This document shows positions 1-64,000 of a stretch of DNA of 64,000 bases, piece after piece. The stretch comes from Telopea speciosissima (taxonomy: Eukaryota > Streptophyta > Magnoliopsida > Proteales > Proteaceae). Each line of letters opens with the position of its first letter. The first letter of the stretch is position 1. The stretch is taken from positions 11,111,563-11,175,562 of the forward strand of contig NC_057922.1 in the NCBI RefSeq assembly GCF_018873765.1. Direction: 5' to 3'. The translations under genes and the position numbers were made by a program. The notes under the pieces were generated by a model that was not told the origin of the DNA, searched no databases, and saw only the letters and a list, made by a program, of their open reading frames with translations.

Positions 1-2
1 CA

Positions 3-249
3 GTGCAGCTCCCGCCACAGCTGCACAAGATCCAAGTCCTGCTCAATGTAGGTAGTATCAACTGAAATTTGCCTGCACTCCTGTGTATGGTTCTTTACAT
101 CTATCGAATATCCTTTCTTGTCAAAGCTTAACAGAATGTTTTTTTTAAAACTATTCTATCTATTTGTCTCTCAGGTGGGAGAGAGCATAGAGGACACTGA
201 AGGTGGAGATACTGTTCAAAAATCTCTGAAGGTGATTGTAGATCATTGA
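3..249 (+). CDS. Possible last two exons of an upstream gene
   Basis: A phase-consistent two-exon reading exists: bases 3-47 in one frame, a GT donor at 48, an AG acceptor ending at 174, and a second exon 175-249 ending in TGA. The second exon encodes 24 residues beginning VGESIEDTEGGDTVQKSLK, an acidic, soluble-looking C-terminus. I do not recognise the family. A second reading of the first exon is possible in another frame but gives an out-of-character short tail. If real, this gene ends only 244 bases before the LAS1 start codon in the same orientation, so the two genes would lie head-to-tail with a very short spacer. Confidence 0.3.
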
Positions 250-335
250 AACCCACTTGCAATAGTTTTCTGCTCGTAGCCATGAGTGAGTGCACAATTA
301 AGGCCTTGAACTTTGGTGTCTCACTTAGCTTCTTT

Positions 336-475
336 TTTTCGGTTACAAAATCCGGTAAAACGTGACCGATCCGGATCGGTATCAGATCGGTGTCGGCTTA
401 CTGACAACGATACCGATTACTAAAACCCTGCTTCTGCCACAAAACAGGTTTACTGAATCTAAGGTTTCTGCTATA
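336..475. repeat. Short self-complementary repeat in the LAS1 leader
   Basis: The stretch is built from variants of GATCCGGATCGGTATC and its complement and ends in ACTAAAACCCTG, the complement of a CAGGG-type hAT terminus. It looks like a degraded miniature hAT element, but no matching left end or target duplication is visible. It lies between the putative upstream gene and the LAS1 ATG, so it probably falls in promoter or 5' leader sequence. Confidence 0.35.
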
Positions 476-493
476 CAGATTTCAACTTAATTC

Positions 494-3400
494 ATGGAGA
501 CTTCTCTACGGTTTCAGCAGGAAAAAGATGGGGAAGATCACAAGTCCTGCAGTTACAAGCTGGTTCCATGGTTAAGTTGGGATGAATGGAACTTCGTCAG
601 AGAATCTCTATTATCGTCTTCTCCAGACTCGATTGCCGCGGCTCTTAGAAGAGTAATGCACAAAACCCTAAATTAAGAAAAGACATAATTTTGAATTTGA
701 ATTCTGAACACTAATTTGTGTGTGGTTTCAGATATACACGTGGCGAAGCAGAGGTTGTCTTCCCGTTGTGATTGATGTGACGGCCTCTATACTTGAAATT
801 CAGCAGAAAGATCCTTTTTTTGGGTGCCCATCTTCTATTATATCTAATTCTCTGTTCTTCTAATTTTCATGGTAACTATAATGTTGGTTTGTTACTCTTT
901 TTCTATGTATCTTTATGCTCTCTTTTATTATCGTGAAAACAGCACGAATGAAAAGTTTGGATAGTCATTGTGGATACAATTGGCATTATCAACATTTGTT
1001 TGAATTTTCTGGCGTTCTTTCTTACAACAAATATGGGTTTTTTTTTTAATAATCTTCTAGATATGTCTTTGGGTGATGATGGGAGTGTTTAATGCTTTTA
1101 TAAAGAAAAAATAATTCTTTACCTAACGTGATGATGATAGTCCTAATTGGTTGCTGCCTGATTGCTTTTTTTCATCTGTGTCTGGTTGGTTGCAGGGAGG
1201 GTCACACTAATGATGCTTTAGAATCAGAGGAAATGCTTGCTATGCTATATTGCATGGCTATCATGAGGTTAGATATTTCTGGTGAAAATCATTCCTGAAT
1301 ACCTTTATGGGTGTTTTGTTACTTACATATGTACAATATTTTGTCTCTGAATTATTATCCTTACATGTCCTGATAAGGATGACATTGTCTATATTAATGA
1401 TGAACAAGTGATGAAATTGAAAAGTTTTATGACTTGAATAAAAATGTTAGAGCCTTACCAACAAGATACAGTTCAAAGCTGAATTTCGTACAATTTTTTG
1501 ATTTACTTGACTTTCACAATATGTTTGACGCTAATATGGTATTACTAGAATGACTGTTTTCCTATATATAGAGGTCACATTGACTATAATTGCCAGTTTG
1601 CTTGTATTAAGTATGCCTATGGGGATGGCCATATGTTATGATAATGAAGAACTTGAATACTCGATAGAAAGATTACACTTAGGCATATGCCCTCTTACGT
1701 GTCTTCCCCCCCCCCCCCCCCAAGGCTTGTGAATGGTGTCATTGAGAAAACACGTAAAAGAACAGAGGTTTCAATTGCTGAAGCAGCTGATGCACTTGGT
1801 ATACCAAGTATGCTTATCGACATTCGCCATGGTCAGTAGATGTACTTATGTACTTTTTCTTATACTTTCTCACTCCAAGTGTGTGTGTGTGTGTGTTTTG
1901 GGTTTTCGATGATTTTTCATTACCTTGGCCTGAGTGCTACTACTATTGATATATTCTTTGATTTCATTTGAATTTTTGTAGAGGGTTCTCATCGTGATCT
2001 CCCCTCACTTCAGCTGGTTCGTCTTGCCTCTATGAAGGTTAACCATGTTATTTGGTGTTCAGTTCTATTTGCTTGAGTTTTTTCTACTTCTTTATATTTG
2101 TGCCTACTACGAAGAAGTAAGTTGCAAACCACTGAACATCTCTGTGATGCACTATCACAGACATACTTAAAGTCCAAAAGCAGTGTTTTTAAAATTAAGT
2201 CAGAGGCTCCTTAAACTTCAGTCTCTCTCTAGTCCTTGTTTGAACTTTTGAGAGGCTTATTAGCAAGGACAGAGTTCTGCTTTGCATCTACTTAGTTTGT
2301 GTCAGAGTGTGAGAGTGAGTAGGAGTTATTTTATGAGTCCGTTAAGGAAACATGGTGACTTGTGATGGCTCCCTTCCTAGGTGATTGTTTTTCTCTTCTA
2401 TTTCTTCTTCTAGTCTGGTTCCTCCATAGCTTGGTGATATCTTTCCACGAATTTTGTTCTTATTCCTCTTCTCTTGATGTTATGATATTATTTTTCTTCT
2501 TCTCTGGCCCAAAATCGATACTATAGTTCTGGTATTTCTTGCTGTTTATTATATCTAAACTGCAAATCTGAGTTTCTAAGGTCTGCTAGAATTAGGGCTG
2601 CAACAGGGTCGGGTTGGGCCGGGCTTTATAGAACCCTAGCCCAACCCTAAGTCCCCTTAGCTGGGCCCAGGCCCGACCCGACCCTGACTCAGGGCCAGAA
2701 AAATTCAACCCTGACCCGCCCTCAGGGTCGGGTCGGGCCGACCCTAATTGGCCCTGATCATGGGGAGGGGGAAAGAAATGCATGGGTTGGAATGGGCTGG
2801 GAAAAACATTATTAATTTTACATAAAATAGCAATATAATAAATTATATTATAACACTTATTGTCTTCATATATAATATATTATATAAAGAAATGTGAGTG
2901 AAATTTAAAGTTTATAATGTATAAATTTTGTCAATATATATTTTATAGTATAACTTAAATTAGGGTTGGGCCGGGCCGGGCCGGGCCGGGCCAAGCTTAG
3001 CTCGAGGCCTCAACCCTAACCCGACCCGACCCTAACTCAGGGCCAGAAATTTCTAGCCCTGACCCGCCCTCAGGGCCAAATATCTCAGCCCAAACCCTGT
3101 TCGGGCTCAGGGCGGGCCAGGGCGGGTTCGGGCCAACAGGGCCAAACTTGCACCCCTAGCTAGAATCATTCTAGATCAGAATCTGAGGTATGATCATCTA
3201 TATGTCTTATTTTCTTAGATCTTGAATCTAGCTTGAAAACCCTATTGATGGAGTCTTGGTACGTATCGTGATTGGCCATGTTGATACAATACAGTACAGA
3301 TCCATTAAAAAATTTATGTATGAACCTGTGTCGAACTGATACGGACTGATTCACTCAATACACAGGCTGCCAAAACACAAAAATCCTAGTTTTTGAAAGA

Positions 3401-6400
3401 AAATTTCTTCCTAATCTGATTTTTTGGTTAAAACCTAAGTGGATTCCATATACACAAAAACTACCTAGGAAGAGTGATTAAACAAGCAAAAATTTGCACT
3501 AACCAATGAATATTTGTGTCACATATATTTTTCTTTTTCAAATCTTCTTGCTTCATTGCTTCTTAATACTTATTAGTAGGTTTGATATTGCTCTTGCCAA
3601 TGAAGATTTGAATCACATTAATGCCGCAAGCCAGCTTTCCGATATGCTGCCCAATACCAATTCTTGACATCTGGGCTTCATCTAATTTAGACCTCCATTT
3701 TCAAGACCAATATATCTTGTCATAGCTCTCAATTGTTACTACACTTAACCTGAATTTCTGGCTGATCTGACCATTGGATTGAAAGATATCTAATTTTCTC
3801 TTATTGCTATCCCTTCAGTCCCTGCTCTCTTCTACCGATTCTCTCAAAGATCCTGGTTATAATCTTTGTTCTTGCTTCTCGATTCTTTCTAGAACCCTTA
3901 ACGGCATGAGCTTGGAGCTAATGAGATAAGATTTTAGGTTGGGCTGTTGATGGGGTTTATAACTTATATTGTCCAAGATACTTTTTACGATGATATAACT
4001 TGTGATCAGAAAATACTCATTAGGATTGATGTTGACGGCAACATGATTATGAGTATATATTTATAAGTCTATATTGTCCAAGATCCTTATATGATGATAG
4101 ATAACATGATTATGATTATAGGTCTTGAAATCTTGCAAATTAACACAAGTACCTCCTATCATTCAAGACCTTTTTTGAATCCTTGAGAATGGCATACCTC
4201 CAAGATTGAAGTTCAGTTTCGATTAGGATTTCGACCCTGGTCGAAATCGAAATATACTGTTGAAATCTGTGAAATGGGCTCGAATTTGATCCATTTCACA
4301 ATTCAACTCGAAATGGCCATTTCAGTGGCCAAAGGATGGAATTTTTTCCTGAAACTTCTTGTAATGCCAATTTAAGCATGTTTACACATGTTTGATCATT
4401 AGATTGGAAAAACCTCTCAAGTGGTAGTTTGGCTTTGTAGCCGAGGTTACTAGTGTAAGTTGTAGCTGAATGTATTCTTTCCCTTATACTGTGTTTGTTG
4501 AATCTCTAGATTAGCTTTTTACCTAAGGAAATAGGATGCCCATAGGTATGGGGCCACCTCTTTTCTTTATTATCTCAACAATTTGTCTTAAATGCTTTCA
4601 TAAACTCTTTAAGTTCTCAGATTTTTCTATGTTGTGGAGTAAGGTAACTTAATATCACTATTAATGTAGATTCTTTTATCTTGACAATTTCAGGCACTTG
4701 ATTGGTTGCAATCTTTTTATTGGGAACCTCAAAAAAGGGTAATTCCATTTCAAAAGGATGGGGTTGGTAATATTAGAAAAGAGATCATGTTTCGACTGCG
4801 TGACTGTATCTTTATTCGAAAGACTAGGCAGTCTCTGCATTCAATCAAGGGGAAACGTGAGTATCGAAGGTTTTCTTTATAAAGTTTAAGCTGTAAATAT
4901 ATACCGAGAGTTATTTTCTATATATCTTGTTATAACCATGGTATAAAATCTCGCGAAATTTCGGCGATATATCGCCACATTTCGTATATCTCGACATGTC
5001 CGAGATACGGAACACATCCGAAACCAAAAAATACAATATCTCGTCGATATATCGTGAGATATCGACGAAATATCGTGGATCTCACGATATATCGCGAGAT
5101 ATTGAAAAAGTGACAAATAGTGTGACACTAGGGGCCATTTTATACCATATTTCGCAGCTCTTGGTCGATATTTCGACCGAGAGCTGCTGAAACTCTATTT
5201 TTCTCTCTTTTTCTTCATTTTTTGCTCTTCTTCCTCCCTTCCAAGCCTCATCCAAGCATTGTTGAAGCTCCTTGTCGCCGGGAAGACGTCGGAGGGTCAT
5301 CGAAGCTCATCATCCAAGCCTATTTTCATTATTTAAGGTAAATTCTATTTCTCTAAAACTATTTTTTTAAAAAATACTTTGTACAAATGTTGTTGGATGT
5401 TGATGATATTAATATATGTTAGACGCCGGAGGCCGATCTACAGCCTCACGGTGTCGAAATTTTTTTCCTATATGTATTTTTTTTTATTTTTTTCTGGTTT
5501 TAAAAATTCATTTTCCTACAACTAAAATAGGAAATAATTAGGGGTAATATGACTTAGATGGTAATGAATTAAATATATGTTAGACACCAATGGCCAATCT
5601 ACGGCTTCACAGTGTAGGATTTATTTTTCTGCTCTTAAATAATTATTTTAATTTTCGGAAATTAAGAAAAATATATAAAAAATTAAAAAACAGAAATAAA
5701 TAAGGAAAAATATGAGTTTTAAGTTTAAAAAATAATGAAAAAATATGAAAGTTATTTCTATATGTTTTGAGATGCATTACATGTATATTATGTTTACTAA
5801 TTTTTGGTTTTGTTGTGTTAGGTCAATACTTATATTAACATTATATATAAAAAATTGGTTTTAATTATGTGAAAAATATAAGGGTTAGGGAAAAAATATT
5901 AAATAACTATACAAGTGTATTAGTAATCTAAAAGTGTCAATTGAAGTGCATCTACATTAAGTTTTTTAATTATTTGTGGTACTTACATTGCAGTAAACAA
6001 GTATCATTATGGCGGATCGTGATAAACAACGTGCGAAGGGCAAGCAAAAGGTGGGGGAAAGTAGTCAACAAAGGGGGCGGAGGGAACAAAGAGAACAGAG
6101 GGAACAAGAGAGACCAGCCACCCGGCCAAGCATAGGGTGACATTGCATGGTTACATGGTACTCCCATTGATGGGGATAAGAGAAAATCTATATGTAACTA
6201 TTGTCACATGCAATTTATAGGAGGTGGGTCCAGTAGATTTACACAACATCTGACTAGAGGATCTAAAGATGTTGTAGGTTGTCATATGGTCCCTACTGAA
6301 GTAGCCAGGGAGATTGGTGATAGTTTGAGGGGAAGAAAGAAGAGGAAGGCTGACAAGCAAAGGATAAGAGAACAACTTGAGGATACAGTGAGGAGTTCGA

Positions 6401-9400
6401 TGGGAGGAGGAAGACGATACAATGATGATGATGATGATGATGATGACTCCTCGATGGTGATGACATTGCGATGCACGATGACATACAAAAGCAGAGGAGG
6501 CTAGGGATTTTAGGCGGATTGTTTAGGAGTAGAGTAAGTTTTCAAGATGATCAGCAGAGACAAAGAGTAGGGGGTAGTGGAGGAGCGGGCAGTTGGAGGT
6601 CCTAGAACTTTGAATCCTTTTAAAAGATCACAAAGTGTGAGGGCAGCCCCAACACCTCTCGCGATGCAGTCACCATCAACATCGATCCTAAATTGCATAA
6701 GAAGAAAGGAAGCGTTAACCCGAATCAAAGGAGCATGGAAGGGGATGAAGGGATTGGTTAAAGAATTAATAGCTAAGTGGATGCTATACCATACCATCCC
6801 AAAGAAACACTGCACAAGGCCCCCATTATGATACCATGATAGATACCATTGCAGAGGCTGGCCCAGGATTCAAGGGTCCCACCCTATATGAGGTAATGAA
6901 TGTTTATCTACCTCAACAAAAGAGTGAGATTGATGAGTACATTAGTGAGATGAGGAATATGTGGGAGACATATGGGGTGACTATAATGGCGAGATGGATG
7001 GGTGGGCCTACAAGAAAGTCCATCATCAATTTCATGGTTTATTGTAATGGGAGGGACGCAGTGTTCCTCAAATCGTGGATGCATCCAAAAAGATAAAGGA
7101 TGCAAAATATATTTACAGATTGTTAAAGGAAGTAGTGGAAAAAGATGTGGGTATTGAGAATGTTGTCTAGATTGTAACGGACAATGGAAGTAACTTCAAG
7201 CTGGCCGGTGAGAAGATGATGAACAATAGTAAGTACTGGCTCTTCTGGACTCCTTGTGCAGCCCATTGCATTGACTTAATGCTAAAAGATATGGGAAAGT
7301 TAAAGTTGGTGAAGACTGTGGTTGAAAGTGCAAGACAAGTCACCAACTTTGTATACAATCACTCCTATGCACTCAATCTATTGAGGAAAAAATGTGGGGG
7401 TGACTTGGTTAGGCCTGACATCACAAGATTTGCCACCAACTACATTGCCCTCAAAAGCATTAAGACAAAGAAGGCCGGGCTAAGAAGCATGTTTGCTTCT
7501 GAGGAGTAGTTTGAATGGAAGGGTTTCAAGACTGCAAATGGGAGGGAAGCACAAGCAACGATGTCATCTGAGGACTTCTGGACCAAACTAAGCAAAGTGG
7601 TGAAAGTTTTGGAGCCAGTAGTTAAAGTTCTACATGTTGCTGACTCCGCTCTGAAGGGCCCAACCATGCCAGTCCTATATGCTGCAATAGACTTGATGAA
7701 AGATAGTGTCTATAGTGTGGCTCCTCGCGATAGCAAACACTTCTTAGATATCATAAATGCTCATTGGGAGAATTAACTTATGCATCCACTGCATAAGGTG
7801 GTGAGTAAATTTGTTTTATGTTTACTAATTCATAGTATTATTATTTACTAATTACCTATGCATTTGACAATACCTCTATTCTATGTGTCATATTTCAGCA
7901 TACTACTTGAACCCTAAGTATCAATATAACAATAGGCTTGGGTTGGAAACTCAACTTATTGATCTTTGTGAAACAAGTAGAGAAGAAGTTGGAGCGGATG
8001 GTGCGCTACAAGCAATTTGCAACAATGAGGTGAGTTCATTTGGAAACTCAACTTATTGATGCTTTTAAATAAGTAGTGAAGAAGTACTTACTAATTTTTC
8101 ACATGGGTATAGATCAAGGTATTTAGGGATGCATTGGGAAGTTTTGGAACCGAGGTCGCGATCTGAGGCGAGCACGTGGTGATCTTGGTAATTCTTTTAA
8201 GTTTTAAATTACATATGTATTGAAATTTGAAAGTTGAAAGTTGAAACAACATTTGACACATGTCTTTTTGTTGTAAACTTGTAATGCAATTGAATGGTGG
8301 GTGTTGTATGGGAATCGTGAAAACTTAAGAAGAATAGCAATTAAAATCCTTGCCCAAACATGTTACGCATCTGGTTGTGAGAAGAACTGAGTACCTTTGC
8401 ACTCATCCACTCCAAGAGGCGCAAGCAGATTGGGGTCTCAACGTTTATCCGACATGGTGTATGTGCTACAACTTGAGGTGAAACTCGCAACACATACGCA
8501 TGGGCATGAGGGACAGAGGGGCACCATTGATCTAGCCGACATCTTTCAAGTTGACTCGGGCGATGAGGACCCTATTGTGGATTGGGTGAGGGATAGAGGT
8601 GAGCCGGTGTTGGATGAGGAGGGAGGTAGGCCCGACCCCATGATACCGAGATTGGTCGATGTGGGCGAGTATATGGGCGACGAGGGTCGGATACATGCGA
8701 GGAAGCCTCACCCATACTATTCCAGCCCATTGGTGGCAATGTTGCTAATGATGAAGACTGGTCTAAGTCCTCAAATGATGATGATGGTGATGATGATGAT
8801 GCTGGTGGTGGTGATGGTGATGCTGGTGGTGGTAATGCTGGTGGTGGTGATGTTGGTGGTGGTGATGCTGGTGAAGAATTTGATGGCATGCGAGAGCGTT
8901 ATGTCGTAGGCCAGGAGGCCCAGGATACGGCACCTGTAGAGCCACTCCGATTCACTGGAGAGACACAGTTTGATCATGCCACACAAGATACGGACCACGG
9001 AGCACATGCCCCGCACCCCCACCCTCAAGAGGCCCCCTACATACATACAACAGGAAGCGTAGGGGTCGACAAACACAGTTGCAACCTGATCACATGGACA
9101 TTGATAACCTATCTAGCTCTGTTGGTGGTTTGAGTATGGGTGATAGGGAGGGAGGACCGACTGGACATTGGCGTGCCCCATTTTTTGACGCATATACCAC
9201 TCCATTGGCATCGGATTATGGTGCATCACAACCTTACGGTGGATATGGATATGGATCATCATTATATGGGCAGTTTAGTGGGGTAGGGGACTATGACTAC
9301 GACCCTCCAGGACACATCTTGGATCATCTTTCGTAGATAACATCTTTGCATACCCTAGCGGACCTAGCTACCAACCTCACCACCATACATGCGGCCAATG

Positions 9401-12400
9401 CCATCGCCTCTTGCGCGGCGCCAACATCATATCACGGTGGATCATCTTCTTCACGGACTGGATCGATTGGTAACCCTAGTTTATATCCTAGGATAGGTTA
9501 CCTACAGTATGTTGATGATTCCATTTACGTGACACTTGTGGATGACTACACTCGTTTCTTCTCTGATTCTATACCGTGGTCCACATATGTCCTTCAAACA
9601 GAGAGCAATGGACGTCGACTCTAGCGAGGCATAAGTGGGATTGATCCAAGGAGGCACAACAACTACTATTAGCAGTTTAGCACTTATAATTTGTAACTTA
9701 AGTTGTGATTTCATTGATCTATGAACTTGTGAGTTGTGACTTGTGAGTTGCGAGTCTTGTGACTTACTAACTTTGACACTTAGTGTATCGCCTTTAAGGC
9801 TTTAAGCGAGTTATTGAATATTATGGAGTTTATGAGAATCATGGTACTCATCAATGTGTATTGGTTTTAACTTGATATGTGATGAAGTTAAATACTATTA
9901 TTAAATATTAGAGTAAATTACTCCCCCCTCCCCTCGATTATGCTCTAATGACAAACCCCTCCCCTGGGTTTTGAGTAATGACTCTCCCCTCCCCGCATTC
10001 CCAAGATTCTATCAACCGTACCCATTCCGTTAAAAGGAGTATTAAGTGATGACATCATCTTAAATATATTCAATAAAACCCCAAAATGCCCATATATTTG
10101 TGATATTCCAATAATTCCCTCTAACCATATCAAAACCCTAAAAACATCTCTAGGAAACGCCGCCGCCACCACGGCGTATCCACCACCACTTTCACTTCCG
10201 TAGCCACCGCCACCATGAAAGAACCTTGCATAGGGTTAGGAAACGTCGGGCGTTGTTAATGAGAATGCCAACATCCGGACCTTCAATGGCTTCCCGACCG
10301 ACGTATCTCCTCGGAAGGTCACCGGAGAAATAAACCACCACATTCTTGATCCGGTGTTCCTAACGAAGAAGAATTATGGTGAATTTGGACAAACAGAAGA
10401 GACCCAGAAAAGATAAGAAAGAAGAAACGATTAAGATCGTCCGAGTGGAGGTGAAGTGAAGTGAGGAAGATGGGTTTCATTTTTGGGAGTCTTGGAAAGG
10501 GAGTGGGTCACGGTGATGAGGTGAACGAGGAAGATAGTTTAAGTCACTCCAATCACAATCTGGAAGCTAAGCCCTACTTTATGTTACTCCAATATCATAA
10601 CTCTCTCTCTCTCTTCCTTCGCAACCAGCGATTGAATTGCCTCTTTAATTAAGGATTCCGTTTCAGTATAATCTTGGTTTCGTTTGATATTCCACTAGTC
10701 TACTTCAAGGCTACTTCTTCAATTCTGATTTTTCTGAATCTGGTTTCAGTCATTGCTTTAATTGCACATATTATTGTTTAATCACTAGATCATTGTTTTG
10801 AGCCCTTAAATCACTGCTACCAATTTCTGTTTTCCATCCGGGTTTTCAAGTTTCCTAACTCCAACAGGAAACCTCAATATGTCTCAAATCAGCCACTGCA
10901 TTGTAATCAAATTTTACTCTCCATATTATCCCCGGCATAGACCGTATCGACCAGGTTCAGCCCCAACCAGAGTTGTTCCGACTATCAACTTTCTCTAATC
11001 TGGTTCTAATTCCTAACCCGTGGTTCCGGAATTCTTCTATGCTGCCCTATGAAAGAGAATTCCATCTATAAAGACTACAGAGTGATCTCGCAATTGAGGA
11101 ATAAATAAGAAAAAAAAGACCCTATAAAGAATCTAACGGGTTTGTTCGAATTAGATAGGATTTGTTGAGATTAGTAAAGATTTGACAAGAAACAGAGACG
11201 ATAACATAAAATCCTCAATGGACATCGAAAGTAGGAAGAGGAGAGACGATGAGTTATGGATCGGTAGTGTTCCTTTTAAATGGGTAGGGATGATCAATTT
11301 ATAATGAAAATTGATTTTATATCTTCTATTTTTGAATCAACCGATTGGGGGCAAAGTTGCGAGACGAGTTGCAGGAGGAAGAAGAAGAAGGGGTCGAGGG
11401 TAATATAGTCTTTCTATAACACTTAACAGCCCTTTTAACGGAATGGGTACAGTTGATAGAATCTAAGGAAGAGGGAGGGAGAGTCATTACCCAAAACCCG
11501 GGGAGGGGTTTGTCATTAGAGCATAATCGAGGGGAGGGGGAGTAATTTACTCTAAATATTAACTGCCTAATCTATGTGTATTTAACTATTTATACATTAG
11601 GGTCGGCGACCGTATGTCAATCAAGGGTGCAAGCCCAAAACACCAATTTGAATTCACATTTTTACAATTTTATGGTTTAAATGTGTTTATTAAGCTTAAA
11701 TAAGGCTGACCATGAAGTTTTAGGCTTAGATATGGCCAAATACCCCCCGAGATGGACCCTCGAAATATTGCAGAAAAAATGCAATATTTCGGTCATATTT
11801 TGCGATATTTCGGGTATCTCGGATATCTCGGTAGGCCCGAGATACCGAAATATTAAACCTTGGTTATAACTATATGATAATATCCTTACTTTATGGCTAA
11901 TGTGTCTTTCTTCCTCTCCCTCTTGTGCATGCATATAATTGTGTTACTCTTGATCGAGTATGGTGAAAAACAGTGAAGTAATGAGATGAAAAACCGAAGA
12001 GGGGTGTAAAAGAATTCAAATATTATGGAACTTCAGCTTCATTTTTTATAGGAGATTATTGCTGCTTGGAAAAGTAGATTCGATTATTTTTTGATAAGCA
12101 AATAGATTTGTTTATCTTATGCTTTGCTTTGTATTACCCAAATTTGGCATGCAAAGATATTTTATTATACCTTGTACATATTTCTTAACTATTGTTTGTT
12201 GAAAATTGCCATCTTGCTACAACTGGCACCAGTATATTAGATTTGAGTTAGTGTTACCCATGTTGACTACATAAGAAATCTTATATATACTTTTATTATA
12301 TGATTTTAAAACGTATACCACCATTATCAAAACAAATAAACAATACAAAGTTGAAAGTGAAACATGCAAGCTCTTATATTTTCTCTCATTTTTGGTTATT

Positions 12401-15400
12401 AAACTAAGGTACAAACTGTAAGTGCATCAAATTTGAATTCCTTGGGGAAGTTTTGGGTGGATTAGGGTTTTTTTCCCTGAGGATATAGCTGAGCTGATGT
12501 GGCTTTGGCAGTGTGCTCCATTTAGCCCTAGTTTCTTTGTACCGCTACTTGCTTAGCAGTATCAATGGTGCTTATGGGAGGAGAGGAATGCAAGATCTCT
12601 AGAAGTTCAGAATCTCAAGTTCAGGTGGTCCCTCAAAACACTATGATAAGGGTGGCTTAGTAAGCAGTAGTGCACAGATATGTTTGGGATCCAATAGCCA
12701 GATCCACAACTAGACTAGGGAGTTTTGCTCTGTCCCCCACCCTGGGTGGGTGCTTCCCCTCCCCCCCCCCCTGGTGGGTGCTGTGAAGTTGAACTTGGGT
12801 GGGTGCTCTCTTCGTAACCGAGGTCCATCTGGATTGAAGGGGTGATAAAATTCTACATGGCAGAAATCCTTGGTGTGTATTGGGTCTTATATCATTGGAA
12901 TTGGGGCTTCTTTCCTTGAGAGTCACTGTGTCTTATACGATCAGTGAAGGGTATCAGTAGGTCATGGTGGAGGTGTTTGCCTGTGGAAGTTTATACACAC
13001 TGTGAAGTGTGAAGCACATAATTCATTTGGTCTTCACCTATATTCATGTGGATGATTGTCAATCCTTCGAGTTTGATACAACGTAGGGTTCTAAAACCCT
13101 GTTTTTGGGTCGCTATGGGCTCACCTGAGTGGTAGAAACTCAAATCTTAAGTGTTAACTGCAAAATATGTCAGCAATCCAAGGGCTGGATGAAGTGATAA
13201 TACCACTTTACCATTGCAGCCAAAGGACATCAAAACAGGGGAACCACACATCTGTTAATCCTCACTTGATAACAATAAAAACCCTTTAATAATCAGAGAA
13301 CAGCAACCAAAATCATCTGAAAACAAAGAGACCCACTGGTTTTGCAGGAAATAATGGAGGAGGAAGAAGATATAAGGGTAGGGATATGAGTCATATGACT
13401 TGACCTTCTCATTCAAGCCTGGATCAGCATCTCACCGACCATGCAGAACTGCATCACACATTCATAAAAATCTGAATCTCATAGATGTAGTAGGCCAAAT
13501 CTGTGGTTATAAACTTCATCAAATCGTAGGGTAGTTCTCCTCCTTCCTTCTTATTTATAGCTTTAGGAAAAGAACAATGTCGGAGCCTTCCTTACATGGC
13601 CTAGAAGATCCTTTACAACCATGGACTATTAGGAAATAGAAACTCTTCCAAAATAGAAACTAGTAAGGCTTACTAAAGTCCAGCCTTTTAAAACAAACCA
13701 TAAACACCAAAATAGAAACTAACTTGACAACTTAGAACAAGTAGTAATTTAGTAACAAAAAATAGAAACTAACTACTACCAATAACCCCCCACGCAAGGA
13801 CGGATATGGACTGACTGAAACCTGGTCTAATACTTGGACCACAAAACAGAAACCGCAAGGCCCGACTAGGCTTCCATTGTAGGCTAACTTGATAGGCTTA
13901 TTGTTGAAGTCCTTCTCTTCCTTTATGATGAGATCTGCATCACTACAGTCTCCTACGTTTCCTATATCCATAATATAATAAGATTAACCCCTGTTAACCC
14001 CTATTGGACCAGAATCCAAGTTTGGACTTGGTTCGTCTTGGTTTGGGTTTCCAGGTCAGGTCATGTCGGTCCAGCCACGCACATGCAACTGCATCAGAGT
14101 TGTTATGGGAACTCCATTGCATTGTGAGGTTTCAGTTTCTATTCTATTGTAGGCTTTGGCCATTTCTTAGTTTTCTTGCCTTTGTTTTTTTGTGAGGGCT
14201 CTCGCTCTTCCCTCTAGGGGGCTGTTGTTTCATTCTTTGAGCATCTCTCTCATTTCAATAAATCTTTGTTGCTTATTAAGAAAGGGAAAAAAAAAAAAAA
14301 AAAGAAAGCATAAATTTTAAGCTTCGAAATTTTGAATTTCATTAATAAATTTTGATATTTAGTTACACATATCCTAGTGGAATGGACAAATGGTATTTGC
14401 TTTTATGGAGGATTCCTACAATGAGAATAACATTTCCTTTACAGGATTTTCAGGACAGAGGAGGGAACTGGTTCTAAGATAATTATATTTTAGATAAGGC
14501 ATGCTTATACTAATATGCCTCTTTAGTCTTTATACTCTGATTGGTTGAACATCTTAGTCCATATATTTCCAGCATCAGTTGGTGATTTTGCTTTTATTGA
14601 TTTTGTTTTAATTTTCAGGTGTTAAACAGTCTGAACTATGGTGTGGGGGTACTAAGTTCTTCTCCCGTATGGCTGGAAAGCTCCAATCTCCAAAATCTCG
14701 AGGTTTGATCATCTAATCTGAATTCAATCTCTTTAGTTAACCCCGTCTATTGTAAACAACGTGAGACAGCTATTCCCTTACTCTCTGCTTGTGTTTCTGT
14801 GTGTGCTTGCTGTCATGATAATTATTATTTTTATACAATGAATGACAATGTCATCAGCCAACTAGAGCCAGCCAACCATCCAAGACTGGTGAGCCCGTAT
14901 ATGCATCCATAGATGCACTGACAAGGAGCAGTTACACAAGTTATCAACCATCCAGGTGCTCAAAGCATGCCTTGACCAATGTGTAGACTAAACCATACCA
15001 GGGGCGTCCTAGCCTGTTCCACAATCTTCAGGCACAATCTTTTGAGCCCACCAAGCTCCCTGATGTGATGATCTGTAGCTCACAATTGGGAAAAAGGCTG
15101 TCAAGTGGGCCATGAGTTGGTACCAAGTCCAAGACCTGAAATCATAGTTGTCATGGCGTTTAGGCAACCCAAGGCGTTGGCGGGGGCTTGGAAGCAAGGT
15201 GAAACCAACAAGGCGACCAAGGTGCCTGGACCTAGGGACGCTTTGACAACTATGCTGGAAATTGCCCTTTTACATGGCAAATTGCACTGCTGAATCCACT
15301 GAATGTGACATTGACTCATACACCGCCTCTTAGACAGATTCATCCATGCACCCTAGCCCTTAGGACAGCCCACTTGGTCCTTCTTGAGTCATTAGTGTTG

Positions 15401-18400
15401 CATAGTGCATGCTAATGTAAAGCATAGGCAATCCTCCAACATGGGCATCCCTGTGGTGCCAACCTATGGCTGATGCCTAGTACTTTCCCATGTCCCCAAG
15501 CATCCCCTTCTGGTCGGGGAAATTCTGGACACCCCTCCAAGTGACCTTAAGTCCATCCCAAGTCCATTTTAGATGATTCCCACAAATGGCGAATAGAGAG
15601 CCACATGATGGGAGGCTGGGGTCTAAACACACACACACACACCTATCCTTAGGAGGGTTTTGTGCCTTTGTTGTTTTATTTCAAATGGAAATGCTGAGGG
15701 CACCATCCCTTAAAAGCAGTCTGCAAAAGTACCTGTGCTATTTTGGAATCAAGGGCAACTAAAAGAAGCTCTAAGGCTGCCTTATATGTGTTATATTTGT
15801 CTTGATTCCAAAAAAAGTGGGTGTTCCCTTAGCTTCACTGTATTTTAAACGAAAGCAGTAACCTGCTTGGAAATTATACTAGGCTTTTTGGGGCAAAAAA
15901 CACCAGATGAGCTCTCTGAACCAGTGTTCTCCTTATGATTTCAAGTTTCTACGTATGCATCCAAAACTGGCACTCAATGGAATCTCACATCTTTCTTTTC
16001 TGGCCTCACATCATCTGTGGGCGACCATGGTGATCCAGAATGGCACTTAGTATTGCAGCATGGTGCCACAGGCCACTGGATAGGTTGGACATCCATACAA
16101 GGTTGGAACATTCTCAAATTACAAGGACCGGTCATACAATATGCCCATGACTCCACACAGCCTTGACCACAGTCAATGCTGCAGCTTATGCGAAAGATCC
16201 TCATCTGTGTGTATTGAAGTGTCCAAGGTCCCAGAGTTGTTGATGTAGAACTATTCCCAACACTCCCTGTCATTTGTTGCCCCTCTTTTGGGTGGCAGTA
16301 CATGTGGCACGTGTGGTCCCTCTTTTAGGTGGGCCATACACAAGTTTATTGTTATTGTGATGGGCCTGGTGGGTCTGATTCTGTTGAATTATCCAACCCA
16401 AAAGCTTATGCTATTAGGTAGAGAGGCCCAATTGGTATGTAAGTCCACTAGGGACCCAGAGCTAGTTGATGTGGGATTATTCCCTGCAATCCCGTCACTG
16501 TGTTACCACTCTTTTGGATGACGGTATACATGGGCATGTGTGGCCCCTATTTTGGGTTGCTGTACATGGATGTATCACTATCATAATGAGCCTGGTGGCT
16601 CTGATACCATATTGAAGTGTCCAAGGTCCCAGAGTTAGTTGATGTGGGACTATTCCCAATAGTGTATGTGTTTCCACATCATGTCCACCATAAACATTTC
16701 TAGCTTTTGTCGTCTAGTTTCCTTAATTGCTGATGGATGTAGAATCTGATTTCAGGTCCTAAAAGACAGATTTCCAAGATTCTGCAAAATCTTGTTCAGT
16801 TATATTCTTTGTTCCCCTCAGAAGTAGTTTCGGTGTTATTGGAGTTCCTACTGAAGGTATCAGATTCCTCTCATCATTTGCTAGCGGACTACTTTTCTGC
16901 GAATTCAAAAATCCTCACAGGCACAATTGATGACTGGAAGTACGTAATAATGCGGCTGTCAAGTAAGGAACCAGAATTGCTGCTCACCATTCTCAAGGCA
17001 GTTCTTGAAATAATCAAGACTCAGGAAGCTATGAAATCTGAAATTGGTAAATTTTCTACTCCTTACTTGGGTATTAGTGTGTTTACCTCGAGAATTATGC
17101 AGGTTTATGTGGGATTGACCTTTTATGGGGATGTCTCTAAAGTGTTGTGAGAAACAGGAGTTTTTGAGATTGTTCATTAAGGATTCTTGGACATGTTGGT
17201 CACTGTGACAATATGATTGACATCGTCTCTCCAAAGCGACGTTTTACCACTCACATATTTTTTTTGCCTGACATATCAAGTGATTGAAGTTCAAGCCAAA
17301 TTCACTTCTTAATCATAAAAGATTTAAATTTCTCTCGTCTGGTTTTTAACCTTCTATTGTTCATGAATTGGTTATTGAATAATAGGAAATCATATGATGT
17401 CTGCATACAGCTTTGTCAAGTTACGTTTGCTTAAAAAAAATAAAAATAGAAATGGTTTATTTTATGGCTGGTCCATGTTTGTAGTCCAATACAAACAACT
17501 GCGTATTTTGACACTGTTTCACTTTCTCTTCCCTAGGTTTCCCATTATATTCCTCTGCTCTTTCCTTTAGGAGCTTGATTCATGAGAACAGTTGCATCTT
17601 TTTTATGTGCTATAGGTATTACGTTATCCTTAAATCAATGATAGTCCTTGTTCAAGTTGGGCATGAAATGCAGTGGCTCGGACCTGAGATCTAAATCAAT
17701 CCATTTCTAATCTAACCAGGTTAAGTCAGACTTATTGTTGAAATTTGTTCTGGAGCTGGTTTGGATAATTTAGATTATGATCTTGGAAACTTGACATAAA
17801 TTATTCCCCCACCCTCACCCTCCACCCCCTAAAAGATGAAATGGGGGAAAAAGAAAGAGAGATCCAATGTTTTTGGATTTTTCCCCCTAATCCATTTTGA
17901 TGTGGAGTTGGATATAGATACACAGGAAGTGGATCCAAGTTGTGGATAAACTAACGCATGTTGGATCTGGATACGGGTTTGCTCAGATCTTGTAATGATA
18001 TCTCTTTTGGATTCATGCTGTTGCTCAAGTAAACATTTTTATAAAACCTACATTCTGGCTCTTTTTGGTTATTTTTTTTCATGTTTCTATGGCAGGACAT
18101 CACTGCATATCATCAAAGCATAAGGCTGAGATTCTTCAATTTGAACATCTTTCGTCACTTGTTCCATGGCTCCTTGTGAATCTTAACGAAGTAAAACAAC
18201 ATAGACACACAGGATGTTTGGCTGAAACCAATGTTTCTGTGGTAGAAACAAATGTTATATCAAGAGCAACTTTAAAAGAACTCCTACGGAAATGTCTTTT
18301 AATAATAGCTCTGGGCAACAAACGACTCACTGGTTCTACACTGCTTCTTGCCCAAATGACAGGAAACAGTTCTCTGGTAGATAGGCTCAAGAAACTGGCT

Positions 18401-18984
18401 GCAGTTAGCCTTCCAGATCATGATATTACCATTGACAGCTCTTCGGGTATCAGTATTGGAGACACCCTTCTCGAACAGGAGAATTACATAAAACAGGCAG
18501 CGGAAAAGTTGGAGTCTCTTAAACGGCATCTGATGAAGGGTGAAATGGTCAATATAGTGCCAACAAGATGAGGGAACAGAGAAAAACATGTGGTCTGTAG
18601 CCAAGTCATGGAACCCATGCCCAATTGGTATGTTGCCTCGTGCTCTAGGTTCTTCAGGCATTCTTCCTATTCTTGACAGAACAGTTGACCACCCAAAGGT
18701 ACACCATCAAAAGGTTGAAGAATTCTCTGAGGCTAATGAGCACTGGGAGCTGAATCATTATTGTGGAAAGAGAGAAGCGACTGCGACTTCTGATATTGAT
18801 GATTTTGGAGGGCTCAACTGCCACTAAGAAATGGAGGGAAACAGCAGATGGTGGTCTCTTGGACAGTTGGGATGGTTCATCACTGAAAGCCGACGAAGGT
18901 CTACTGATGATTGGTGGGATTTGGAAGAAGGTTGCAACCCAGGAATTGCTAGCCATTGGATCTGCTGTAAGGATTTTGGTATGA
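494..18984 (+). CDS. LAS1: LAS1-like pre-rRNA processing endonuclease (HEPN family)
   Basis: Las1 is the HEPN endoribonuclease that, with the Grc3/NOL9 kinase, cuts ITS2 during 60S ribosome maturation in the nucleus. Coding exons read from the sequence: 494-652, 732-823, 1196-1267, 1725-1831, 1982-2037, 4694-4856, 14619-14702, 16756-17046 and 18096-18984, with GT-AG borders and phases that join. The N-terminus has the family motif YKLVPWLSWDEW. The HEPN catalytic motif RHEGSH is encoded across the exon 4/5 junction. The C-terminus has WSVAKSWNPCPIGMLPRALG and GGIWKKV...ELLAI...AVRILV, typical of plant LAS1. The predicted protein is about 637 residues. The gene is oddly long (18.5 kb) because introns 5 and 6 carry transposons. 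In exon 9 the reading frame shifts twice, near 18545-18570 and near 18800-18815 (an apparent extra G in TTTTGGAGGG). This is either sequence error or real decay of the C-terminus; codons in all three frames still look conserved. Identity is firm, intactness is not. Confidence 0.93.
1706..1721 (+). other. 16-C tract at the LAS1 exon 4 splice acceptor
   Basis: A run of 16 cytosines is followed directly by AAG and then by coding exon 4 at 1725. It occupies the place of the polypyrimidine tract, which in plant introns is normally U-rich. Length polymorphism here could affect exon 4 splicing, which supplies half of the catalytic motif. Confidence 0.85.
2593..3158. mobile_element. Non-autonomous hAT element, GC-rich, in LAS1 intron 5
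   Basis: The ends are TAGGGCTGCAA on the left and the complement of TAGGGGTGCAA on the right, flanked by identical 8-bp copies of GCTAGAAT at 2585-2592 and 3159-3166, the duplication size of hAT elements. The body is made of GGGCCGGG/CCCGACCC-type motifs at both ends with an AT-rich centre and no coding potential beyond chance. A related but diverged element lies at 31569-32250. Confidence 0.8.
3167..4693. other. Rest of LAS1 intron 5, no gene seen
   Basis: AT-rich intron sequence. Around 3195-3390 and 4210-4330 there are short degenerate inverted-repeat stretches of GTATCGTGATTGG and TTTCGACCCTGGTCGAAATC type, similar in style to the other short hAT-like repeats of this window, but I cannot define their ends. 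Nothing else is recognised. Confidence 0.5.
5411..5616 (+). repeat. Direct repeat in the hAT left arm
   Basis: Two copies of a roughly 45-base unit, at about 5411-5454 and 5572-5616, share ATATATGTTAGACRCC, GGCC, ATCTAC and CACRGTGT with a period near 161 bases. They lie between the left terminus and the transposase and may be subterminal binding repeats or a small local duplication. Confidence 0.6.
6150..8420 (+). pseudogene. hAT transposase remnant (BED finger, DUF659, hAT core and dimerisation region)
   Basis: Order of recognisable parts: a BED-type zinc finger near 6180-6290 (CNYC, then FTQHLTRG and a later Cys); a basic linker; a DUF659-like segment 6836-7100 with MIDTIAEAGPGFKGPT and EYISEMRNMWETYG; the core with IVTDNGSNFKLAG and CAAHCIDLMLKDMG near 7170-7310; a helical insertion with DITRFATNYIALKSI near 7420; and the C-terminal dimerisation region EWWVLYGN...IAIKILAQTCYASGCE at about 8286-8380. 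The reading is split over all three frames by several stops and frameshifts, and small introns may also interrupt it near 7800-8290, so no intact transposase is made. Order and spacing agree with plant hAT elements. Confidence 0.88.
8775..8872 (+). repeat. GGTGATGCT minisatellite inside the hAT remnant
   Basis: About 98 bases of GAT, GGT and GCTGGT triplet-based repeat with units such as GGTGGTGATGCT. It keeps an open frame in several phases and would have encoded an Asp/Gly/Ala-rich linker near the transposase C-terminus. Confidence 0.8.
9911..11552. mobile_element. Gene-capturing Mutator-like element (Pack-MULE type) nested in the hAT element
   Basis: The ends are GAGTAAATTACTCCCCC and its complement, extending into inverted arms of about 125 bases on each side (shared CATTAGAGCATAATCGAGG and AACGGAATGGGTAC motifs). 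Identical 9-bp copies of TAAATATTA flank it at 9902-9910 and 11553-11561; 9 bp is the hallmark duplication of Mutator-like elements. There is no transposase. The interior holds a KCR1-like gene fragment on the minus strand near 10215-10390, a leader-like stretch with CT repeats near 10600, and unidentified sequence to 11390. Because both arms and the duplication are well preserved, the insertion looks younger than the hAT host element. Confidence 0.8.
10215..10390 (-). pseudogene. Captured fragment of a KCR1-like very-long-chain 3-oxoacyl-CoA reductase gene
   Basis: On the minus strand the reading IKNVVVYFSGD, then EAIEGPDVGILINNA, matches the KCR1/Glossy8 short-chain dehydrogenase region IKTVVVDFSGD...IEGLDVGILINNAG around the NNAG motif of the Rossmann fold. 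Just beyond, in a shifted frame, PYARFFH follows, as in KCR proteins. Upstream, AACACC/GGATC corresponds to the residues before IK. Only about 50 codons of the roughly 320-codon gene are recognisable, and at least two indels break the frame. KCR makes cuticular wax and sphingolipid precursors in the ER; this copy cannot. The parent gene is not in the window. Confidence 0.75.
11871..14100. other. Rest of LAS1 intron 6 before the LINE tail, no gene seen
   Basis: AT-rich intron with a C11 tract at 12761-12771 beside repeated GGTGGGTGCT motifs. 13600-13800 has repeated AAATAGAAACTA motifs. The style of 13080-13990 suggests old retroelement DNA but I find no defining motif, so I leave it unassigned. 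Confidence 0.45.
14100..14307 (+). mobile_element. Probable 5'-truncated LINE 3' end with poly(A)
   Basis: The sequence TTTTGTGAGGGCTCTCGC, CTAGGGGGCTGTTGT and CATTTCAATAAATC runs into a pure A tract of about 18 bases at 14286-14303. An AATAAA-like signal followed by a genomic poly(A) is the signature of a plant L1-type LINE or a retrocopy 3' end. The 5' limit and target duplication are not clear. Confidence 0.4.
15143..15254. mobile_element. Miniature hAT-like element in LAS1 intron 7
   Basis: The termini are CATAGTTGTCATGGCG and the complement of CATAGTTGTCAAAGCG. The flanks CCTGAAAT and CTGGAAAT could be a diverged 8-bp duplication. The 112-bp body has no coding content. Confidence 0.6.
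15629..15642. repeat. (CA)n microsatellite
   Basis: A short pure CA run in LAS1 intron 7. Confidence 0.9.
16215..16675 (+). repeat. Degenerate direct repeats in LAS1 intron 7
   Basis: Three partial copies of a unit containing AAGTGTCCAAGGTCCCAGAG, GTTGATGTGGGACTATTCCC and a GTGTGGCCCCTCTTTTGGG block begin near 16217, 16440 and 16616. Copy spacing is uneven (about 220 and 175 bases). It may be a fragment of an old retroelement with internal repeats, but no ends or coding motifs are visible to fix its class. Confidence 0.6.
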
Positions 18985-21900
18985 CAACTTGCTAGGTTGT
19001 GAAGGTTACAATCAACATAATAATGTTGCAAGCTAGGCAGTTGAATCCAGTCTTACATGGATGTGAATAACAGTTATGGCAATTATGCGATTCTTCTAAG
19101 TCTTTTTTCTATACTATTTTTTTATGAGAGAAGAAAAAAAAAATCTATAGATTAAGAAAGTAGAGTAACTACAAAGTTAATGTCTTGATTAAACCTTACC
19201 TAAACTTAATATATGACTCTTAGCTTTCCTAGTTTTTTTTTTTTTTGGTAAAGTCCTAGCTTTCCTAGTTAAAACATTAATAAAAGTCATAGTACCATTA
19301 TTACAGACCTTAATGTTCCATTTTTGAAACCTGAGACTACAGAAATGTATCTCAAGTGATGTTTTAAATCATCCCAATGGCCATCTCAACAATTCAAACT
19401 TCGGAAACAAAGCCTCCATTGTTGACATGGTTATCGGTTTTGCTAGTCACTGATACCGTGTTGATACCGTATCAGTAGCATGGTACAGACAAGGGGTAAA
19501 ATAGTTAGAAAACTTATTTTTTAAGAAATTTCAGGGGGTAATTTTGTCCAATTCAACTGATCTAGGCCGATACCGTATCACTATTGTATCAGTTTTGCAT
19601 GTCGCTGATACCCGTTCTGATATCGTGTTGTTGAAGAACTTGTTCATATCTCTACTTCTCTGTATCCCTTTGCACATCTGCTTGGATCCCCATGAGCAAG
19701 CCCCTGCTTTCGGTTTCGACCTCATCTCCTACCATTTCATAGCCAAGTCCTATAAGAATTAATCTGTGAAAATAAAAAATAACTGAAGCCCAAGTGGCTT
19801 CTTTAGAGGAAGATTTAAAATTACTAGCAAACAAGATTAGGGGGTGATTCATGGGTGGAATTTCAAATGTATTCAAAGGATCCATTGTTCAACATTACAC
19901 TAAATAGCCACAAGATTGGCTGATTTCTGTGGCTAACCTAATATGTACTATCATAATAGGAGAATCCAAATCAAGAAGGGATAGGTACCCATTGGGATTC
20001 CATCCAGATTGCCACGTGTCAATCAGATATCACATTCATAATACAATATTTATCAATATGTACGCAACCGAATAAGAGTAATCAATAACTCCCAATTTAA
20101 GTAGGTAATGTATCTCATGATAGATTATAAGACATGCGTTTATTTATTATCAAAACCCCAATGTATCGAATACGATCAAACGCTATGAATCTAGTACATT
20201 GATATATAATAATGGAAACATCAATCATTAATGCAGAAAAACTCACAAGGCATAATTGTATTGATAAGAACAAGAACACCTTAGGAATTTCATTTCATAT
20301 AGATTGACAGCAGTGCACATGTAGAAGACTCGTATGATCCGATTCATTATACACATTGTATGTACATTCACACGTGTCCTGAAATCTCCATTCTATAAAC
20401 ACACAGTGCAATGACCATCAGACCATATAAATGGGGTGTCCTATCTCATTCCTAGTCGTGTACAATTTTAGGTTAAAACCAAGGACTACCAAGACCCGTA
20501 TTAAACTATTATTAGTAATTACATATATTAAATAATTGGATCTAATGTTCATACTTTCAACAAAAATCTTTTTTAGACCATGTGATTAAACTTTTAGATC
20601 ATCATTATACTCCCACCCCTTATTGATGAAGTCAAAATTACCCTTTTTTTTATATAATTCGCCGATACCAACAGGAGTGGATGTGAAGATTCCTCTTCAC
20701 CAATGATGCAGAGAGTTGTTCTTTTTTTTGTTTTTTTTAAAATCATAGATAGTTATCGTAGTGCTTTTGTAACAAGATAGAATTTTATCTTTTTCGTAGG
20801 TTATAAGTGTCTTTTTACTTTCTTGGCATCCAAAGTATGTTTTGTGTATTTCTATTCACTAGATCTCCTGTGACTAAAAAAAAATAAAAATAACTAGATC
20901 TCCCGGGGGGGGGGGGGGGGAGAGACAAAAAGAGGAAGATAAAAGAAAGCTAAATTTTAAAGTAATTGTTGCACCAGTTATCAGTGGTAAGCGTGGGAGA
21001 ATTTTGACTGGTCAAGGATTTTAAGTTATAACCCCAATTTTAAAGTCTTCTCGAGGTATGCAGCGAGTGGAGCTGTCTCTAACAGTCAAAGTCAAAGGAA
21101 ACTCCTTCTCTCTATCAAGAAATTACCTTTTAGTACGCCCATCATGAGGGTGACAAAGATTTTAGAATTTTAAATTCTACTTAAGAACCTAGGTTTTGAT
21201 CTTATGTCCATTTATTTCTTAGACTTTAAGACATTATAATAAAGGGTACACGAGTGCACCTCACAAGCTTTCCACCCTTCTTCTTTATGAATTCTATTTC
21301 AAACTATGGAAAAATGTTTCCTACACGGACAGTGTAGAGTTATTCCCATTGACACTTTGTTTTGTCACATGGTCAGATGATTTGATCATTTCAATTGTTA
21401 GGTAAATTATGAACGCACATTCTTTGTTTGGGAGCACATCTGAGTGCAAGCTGCGCCGAACCACATGAGCCAAGACATGAGCTGGGTTTGGGTCATCAAG
21501 GGTCATTTTGCCCAATCCCCATGCATTTGGGCGCATCCTACACCCCCAGTGCATAGAACTTTATTCTGTAAATTGTATATCAAATTTGATGATCAATCGC
21601 AATTATATGACCCAATGAAATGTTGGCATAATTCATTCCATTAGATTTAACTTGCAACTGTCAAGTGGATTATTTTTTATTATTATTTTAAATTTCATAA
21701 AAATATTGGAAAAAAAATATTAAAATTGTTTTTAGTCGGTGATTCCAAGACAAACGGTGCATAGTGTCTAATGGCCGTTAAAATTGTAAGAGTTGTGACA
21801 TGTGAGAAGCTATTGAATAGAATATACCGTCGTGGAACCCCTTGCGCCGTACAAAATAGTTTAAATCATAAATGGTCGTGACACACTTTGTCTTCTAATC

Positions 21901-23803
21901 CCAATACTTCCCTTAGATAATCTTAACCATCCAATTATGCTGACTCGCATTACGAATTCCATTTGATATTTAGATTATTTCTTCGAGGATTAATTTAGGT
22001 AAAACTTTTCTGTTAAAGAGTATGGGAGAAAAGAAAAAATTAAGAAAAAAGTATGTATAGCGTTAGTTATTTGTCTTTTTTCATCAAAAAAAGAAAAAAA
22101 GAAAAAATTAAGATGGTAAATTAGCCACATAAATTAACCCATACTTAACACCCATAATTAACTTTATTTCGCATTAATCTACTTTGCACAAACCTGACAA
22201 TTACAAAGGGATTGCACGTGCAATTCCCTCTCCAATATGTGCAAGATGACTATAACAGTACTACTGCAGGTTCTCTATTTTTATATTGGGATAATTTCCA
22301 TTCTCCATCTTTCTCTTTTGTGAATGAAATGAAGGAGCTATAGTGTCTTCACTACTTTTGGTATGATTTCTATTTCAATTTCATGGGATGATTTTAATTT
22401 CAGAAATTATTTGATTTGAGTTTTATACTTTATTTCAATGAAATATAAATTAAATTCTATTGAGATTCTGAAACAGATGAGAAACCTTTTTAATTTTGAA
22501 ATTGAAATTGCATTCACTCGATCTTACTTTTTAATTCATATAAAATTTGATTAACATTCAACCATGTAACCCCAATTTTATAAAGTTGAGGTCATGCATT
22601 ATGATTGCGGGTTCTTATATTGCATTATTCACTAATTACATGCCTCAAGGTACATAGTTTCGTAAATATACAAGTGGTTTGCCTGTTTTAGTATAGAAGC
22701 CATAGTAATTAATCAGATAAATAAATTTTCTTTCTTTAATTTTTGGAAATTCTTTAATAAGAAAAAAACCTCAAACAACAATTAAATTAGAAATCCTATA
22801 AAAAGATTTAGACTGCTAGAGTAAATGCTCAGGTTTGAGTCTTGAGAGTGGCTACTTTGTACAAAAAAAATATCAAAGATTAGGATCGTCTTCAATTTTG
22901 TCCCTCCCAAACCCTGCATAGGGGGACCAATAGTGGGTGTTGATCCTTTTTATATGGTCCTCACGAGAAATGACTGAAGTTTTATTCATCATCACCAAAG
23001 AAAAAGAAGATAGGTAATAGAAATAAGCTAGCACAACTTATTACTTTTTAAGAAGAGAGTTCATTGAGCTGATGCGGTGGGGGAGCCAGTCAATTACGGG
23101 AATTGTGGAATACGATTCTTCACTAGTCGAGTGTAGCAGAGAGAGAAATTTGAGATTGATCCATTTTGAAGAATCTTATTGTAGCCTAAGTAGCGAACTA
23201 AGAAATTGTAAATTTCTTGTAATTGTCTTTTATCTTATTCTTAAAAATATTTAATGTAAAAAAAAATAAATTAACTCGATCATTTGACTGATTCTTCCGG
23301 GGATTGGTTTTTTGAAACTATACATCCCGGTAGATTTCAAGGAGGATTTGAGATTCAAATAAGTATCTGATTTTTTTTTTTCTTATTAGAGAAATAAACA
23401 AAATGGTCCCAAAATAAATATATAGAAAATTCCTTCTCTAGTATCGTGGTTATGATTAATTTCCATCATTATCTAAAGCTGAAACCAGAGAGAGAGAGAG
23501 AGAGAGAGATAAATCTTGAATTTCTTAAGAACCAAAGTAAAAAATCCTTCGAAAAATGTAAAAATGATAATCTTGGAATTGGGAACCACGTGAAACCATT
23601 AAGACAAAGCCCCCCCGACCGATTGATTAACCTAATTAAATTATAACAATCTAAAACTAAAAGAGAGTGAGAGAGAGAGAGAGAGGAAACTTTGAACTTG
23701 GAACTTGGAATTGGAAGAAGAGAAACAAATTAAAGACAATTGAATTAAGTTAAGAAGAACATAATTAAAATAAATACTTCAAACTAAGAAACTAAAATTT
23801 GGG
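18985..23803. other. LAS1-PLATZ intergenic region (tail to tail)
   Basis: AT-rich 4.8 kb between two convergent genes. 19406-19640 holds a degenerate palindrome-rich repeat of GATACCGTATCAG motifs. A G16 tract lies at 20905-20920. GA microsatellites at 23487-23509 and 23669-23686 lie just beyond the PLATZ stop, probably in or near its 3' UTR. No further gene is seen. Confidence 0.6.
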
Positions 23804-25017
23804 TTAACAGAGTGGAGATCTATGAGGTATCCCTTTTCTTCTACTCATCATGCTTGTAGCCATCATCATCATGTCTTGATCATCTGATGAAACTGATGAT
23901 GTTGTATTAGCTAATAACCTCGCACAAACGTACACTCCACCACTACTCCTCTTCTTTCGAACAAACTCACTACAAACCATTCTCATGCTCATGCTCATGC
24001 TCTCGCCACCACACCCTAACGATCCTGAAGATGATGAGCTCATTGGTTCTTCACTGTCCACCACTGTTGAATTGGGTGTTTCATCGTTTGTGATCATCAT
24101 CATCTCCTCCTCCTCCTCCTCCTCCTCTCCTGTACTCATGTCTTGAGGTATCAAAAAGTCTGGACTAAGTTGTAATGTTTTGCAATTTCTCAAGTAAGGG
24201 GACAGGTCCTTCATCTGCTTCAATACGAACTCCACCTGATGATGATGATCATATATATATAATAATCAGTAACAAAATTAATTAAGAAGAACTCATCCTT
24301 AAAAGTTAGCCGTTAAAGAGAGGGTGGCCAAGTACAAGTACATACTTATAATTCGATCAGTCGCGAAACCCCCCCCCCCCCCCCAACAATTTAATATAAT
24401 ATTATTAGTTAGTTACCTTGCACCCTAGAGAGCAATGAATGTAAGGTTCTTGAAGGCTTCTATCACATGAAGTGCAGTAGTTACCAGAGCCCTTAAACTG
24501 TCTACTTTGTGGTCTTTTCTTGATGAACACCACTTTAGCACTATTAATGGTGTAGGGCTGTAAGATAAAGACCGACGAAATTCAGTTGGAAATGGCAGTA
24601 ATTAAATAAGAAGATCGACAATATTATAGGAACGAGGTAGGTAGAGATCGAACTGAATTAATTACTTGAACATTAGAGCAGTCTATAAGCTTGTCAAGGT
24701 CTTCCAATCGAACGACGTCGTGATATACGTAACGACGAATCTGAAGAAGACGATGAAACCTGTGTGATGGTAAACAATGAGGGCAAATACTGGTGCAACA
24801 ATCTAAACAGAAAATGTTCTTTTCATTCTTCTTTGATGTCTCATGGGTTGAACATCCAACAAAGAACTTCTGTGCATAAAGTGCTTCCAACCACGCAGGC
24901 TTCTGAAATCCCTACACATACACACATCATCACATCAAACCACCTAGCTAGCAATGGAAGAGATGATCGATCATAATAATTAAACACCAAAACAATAAGA
25001 ATACCCACTCTCACCAT
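23804..25017 (-). CDS. PLATZ zinc-binding transcription factor
   Basis: PLATZ proteins are plant-specific zinc-dependent DNA-binding factors that bind A/T-rich sites and mostly repress transcription. Coding exons on the minus strand: 25015-25017 (ATG only), 24666-24911, 24417-24557 and 23804-24235, giving 273 residues; all junctions are GT-AG and in phase. Exon 2 has PAWLEALYAQKFFVGCSTHE and the Cys/His cluster CLDCCTSICPHCLPSHRFH, then RRYVYHDVVRLEDLDKLIDC. Exon 3 has NSAKVVFIKKRP and the second cluster CTSCDRSLQEPYIHCSLGCK. Exon 4 begins VEFVLKQMKDLSPYLRNC, followed by a low-complexity tail with an acidic Glu run, Ser and Met runs, and a basic region RKKRSS. The one-codon first exon is inferred: exon 2 has no in-frame Met before the conserved core, and ATG followed by GTGAGA is a perfect donor context. 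A GA microsatellite lies about 140 bases upstream. Confidence 0.93.
24369..24384 (+). repeat. C16 homopolymer in a PLATZ intron
   Basis: Sixteen cytosines on the plus strand (G16 in the transcript), about 30 bases inside the intron after exon 3. A G-rich tract near a donor can form a G-quadruplex in RNA. Confidence 0.9.
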
Positions 25018-25157
25018 GATCACATGACACAGTGATAACTAGCTAGGATCACAGATCGAAGAGAATGAAGGTAGCAGAGAATTGAAAGATCGAGCTACCT
25101 ACCTCTCTCCTATTGCCTTAGTTATTTACTAACTAAGAACAAAATAGAGATGTACCA

Positions 25158-25183
25158 AGAGAGAGAGAGAGAGAGAGAGAGAG
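25158..25183. repeat. (GA)n microsatellite upstream of PLATZ
   Basis: An uninterrupted GA run about 140 bases before the PLATZ ATG, which reads as (TC)n in the gene's sense. Such CT-rich tracts are common in plant core promoters and 5' leaders. Confidence 0.85.
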
Positions 25184-25917
25184 GGATTAGGTATGGAGAT
25201 AGAAGAGAGTATTTATGGAGTATCACAAGAGAAGTTGTGGTATATATTTATTCCTTGGTGAGATACACAACATTTTGTCAAGAGGTTAGGAGTGAAACAA
25301 TTAATAAAGAATGGGGGAGTAGTGATATTATGATATGAGGAGAACGTGGGCGCTGTTTCCGTGTCTCCCATTCCCTATTACCCTTTTAATAAAAACTATT
25401 CTACTTCAAATTCATCTCTCTCTCTCTCTCTCTCTAGCTTTTTATTATAAATCCATTTGAGGCAAGGCACTTAATTAATTACTCTAGGATATGATATATA
25501 TGATACCTTTTTAATTAATTCTCTCCCAAGTACTATTACCTCTAAGGTCCTGTTTGGTTGCACTTCGCGGTGAGTGTTTCTGATGTCCTTGTGTGTACTG
25601 TCGGCATGAATTGGAAATGGAATCCTGTTTGGTAAATCCGGTTTGTTCTTCTATTTCCGCAGAATAAATACCGCAAGATAGAATAGTTTTGGAACACAAA
25701 TGATAGAACACACAAATTGGTGACAATGATCATCAGATCATCAAATTACTAACAGTCTACCCCGTAAGGTCCACCCCCCATTTTAGAGGCACTAAGAAAT
25801 TGGGTCGGGCAAGGAACTGAGAAGATAATTTTCCATTGAGGTGGATACATTTGTGACCTAATTAAGAAGAGGGGATGAAAAATCTTAAGTGGAACCCAAG
25901 GGAGAATATAATGGGGA

Positions 25918-26098
25918 TCCAGATCTTCTACGGCACAACTGCCTGTCCAGCCTATGTTGTGTAGACACATGGCCACGTGCAATGACCACCTTACCCCCGT
26001 TTAGCCAAGGCACTCGGACTGGGGTAAGGTAGTCATTGCGTGCAGTCCTATATCTGCGCAGCACAAGCTGAACCGGGCAGCGCACTGTAGAGGATCTG
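25918..26098. mobile_element. Miniature inverted-repeat element
   Basis: The left arm AGATCTTCTACGGCACAACT pairs imperfectly with the complement of the right arm, ACAGATCCTCTACAGTGCGC. Length is about 180 bp and it is non-coding. Superfamily not assigned, as no clear target duplication is seen. Confidence 0.55.
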
Positions 26099-28191
26099 TA
26101 CGCATAGAATGGGACCCATGATCCGAGGGATGCAAGCCACTCACTAACAAGTGGTTGCTGGAAAAGCAAGGCAAAAACATGTACGAGGAAGCCCGGTTTT
26201 GGGATATCAACCATGGCAACATTCAACCACTCCACTTCCTATAAATATGCTTAATAATGGTGTTTAATTTGTTATTAGCTAATAATAATTAAGGTGTCAA
26301 ATAGTAAGAAAACTACCACAGCCAAAGAAGAAGGAAAAAACAAAAATTAAAGACTAATTAAACACATCATCTTCATTTCTTTGGACTTAATGCTTTAATT
26401 TATTAGGCTCGTGATGCTAGTCTCCTGGAGGCCTTGGAAATACCCCTCTCTATAGGCTGTAACCAAGCAAGAGCCTAATCTCGAGAGTTGAAACTTAATT
26501 AGTAGGTTAAAGTAAAAAAAAAAGAAGACTAAAATTGATTTACCAAGATACGCCTTGTTTCTTTCTTTTAATGTATAAGTACGTACCTTAATTAATTAAT
26601 TAATCATCTCTAGCAAGTAGAAACTTCAATTTGTGTGTGATTGCTTTCGATTTCATTAAATCTATGGGCTTGCAGCCTTGCGGTGATCCAGTATTTACTA
26701 TTTACCAGAATTTTTTCATGATCTTGAGAGTTGTTGACATTTTTATACTCTACGCTCTACAGTACTTATCATATATATGGTTATTAAAAGTGGAAATTAG
26801 TGGGTCCTAGTAAGGAAAATTATCCTTTTCAGTTCGTTAAAGTGTGGCAGTGCGGCAGTGCTAGGTGGAGATGTTGACACCTGGCAGCTGCTGCTTGATA
26901 CGGACCGTTGGATGCGACAGTGCTAGGTTCAGATAACAAAACTGAACACCCTAAGACCCTCTTTGGTATGAATGTCAATTTCAATTTCTGAGGCGGTTTA
27001 GCATATATGATTTTGCCCCCTATTTCTATTAAATAGAAATCAGTTTAAATAGAAATCTAGATATAGATGAGGAGTTGTTTCAATTTCAAGCCTATTTTCC
27101 AATGGCTCAACACATGATGTAATTTCATTTAAAAACTCAAATGACATTGCCTTCTCGCCTGATGGAGAAGAGACACATACCATATCCGACCTTTGGAAAA
27201 CCTCATGTACACCTTCCTCCTCCATTTCTCCCCCTCTCTCCTCTTTTGTACCTCTCCGATGACCTTTGTCACCTCCGGCTCTCATTCTCTTTGTATCTCT
27301 ATGAAATCTCTCTTGAGTTCGAGGTTTTCAACATGTGCATTGGTCTTATCTCGTCATTGCTAACCAAGTAACTTGCCTAAAAAATTCCAAGACCCTTGGA
27401 GATGTGATGGAGGCAACTAATTGAGTTGAATCCACCAAAACCTTAGTCTTGGTTGTATGGAGTACGTCTACCTTCATTTTTAGCTAAAAACTCTCCTTAG
27501 GATCAAGGAACTCTCTAAGAGTCTGGATAAAGAACACCCCTGTTGATGTGGGGAACATCCTAAGCGATAAATGAAAGGTCCTTTAAACGTTGTGGATCCA
27601 TCTTTTGGCACCTACCGAAAGTCCCTAAGAGAGAAATAGAGAGAGTCTCCTCTTTGTCTACATGTCCCTTGCAATTGTGCAGACTTGGCCTCCTCCAAAC
27701 CTGAGCCTAGTGGCCCTAGTCTACTCCAATGACCCTACACTCTTCACTAGTTTTGAAACTAGGTGAGTCTTCTTTATTTCCTAAAAAAGCAAAGTGATGA
27801 TGGAGAAAGGACACTTGATTTTTCCTTAACGAAGCTTGTCTAGTTGCTCATAGGATTAGTTTTTCATGGTTTAAAAAATTAAGATGGAGTCAGGGAGAAT
27901 AAGCATGTATTATGAACATTGCAAACATATTTTCTCATTTAGAACTTAAGTCCAATTTTTCAAAATGTCAACAAAAGACTAATTAATACGTAAAGTCAAA
28001 CTAATTAGAAAATACACTTTAATGTCGAAGAAGAACATGATTCATTTACTTAGAAGAAAAAATATAAGCAAGTGATCTGATAATTTTATGTAAAATATTT
28101 TGTTCTTGGGTTTCACTAGAAAAATAGGATGGAACAACCTTAAACAGCCAAGAAAAATGTTCTACGAGTTGAAAAATATAAAAAGGAAAAA

Positions 28192-28420
28192 AAAAAACTC
28201 TGTCTGCGAGTGTGGCCTACGCCAGCACTCCCATGAGTCTATATATCTCTCTCCTCATATGAAAAGACACCTCTGCCCCCTTGTTTTGAGCTCTTTGAAT
28301 AGTTTTTTAAAACTTTTGTAGCACTTTCTTGAGCTTGTTCATCTTTTTTCATATGGGAAGCAGTTTTCTGTCCGAGAGTATGGTCTACGCCAGCCCCCCA
28401 AATACCCATCATCCAAGTTG
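28192..28420 (+). repeat. Direct repeat with TCTGTCYGMGAGTRTGG units
   Basis: Two copies of CTGTCTGCGAGTGTGGCCTACGCCAGC-type sequence (at about 28200 and 28370) start a similar stretch, with 170 bases between. It could be a fragment of a repetitive element with short terminal direct repeats. No coding content. Confidence 0.45.
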
Positions 28421-31400
28421 GGTGTCCTACCAAATTTTTACCTCCTTTTTAATTTTGAAAAAGTAAACATTTGTTCCTGAATATTAGGGGCACTTGACTC
28501 TCTTTAAAGGCCACAGACACACAAAATATGGTGAGTATATAAGAAAAAATTGAGGGTCTAGGACACTATAGGAAGGTGGGACAGAATGCCAATAAGGAAG
28601 GAAGGGTGGCCGATGCCCTATTTTCCAACAGCTAAATGCCAGAGTCTGCTTAGGAATCTACACCTTTGAATCATATGATTAAGCCATGATTTCAGGCATG
28701 CATTCATCAGAACATGCCTAGATGAGCTCAATAATATCATTCTCAAAAACACTATGACTTGAAATTCCCGAAATAACCACAAAATTGATTCACACCTGAT
28801 CTGGTTCTCCATGCACACAGAATTAATTTCACAAAAATAAGGCAAATCGAGAGAATCTATTCTTTGTTTTACTTACCATAATCGAGGATTCAGTAATAAA
28901 TCTTTATATGAACATAGTAAATGGACCTCTTGGATTTAACTGATTGACCTGACCGCCCATATTTAATGCATCAATTCACATAGAACCGATAAGAATTGAG
29001 GTGAAATCCAATCAAAGTGACTTGAAATCACTCGAACCTATGAATTACTAACAGTGAATTGAGTGCAAATCAAGTCAAATCTTTCACCTCTATCAATTAC
29101 TATTAAGGACCACAAGTGAAACAAAAACACCTCCCCCCAATCCCTTTTGTTTTCTATAAGGCATTGTGGTCCTAAAGAACAAACATTAAAACCGGTTAGA
29201 AGGTTCAGCACAGGTACCACTAGGCTTTACAAACTAATTGCCTCATTGGCTGTTCATTGAGCCCTTAGACTTTAGACTCTCCCACATCTCTCACCCACTT
29301 GCATTTTCTTCTTTTTTTCTTTTTAATAATTTTCAACTAATCTGTTCAATTTGCTACTCTCTAATTTGTATGGCTAACAGCCCAATAAATTACGGATCCA
29401 AACCTTTCAACTATTGGGCTGCAGTTTTTGGGCAGAGCCCAGTACACCAGAAGCTTACATTCTAAAAATTCAAATCAATTCAAGAAATGAAGTTCTTTAT
29501 TTTTTTTTTTGGGGGGGGGGGGTTGTTCTGTGAAGGACCACATAAAACTATATGGTCGGTGGTGAGCCTTCAAGTCCAAATGAAGCATCTTTAGAGTAAA
29601 TGTAGTTTGGCTGGACTAGTGTTTTTTTGTTTTGAAGACTACTGGTTAGCTTCTTATTGAACAGTTGAAATTACCAATCAGAATATCCAATATATACTCA
29701 TAAGAGGACAGAAAACAAATACAAACTCACATACATACAAGTAATTTATGGAACCAAACGTATGTTGTACAGTATAAAGTAACAATACATCTGTGGAAAT
29801 AGTTAATCTATCGAGATTTCCCATTGGATGATCAGGGTATCTGAGCATCGTAAATCGTGCGTTTTGTACGTGTACATGTGATAAACAAAAATACATGACA
29901 GAGGGCAAGAGGAGATGTGCACGTGGTAGGGTGACTTTTTCTTTTTCCCTTTGATAGGAAAGTGAAGTCATATTATAGTGAATCAATCTCATGTGCAAGA
30001 AGGAAATAAGGATCTGAGTCTCAATTCAGTCTGAAGTGGGTGCTTTCTTTGAGTTCTTCAGCTCAAAACTACCCCTAGCCTTATGCTTTGTTTAGAAGAA
30101 GAGCTTCTGGTCTGGTATTATGGTCAAAGGTCAAAAATATCCACTGCACAAGGGAGGGAAAAAGGAAAGTCTGATGAACACCCAGTTATTACAGAGATCC
30201 ACTTTGCTGTGTCAAAAGTTTCGGCTAAGCTTCACATGATATTCAATTGATTAGCATTTTAAAGGAAAGAGGCCATGTGTTTGGTTTTTGGACTGTTTAT
30301 CGATCAGTCTAGAAATATTGTTCCCACATGAACCCAGGGTTGTTAAATAGCCCAGTTTGGACCTGGGTCTGCATTGGCCTCTGTGCCCTGGATCCTTCTA
30401 TATATATTCGATCTCCAGTTTCAGCCTGGCTAAGTCTTGTTTAGTCCAAGGCCAGAGAGAGACCTGTCAATGAAAGGACCATCTAAGTATCAATCTAGGT
30501 GTAAATTCCAAACCAAATTACAAATTATTATTATTTTTTTTTTGAATGAGGTCGTGTACTCAAAAATATGCAAGACAATGATAACTCTTGAGAATGACAT
30601 AATGTTAGAATCACTTTCTAAATTAGTTTGAAAACCTATGGTTACAACAAGATGTACCCATTTGTAATTCCCCTAGCTATTTCATTCCTTAGTCTCTCTT
30701 TCATTACAAGCAATCTCTCCTTCAGTCTTATATAATAATAACCTGTAAGCTTTTTACCCAACAAAATTTGGTTGAACTTTGAATAATAAATCCATCATTA
30801 TACATAGGCACAATCATACTTATCCTCCGTCCATCTGTAAATTCAATCTTAAGCAATGAAGAGGATAAGTACTTAATTGCCTTCTACATGATTCCATTTC
30901 TCATTTACACTATCACATTCTTCTCAAGACATTTCCGTCTTCACTCTCAAAGATCCTACAGCTTCATCTGCCTTAATTAATCTATAAACACCATAGTCAT
31001 CTAGTAATTAATCTTGAAAAATAGCCCCATCAGTTTTCTTTAAATATTTCCCCATCTTTCAGAAGGCCCTGTCCTCACTTATTATGCATCGCCATAGCCT
31101 TAATTATCTCTAAATTCTCCTCATCCTTGGGATCTTCTATGCATGTCTCTGGCCTAGAAAAAACTCATGTCTTTGCCTCACTTTGTATCTTCTACCTAAT
31201 GGTATATTAGCACTAAGTATCCATAATATCAGATCAAATACGTTATCACAGGAAACTATCAAAAACAAACTGATCACAGGGATACGTGTACAAAAATAAA
31301 TTTGAAAAATTAGCAATGAATAGCTTTTTGTTTTGGGGCACGGGGGGACTCCTCATAATGTCCATATGTATAAACGGTAAATTCCATTTTAAGAATCTTT

Positions 31401-31568
31401 AGGAATATTTAGAACCGGTCTTTTATGCCCTTTCCACCGAGATTTACTTCCATTACTCACTCACAAGTCACAAGTCACAAGTCACAACAGAAGTCAAACC
31501 GGTCTTATATGCCCTTTAAACAAATGTTGCAGATGGTTCAGACTTCAGACTTCAGAGTAGCCGTGAAA

Positions 31569-32250
31569 TGGGTGCAGGTTTTTAAATCCCACCCCAGCCC
31601 TAAGTCCTCTTAACTCAGCCCAAGCCCAATCAGGCCCTGAGGTTGGGCTGAGAGACAACCCAGTCGGGCTCAGCCCAACCTTGGTCAGGCCGGGTGGGTT
31701 GGCATTAATTCACCCTGATTTTTGTCAAGATCGGGCTGGCCTTGATTGATCCAAACTGACACCTTTTTTCTTTTGCCACATGTATCCTTATATGCACTAA
31801 AAATAAAAAATAAGGCATCATCAACATCAATCATTCTTAAAAACTAATCCTAAAGGCTTACAGCCTTAAACAGAATATGTAATAATTAATAAGGAGAAAG
31901 AATGCTAACCAGTGCTCTGTGTGGGTGTATACCTGTGCCTAGACATAGTTCGACCTGAAAAGATCGCCACACCCCCTCTAAAAAGGTGGAAAGGTCTGCA
32001 CCGGTATTTTCATGCCAAACTGTATCTGGATTTTGGACGCAGATACACATCCACACACAGCACTGGTTAACGTTCCATTTTCTTAATTAATATATAATTA
32101 TATAAAATCAAGGTTAGGCTGGGTCGGGCAAATCTCAGCCTGGCCTTGGACATGAAAATCCCAGCCTAGGCCCACAAGCTGAATATCCTAACTACATGGC
32201 CTGTCCAGGTTCAGGACAGGCTTGGGTTCATAAGGCCAAGCTTATACCTA
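31569..32250. mobile_element. GC-rich non-autonomous element related to the one in LAS1 intron 5
   Basis: It starts GGGTGCAGG, ends in the complement of TATAGGTATAAGCTTGGCC, and is rich in CCCAGCC/GGGCTCAGCCC motifs with an AT-rich middle, like 2593-3158. No matching 8-bp flanks are visible, so it is older or truncated. A different small element is inserted in it at 31891-32085. Confidence 0.5.
31891..32085. mobile_element. Short inverted-repeat element, family with TGCCTAGACATAG core (copy 1)
   Basis: The arms are AGAAAGAATGCTAACCAGTG on the left and the complement of GGAACGTTAACCAGTGCTGT on the right. It contains GTGCCTAGACATAG, shared with the copies at 51539-51724 and 59941-60139. About 195 bp, non-coding, nested inside the 31569-32250 element. 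Confidence 0.65.
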
Positions 32251-32628
32251 TAGCTTAATGGAGTCTGATGGGAGAACGAAGAAAGAATGATCCAACAGAG
32301 AAGGACAAAACTGTAAACAAAAAGAAAGAAAAGGGTATTTCGGGAAGACAACGAAACTGGAGAAGGAATGGTTTTCCCCTCCAATTCACTGTCCCCTCTA
32401 ATTTCTTCAATTCATCACATGGGGGCGAGGTTGGATCCATTCTCTCAATTAGAGGAATTGGAGATGCCCGCGAGTTGAAGGTGATAATTATTCAAATGGC
32501 GGTGCCACCTAATTGCAGTTTATTGCGGTCTTTCCCCTTCTCCTCTGTCCTTCACTAACACTGTTACTGCAAGTCTGCAATCTTATATGTAGAAGTGGAA
32601 ATGACGCAGAATCGAAGACCATTACAAT

Positions 32629-32772
32629 CAGGGTTTCAAATCTCGGAATCACTAATCGAATCGGCCGGAAACAGACAGGAATCAGCAAGAATCGATGTGA
32701 ATCGTCGATCAGTCTCAATTCCGAAATGAATCGACTGATTCGACCCATCTGATTCCGATTTTTGAAACAACG
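32629..32772. mobile_element. Miniature hAT element upstream of CRR6
   Basis: It begins CAGGGTTTCAAATCTCGG and ends in the complement of CGTTGTTTCAAAAATCGG. The 8-bp flanks ATTACAAT (32621-32628) and ATTACCAT (32773-32780) differ at one base. The 144-bp body is largely self-complementary (GAATCG/CGATTC motifs). It ends 261 bases before the CRR6 start, so it lies in its promoter or leader. Confidence 0.75.
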
Positions 32773-33033
32773 ATTACCATCCTCAAAAACCAGTGTAGTT
32801 GTTGTGGACACGAAGCAGATACTATGGAGGAGGATCGATAAGTCCACATTGTTGGATAAATTGTGACCGTTCGATTGACCATAAAACAATTAGAAATAGA
32901 TGTCTCTGTAGCCTATGATAAAGGATATTTTAATCAATTGGGAGCGACGAGGAAAACGGGAGAAATTGAATTCAGGGCCATAAACTACCTGAACCGAGAT
33001 AAACTGAAAAGTAGAGTTGCTTGGTACTTCTCA

Positions 33034-35031
33034 ATGGCTGCCACCCAAACCTTCTTTCCACTTCTTCCTTCTTTGAAACAGAACTTCCCCTCCCTTACTC
33101 CATGGTTTTCCTGCAAACCCATTTCGAGTTCAATCACTTGTCTTCCATCTTCTCACTTGGGTCGACGGCAGGAAGTTGTGGTCTCTGTTGCATTCAATCC
33201 ATCTGGGAATTTCGACCTGTCCCTCCATGATGATGATGAAGATGGTACGAAAGTCTACTTTCCTTCTTGACATTTTCTTTTTCAGTTTCTTGTTAAATAT
33301 TTTTCTCTGTAGTTTTACATTTACTTCAGTTTTCCCAGATGTTTGGTTTTATTTCTGTAATCTCAATTAGTAAGAAATTAACAAGAAATTGATTCAATTT
33401 GGAGCAAAGGCTAAAAATCTGAGTCTCCAATATAGGCCTGCAGGGGTTAATGATTAGTTGGTGAAGACGGAGTAGGATGAACTGTGAAATTTTTTTTGCC
33501 TGATCATCTATAATAATAATAATAATAATCGGTTTTGCTGTTATTTGCCTAATGGTGCTTGATCTAGTGTATGGATGCTAGATTGGGTTAGCCTATTATG
33601 TGATAGGTTAAAGGGCTTGATTTAATGCGTTCCATCAGCTATGGAGCTTTTGGTGTATTGGTCAAGTACCTAACATTTGTTATTAGAGCTGAGCACCTAG
33701 GAGGGCTACCTGGAGTAGAGTGAAAGCTGTTAAGAAAGTGCTACGTGCTGCCAAAAAGAAACCCTGTGAAACTGTGGTGGTCTGTAAACTAGCTCGGGTC
33801 AGCCTGGTATAGGATAGCTTAAAAGGCTTGATTTAACGCGCTCCATCAGCTGTGGAACTTTTGGTGCATCGGTCAAGTACCTAACATTTGTTATTAGAGC
33901 TGAGCACCTAGGAGGGCTACCTGGAGTAGAGTGAAAGCTGTCAAGAAAGTGTTACGTGCTGCCAAACAGAAACCCTGCGAAACCGTGGTGGTCTGTAAAC
34001 TAGCTTGGGTCAGCCTAGTATAGGATAGCTTAAAAGGCTTGATTTAACGCGCTCCATCAGCTGTGGAACTTTTGGTGCATCGGTCAAGTATCTGACAGGC
34101 TAAGCTGGAATAGGCCTCCTAAATGTTTCCTAGTTTCTTTTTGAGAATAATTGGTTCAACAACTGATATGCTTTGAAAACCATTGTTCTAAATTAGAATA
34201 TCCACCTTGCAGTTCATACCTTTTTGTGTTTTTTTATGCAAGTAGCAGGTTTAAATGGATGAATTTTGATTGACAGATACCCCTACAGTTCCACCTCCAA
34301 TTCCCCCAACAGAAGGGCGATTGGAGATAGTTGTCGATAATGATATCATTCGACGCCTTGATTTATCACCCATTCACACAGCTGATGAAATTATTTCAAT
34401 TTCATCAGGTAAGTAAGCCTTCATTTCTCAAAAATCTGAGGGGGAGTAACTGAACTTCCAATTCCTTGAGAACCTGTTTACATGTGTCAATTTTTTCTGA
34501 ATGCCAATGATATATTTCTGCACATGGTGCCTTAACAGAGCCAAAAGTGCTTCTTGAGCGAACTGTCGGTTTTACCATAAACTATACAAGAGAAGATCCT
34601 CATGATCTTCGAGAACTATCTGAAATTCCAGATATAAGACTATGGTTCTTGAGGCTTGATGCTGCCTACCCATGGCTACCTGTTGTATTGGACTGGCGTG
34701 CTGGAGAGCTTGCTCGTTATGCAGCTATGTTGGTTCCTCACCAGGTATTAGTTGCAAGTTAGAGAGAGAGAGATAGGGGGGATGGGATGCCTTCAGCTCT
34801 AATATCCGAACTTTTTTCGTTGGACAGATAAGCATGAAAATGGGTATTGTGTTCAATCCAGAGGCCTTGGAATTGTTTGTCATGAAGAAAGTATTTGTTG
34901 TGTACTCTTGGTTGAAGCAAAATAAAGTTTCAAGACCCAAGTTGAAGACAACCGACATGGCTAGAATGCTTGGATTTGGTATAGGAGATGAACTATTTGA
35001 TTTGATAGACTCACACCCTATACAATTATAA
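33034..35031 (+). CDS. CRR6: CRR6, chloroplast NDH-complex assembly factor
   Basis: CRR6 (DUF1817 family, also in cyanobacteria) is a stromal factor needed to assemble subcomplex A of the chloroplast NADH dehydrogenase-like complex, which drives cyclic electron flow. Four exons, 33034-33244, 34277-34408, 34539-34744 and 34828-35031, with GT-AG borders in phase, give 250 residues. The first 50 residues are Ser/Thr/Pro-rich and nearly free of acidic residues, a plastid transit peptide. The conserved body follows: TEGRLEIVVDNDIIRRLDLS, GFTINYTREDPHDLRELSE, PDIRLWFLRLDAAYPWLPV, LDWRAGELARYAAMLVPHQ, MGIVFNPEALELFVMKKVFV and DMARMLGFGIGDELFDLI. The frame is open upstream to another ATG at 32863, but I chose 33034 because MAATQTFFPLLPSLKQ is a standard transit-peptide start. 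Intron 1 carries a 211-bp tandem repeat. Confidence 0.93.
33598..34095 (+). repeat. Tandem repeat, 211-bp unit, in CRR6 intron 1
   Basis: About 2.4 copies of a 211-base unit; the anchor GGCTTGATTTAA recurs at about 33614, 33825 and 34036. Copies 2 and 3 are nearly identical while copy 1 differs at several sites, suggesting stepwise duplication. Each full unit contains TTGTTATTAGAGCTGAGCAC. Confidence 0.85.
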
Positions 35032-37849
35032 AAAGAGGATGCGTACAACTCTTAGGCTTGAAGCCAAATTTCTGATAGCTCCCAAGCATCACCTTTGAAA
35101 AGGAATATTTGAATTAACACCCTGAAGGCCTGCCTGCAGAGTGCAGAATATGGAGGCTAAGCAGAGCAGGTAGAAACAAAATTTTATTCAGCAAGGAGGA
35201 GAGTTGTTATTGGAAGATCTGAATAAACTCTTCCAAGAGAAAAATAGATTTCTGTTTGGCAATGAATGTGAAGCCTCCACCTGATCTCTTATTAGGAGCT
35301 TGTGGAACCATGCTGACAGTTAATTCAATTTTAACTTGCATTCTGTTGAAGAACAGGTTACCTTTTCAGAAGGGAAATTATGTAAGTTTATTTTTTCTAT
35401 AATTACATACATGTCTCTTTTCTGTTGGTTTTTTTTGGAACACAATACAATATATATTGCTGGTTTACATTAGTAAAAGACTATATTATTGGGTTTAAGG
35501 TAGTCAGACCAGTGCAATGGCATATAGGGCAGAGGTTTTTTTGCATCTTAGCCATTGCTTGATACACAGCAGTATGGAAGCTATGGCCACAATCTAGAAC
35601 TCCCAGCTCATACTACTACTCCTCTCATTAAAGGCAGTGTAGGCATGTCTTGTCACTCACATTTTCTACAAGGACCTGTGAGAAAGTTCAAAACCTTGAT
35701 TGAAATAATTGAAAAGTGAGAAGATATGGATACCTGACAAATACTGCTGGGTTCCTTCAGAGAGAGTTCTGTTCTGAGGATAAAAAACATTTTCGAAGTT
35801 TTAGATATTCGATCTTTAATTCTTCAGATATCTTTGTGCTGACATTCCCTATATGATCTTCGAAAGCCAATAACTTCTTAGGAAGGTAAGAGATAAAATA
35901 TGACAAAATGGATAAAGTAGATCACACTTTCATATAAAAGGATTCATGGACATACCTCATTGACATTTTACTTCAGATAAGATTTGATTTTAGTTCTATA
36001 GGAGATGGGATTTGATTTTACTTCTATTTCAGTTTTGGAGTTGGGAAAGGGAAATTTATTTCTTTTTCACTTTATATTTGTAAGCAATCAAACATAATTA
36101 ATTGAAGAATGAACTGGGTTTGTTTGTTTGTTTGTTTGTTTGGTTAAAGCCTGCGTGGCCTAGGCAGCTTGGCTGCCGTTCCCTTCTCTGCCCTCTCTTC
36201 TCCTTTTCCTTCTCATTTACGGTTAGTAACAATCTGTTTGTACGTTTTCCCAATCAACCCTTTCAGTATGATCTCACCATTAACTTCCTACATCCTTTGC
36301 AGTAAACAATTTTTTTTTTTTGGAAGGGAGGGGGGGGGTGTTTAAAGACTCTTTGTGTTGTAATTTGAAGTTCTTAATTTTGATTATCATCTATGTTGAA
36401 GTTTAAACGAACTCTAAACAGAAAAGCACCATCCATGGATGACTAAATAGATAGTGGACAATATAACCAATCCTAAGTTGGCAATCTATATATTATTGGC
36501 TAGGTATTATCGGAGCAATCCAAAAACTATTGTATAATTTATTAGCCCTTTTAAGTGTAATCATGGGAGAATATTGACAAGAACACTAGACAGCAAAAAC
36601 CATTTATAAGAACAAATTTAATAATGTAAGTGAGCATGCCAGCAACTTTTTTAACTAATATTTTTAAGATTAGAAATCTAGTCCGAAGCTTCTAAAGTAA
36701 ATCCTGAGAACCCAGCCCAGCCCAGCCCACCCTCGCCTGGAATCCAGCCATCTATGTATTGTAGACAGACAGCAAGGCATTAATGTAGCCCAAACAAGGA
36801 GTTCGGAACCCCATTTTAATTACTAATACAACTTCTTTGTCTGCCCACGTGTCTCCATGAATCCTACTTTGGATTATTCTAAACCATTGGTTTACAATGC
36901 TTAGGCTCCTGCTTTATTTATATGGGAACTAACTTATAATTAGAATTATTATTAGAAACTAGTTTAAGTGAGAGAGACTTGGAATTTGAGCTGTGATTTC
37001 AGTCTGTACTTAGTGTACTGTTGTGTGGTGGGTGTAGACAAAAGGGAACCATGGAAATGGGAAGTTTTGAGTTCTGACTCATCTCATCGACCATTGAGTG
37101 TAGCAATGGTTAATGAAAGTTGGGATCTGGGGCCCTTTTAATTTTAAACCCGATATCTCATTTCATGTCTCTGTCGGCCGATAACTTTTTATCCCCCACT
37201 CAGTTGTGTCTTTTATTCTTTTACATACTTGGAAACAGAACTTTGCCATATAGGCAGTTCTACGGTTCTTCGCATCTACCCAAAAAAAAAAAATTCTCAA
37301 GTAAACCCTAAACTAATACCACAATTCTTACTTCCGACACTACACCTAGTGTGCTAGAATTTGGGTATCCCAATCTTCGAGATACTTTCCATTTGAGAGG
37401 AATCATATTTCTTTTTAGGTTATATTTAGTGTAACCAAGCACTGCTTATACGGAGTTGTCACCGACAAATTAGAATGTTAGTTTGGTGTTTTAGTTTGAT
37501 CTCTGTACAATAGAAAATAAGGTATTTTGAATAATCAAGATTTTTTTTTTTTTTATAGAAACAAATCTATTGTTCAACATGTGTAAGACACATGATTGTA
37601 AAAGACCGGTAATCAAGATGTTAGACTTATAACAATCTCAAGTCAGCATCATAATCTTGTTCTATTTTTCTATTATGAGATTTTGTTTTTTATTTGTTTT
37701 TTATTTATTTTTTCTATGTAATGTAGACGGTAACAACTCCTTGTAATCAGGTATACTTACACCAAAATTAACACTTTTGTGTGTGTATTTTTCATTATTT
37801 TTTGCCACGATTAAAGGTTTGTAAGTTATAAGCCGACAATTATAGGTTT
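35032..37849. other. Intergenic region after CRR6, no gene seen
   Basis: The first few hundred bases probably include the CRR6 3' UTR. A (TTTG)n run lies at about 36117-36143 and a G9 tract at 36330-36338. No domain, RNA gene or bounded transposon is recognised. Confidence 0.55.
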
Positions 37850-38010
37850 AGAGGGCAAACTTCAGTGCAACGTTAAAATTGCTCCATTGTGATCGTAGGT
37901 TCGAGTCGAGAAACAATCTTTCTGTAAAACAGGGATAAGGTTGCGTACATTATGACCCTCCCCAGACCCCGTAGTGTGGAAGCCTTGTGCATTGAGTACA
38001 CATTTTTTAA
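37850..38010 (+). mobile_element. Au-type SINE
   Basis: It has the internal promoter-like stretch CTTCAGTGCAACGTTAAAAT...GCTCCATTGTGATC, the B-box GGTTCGAGTCGAG, and the diagnostic 3' part GGATAAGGTTGCGTACATTA...GACCCTCCCCAGACCCC...AGCCTTGTGCATTGAGTACA followed by a short T tail. This matches the plant Au SINE layout, with point changes; it is near full length. Confidence 0.85.
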
Positions 38011-38339
38011 CTTGTAAGCCCACCATCGAAGCAATTTAACAAACCATACCAGTACCCTTTTTTAAATTGTAAACCCACCATTGAAGCAATTAACAAACCT
38101 GACCACGTAATGATTCGATTTGATCTCAAAGCAATCAATACAACTCAGCTCAACTTAATTCAACCACCTTTTCCACTAAAGAGGGTCTGCTATATGGATT
38201 TTCATTTGTCAATCAACTCGATTCAAAGACATCCTTGCAATTAGTACTAAGTTGTGCATGTTTTTCTAAAAAATTCTCCCAGGGTCATTTTAAGTTACTC
38301 TTATAGTTCTTCTAATCTGAATCATATCATTTTTTTTAT

Positions 38340-39200
38340 CCCCAGTAAAAAATTCGTATTATTGTTCTCTACTAGAACAGTCAAAGGCTTATGTTATACA
38401 TATTTTGTGCCTCCTCAAAGGACATTCTCTCAACTTACCATGTATTGAAGCTATTCTTATTTAATGGTGATATCTTCATATTAACAATTTTTATTAAGTT
38501 CTAATATCTATCCTCATTTTGCCTATATTAAGTTTGTTTATATGTGTTTCTTTACTGTCAAACATTTAGCTCCATACATTATTATTGGTCATATGACTAT
38601 CCTTTAAAGATTTTTTTTTTTTTTTTTACTTTTAAAGGAATATATCGATCATACAACACTCCAAAGGCACCTCTCTACTTTATCCATGATGCTCTAATTC
38701 TTTGTGTAACACCATTCTTTATTTTCTTCTTACTTATTTATGATTGAACCTAAGTACCTAAATAATCAATTTGTGGAATCTCCATATTATCAATTTTTAT
38801 TATCGCACTTTCAATCAAATTATTACCAAAGTTACTTACCATATACTCTGCTTTTGTGTTGTCTATCTTACAACCTTTTGATTCTAAGTAGATCTCTATA
38901 ATTCTAACTTGGTATTTCATCCCTAATTTTTGTTTCATCTGCCAAAATAATAACATCAACAAAAAACATATACCAATAGACATAATCATATACTTTGTTT
39001 TTGTTTTACTGATTTTAAAACCTTTTGATTCTAAAATAGACCTGTATAATTTCAACTTCACATTTTAACATAATATTTATTTCATATACTAAAACAATAT
39101 CATCAACAAAAAACATTCGTTTCACCAACGATTATGATCTTCAATATCTATAGACAACCCTTCTATGATTAGTGCAAATGCATACATGCTCAAAGCGATC
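38340..39200 (-). mobile_element. LINE fragment (RTE-like), reverse transcriptase C-terminal part
   Basis: On the minus strand: FFVDDIVLVYE (the FADD catalytic box), then LESKGFKISKTKTKYM, NNLIESAIIKIDNMEIPQID, LGSIINKE and later GAKCLTVKKHI. These follow the order of plant RTE-type LINE proteins (ADD, ESKGF..SRSKTEYM, YLGSII, YGAECWAVK). The ADD-to-ESKG segment occurs twice in tandem (about 38860-38970 and 38990-39110), an internal duplication of roughly 130 bases. Many stops; not active. Confidence 0.75.
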
Positions 39201-39620
39201 CATACAGTTCATTAAAAAAAGAAAGATTAACTTGTTAAACCGGCCAATCAAACTAGTTAAACTTTAAAGTGGGATCAGGGTTAAAATAATCGGTGAATCA
39301 GATCGGAATATTCACCTCAAGATTCCCAAATTTTTCCCTTCCAGGCCGATTCTGGGGTTAATCGGTAGGGACTGATCCGTCACTGATTCCTGATTTCCTG
39401 ACCTTGTTGCAGCGCTAATAAAATTTTAGGGTAATTTACACATACCACCCCTGAGGTTTGACGAAAGGATGATTTTACCCCCCAATTTTGGAAAATTCTG
39501 CGTATCCCCCTGAGGTTTACAAACGGTAACAAATAAACCCATTCCGTCAGTCTATGCCTAACACTGTTAAAATCAAAAGGTAAAGTGACAAAAATGCCCT
39601 TTCAAGAAAAAAAAAAAAAA

Positions 39621-39667
39621 CCTGCAACTCATCTTCCCCAAATCGATTGGGGAAGATGAGTTGCAGG
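39621..39667. repeat. 47-bp palindrome at the inner edge of the left arm
   Basis: CCTGCAACTCATCTTCCCC is followed by AAATCGATT and then by its exact complement: a perfect 19-bp stem around a 9-base centre that is itself nearly symmetric. It directly abuts the captured PIG-T sequence. Confidence 0.9.
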
Positions 39668-39669
39668 CT

Positions 39670-40090
39670 ATAGATAGAAGGTCTGTCCATTAGAACAGCA
39701 AGCCCAGCTTTGTCTCGACAAGGGAGCAACTTCAACCAGGGAGTTAGGTTCTCAGTAAAAACAACCTCCCATGGCAGAGCACCATACCTAAGGGTACCCA
39801 AGAATGGTCGAAAGCTCCAATGTGGAGAAGCATAAGCAGTAGATGATTCCAAGAAGTTAATCGAAGCACAGAAGAGACCCGAGAAGGTGTGGGTCAAATT
39901 TTTCCAGGTTGAATCGACCTGATTAGGGGGACATCGAAGACGGCCCACAACTCAACTCCGGGAGGTTTCGCATTTGCGCTCGATACAGGATCAAATCCAC
40001 CCCATCATTCGTAGTTCTAGCGACCTTGCATGAATGACAACTCCATCTCACGAATCCGAAATTTTTTAACCTAATCAAAGCAGCATAAAA
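39670..40090 (-). pseudogene. Captured fragment of the GPI-transamidase subunit gene PIG-T
   Basis: On the minus strand, starting near 40090, the reading gives EMELSFMQGR, WGGFDPVSSANAKPPGVELW, AVFDVP, NQVDSTWKNLTHTFSGLFCA, SINFLESSTAYASP, LRYGALPWEVVFTENLTPWL and KLLPCRDKAGL...LMDRPSIY. This is the order of plant PIG-T (GPI16 homologue), the ER-membrane subunit that helps attach proteins to GPI anchors. About 140 contiguous codons are present without an intron, with two stops and one missing base (in the CCC of DVPP). The homology stops at 39670, three bases from the terminal-arm palindrome. The copy is non-functional, and the donor gene is not in the window. Confidence 0.85.
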
Positions 40091-40340
40091 TCCCATTATT
40101 TATTACTCTTTGAACTTAAACTGTAGTTTTGAAGACGGTAACAAATTTTATTTTATTTTTTGATAGAAAGACGGTAACAATTAACAAACCCTAGATTCTG
40201 AACAAAAATAAAGTTGATCATAGAGTTAATAGCAAAATCTAGAAACACATATACAAATGGGTTAAAACCTAAAGCAAATGGAAGAGGGAAAGGAAGGAGA
40301 GTGAATCAGGATCGGTTCCATGGTGTTCCCTACAAGGATA

Positions 40341-40388
40341 CCTGCAACTTATCTTCCCCAAATCGATTTGGGGAAGATGAGTTACAAG
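40341..40388. repeat. 48-bp palindrome at the inner edge of the right arm
   Basis: CCTGCAACTTATCTTCCCC, AAATCGATTT and a near-complement form the counterpart of 39621-39667, with two or three mismatches in the stem. Confidence 0.85.
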
Positions 40389-41489
40389 TTTTATTTTTTT
40401 TCTTGAAGGGGCATTTTTGTCACTTTACCTTTTGATTTTAACAGTATTAGTCATAATCTGATGGAATAGGTTTATTTGTTACCGTTTGTAAACCTCAGGG
40501 GTATGTAGAATTTTTCAAAACTGAGGGATAAAATCATCTTTTCGTCAAACTTTAGGGTGGTACGTGTAAATTACCTTTTTTTATTACCAAAAAAAATCAT
40601 GTTGGTGGAGTCAACCTGGTTAAGCCTCCAGATTGGATCAATCTCCGGTCCATGTGTTAGATGTCTTTTGTCCCCACGAGCCAAGATCATGGAAATGGCT
40701 AATGTACATAATCAATTTCGTGATTCCATAATCCAACACATCAGATTTTGTGATTGATGTTCATTGGACGGTCAGATGGTGCTGTTGATGCACATGGCAC
40801 TGTATAATATAATGCTTCGAATGTTTTCACCGACAGATGATCACATTCGCCAAGTTGTCGGTGGCGGAGGGGATCGAGGAATTGAGTGATCAGAAGGCTA
40901 AGAATGCACGCCCACTAAAGTGGAGGATGGTTGTTGTCGTCACTTTAGTACCTCCCGACATCGGACGTCACCCGATGCTTCCCTGCACAACAAAGCAAAG
41001 ACAGCCTGCGCGTGAAGATGACGGTGGTCACGTTACAACTCTTTGTGCCACGTCATTACGCTCTACACACTGAGATGGAATGTCCACGTTTGAGTGGGCC
41101 CGCACAGCGGGAAACTAAGGCTGTCTACATGACAAGTGTTACGGTGTCCATCTTCATATTGCAATGGCAGATATCATTATTATATTCCACCACTTCTGCT
41201 GATCTATGTCACTCATTCACTTATTCATTTAAATTTTGATCCTTTTCCTTTCATCAAATTTTTAGTCAAGGACAAAATTCTGCCTTAATTATTAAGCTGT
41301 ATAATTTTAATCTCAAAAATTTATTGATTATTTGAAATAAGTTCATTTATATTGGTTAAGAAAAAATTTTATGAACAAAATATTCATTTGATCAAGCGTC
41401 CGAATCTCTCTCACACATTCTATCAAACACCTTCCGTGGATCTTCAAAAAGGAGTGCTCATCATAACTGGACACATTTCTCTTATCTAT

Positions 41490-42015
41490 AATCATCGTAA
41501 AACAATAACAACAATTTCAACATAGCCTTATCCCAAATAAATGGGGTTAGCCAATTATTGCTCTCCAATCAACTGTATTCGATGTCATATATGGTACGAG
41601 GTCTAAACTATGCATGTCTTTTCTCACCACTTCTCTTATAGTTATTTTAAGTTTACCCGAGTTATTTTAGTAATTTCAATATTCTAAATCAAATCATTCC
41701 TCCGTACTAAAGCATCCGAAGACCTTCATTGAACATAGTCGTACTACCTCAAATGACTCTCACATACCTTATCATGAATCGGAATTACTCCTAAGTCAAC
41801 TATATATAATATAGTAATTCCTTACTTTGTCCTTCCTAATCATGCCACACATTCATCTCAACATCATCATCTCTGCTACACTTAGTTTATCTATATGACA
41901 CTTCTTAGTTGCTTAACATTCCGCACCATACAACATAGCTGGTCATATGTCGATCCTATATATAAAAATTTCCTTTAATCTTTAAAGGGATATTATAAAC
42001 ACACAACATTACATA
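41490..42015 (-). mobile_element. LINE fragment (RTE-like) 3' end
   Basis: On the minus strand the body reads like the end of an RTE-type ORF (SYDQLCCMVRNVKQL, compare YGAECWAVKKQ), and it ends with CCCATTTATTTGGGATAAGG followed by TTG/TTA repeats. GGGATAAGGCTNNGTTGTTG is the familiar 3' terminus of plant RTE LINEs. Truncated and decayed. Confidence 0.7.
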
Positions 42016-43131
42016 CGAGAAACCTATTCCCGCTCACCACCTACCCTTGCCATGGCCACACCTTTATTACAGAAAATGCTGCCTTTCATCCTCTCAGACC
42101 TCCCACTCCATTGCAGACACACACAAGAAGACTCCCCCAAAACCCTTTGCTCATTTCTTCTTGGACTTTTCCCTCTTAAGATCTCTAATTCGAATGACCA
42201 ACTCTTGAATCTCACATTCACTTTTACATATGGTTGGCTTCTTCTGCTTCGTTCCATCGGGGAATGTTTCCCTTCTTTATGTTTTTAAAGGGAAATTACC
42301 ATGGTAACTTTCATGTTTTGAGCATTGTCACAATGTGCTCATTAAAGTGGAGTGTGAAATAGACTTGAAACAAATTTCATTCTCAAAACCTATCCTCAAC
42401 TATTTCACTATTTCTGGTGAGAAATAAAGTGCAAAAATCATACCATACATCCTAACTTAATTTTATTACCTCATAAAATATTTCTCAAAATCATACCAAG
42501 GAGAACCTAAATAACCCTCATGTGCTTATTTGTGTATTAGATTGTAATGGAAATGGAACCAATCGATCGACCAAATAAAGTGGGCATCTCCACTTTTCAT
42601 AGACCCCCAAACTGAAATGGCTGGTTTTCACAGTTTATATATGCAGTTTGTGTGAGATTTTTTATTTCTACTCTTTTTAATTTAATTTTTTTTTGTGAGT
42701 TTTAATTAGGGTGCATCTTGTTGTAACCAAAGTAGTAAATTTGGAAATCATAAACATCTTCTGATTTCTCTTTGTTTTTTTCCAGTCCTTCAAATTATAG
42801 GTAAAAAAGAATTACAAAATAATTTATCATATCATTTTCAAGAGCTATCATTGTAGTACAGATTTTTCGAGTACACATATTCAATGACATGATTTTCTCT
42901 TAATTGCAAGAAGAAGTGTGTTATACTAAAGAAAGAGAAAAAAAAAATAAGGATACAACTTTTTTTTCCCCAACTTTAGTTACAACAAGATTTTCCCTTT
43001 AATTATCTTAGATATTGTTGTTGCCGAGATCTTCCCCAAGCGAGGCCTGCACACAAGAGAATCAGAGAGGGCAGAGTAGATGAAAGGCCCGGAATTGGTT
43101 GGAGGGGGGGGGGGAGGAACTCTCCGAGAAT

Positions 43132-43259
43132 GCAGATCCTCTCCAACAACATTTAACCACCATAGTAGATCCCACACCATCCATTGAATATGGTCCCCAC
43201 ACCCCATGGATGATGTGAGATCGAGTTTGGTGGTTAAATGTCATTGGAGAGGAATTGGG
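43132..43259. mobile_element. Miniature inverted-repeat element, 128 bp
   Basis: Arms of about 50 bases: GCAGATCCTCTCCAACAACA...TTTAACCACCA on the left, and the complement of CCAATTCCTCTCCAATGACA...TTTAACCACCA on the right. The whole can fold into one hairpin. Non-coding. Confidence 0.7.
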
Positions 43260-44135
43260 CTCCTCTCTGATGCCTAAGTCAGATTTTAGAGTAAAACAAC
43301 AATTAACGGGGGCCAAAGATGGAAAGTTGATATCAGAGCTAGAAGAACTAGGTTAAGTTCTCTCATCCCCCTTTCTTCAGAGGGTGGTTTCCTTATATAT
43401 TTGATGGCGCCTCAAATGTCCTTCATGTTCTCAGAGTTACGTGTTGCTTAAGTTTGCTGGAGATCAGGGTGGGAATCGTCAACCGAATTTGTCAGTAACT
43501 GAGTTGGCGTTGTCAGTGATCGTGCTTTCTCTAGGCCACATGTAAAGTTCCTCACGCATGGTTCTAGCATGAAGTTACAGTTGAGGAGGGTTCAACCGGA
43601 TTGTTTATTTAAAACCACCCAAGTTAATCTGGTTTATGCAGTTCTTGCCCTCAAGTACTGCATAAGTCCAAGAACACATATCCCATGGCAACAAACCAAA
43701 CCGACAGAGCCAGCGTGGTTTAAACACTTTGCGGCCCCTCGAGAAATCTTAACGGGGATCCAAAGTCCATGAAAGAGGGACATAGTTTCATAAGAGACAC
43801 ATTTCAGTACGATCATATAAGAAAGCATTTCAACTTTTTTATCTCCATTATTCTTTAATTCTTTTTTTTTTTTAATTTCATATATTTCTTTCTTTTGTCT
43901 TTTCAAAACGAAAAAGAGGTACTATTTATCTCTCTATGCCATCATCAAATTGGGTCGCACTAGTCATCCAAGCCGGGCATTAATTGCACATCTCAAAGTT
44001 TTAAACTTCTAACAGTGAAAGAGAGAAACAAAGGAAACTCATCTCACTTTGGGAACTCCAAGTTTGTTATTTCTTTTCATTCTGCCCCTTCTTCTTCCTC
44101 TTTTCAGTTCATCCTTGCACATAAGCTTTTCTCAA

Positions 44136-44652
44136 ATGAGGCCTGCTTTACTAGTCTCTGTCATGCTCTTTCTTCTTGTAGAGGCTCAAGGTATGTACCT
44201 TATCTCTCTTCAACATTAGGATTAGGGTTTTTGTTCTTTGAACCCACACTATTATTGTCTAATTTGTTTCTGTCTTAAATTTATTAGCTATTCGAGTACT
44301 GCAACAAGATATTTCATTAGCTGGTCATCAGAAATTCCATGTAGGTGTTTGAATTTTTATGTTGTTTGGATTCTCTGAACTGGGTTTCTCCAGTTCTCTT
44401 TTGTTTTGATTTTAATGGTGAAAAGGTATGGTGATGCAGGAAGAAAAGGAAAGTAGTTTAATGAAAGAAAGTGGTGGTATTGGTGCTGCTAGGGTTGGAG
44501 AGGCTGCTGCTGCTGTTCTTTGCAAAGATGGGCACTGTTCAGGTACCATGGAGAGAAGATTTTCTAGGGTAGCCAAGGAAGCCAACCATAGGAGACCAGT
44601 GTTCCATGAAGATTACTATGGTCCAAGAAGTCACAAACCTAGGCACCATTAA
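44136..44652 (+). CDS. RGF/GLV/CLEL-type secreted peptide hormone precursor
   Basis: Three exons, 44136-44190, 44288-44340 and 44440-44652, join in phase to 106 residues. Residues 1-18 (MRPALLVSVMLFLLVEAQ) are a signal peptide; the middle is variable with an Ala-rich patch and a Cys pair (CKDGHC); the last 13 residues are DYYGPRSHKPRHH. This aligns with the mature RGF1 motif DYSNPGHHPPRHN: the Asp-Tyr site for tyrosine sulfation, the Pro at position 5, the His at 8, the Pro at 10 (hydroxylation in RGFs) and Arg-His near the end. Precursor size, signal peptide and C-terminal peptide are all as in root meristem growth factors, which act through RGI receptor kinases in root meristem and gravitropism control. 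The last residue is His where the family usually has Asn. The start is the only ATG giving a signal peptide with correct splicing. Confidence 0.82.
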
Positions 44653-45315
44653 ATCTATTTCTTGGGTTCTTCATCAATCTTTTGACCTGTTGTAGACAAT
44701 TAATGTTGTTAACATCTGACATGAGAACTGGCCGGGTTTGAAAAGAAATATAATTAAACCCCTTAACCATGTAATCAATTAGAAAGCAATTTGTCCAAGC
44801 TTCTTCTAATATTATCACCTTAAGGTTTCTTCTTGGATATATAAATAGACAGCTTGACACGAGATTTTGACATTTTGTAGTAAGCTAGTCCACAAGATAT
44901 GGTGTATAAAGAGATAGAAAACATGTTGTTTAGGTCTGAAATCAATTCTTATTAAGATGACCTACTCTATCTATTTGGTGCAGGAAGAAGTAGAAAACAT
45001 ATGACTACTGTGACCTCAAAGTCTGGTTTGCTTTGAAGGAAATCAAAACATAGTTCAGACCCTTCTCTCTCTCTCTCTCTCTTTTATAATTCTAAGGTCC
45101 ATTTACAGAGTGTGAAGAACAGTGGAGGGACCAAAATCAAACCCAGATAGGAAGCTATGAAGGATTAATTCTCTCTCTCTCTCTAAATAATAGCTAGAAC
45201 AGGCCTCGACCCAATTTGGTGACCAGTTCACCAGTTCAATCATTCCTATGAAACCTACTTGGTCAATGCTATATTTCGAGACAACAAATATGGGACTCCA
45301 CTACTAAATAATATT

Positions 45316-45660
45316 AAGGGTGTAAATCGGCTTGGAACCAGATATTCGGTTCGGTTTGATTATAGGGAGTGTTAATTGGTGTGATTCGAAACCAGATCCA
45401 GTCCTGTTTTGCATCTAAAAATAGATACTCGTATCAAACCTGTTTGGTACGTTCCAGCTCTTATTATAATATATTAGTTTATTGGTACCTAAATTCTGTT
45501 TAGTTTCGGTTTAAAGTTCTAACTGTTTGGTTTCTATGTTGGGATCGAAAAGTAACCCAGTCTGGTCTGGGTTCTGTTTCCCAGTTCCGAATTGTAATTA
45601 AATTCTATTTGTTTTGGTTTCAATTATTTGATATGGATCCGGTTCCAAGTCCACACCCTT
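45316..45660. mobile_element. Short non-autonomous inverted-repeat element
   Basis: The ends are AAGGGTGTAAATCGGCTTGG and the complement of AAGGGTGTGGACTTGGAACC. The inside is rich in GGTTTCGGTT/AACCGAAACC-like motifs. About 345 bp, non-coding. Probably hAT-related by its TAGGGGTGT-like ends, but no target duplication is visible. Confidence 0.6.
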
Positions 45661-46161
45661 AGATTCCAGTATTCTTCTACCCGGTTCAGAGATTTTATAC
45701 ACCAACCAAACTGGTTCATCTGTGTACAACCTATAAACAGTTTCTATGCTGGGTCAGATTCCAATTAAAATAAACCTAAACTTTCAAATGAGCCAATTCC
45801 TAAGTTCATTTACATATTGTAGTCATGAGTTCAGAGGTGTTGGATCATTTATATACATTAAAAGATCAGGGAATAAGAAAGCATAAAAATGGATATCATA
45901 GAAGAGTTTGGGTATTCACTACAGTAGGTGGCATATGCATGTGACCAAACAAACCCCTGTTGTGTTTTTGAGGCCCGACAAGGTCCACTAGGAATTTCGA
46001 GATGGGCGGGGCCTGCCTTGTTTCCCATATATTTGTTTGCACTGGTGACTGGTGAGTGGTCAGATCGATAGGGTGGGCCGTGGGCCCATTTTCTTTGTTA
46101 GGACATGTAGCTGATGGTCTGGCTTACAAGACATTAGGACGCCTGGAATATGGATTAGGGT

Positions 46162-46330
46162 AATGCGGTATAGTTCGGGGTAGAGATGTCGACATTTGAC
46201 AAACATGAAATCCAACGGTGTTAAACTTGAAAAGAAAAAAATAAAAAAATCGAGGCGGTGCAGATCGGACCATTGAATGTCGTGCCTGCCAATTTCGACC
46301 TCTCCACCTTAAACTGCACCACACTGCACC
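46162..46330. mobile_element. Miniature inverted-repeat element
   Basis: The left arm TGCGGTATAGTTCGGGGTAG pairs with the complement of the right arm, TGTGGTGCAGTTTAAGGTGG. About 170 bp. The sequence at 26846-26935 has a similar arm (GTGCGGCAGTGCTAGGTGG) and may be a relic of the same family. Confidence 0.5.
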
Positions 46331-46419
46331 ATGGAGGAATTGGAGAAGATTTTAATCTATTTCTTAATCCACATTGAGCACAAACTCGTTATGTAGTAAG
46401 TTTTTACTATTGTAGCTAT

Positions 46420-46505
46420 AGAGGATCGACCTCAGTGCAACAATAAAGTTGTTCCATTGCATATTATAACTTTAGTTGCGGGACCCTCGTGCACTTGGTT
46501 CTCCA
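46420..46505 (+). mobile_element. Truncated Au-like SINE
   Basis: CCTCAGTGCAACAATAAAGT, TGTTCCATTGC and GACCCTCGTGCACTTGG correspond to the 5' part and a shortened 3' part of the Au SINE, as in the copy at 37850-38010. The middle, including the B-box, is eroded. Confidence 0.55.
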
Positions 46506-46613
46506 TATCATACATATTTGGCAGAGAAACATCAAATTCCAAATCATAACATTAACAGATAAGATACCCAATGATAAGATGGATAGTCAATATACTAATA
46601 ACATTTATCAAAA

Positions 46614-46616
<3 letters not shown>

Positions 46617-46654
<38 letters not shown>
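46617..46654. repeat. (AT)n microsatellite
   Basis: A pure AT run of 38 bases, self-complementary. Confidence 0.95.
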
Positions 46655-46656
<2 letters not shown>

Positions 46657-47238
46657 TAATACCATAATATCAAATGTAGAGAAGTTAATAGATCAATCTA
46701 ATTTGATATTCAATAAAAGCCCGAGTCTAGTGGTAATTTTGTAAATAATTTATAAAAATACTTAATATTTAATTATTTATTAATAATTATATATTAAAAT
46801 AATTTTATAAAATTTTTATTTCTCATTAATGGTCGAGATTATCTGAATAAATTATTTCAATGAACTATGGTGGTGACAATAATTTATTCCATACCCTTAG
46901 ATCCATTATAAAAATTATCAAGTGGAGAGGTTGAAATGTAATTAATTCTCTCTTTGAGGGATTATTAGTTATATCCAACATAGAGTGTACTATAAAAGGA
47001 TAGGTTGGTGGCGGTTAAAGCCTGAAAAATCGAAACTGGACCAATCATGACCTATAATGGATCGATTTCGGTTTTAGTTTTGGTTTTGGTTCGAACCTGA
47101 TGTTTCTGCGGTCATTTCTCAGCCCGACCAGATCGATCATTTGGCACCCCTAGATGGGATCACGAGAATACATGATGTTGAGGGTAAAATTGGGGAAAAA
47201 ATTGCAATTCTCCCTCCACTAATATGTTCGCGGTAGAT

Positions 47239-47278
47239 TAGGGTTTTGGAGCCTTTGGTTTGTCCTGGTTTAGGGTTT
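47239..47278 (+). promoter_or_regulatory. Two telo-boxes upstream of RPS11
   Basis: TAGGGTTT occurs at 47239-47246 and again at 47271-47278, about 110 and 70 bases before the RPS11 ATG. The telo-box (AAACCCTA on the other strand) is a known element of plant ribosomal-protein and translation-factor promoters, where it drives expression in dividing cells. Confidence 0.75.
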
Positions 47279-47347
47279 CTGCTGGGTGGTAGTGGTAGGT
47301 CTTCTCTGAGCTTAAGTGTATCTCTATTTCTTTGAGAGTCCTAGACC

Positions 47348-49660
<2,313 letters not shown>

Positions 49661-50386
49661 TTTGAGGTTTCCCATTTTTCTCATAGAGCTAGATGCCATT
49701 GATAATGGGTTTTGACATATTTTTTTGTAGGACTAAGGAGTTTGCCATTTTGAAAGGCTGCAAAATTGTTTTGATTTATCAACTTTTTGTTTTGTTGAAA
49801 TTAATTTCTTTGAGATGCCCAAAATCAAACGAAATATAAGTATATTAGTTGAGTCTGAGTCAGAATGGAGATCTGTGGATTTCTGTGAGTGGCATGAAAA
49901 TGTTGGTGTGATTGGCTATCTTATTACTCGTTTTTTTTTATAGTATGCCAAGGAAAACTAGATTAAGACAGCTGAAATAAATCACATACATCGTCCATAA
50001 GTTATCATGTGTCTTCACTGTAGTTTACCTACTGATCTTACTCTGTATTAAGCATTTGGTTTCTAGTGCCTGATCTCCTGGGGCTAATGGGCAAACCATG
50101 GTTTCTAGTGTGGATGGATGACTTCAATAGGAAAGGACTGTACCCAAACAAAGATAGGTTCTGTTCAAGTGCTAATGAAATTGATCATTCGAATCCATCT
50201 AATAATCTGAAATTTCAAGATATTTTGTGATTAGTTGGAATGATCATCCTCTCTTTTTATTATTTTATTTGATTGGGGGTTGGGAGGGGGTTGTGGTGGG
50301 GTGGGTTTGGGATTTGAGGAGCTGTCTTGTATCAGAAACAAGCAATGATACCAAGGAAAATGAAGCTCTCTGTTGTCACTTGTAAT

Positions 50387-50648
50387 TAGTGGTGTAAATG
50401 AATAGCCGAAATCCGTTTCTGTATCTGAGTCCATATCTGTTTAGTACTATCTGAATTCATTCGAAAGCTAAACGGATGCGGATAGGCTATAGTTATCCGA
50501 AAAATTATATTTACATATGAATGGATAAAATATTCGATTCATCAATGTCCGTTTCTGTTTAGCACTATTGAATCCATTCGATAGCTAATCGGATGCGGAT
50601 GTGGATATAGCACTGTCCGAACCAAATCCGATCCGTTTACAGCCGTAC
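50387..50648. mobile_element. Short hAT-like element with internal duplication
   Basis: The ends are TAGTGGTGTAAATGAATAGC and the complement of TACGGCTGTAAACGGATCGG. Inside, the block CCGTTTCTGT...ATTCGAAAGCTAA...CGGATGCGGAT occurs twice in direct order. Non-coding, about 260 bp; no matching flanks. Confidence 0.55.
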
Positions 50649-51024
50649 TCTAGTATAAATATGAAAGCACATGGTATTTTTATTGTGCAAAATCCAAAAC
50701 TTAATTCATGTGAGGGTTTATGATTTTAATGGATATTCTCTGTTTTTTTATGTAAAAAAATAATATTTAACAATTGATTGATAAGAGTTTTTGTAGTGGC
50801 AAAATTAGAGAATATCTTAGGTCTGGTATTTTTTATTTTTTTTTTGGGTAAACGGTCTGGTATCAGGTTTTGCCACATAAAAGGGTCATTTTATTAATTT
50901 TAGTAATATAGCTTATAATGTATCGGATTTCCTCCCAAATCAGCTTTGATAGGATTTTATTTTCTCTTTCCTAGTTAAAGAATGAGCTCGAATAGAGTTG
51001 ATTAGAGGACAAGGATCCATGTAG

Positions 51025-51063
51025 TCAACCCCATTTAATTGGGATAAGGCTGAGTTGTTGTAT
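51025..51063 (+). mobile_element. 3' tail of an RTE-type LINE or derived SINE
   Basis: CAACCCCATTTAATTGGGAT followed by AAGGCTGAGTTGTTGT is the conserved 3' terminus also seen, inverted, near 41540. Only this tail is recognisable. Confidence 0.6.
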
Positions 51064-51538
51064 AGATATTTTAAAAATGGTTTAGATTGATCTCGTCAAA
51101 TTTAGATCCATCCATATATTCTCCTATAGTTTATGTATTGGCACATCTCTTTGTAGTTTTAGCTGTGTTTTATTTATTTTTTTTGAAGTTTTATTTTTAG
51201 TGATTTATTTTTCACTGAATTTTCAAAGTTTTATTTTATCACTTCACCTCGTCCTTTTAAGAGGCTTTGAAGTTTACCATCCATCGAATTTGCCATTGAC
51301 AGATATTTGTGCTAGTCTAGAAACGTTCTCTAGATTTGTATATAAAAAAAAACTACTACCTAAATAATTTTCCCATTTGTCAGGATTTTCTGAAGTCCTA
51401 CCTTCCTATCCAGCTTAGCCATTCCACGGAAAAGGACCAACCACTTCAACCACCTCACTCATTTGTGGTTCTTTCTTATCAAAAAAAAAAAAAAAGTGTG
51501 GTTCTTCACCTTGGTAGCCGGGGGTTTTAAACTAGAAA

Positions 51539-51724
51539 AAAGGACAAAAGAACGTTACCATGTGCAGTGTACTGCTCCTGCATGGAGCCACAGGGTTGCG
51601 CAAAACAATCAATACGCCTCATGGAAAGGTGGAAAATCCCAGGGGTGCGGAGATCATTTCGCGTGTCTGTGTCTAGACATAGGGGCAGTGCACCGTACCC
51701 ACCCAGATAATGTTCTCTTTCCCT
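51539..51724. mobile_element. Short inverted-repeat element, TGTCTAGACATAG family (copy 2)
   Basis: The left end AAGGACAAAAGAACGTTACC pairs with the complement of the right end, AGGGAAAGAGAACATTATC. It contains GTGTCTAGACATAGGGGCAG, shared with the copies at 31891-32085 and 59941-60139. Confidence 0.7.
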
Positions 51725-52597
51725 AAAAAAATAGAGAAAAGAGATTATTCTTTCTTGTACCCCAGACTCCTACAACAAAAATATAGCCAGCCCCAAAATT
51801 TGCATCACAAATACAAAGAGATTTGTAAAATGGACAGGGAAAGTTCAACGATGTTAATTAGAAGTTCATTGAAACCATATTACAATTAACAAAGAATAAA
51901 CAGGAGGAATGGAACATATGAACTCCAAGAATCAAGGTCTATGAGTTTGAGAGCATGAAGAACAAGAATGGATACTGCAGCACCAATGGCTTCAGTAAGA
52001 GTTGGTCAACTACAATTTCTTTATCTAGTTTGAGGTTAATTATACCCTAATTTAGCATAAATCCTGGTCCAAAAGCCAAAGAGAATTCACTTTCAGGAGT
52101 TCTGGTTTTCTGCAAAATGAGAATGTGCAGTAACAGTGTTGCTGCTACAAAATAGCCCTGCTCCCACATCTCTTCACTTCTGCATCTTTCCTAGTAGTAG
52201 GGACTCGGGACATTTATTCAGTGTACCAACTCTTTTGATACATGGTCTGATCTAGGCAGCTTAAAGCAATCGGGAGGTTTATAAGTCGAAAACCAACAAT
52301 TAGGTGCATCTATAACCTCAAAATCGATGAACCTGCAAACTCTTCTCCCAGATATGACAAGGCTTAAGCAACCACCTCTACAATTCTTTGAATTCTCTCA
52401 TCCATGTCAACTCTTCTTTCACATTTGCACGTAATTTACCTGAAAGGTGGAACTCGAGATAATCCTAAGCTCGAAAATACCTCGTTAAAGACTCCACTTA
52501 ATTTGCTTTATCTGCAACTATCCACTCCTTTCTGAAAACCCAATTACAAACAGCACTTTGTGGGCACTTCTGTAAGATACTTTAAGCTCATAAACCA

Positions 52598-54103
52598 TCA
52601 TAAAGGCTCGCTATCAGATCCTCCACCCAACGTCTTCGTGCCCAACTCTTTCCGTGGCTTAGCGGAGAGCCCTCTTTCCAACATCTCTTCATCATACTTC
52701 CGAGCTACGTCAATCATTCCTTTCTGCACCAGTGCATCAATCAGAGCATTGTAAGCAAATTCGTCTGGACTGCACCCAAGCTCCTTCATCTTGTCCCAAA
52801 CAACAAAAACTGGTCGAAGAAAGCCCCATCTTCCAAATTTCCTCATAAGCATCACATAAGTATCCATTCTTGGACTCACTCCTCTCTCAATCATCACCTC
52901 AAACAGGTTAAGAATCTCTTTCGGCCTATTAAGGCATCCAAAAAAACAGTGATACGTAATCACATTGGGTACACAACCCCTCTGAGGCATTTGATCGAGC
53001 ACTGAATAGGCTTGCCTCAATCTTCCAGATTGACACAGAAGTTTGATAATTGTGTTGTAAGTTACAATGTTTGGTTTGCAACCCAAGTCCCACATCTCAC
53101 GATATAGTCTGATGGCAGAGTCCACGCCATCCAAGAGACCCATAGCTTGAACGACTGTGTTATATGCCACTACATCTAGTTGAAGTCCCTTATTCTTCAT
53201 CTCTTTATACAATTTAACTGCTTTCCAAGGTTTCCCAGACTTGCAGAGGATATCCATGTAGATGGAGTAGGAATGAAGATCACGAGTAACACCCTTCCGT
53301 TCCATCTCTTCCCAGAATTCTCTGCACTTACTCCACCAACCCATCTTATACCAACCTCGAAGAACCATGTTGTACAACTTGGTGTTGATGGGATAAGGTG
53401 AATCTTTTCCCAAACACAGTTCTTCGGCTTCAATCACATGCTTGTACTCGCAGAGCGCGTCGATGAGATAGGAGAAGGAGGTTTCATCCTTCAAATCAAA
53501 CTCCTCTGCCCGACCGTAAGCAGAGATTGCTTCTGCAACCATATGGGCTGACACATACCGCTTGAACATGATCCGGAAAGTTGTGTGATCGGGCAGGGAA
53601 GACCCATCTTTACTCCTTCGTTCGACCAAATTCCAGGCGAGATCGAACTCAAAGAATTTGCCCAGAACGTCAATCATTCGGTTGTAGGTATCAACAGTGT
53701 GTTGGAACTGGCAATCGTTCTCGACCCAGTTGAAGAATTCAAAGGCACGTTTCCAATCATTGCCGTAGCTGGAGATTGTCTCTGCAACCGTTTTCACATC
53801 AAAATCGATCGCGGAAGGCTTATTACTGTTTTTACCACGGAAAGCCTTAGAATCCTGTCTCATCGACCTCGAAGCGTCACCACCATAACGCGTTCTAGAA
53901 TTTTGTATCAGGGTTTCCGTCGAAAATTGACTGTTTGGTGTGGAACAGTTGAAGTTCAGGAAGATTTGAATGCGAGAGAATAGTGAAGGAGAGAACAGAA
54001 AGGGATTAGGGAAACGCTTTGAGGGCAGAAAGAGCATTCTCTTCTGCTCATTAATCTTCTCTGAACTCGAAGATGAATCTCTTCTGTACTCGTTCTGTTT
54101 CAA
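52598..54103 (-). CDS. Mitochondrial-type P-class pentatricopeptide repeat protein
   Basis: P-class PPR proteins bind organellar RNA in sequence-specific fashion and act in splicing, stability or translation. This is one uninterrupted frame of up to 501 residues, intronless like most PPR genes. The sequence resembles Arabidopsis At1g80550: SYGNDWKRAFEFFNWVE, DTYNRMIDVLGKFFEFDLAW, TFRIMFKRYVSAHMVAEAI, KLYNMVLRGWYKMGWWSKCR, SYSIYMDILCKSGKPWKAVK and YNALIDALVQKGMIDVARKY. About ten 35-residue helical repeats run from residue 130 to 480. The frame is open from residue 1 (MKQNEYRRD), but residues 23 onward (MLFLPSKRFPNPFLFSPSLF) are hydrophobic and Arg-rich like a mitochondrial presequence, so the true start is probably 54037. 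There is no DYW or E domain, so it is not a typical RNA-editing PPR. Confidence 0.92.
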   Translation of the reverse strand: MKQNEYRRDSSSSSEKINEQKRMLFLPSKRFPNPFLFSPSLFSRIQIFLNFNCSTPNSQFSTETLIQNSRTRYGGDASRSMRQDSKAFRGKNSNKPSAIDFDVKTVAETISSYGNDWKRAFEFFNWVENDCQFQHTVDTYNRMIDVLGKFFEFDLAWNLVERRSKDGSSLPDHTTFRIMFKRYVSAHMVAEAISAYGRAEEFDLKDETSFSYLIDALCEYKHVIEAEELCLGKDSPYPINTKLYNMVLRGWYKMGWWSKCREFWEEMERKGVTRDLHSYSIYMDILCKSGKPWKAVKLYKEMKNKGLQLDVVAYNTVVQAMGLLDGVDSAIRLYREMWDLGCKPNIVTYNTIIKLLCQSGRLRQAYSVLDQMPQRGCVPNVITYHCFFGCLNRPKEILNLFEVMIERGVSPRMDTYVMLMRKFGRWGFLRPVFVVWDKMKELGCSPDEFAYNALIDALVQKGMIDVARKYDEEMLERGLSAKPRKELGTKTLGGGSDSEPL

Positions 54104-54943
54104 CTAGACTCGCCAAGTTGGAGAATTCTTCAACGTTGATTCGAACAAGAAGTAAAGAGAATTATCACTTATATGGGTTGTGACATGTTGGGCCTACCCA
54201 AGCCCACCCATTCCTTACACAGAGAACTAGTTTTTATTTTGACCTAAAAGTGAGTTTGGGCTGGCTTAAGACTCATTTGCCACTCTTTTTTACTTGTAGA
54301 TACACCTCTATCTATGGAGTGTATATACCATGGAGCATGGTTTCATCATGTCATTTAGCCTTTAGGGCATTTCTCCCCTCCCCTACCCCCCCCCCCCCCA
54401 AAAAAAAATTGTAAGTAAAAATTCCCAAGAGGCTCCTAAGTTTGATCAAACGACTTTCTATTGATTTGGAGATGATAGTAAATCAACTGATCATATCATG
54501 GATTACATTATCCTTTTCTTTGCCTTTTGACTGGCTGATGAGAGGGTTTCATAAGATCAAGAAGGTCAATGTCAGCCCAAGTCATGCCTTAGGGACTTAT
54601 TAGCTTATCCAATGCAACATGTTCAAAGCAATCTGAGTGGGATCACTCTGCTTTACATTGAGCTACTGACAAGATTAGCTACTTTGGATTGAGTCCAGGT
54701 TGATCTGGGCCAAACTTCTACTCTATATTCATCTCAAACATGTAGATATTAAAGTTAGGATGGTTTCACAATGGCATCTATTGTTGATCAGAGCACACAC
54801 AAAGGTGGCAGAGAAAAACTTTTACTATTTGGTACTCAATTTTTAGTGGAAATTAACACATTTATATTTTGGCACTTCAGCAGTTCAGTGACAATTTCAT
54901 TCTAGACGATAGGCAATCCTGTAGAGAGAAAGAGAGGAAGTAA
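54104..54943. other. Spacer between the NPH3-like and PPR genes
   Basis: About 840 bases that must contain the PPR promoter and the NPH3-like 3' UTR, since both genes run leftward. It has a C14-A tract at 54386-54408. Nothing else is recognised. Confidence 0.6.
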
Positions 54944-56876
54944 TCAGAGTGAAGAATCATCGTCCCTTGGCTGCATGCTCTTCTTTTTCTTAACATGGCA
55001 GTCATAGTCGTGAATGCTACAGCTGCAACCAAGCTTCCTCTTCAATTGTTTCCATAGGTTCTCCTTATCCTTCTTGAGTGCAGGACGTCCACCCACCTCA
55101 ATCTCCCTTTTCATTCTATAGCATTCCTTCTCCAACTCCATCACCCTCCCATCCATCTCCTCCATCTCTATCCTCACCTCCTCTTCTTCCCCATCACCTA
55201 CCACCACCACCTTCTCCTCATCCCTTCCCCACCGCTCCTCTAAATCTTGCATTTCATTGGAAACTATGTCCCTCAGATCCAATTGCTCTGCAAACAGCAC
55301 TTGCACCATCACCCGCAGCGGCAGTCTCTGATTTTTTGCGGCATGTTCACGTGCTGCTGCTGACATCTTTTGGATATCCAGCATCCTGCAAACCTCCTCT
55401 TTCTCTGACTCTGTCAGGTACCCATGCTTCTCCAAGTAAATATCAATGCCTCTGTATATCCCATCAGAATTTCGTTGAGTCCCTTGTGATGCAGCAACCG
55501 ACATCTCTGCTAACAATATAAATGTATCCTTTTGCATATCAATATCCCCAGCAACCTCTGCCAAGAACTCATCCATCAGCACTGCAACTGTGATGAGCCT
55601 AGATGGGTCATCTTTGGATGCGTAATTGCGATAGAAGTTCTTCAAAATTCTCTTGACGCACTCCTTGTCATACTGCATTTCCCTGGCGTAACTTTGGCAA
55701 GGTATTAATAAATCTTCTACTGTAGCTTCATCAAGTTGTTTCCCAATCCTAAGCTCCAACCCATTTATGCAGTCCGAGCTAGCTTCCAAGGTGAATGCTG
55801 CTCTAAGCATTTCAAAGAGTAATTTGCAAGGTATCAGGCTTCTTTTATCAGGCAACAGCCTTTGCACAACTTCAATGACTTCCCTCTGAGGGACCATCTT
55901 CATGTACATCACTACACCTGCCTCTCCACTTTCTGTGAAAGCCCACTTCTTTGCATACTGGAAAAGTGAACCAGCTATGTATTCTGATCGGACACCATGC
56001 TGAATAATGGACAACATGATGAGCTCATAAAGACAGAGAGGCAACGTGTTCAAATCTTCTGATTGACATTCGTGAACAAAAAGTCTCCTTGAAATCCTCC
56101 TCTGCTCATTTTTTCTGTTGCTGTTGTCATTAATGTCTTCTTGGATTGGATGCTGAATTGGTCCACCGAGAAGGTGGGGATCAGCTAGTGCCTTCTTGGT
56201 TATAGAATCCAAGCAGGCATTGATCAAACCAACAAAGGAAGATTCCTTAAGAAAATGCTCTGTGGATCGGAAGGCTTTGATGGATTCATTCCAGCTCGGA
56301 AGGACTCTTTCCTCGAAGAAGGCAAGAGTCTTTTTTAAGAGGTTATTGGGGCTGTGAGCTTCTGTCATAGCTAGATAGTAAGCAAGACAGGCAAGAGGGA
56401 CAACATTACTGGCAGAGAGATTCAATTCACAACCATAGAAGAACCTTGCAACAAGCTCAAAAGTTTTCAAGTCCCCAGGGATGTCTGGGAGTGAAAGGGA
56501 AGGCTTCTCTTCATGTTGACTCTCTTTGAGTAAGATGGCTAGTTTAGCTGATTTTGAGACCACGAGTTCCTGCATTCATAGAAATGAGGAAAAAGAAGAT
56601 GAGCAAGAAAGGGAAGTATGCAAGTAACAAATGGTTGTCGGGCTGTGTTTGAGGCTTTGTTCTTACTCTGTTTAGTCTGAAGATCCTACCATGTACATGA
56701 AGATGGAGGTCACATGGTGATGTAGACTCCAAATTACTAAACCCAACAATAAGAGAGATCCCAAATTCAGATTCCAATCAAGAACAATAAAGAAAGCATT
56801 AGTACATTAAAACTATTATATTGCGGAAAAAAAGAAAGAGACAGAAAGGAACCAACCCAGATGATTCTCTGGCCAT
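54944..56876 (-). CDS. BTB/POZ and NPH3-domain protein (NPH3/RPT2-like family)
   Basis: NRL proteins are plant adaptors for CUL3 E3 ligases and partners of phototropins or auxin-transport components at the plasma membrane. Three coding exons on the minus strand, 56857-56876, 56667-56736 and 54944-56569, join in phase to 571 residues. Residues 1-110 form the BTB fold (CDLHLHVHGRIFRLNRELVV, SLPDIPGDLKTFELVARFFY). The NPH3 domain follows: VLPSWNESIKAFRSTEHFL, PQREVIEVVQRLLPDKRSLI, FEMLRAAFTLEASSDC, YRGIDIYLEKHGYLTESEKE and NQRLPLRVMVQVLFAEQLDL. The C-terminus has a charged coiled coil (residues about 460-530) and a basic, Cys-containing tail with KKKK. The 20-base first exon (MARESSG) is inferred from a GT donor after TCTGG and the AG at 56737; the reading before that acceptor lacks an ATG in frame. 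Subfamily not assigned. Confidence 0.92.
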
Positions 56877-57949
56877 TTTACTTGTCTTGCTTCTCCTGTG
56901 GTTTGTCGTCTTGGATTTGCAGTGAGGAAGAAACAGGGATCACACAACAAACAGACCCTGATTTCATTTCATCAGATAACTCTGTTACTGTTCTAGAACT
57001 ACAATCTTTAACATCTGTTGCCAACTACTTTTTATGGATGACTGTCTGGTCATTTATTAGGAATTAGAGACAACATTAACAATGTAATTTCTAGTAGTGA
57101 CCAATCAAACTAAAGGGATTGGTTTCCGACATGCCCATATATCGAATGATGCTTCTACCTACTTCACTAAGCAAATACTTGTGAAAATGGCTTTGCATTG
57201 TAAGGGCTCTTGTGTTAAGAGATGGCACTTAGCTTATCAATTTCTCAAATCCAGTTGGGGCTTCGGATCAGAGATTGGAAAACCATAGATTTTTAGAATT
57301 CAGTTAAAGTTTCCATTTATTTAAAATAAATCTAGATAAATGTTGAAGAGGGGGGAGGGGGGACTTACGAGAACTTAGTTAAGTAAGGTGAGACAGTTGG
57401 GTAATGTTCACTCATCAAACGGTTCTCAGATGTGTTGCAGAGAAAAAAATGATAGTAAGGAACTTCAATGTGGGTCAGAGCTTCTAGACTAAGAAATGAT
57501 CACAACAAACCAAATAGACTTACGGAAGGCTGATGCCTGAGAAGAAAGATTGGCACTAAATATTTGAAGCTATATATGAGGTGGGTGCACAGTGTCAAGG
57601 TGTTTCTGGTCTAGGTGGGTTAGGTGGTCGCTTCAGAGATTACAGAATGATTCAATTATCTTCCAAGAACAGAGAAACCTAAAACAAATTGAAATAACCA
57701 ATATTCACTGCTTATAAACTGATCACTTTGGTCGGACTTTCTGAAATATGAACCCAAAGCAAGAAGTTATCTTAGTCCTATTGCTCTTGATTCCTTCTCA
57801 TCTTGCCCCTAACAAAATCGAATTCAGAAAATAATGTTTAACCATTAACAAATTCCTGGAGTCTAAAATTGAGGAGTTCAAGTCAATAACTGAGAGCTAG
57901 GGAAGGTGAAAGAAAGTCGTACCTTGTTTGCTTCTTACTAATTTATGTT

Positions 57950-57990
<41 letters not shown>

Positions 57991-59940
57991 GAGGTTTTAA
58001 GAGGAGGGTGGGTGAGAGTGAAAGTGATTTGATTGAAGACGTTAATGGAGAAAGATGAGTACGTTGGGGCTGGTTTGCTGAAGCTGTGAGAGTTTTTAGG
58101 ACGTGAAGAGTGGGAGTTAGTTATGCAGAGAAAGTTAGACTGCTAGTGTGAGAGTGTGTGGGACCTATCTCAATTTCAAACTCTTCCCTTAAAACGTCGT
58201 TGAGAATAATTGAGACCGCCCAATAGCAAGTTGCCACTTGGAAGTAAAAAAGGAAGGAGAGGAGAGAGAGAGAGGACATGATGAAAAGAACTGGCACAGC
58301 CAGAGGGCATTTGTTCTGTCAGGCTAAGGGAGTCAGTTGGATCTGGGCCTATGCGGAGCCCAGACCAATCAAGTTAATGGGCCGAACTCAATAAAAGCTC
58401 ATTCATAAATCAGGTGGGTTGTGACTAACCTTATTGCCATTGCGCCCTCTCTTGGGATTCGAAAAATAATACAAAACTGACCCCCATCCCCAAAGAAAAC
58501 CTTTATTGATTTGTTATTAATGACTCATAAGCTATACACCATAATTGGAAAATATGGTTTTAACTAAGGTAGTCACTTAAGTCGAGTTAAAAACATGAAA
58601 ATTGTCAAGAGTCATGAAGACTTGCCTAGGTTTTCTGGATTAAATAATACCCATGAAACTATTGATTTTTAAATGACAACTAAATCGAGTAAAAAACACA
58701 TGAAAATTGTCCAAGAGTTATGAAGACTTGCCTAGGTTTAAGAAATGACAACTAAATCACGTCCGAGTCATTCCGAGTTTGCATTGATTCATTGTTTTTG
58801 CCCAAGTCATGTTAAACTCATTGATTTGGTTTTTTTTCTTCTCTCTCTTTTTTCTTTAATTGGCTCACATATTATTCCTAGACCATAGGTTTGGTCTATA
58901 ACTAAACAAAATTTTAGAATTTTTATTTATTTTCTTCAATATTAGTCTTTTTTTTCTTTTCTTTTCTTTTCACTTGTGAAGCAACCATGGCCTCAATTCC
59001 TCTTCACTTGGTGAAGGAGAAAAAAATGAAGATATTACAAAAAAGAAAAGATAATACGATTGATATGGTGAGCTTTTAATTTGACCGAATCGAAAAACTG
59101 GTTTTCCAACTATGCTATAAACAAGAGATCATAGGGTGAGCTAATTAATTTGATCAGTCAAGTAAAACGTTCAATAAAAATCTGTAAATTGCGAGGTGTT
59201 ACCATTACTTGTTTGCCAAATATTTCTTTATTGGCCATATTTATAACATAAAAGACAGAAATGATCGCCCACCTGATGTTTTCTTGCGCTCCTATTGGTC
59301 CCGCACATGTAGAAGCCACGCTCTCTCACACGAAACACTTCCCCATTATTCTATCCACCGGCAGGTCTTACTGACCATATGGCAAATGGGTTTTGCTAGT
59401 GCTAAGCCCTCTCATGACTCCTTGACAAGTGAAACTTCACTTCTACTGGTTGAGATTACACCACATCATCACCAACTAACACCCCTCATAACATGTGTCA
59501 CGGGTCATTTTCCGGTCCAAACACAACTTTAAATGTTCAAACCAACATTGATGACATAAGAAAGACCTAGAAATGGACATAAAGGCTACTAAAATCCATT
59601 TGCATACGACAAATGATCAAACAAATAAGGACTAATTTTAAAGAAAAGTAAAAGGGAAGAAAGGAAATGTAATGTTAGACACATACTCCTTTTATACAAA
59701 GCAAAGCAAAGCAAAGCAAAATATCGAAGGACATTGGGCTTGCATCATCTTTTCCAATTGCCAATAATTGTAGTTTGACATTCACTTACTGCCCTTTCAA
59801 CTGAAAGGAGAAGTATATATTACAAATTTGTATTCAAAAGATCCCAAATAGAAAAGTTTTTGTTTTTTTGATGGATTTAATTCGATGGGCCCTCATAAGT
59901 TCAACCCATGTGATGTGATTTTATTTTATTTGTATTTTCA
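56877..59940. other. Upstream region of the NPH3-like gene and intergenic DNA
   Basis: The promoter of the leftward NPH3-like gene lies here, with a GA microsatellite at 57954-57986 (CT in the gene's sense) about 1.1 kb upstream of its ATG. If the 5' UTR is interrupted by an intron, that tract could mark the real transcription start zone. No other gene is supported; open frames at 56861-57288 and 59209-59532 have no recognisable domain. Confidence 0.55.
57954..57986. repeat. (GA)n microsatellite
   Basis: Sixteen uninterrupted GA units. Confidence 0.95.
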
Positions 59941-60139
59941 AGAAAGAAAACGCTACCTGAGCACATGTGGTGCGCTACGCTGTTATTTCTGTGCCTAGAC
60001 ATAGGGGCATGTGTTATGACCATCGTGTTCTCAGGATTTTTCTCTTTCTAGGAGGTGCAGCGGTCATTTTTACACACCCCCTTAGGTTTGGGCACAGGGT
60101 AGTACATCACACATGTCCAAGTAGTGTTCTTTCTCCCTT
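59941..60139. mobile_element. Short inverted-repeat element, TGCCTAGACATAG family (copy 3)
   Basis: The left end AGAAAGAAAACGCTACCTGA pairs with the complement of AAGGGAGAAAGAACACTACT. It contains TGTGCCTAGACATAGGGGCA like copies 1 and 2. About 200 bp, non-coding. Confidence 0.7.
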
Positions 60140-60308
60140 AAATTTAATTGGGGATGTTAGGCAACAAAAGAACAATAATTAAAAGAGAGAAGATTCTCTG
60201 AGCAAGCAGCAAAGGAGAGTGTACCAATGAGGTGTGATTAATGGTATCACATATAGGAGGGTGGCGGGGTCATTTCATATAAGACGGAGAGAGACATAGA
60301 GGTGCTAG

Positions 60309-60574
60309 ACATGGGTGTCAATTGGTTGGTTTGATCCTGTTGTAATTGGGCTAAATCAATTTCAGGATGGTAATAGGCTAAACCGAAATCAAATCATTGA
60401 GCTAAAAAGTCGGTCTGAATTGATTTTTATCGGTTTTAACTCAGGTTTTATATTGGTTTCAGTTTTTACCGGTTAAATAAAACCTAAACCCAAACCAAAT
60501 CGATGTGTGTGTAATTTGTCTGAACTGGTCAATTTTGGTCAGCCCATCAATTCGGGTTGGAAATTGACATTCCT
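60309..60574. mobile_element. Non-autonomous hAT-like element
   Basis: It begins ACATGGGTGTCAATTGG and ends in the complement of AGGAATGTCAATTTCC. The flanks GGTGCTAG (60301-60308) and AGTGCTAG (60575-60582) match at seven of eight positions. Its inside has GGTTTTAAC/ACCGGTTAAA-type motifs and no coding content. Part of the same family seems to recur at 63560-63870. Confidence 0.7.
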
Positions 60575-60657
60575 AGTGCTAGCATACCTTGCCCCTTCCT
60601 TGGCAGCTCAGAGAACCTATTATTAAACCCAAAAAAAAAAAAAAGAGAGAAAATGTT

Positions 60658-60804
60658 GGGTATGCTAGTAGTATACCGTAAGCTAGCACCCTATGCGTGT
60701 ATCTCTTTCTTCCTCCCTTTGAGGGATAAAAGAATCATTTCAAAGTGGAAAAGAGAGAGATTAACACATAGGGTGCTAGCTTACGGTATACTGCTAGCAT
60801 ACCC
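60658..60804. mobile_element. Miniature element with about 42-bp near-perfect inverted repeats
   Basis: The left arm GGGTATGCTAGTAGTATACC continues through GTAAGCTAGCACCCTATGCG; the right arm is its complement with two or three changes. Total length is 147 bp, so more than half of it is arm. The fresh-looking arms suggest recent activity. Fragments GTGCTAGCATACC just left, at 60576-60588, resemble the same arm, hinting at an older copy split by the hAT-like element. Confidence 0.8.
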
Positions 60805-62259
60805 ATCCTTATCCCCCACCCCACGCCCCCTAAAAAAAATCTTAAAATCTTAATCTTAATAGATATTATTATAATACGTTGAATTATGGGCTAACTTGGA
60901 CCACTTATGGTGCAATGCACGTCATGGATGACGTGGCCTTGACAATGATACATGTGTGTGTCTACGGTCATTATAAGGAGACAGGATTAAAGTGCCTACT
61001 CTGTTTGGTACTCTTATGGTATAAAAGATTGCCTTTAATAGTTTCTAAATCTTTCACAAATTTTTTTTGATTTGAATGGTTAATTCTAAACATTTGATAT
61101 CTGGATTATTCTTTAAGACTCTTTGGTGGATTTGTATATAAATATAGCCATCAAAAGAAAAGAGGTCCAATAAATTAGGTAGGTGTCTGAAGTAAAATAA
61201 ATGGGGTAAGTAAGGGTACATACATATTTGGACAGCATAGATAAAAAGGTATAAAGATGGGGAAAGGCTTTGCACATATGAATGACCTTGACTCCACTAG
61301 GACTAGGTGACCCATTTGTGACCTCTCCTTTTGGGCTCCACATTTAAACTACCACATGAAAGATTCCTTAACTCACAAATCCTTCCCCTAATTGCGCCCT
61401 AAAATAAATTGTTTTTTTTTTTTGTCCCATCTATAGTTAGATAAATTTTAGTGTTAAAATTATTGTGTGAGTGAGTGAGGGAGAGAGAGAGGTGCAGGTG
61501 TACCCTCCATTGGGGAATCAAAGAACATTTTCTTTATATTGAATTAGACTTTAAAAATTGACATGTGGCTGATCCAAAACATGATCTATCCATCTAATTG
61601 TCCAAATAGTCACGTAATCAGTCCATGTGACAATATTTGAAGTTGATATATACGAAACGTTCATATCACAAATGTGTAGGTAGAGGATTCCCTGAAAGGC
61701 AGCGTGGCCTTTGCGTCAATATGGGGTCAATGGAAACGTTCACGAAAGCATCAACAAGGGTGGTGTTTTCGCTTTTCATGGGGGCGGAGCAATTATTTTG
61801 TACCCCATATGTCTCCGTGTCGAAGGCACACTGTCTTTCAAAGTTTTTCTTTTTTGGGTCGTGGAAGGTGAGGTGAAATTTAAATATCAGCCCAATTATG
61901 CAGGCAGGATCTACTTGGGGATGCTAGTTGTGAAGTTGTGCCAAAGCTATGGAAACACGGAATTCATAAGACTTTGCTTCAACACAGGGCAGGCAGGCAG
62001 GCATGCATGCATACCAATGATATCTACCAAATAATTGGAAGAAGAAAGAAGATAAAAGAGAAAACCAACAAAATCAAAGATATGGAAAAGAAATTTAGAG
62101 ATATATGCCAAAACTCCCCCACGTTCAGATATGATATGATGAAAGCATCGAATTCCAACTTTTTTTGACTTTTGTTGTCCTTGTCGGATTCTTTTATTCT
62201 AATTCTCAAAGTTTTATCATATTTTTTTAGATTCAAACTGGATGACAATGGAAGGAGTT
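60805..62259. other. Intergenic stretch, no gene seen
   Basis: AT-rich, with short poly-T, GA-rich and GCAGGCAGGCAGGCATGCAT simple sequence (near 61990). No domains or bounded repeats recognised. Confidence 0.5.
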
Positions 62260-62440
62260 TAGCCCGTCTTCAGGGAGCCCAACATGCTCAGGGTGCTGTC
62301 AGTCGTTGGATTGTGCCTCACACATCTTGACGCATGCCTCACACATTTCTAGGCATGCATCGAGATGTGTGCGACACAGCTCAACCACTGGATGCTCCCT
62401 GGCAGCACTTGGGCACTGGGCCCCTCAGAGACGATCCTGA
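62260..62440. mobile_element. Miniature inverted-repeat element
   Basis: The left arm has CCGTCTTCAGGGAGCCCAAC and TCACACATCTTGACGCATGC; the right arm, complemented, reads CGTCTCTGAGGGGCCCAGTG and CACACATCTCGATGCATGC. The inner part is more conserved than the tips. About 180 bp, non-coding. Confidence 0.6.
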
Positions 62441-62931
62441 TCCCAATAGAAGATAGGTCAAATGGAGGTCCAACCGTCCAACCCTTCCTTGATATTGGCA
62501 ACTTTTGTAAGATCTAGAGGTTTGTGAGTGTAGTTCGTTTCTCATTCGATTGATGAAGTGGCTCCTACAAAGAGTCGAGGGCATAGATGATAGAAATACA
62601 AGCATATAGTAGGACATGGAAAACAATAGGCATATAAAAATTGCAAACGTTGTCATTCAGCTACAATGGCCGTCAGTCTTGTATTCCCTTTATTCCACTC
62701 ATTTTAAGTTTTAGACGTCGTACACTTAATGGGTTGTGTCGACCATATATATAGAGTGAGGGTAAGAATCAATCCTGCAAAAGGAATGTAAAGTTTTCCA
62801 TTAAAAGAAATCTTAGTTAGGTCCATATTGTGTAATATTTTTATACAAATTAAGGTGTGCCAAATCTTAATCCTATATTTCATATGTGATTAATTTTATA
62901 AAAATTACTTAAATACTCATTTGGATGATTT

Positions 62932-63185
62932 TAGCTCTAACTTTAAAATTTGAAGAAAATTTTCTAAAACATCCACGAACCTATCTATCATCTCTCCCTA
63001 TTTGTTGTATGGTTCAAGGAATTGATATTGGATCGATCGTATTGGTTGATTCGTATCGATATCAGTAGAGACTGATTTCAGCTCTAACTTTAAATTTGGA
63101 GAAAATTTTTTCAAAATACCCACGAATCTACCATCATCTCTCCTATTTGTTGCATGGTTCAAGGAATCGGTATTGAATCAACCAT
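62932..63185 (+). repeat. Tandem duplication, 147-bp unit
   Basis: Two copies of a block running from GCTCTAACTTTAAA through CATCTCTCCTATTTGTTG to TGGTTCAAGGAATYG, offset by 147 bases. In copy 1 it is followed by a GATCGATCG/CGATATC palindrome-rich tail that is reduced in copy 2. Confidence 0.75.
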
Positions 63186-64000
63186 ATATTTATTAATCCT
63201 ATGTTCTACGTCATTTATAGAGACAGGTTGGTGGCATTAATATAATAACCTAAAGTTTTATGGCTGGTGGTAATGTTAGTCAACATTTCCTAATCTGAAG
63301 AACTAACTATGCAATTTCTGAGCTGACCTCCAAATCATTTTCTAGCAGTTGGTTGGTTGGCAGTCTGAAACCAATTAATAAATTTAGTACCTTTCACACA
63401 CACAAACATTTCTGCCATGCCACCAAGTCTCACGTTTCTATTAGAATAACACGTTTTTTTTTTTTTTTGTTTTTCTTTGGGTAAAAGAGAATAACACGTT
63501 TGAGACCTTCACATCAGAAGTCTTGAAAAAAATAAATAGAGATATAATTATATTTATCTGATATTTTAATGATTTGTAATCGGTTTACTATCTGGTTTGG
63601 TTCAATCCGGTTTCAATTTTACAAATATACTTAACGAAATCAATGTGAAAAGTTTGGTTTTTTCGGTTTTTTATTAGGTTACTGTCAGTCCGATCTTTGT
63701 TTTTTTATCAGGATCAGTCATTAATTCGATTTCACTTGATTCGGTTTGATTTTGATTGCTACCAATCCATAAAACCCAACTCGGAACCAAATCGATCAGG
63801 ATTCAATTTTGTTTGGTCCAGGCTGAATTGGTCGATTTTGGTTAATCTGCCCATCCTCTCCTCTGATCATGAATTGTAATAGGTTGGCGCTGGTGCAGGG
63901 GCCATGCGACCAGCAGGCAGCCGCGATCTATTACCCTTTCAGGTTTTTAGGCCACTAGTAAAGAATAAAAGTTGAGGCAAGGGGTAATTCCGTAATTATA
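63186..64000. other. Right end of the window
   Basis: AT-rich sequence; 63560-63870 is a degenerate stretch of CGGTTTGATT motifs related to the hAT-like element at 60309-60574 (shared GGTCGATTTTGGT and GCCCATC). No gene is seen. Confidence 0.5.

Follow-up and report, generated by a model that had tools for sequence, protein, structure and literature searches.

How did part of a reductase gene come to lie in a small transposon that is itself nested in another transposon, beside a LAS1-like gene of Telopea speciosissima? The window (the whole 64-kb stretch of DNA that was analysed, C7:11111563-11175562) holds the three layers, and genome-wide searches of the assembly covered 822,943,500 bases in 1287 contigs, including the chromosome-sized C1-C11. 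The answer is almost certainly that a non-autonomous Pack-MULE, here called family F1, picked up second-source DNA along with the 5' end of an SDR reductase gene, spread, and entered a hAT-type element beside exon 6 of the LAS1-like gene.

The host gene and the outer element

Exons 1-6 of the LAS1-like gene occupy 493..4858 on the plus strand (~494-651, 734-813, 1197-1268, 1723-1832, 1982-2037 and 4693-4858, with approximate splice ends). Their joined translation matches the Las1 domain (Pfam PF04031, E=5.8e-44), and with this domain upstream of the insertion, the claim of a LAS1 gene at the site, made in an earlier sequence-only reading, is upheld. Scripted joining of the six exons at exact splice sites gave no solution. 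Exon 6 terminates at a GTGAGT donor, 70-80 bp upstream of the hAT element. The frames 16743-17147 and 17999-18568 of the window presumably resemble downstream LAS1 exons; in Pfam they gave a sub-threshold match to another family (E = 0.0019), and a PDB search with them yielded nothing convincing. By the upstream exon count, the insertion site would be LAS1 'intron 6'.

The outer element (4937..11862, plus strand), which is split by the Mutator-like element, is of the hAT type: it combines 8-bp target site duplications with a BED zinc finger (zf-BED at 6136-6501) and DUF659 (at 6773-7093 and 7171-7506). It begins with CATGGTATAAAAT on the left and terminates in TATTAAACCTTG on the right, and each of these ends recurs in at least 39 other copies genome-wide. 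The duplication GTTATAAC stands on both sides (4929..4936 and 11863..11870, plus strand), as had been proposed. Alone it is weak evidence, with three occurrences in the window against 1.04 expected; it is secured because other hAT copies show 8-bp duplications of their own. Eight other copies were fetched with both ends, and different exact 8-bp duplications were found by script in seven of them and by eye in the eighth. In its duplications, its domains and the many copies present here, the element is like the BED zinc finger and DUF659 type of the hAT superfamily; it departs from that type in that the window copy is decayed, with broken reading frames, and in that a scan of its frames found no C-terminal dimerisation domain.

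The Pack-MULE family F1

The inner element, a Pack-MULE of 1642 bp (9911..11552), had been placed at these coordinates from the sequence alone, and they proved exact to the base. Its inverted arms (left 9911..10048 on the plus strand, ~138 bp; right 11420..11552 on the minus strand) are 90% alike, and the longest stop-to-stop frame overlapping it is 96 aa. It is flanked by the 9-bp target site duplication TAAATATTA (9902..9910 and 11553..11561, plus strand). With five occurrences of this 9-mer in the window and 2.0 expected, the repeat means little alone; the other F1 copies secure it. The 1211-bp interior gave 25 further near-full matches (89-97%) and partial ones among the best 40 of 109 candidates. 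Thirty related loci were sampled (L009-L038), of which 27 are complete at both ends; the incomplete L018, L035 and L038 were excluded from the duplication count. Exact 9-bp duplications flank 24 of the 27 complete copies (one being poly-A), and the remaining three have 8 of 9 bases. The arms and 9-bp flanks do therefore recur in other copies, a check that the sequence-only reading had called for. Genome-wide, the arm pattern has 278 matches with up to 3 mismatches, and its reversed control has 0. The common interior together with the distinct duplications shows that F1 spread after the capture. Four copies with large indels (L012, L033, L036 and L037) were left out of the element tree. Further insertions enlarge L012 (C8:52792155-52794699; 2545 bp) and L033 (2149 bp). 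At another locus, L062 (C2:54701000-54709000), two F1-related stretches, a left part and a right part, lie a few kb apart and possibly represent a split, nested or recombined F1 copy.

The link to Mutator comes from a transposase-bearing relative, L079 (C3:60002032-60008947). This 6.9-kb element is flanked by a perfect 9-bp duplication, and over 211 bp its F1-type ends are 90-91% alike; the similarity of the left end of F1 to it extends to ~10119. Three minus-strand open stretches of L079 carry the DBD_Tnp_Mut, MULE and SWIM domains. Since F1-like ends here surround MuDR-type transposase domains, F1 belongs to the Mutator superfamily and is a Pack-MULE, as the sequence-only reading had proposed, a class on which the inverted ends, the copies, the reductase cargo and the MuDR-type relative agree. 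The transposase region of L079, split as it is into three open stretches, may be dead or contain introns, and another transposase could have been the source of F1 mobility. Sugar-transporter pieces also lie within L079; thus, a transposase-bearing element is itself laden with host-like DNA.

Two other loci, L060 and L061, match L079 at 96-97% outside the transposase stretch. They were rejected as autonomous elements, almost the whole L079-type transposase stretch being absent from them. A GRF zinc-finger piece is present in L061, and L079 gave no Pfam match for such a piece. Transposase matches across the genome were scored for the best 150 of 827 candidates. The transposase at C3:34233825 was discarded as a partner of L061, as it is positioned outside that element.

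Origin of the cargo

The parent gene of the cargo is L051 on C8. It encodes an SDR domain (Pfam adh_short, E = 3.5e-29), and PDB and NCBIfam searches return SDR enzymes in general; its motifs suggest that it may be a plant gene of the 3-ketoacyl-CoA reductase (KCR) type. All of the cargo is read on the minus strand. It starts with piece A (11039..11283), which comprises 5'UTR, the ATG and the first codons and corresponds to positions 4623-4865 of L051 (85% identity, with gaps). Between this piece and piece B sit ~500 bp from a second source, X (10538..11038; 79% to C7:25799199-25799789, with partial relatives on C8 and C9), and a segment of ~117 bp (10421..10537) without assigned origin, ~63-80 bp of which recur at 84-91% in at least 10 loci outside F1. 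Source X was searched for a gene identity and none was identified. Piece B (10359..10420, 62 bp) matches L051 4892-4953 at 94% DNA identity, and piece C (10214..10363, ~150 bp) matches L051 5143-5295 at 89%; both derive from exon 1. The translation of piece C reads KNVVV..DVGILINN..S*PYARFFH. At the junction of pieces B and C, 189 bp of the exon are deleted, with a TTGGG microhomology. A spliced transcript as the source was considered and rejected: the 189 bp absent between B and C are internal to exon 1 and bounded by TTGGG, and are not an intron. A last segment of 94 bp (10120..10213) is also without assigned origin. Outside F1, C8:15013542 is its best full-length match, at 77%; of the searched bases, the first 47 are found again in several loci at 91-94%.

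The sequence-only reading had described the cargo as a minus-strand KCR1 fragment covering the NNAG region. Its reductase nature stands, with an SDR parent and 85-94% DNA identity, and NN(A/V)G is present; the description was too narrow, as the cargo also includes 5'UTR, a start codon, two exon-1 pieces and second-source DNA. The check suggested there was for a significant protein match; a tblastn comparison with the parent protein among the 27 F1 copies matched the window copy at E = 2e-7 and 4e-7 and its sister copies down to 4e-23, so that a significant match exists in the sister copies as well as in the DNA alignment. Taken alone, the window cargo had no Pfam match and a best PDB E of 0.25. 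The genome-wide protein search at E <= 0.001 gave 55 matches; many sister copies are in this set and the window copy is absent from it. The reductase match of the window copy is thus real but weak at the protein level. Elsewhere, four reductase-like first exons, 65-86% alike to L051, are clustered at C3:4871778-4901767.

A second capture of the same 5' end

L052 (C2:42498514-42500212) and L053 (C8; 3472-5195 of L053) rank among the top protein-level matches of the parent. They were rejected as genuine reductase paralogues, since they match the parent over ~1006 bp only, from the 5'UTR into intron 1, and this segment is bounded by ~205-220-bp inverted repeats common to dozens of other loci. The ends of this second family (GGGTAATTTACACATACC...) differ from those of F1. 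The family holds a complete reductase exon 1 in open frame, and two such copies were found. Eight pairs of second-family ends were inspected for duplications: at least 8 of 9 bases match in five pairs by script (one of them poly-A and uninformative), a sixth pair, read by eye and shifted by one base, gives 9 of 9, and two show no match. A scripted search for exact duplications at L052 and L053 found none; L052 has a decayed left end, and 8 of 9 duplicated bases match by eye at the flanks of L053. A member of the same end family is also present in the window itself, at 39429-40576 (arms 39449-39652 and 40357-40557), and no clear 9-bp duplication was seen at its flanks.

A frame of 214 aa is open in both L052 and L053. 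Purifying selection on it was considered and rejected: a comparison of L052 with L053 gives a dN/dS of 0.99, against 0.144 between the parent and the C3 homologue. The changes assigned to the copies are 15 amino-acid-altering and 5 silent, those on the parent branch 0 and 3, respectively, with one further site each ambiguous or multiple. The open frames reflect youth, not use.

At least six further loci match only parent residues 9-107, at 61-63%. Two of these, L096 (C6:5073300-5074800, at 551-1133) and L097 (C8:58519300-58520800, at 525-1087), share a 583-bp unit, 91% alike, which contains an exon-1 piece of ~270 bp that is 72-73% like the parent. At least four more loci give protein match limits equal to those of L096 and L097. 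No inverted ends were detected around the unit within the 1.5 kb examined of each locus. By its sequence, this dispersed unit is a possible third capture, from the reductase gene or a relative.

Alternative explanations

Did the inner element really enter the hAT element, and does its cargo matter to the plant today? The hAT sequence is uninterrupted at the Pack-MULE site in all of the 11 best-ranked other hAT copies that were read, where TAAATATTA is present once (one of its bases is missing in L050). This shows that the Mutator-like element entered the hAT element, and the earlier proposal that the nesting gives relative ages holds. The opposite reading, in which the hAT element is the younger of the two and gene conversion or an assembly error produced the nesting, has practically no chance of being correct: we found nothing in its favour, the duplications are intact at both levels, and the private changes point the same way. 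The window hAT copy has 9 private changes in 611 sites (compared with 11 copies) and the window F1 copy 14 among ~1635 aligned sites (compared with 22 copies), counts that agree with a younger inner element but depend on sampling. They were not converted to years, because the two samples differ in the closeness of their nearest relatives. A present role for the captured fragment, as an expressed chimeric peptide or as an antisense or small RNA regulating the parent reductase gene, was also considered. Such a role is very improbable in our opinion, even though the pieces retain 85-94% DNA identity to the parent and many rice Pack-MULEs are described in PMC8277862 as transcribed and as possible sources of small RNAs. 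A TAA stop replaces a tyrosine codon in all 26 F1 copies that keep that piece (the 27th has lost it), and the window copy carries frameshifts. The variant states among the 26 copies are spread evenly over codon positions (13/18/15). The common stop and this even variation indicate that the cargo is a pseudogene, and it did not evolve as coding sequence during the spread. The dN/dS of 0.99 between the two open second-family copies counts in the same direction. All these points bear on protein coding, not on a role at the RNA level. An older, split F1 copy on C4 is without the TAA stop, which most likely arose, therefore, after the capture and before the main spread.

Besides the reading of F1 as a pseudogene carrier, it may be asked whether the reductase 5' end was captured only once and passed from one family to the other. 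Both families do hold the 5' end of this one gene, and the second-family segment begins just 16 bp downstream of the F1 capture start. Nevertheless, we regard a single capture as quite unlikely. F1 has those 16 bp of upstream parent sequence, which are absent from the second family, and the second family has two stretches of exon 1 (26 and 189 bp) that are missing from F1, together with the first part of intron 1. That each family keeps parent bases absent from the other argues against passage between them. In the tree of pieces, with L054 as outgroup, the parent and the second family cluster apart from F1 (support 0.867). Independent captures are thus preferred, and they raise the possibility that the reductase 5' end is a capture hotspot, used by two families, whose capture starts beside a TATA-like stretch differ by 16 bp, and perhaps by the third, diverged unit. 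We put this forward tentatively, as a suggestion that may well not hold. If it were true, capture would not be random: a fragile or open promoter/first-exon site would direct it. The young second-family copies would then serve as natural experiments for following the neutral decay of an open captured frame of 214 aa.

Proposed history and mechanism

Under the preferred history, F1 would have captured the 5' end of the SDR reductase gene together with second-source DNA and, with the cargo already assembled, would then have multiplied to at least 27 complete copies. One copy would have entered a hAT element already sited beside exon 6 of the LAS1-like gene. Most likely, F1 was mobilised in trans, through the common ends, by a MuDR-type transposase. 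The cargo was probably already broken when F1 spread, and it would have had no protein-coding role. The capture itself may have proceeded by template switching or by gap filling and repair, one internal junction showing microhomology. In PMC8277862, gap filling and template switching are discussed as a capture route for Pack-TIR elements. Judged from the sequence, such a route would suit both the two-source mosaic and the TTGGG microhomology.

Relation to known systems

The nested transposon described here is well supported but ordinary in kind; it is mildly surprising in that the 5' end of a single gene was captured more than once. The locus presents layered transposition with internal controls in one genome, namely uninterrupted sites, copies, the parent gene and a candidate transposase source. 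The double capture offers a small but direct handle on how and where Mutator-like elements acquire host DNA, which is an open question. There is also a warning for annotation, as the two apparent reductase paralogues L052 and L053 are transposon cargo.

The tomato PM-ZIBP family (PMC3310237) is like F1 in having long inverted ends and 9-11 bp duplications, a captured fragment with an identifiable parent, multiple copies after the capture and a size of 1-2 kb. F1 differs from it in plant and cargo, in having single and not tandem ends, and in its two-source cargo. Chimeric MULE-derived sequences of Oryza (PMC4858842) also have cargo from at least two sources. A preference for GC-rich sources is reported there, and the parent exon 1 is in line with it (GC 0.474 vs 0.385 for its 8-kb locus). 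In contrast to those chimeras, the F1 cargo is a common pseudogene with no sign of constraint. A search of the literature, with subscription papers mostly outside its scope, found no link of Pack-MULE to 3-ketoacyl-CoA reductase or to Macadamia. The combination of Pack-MULE and Proteaceae gave one match, the lotus genome.
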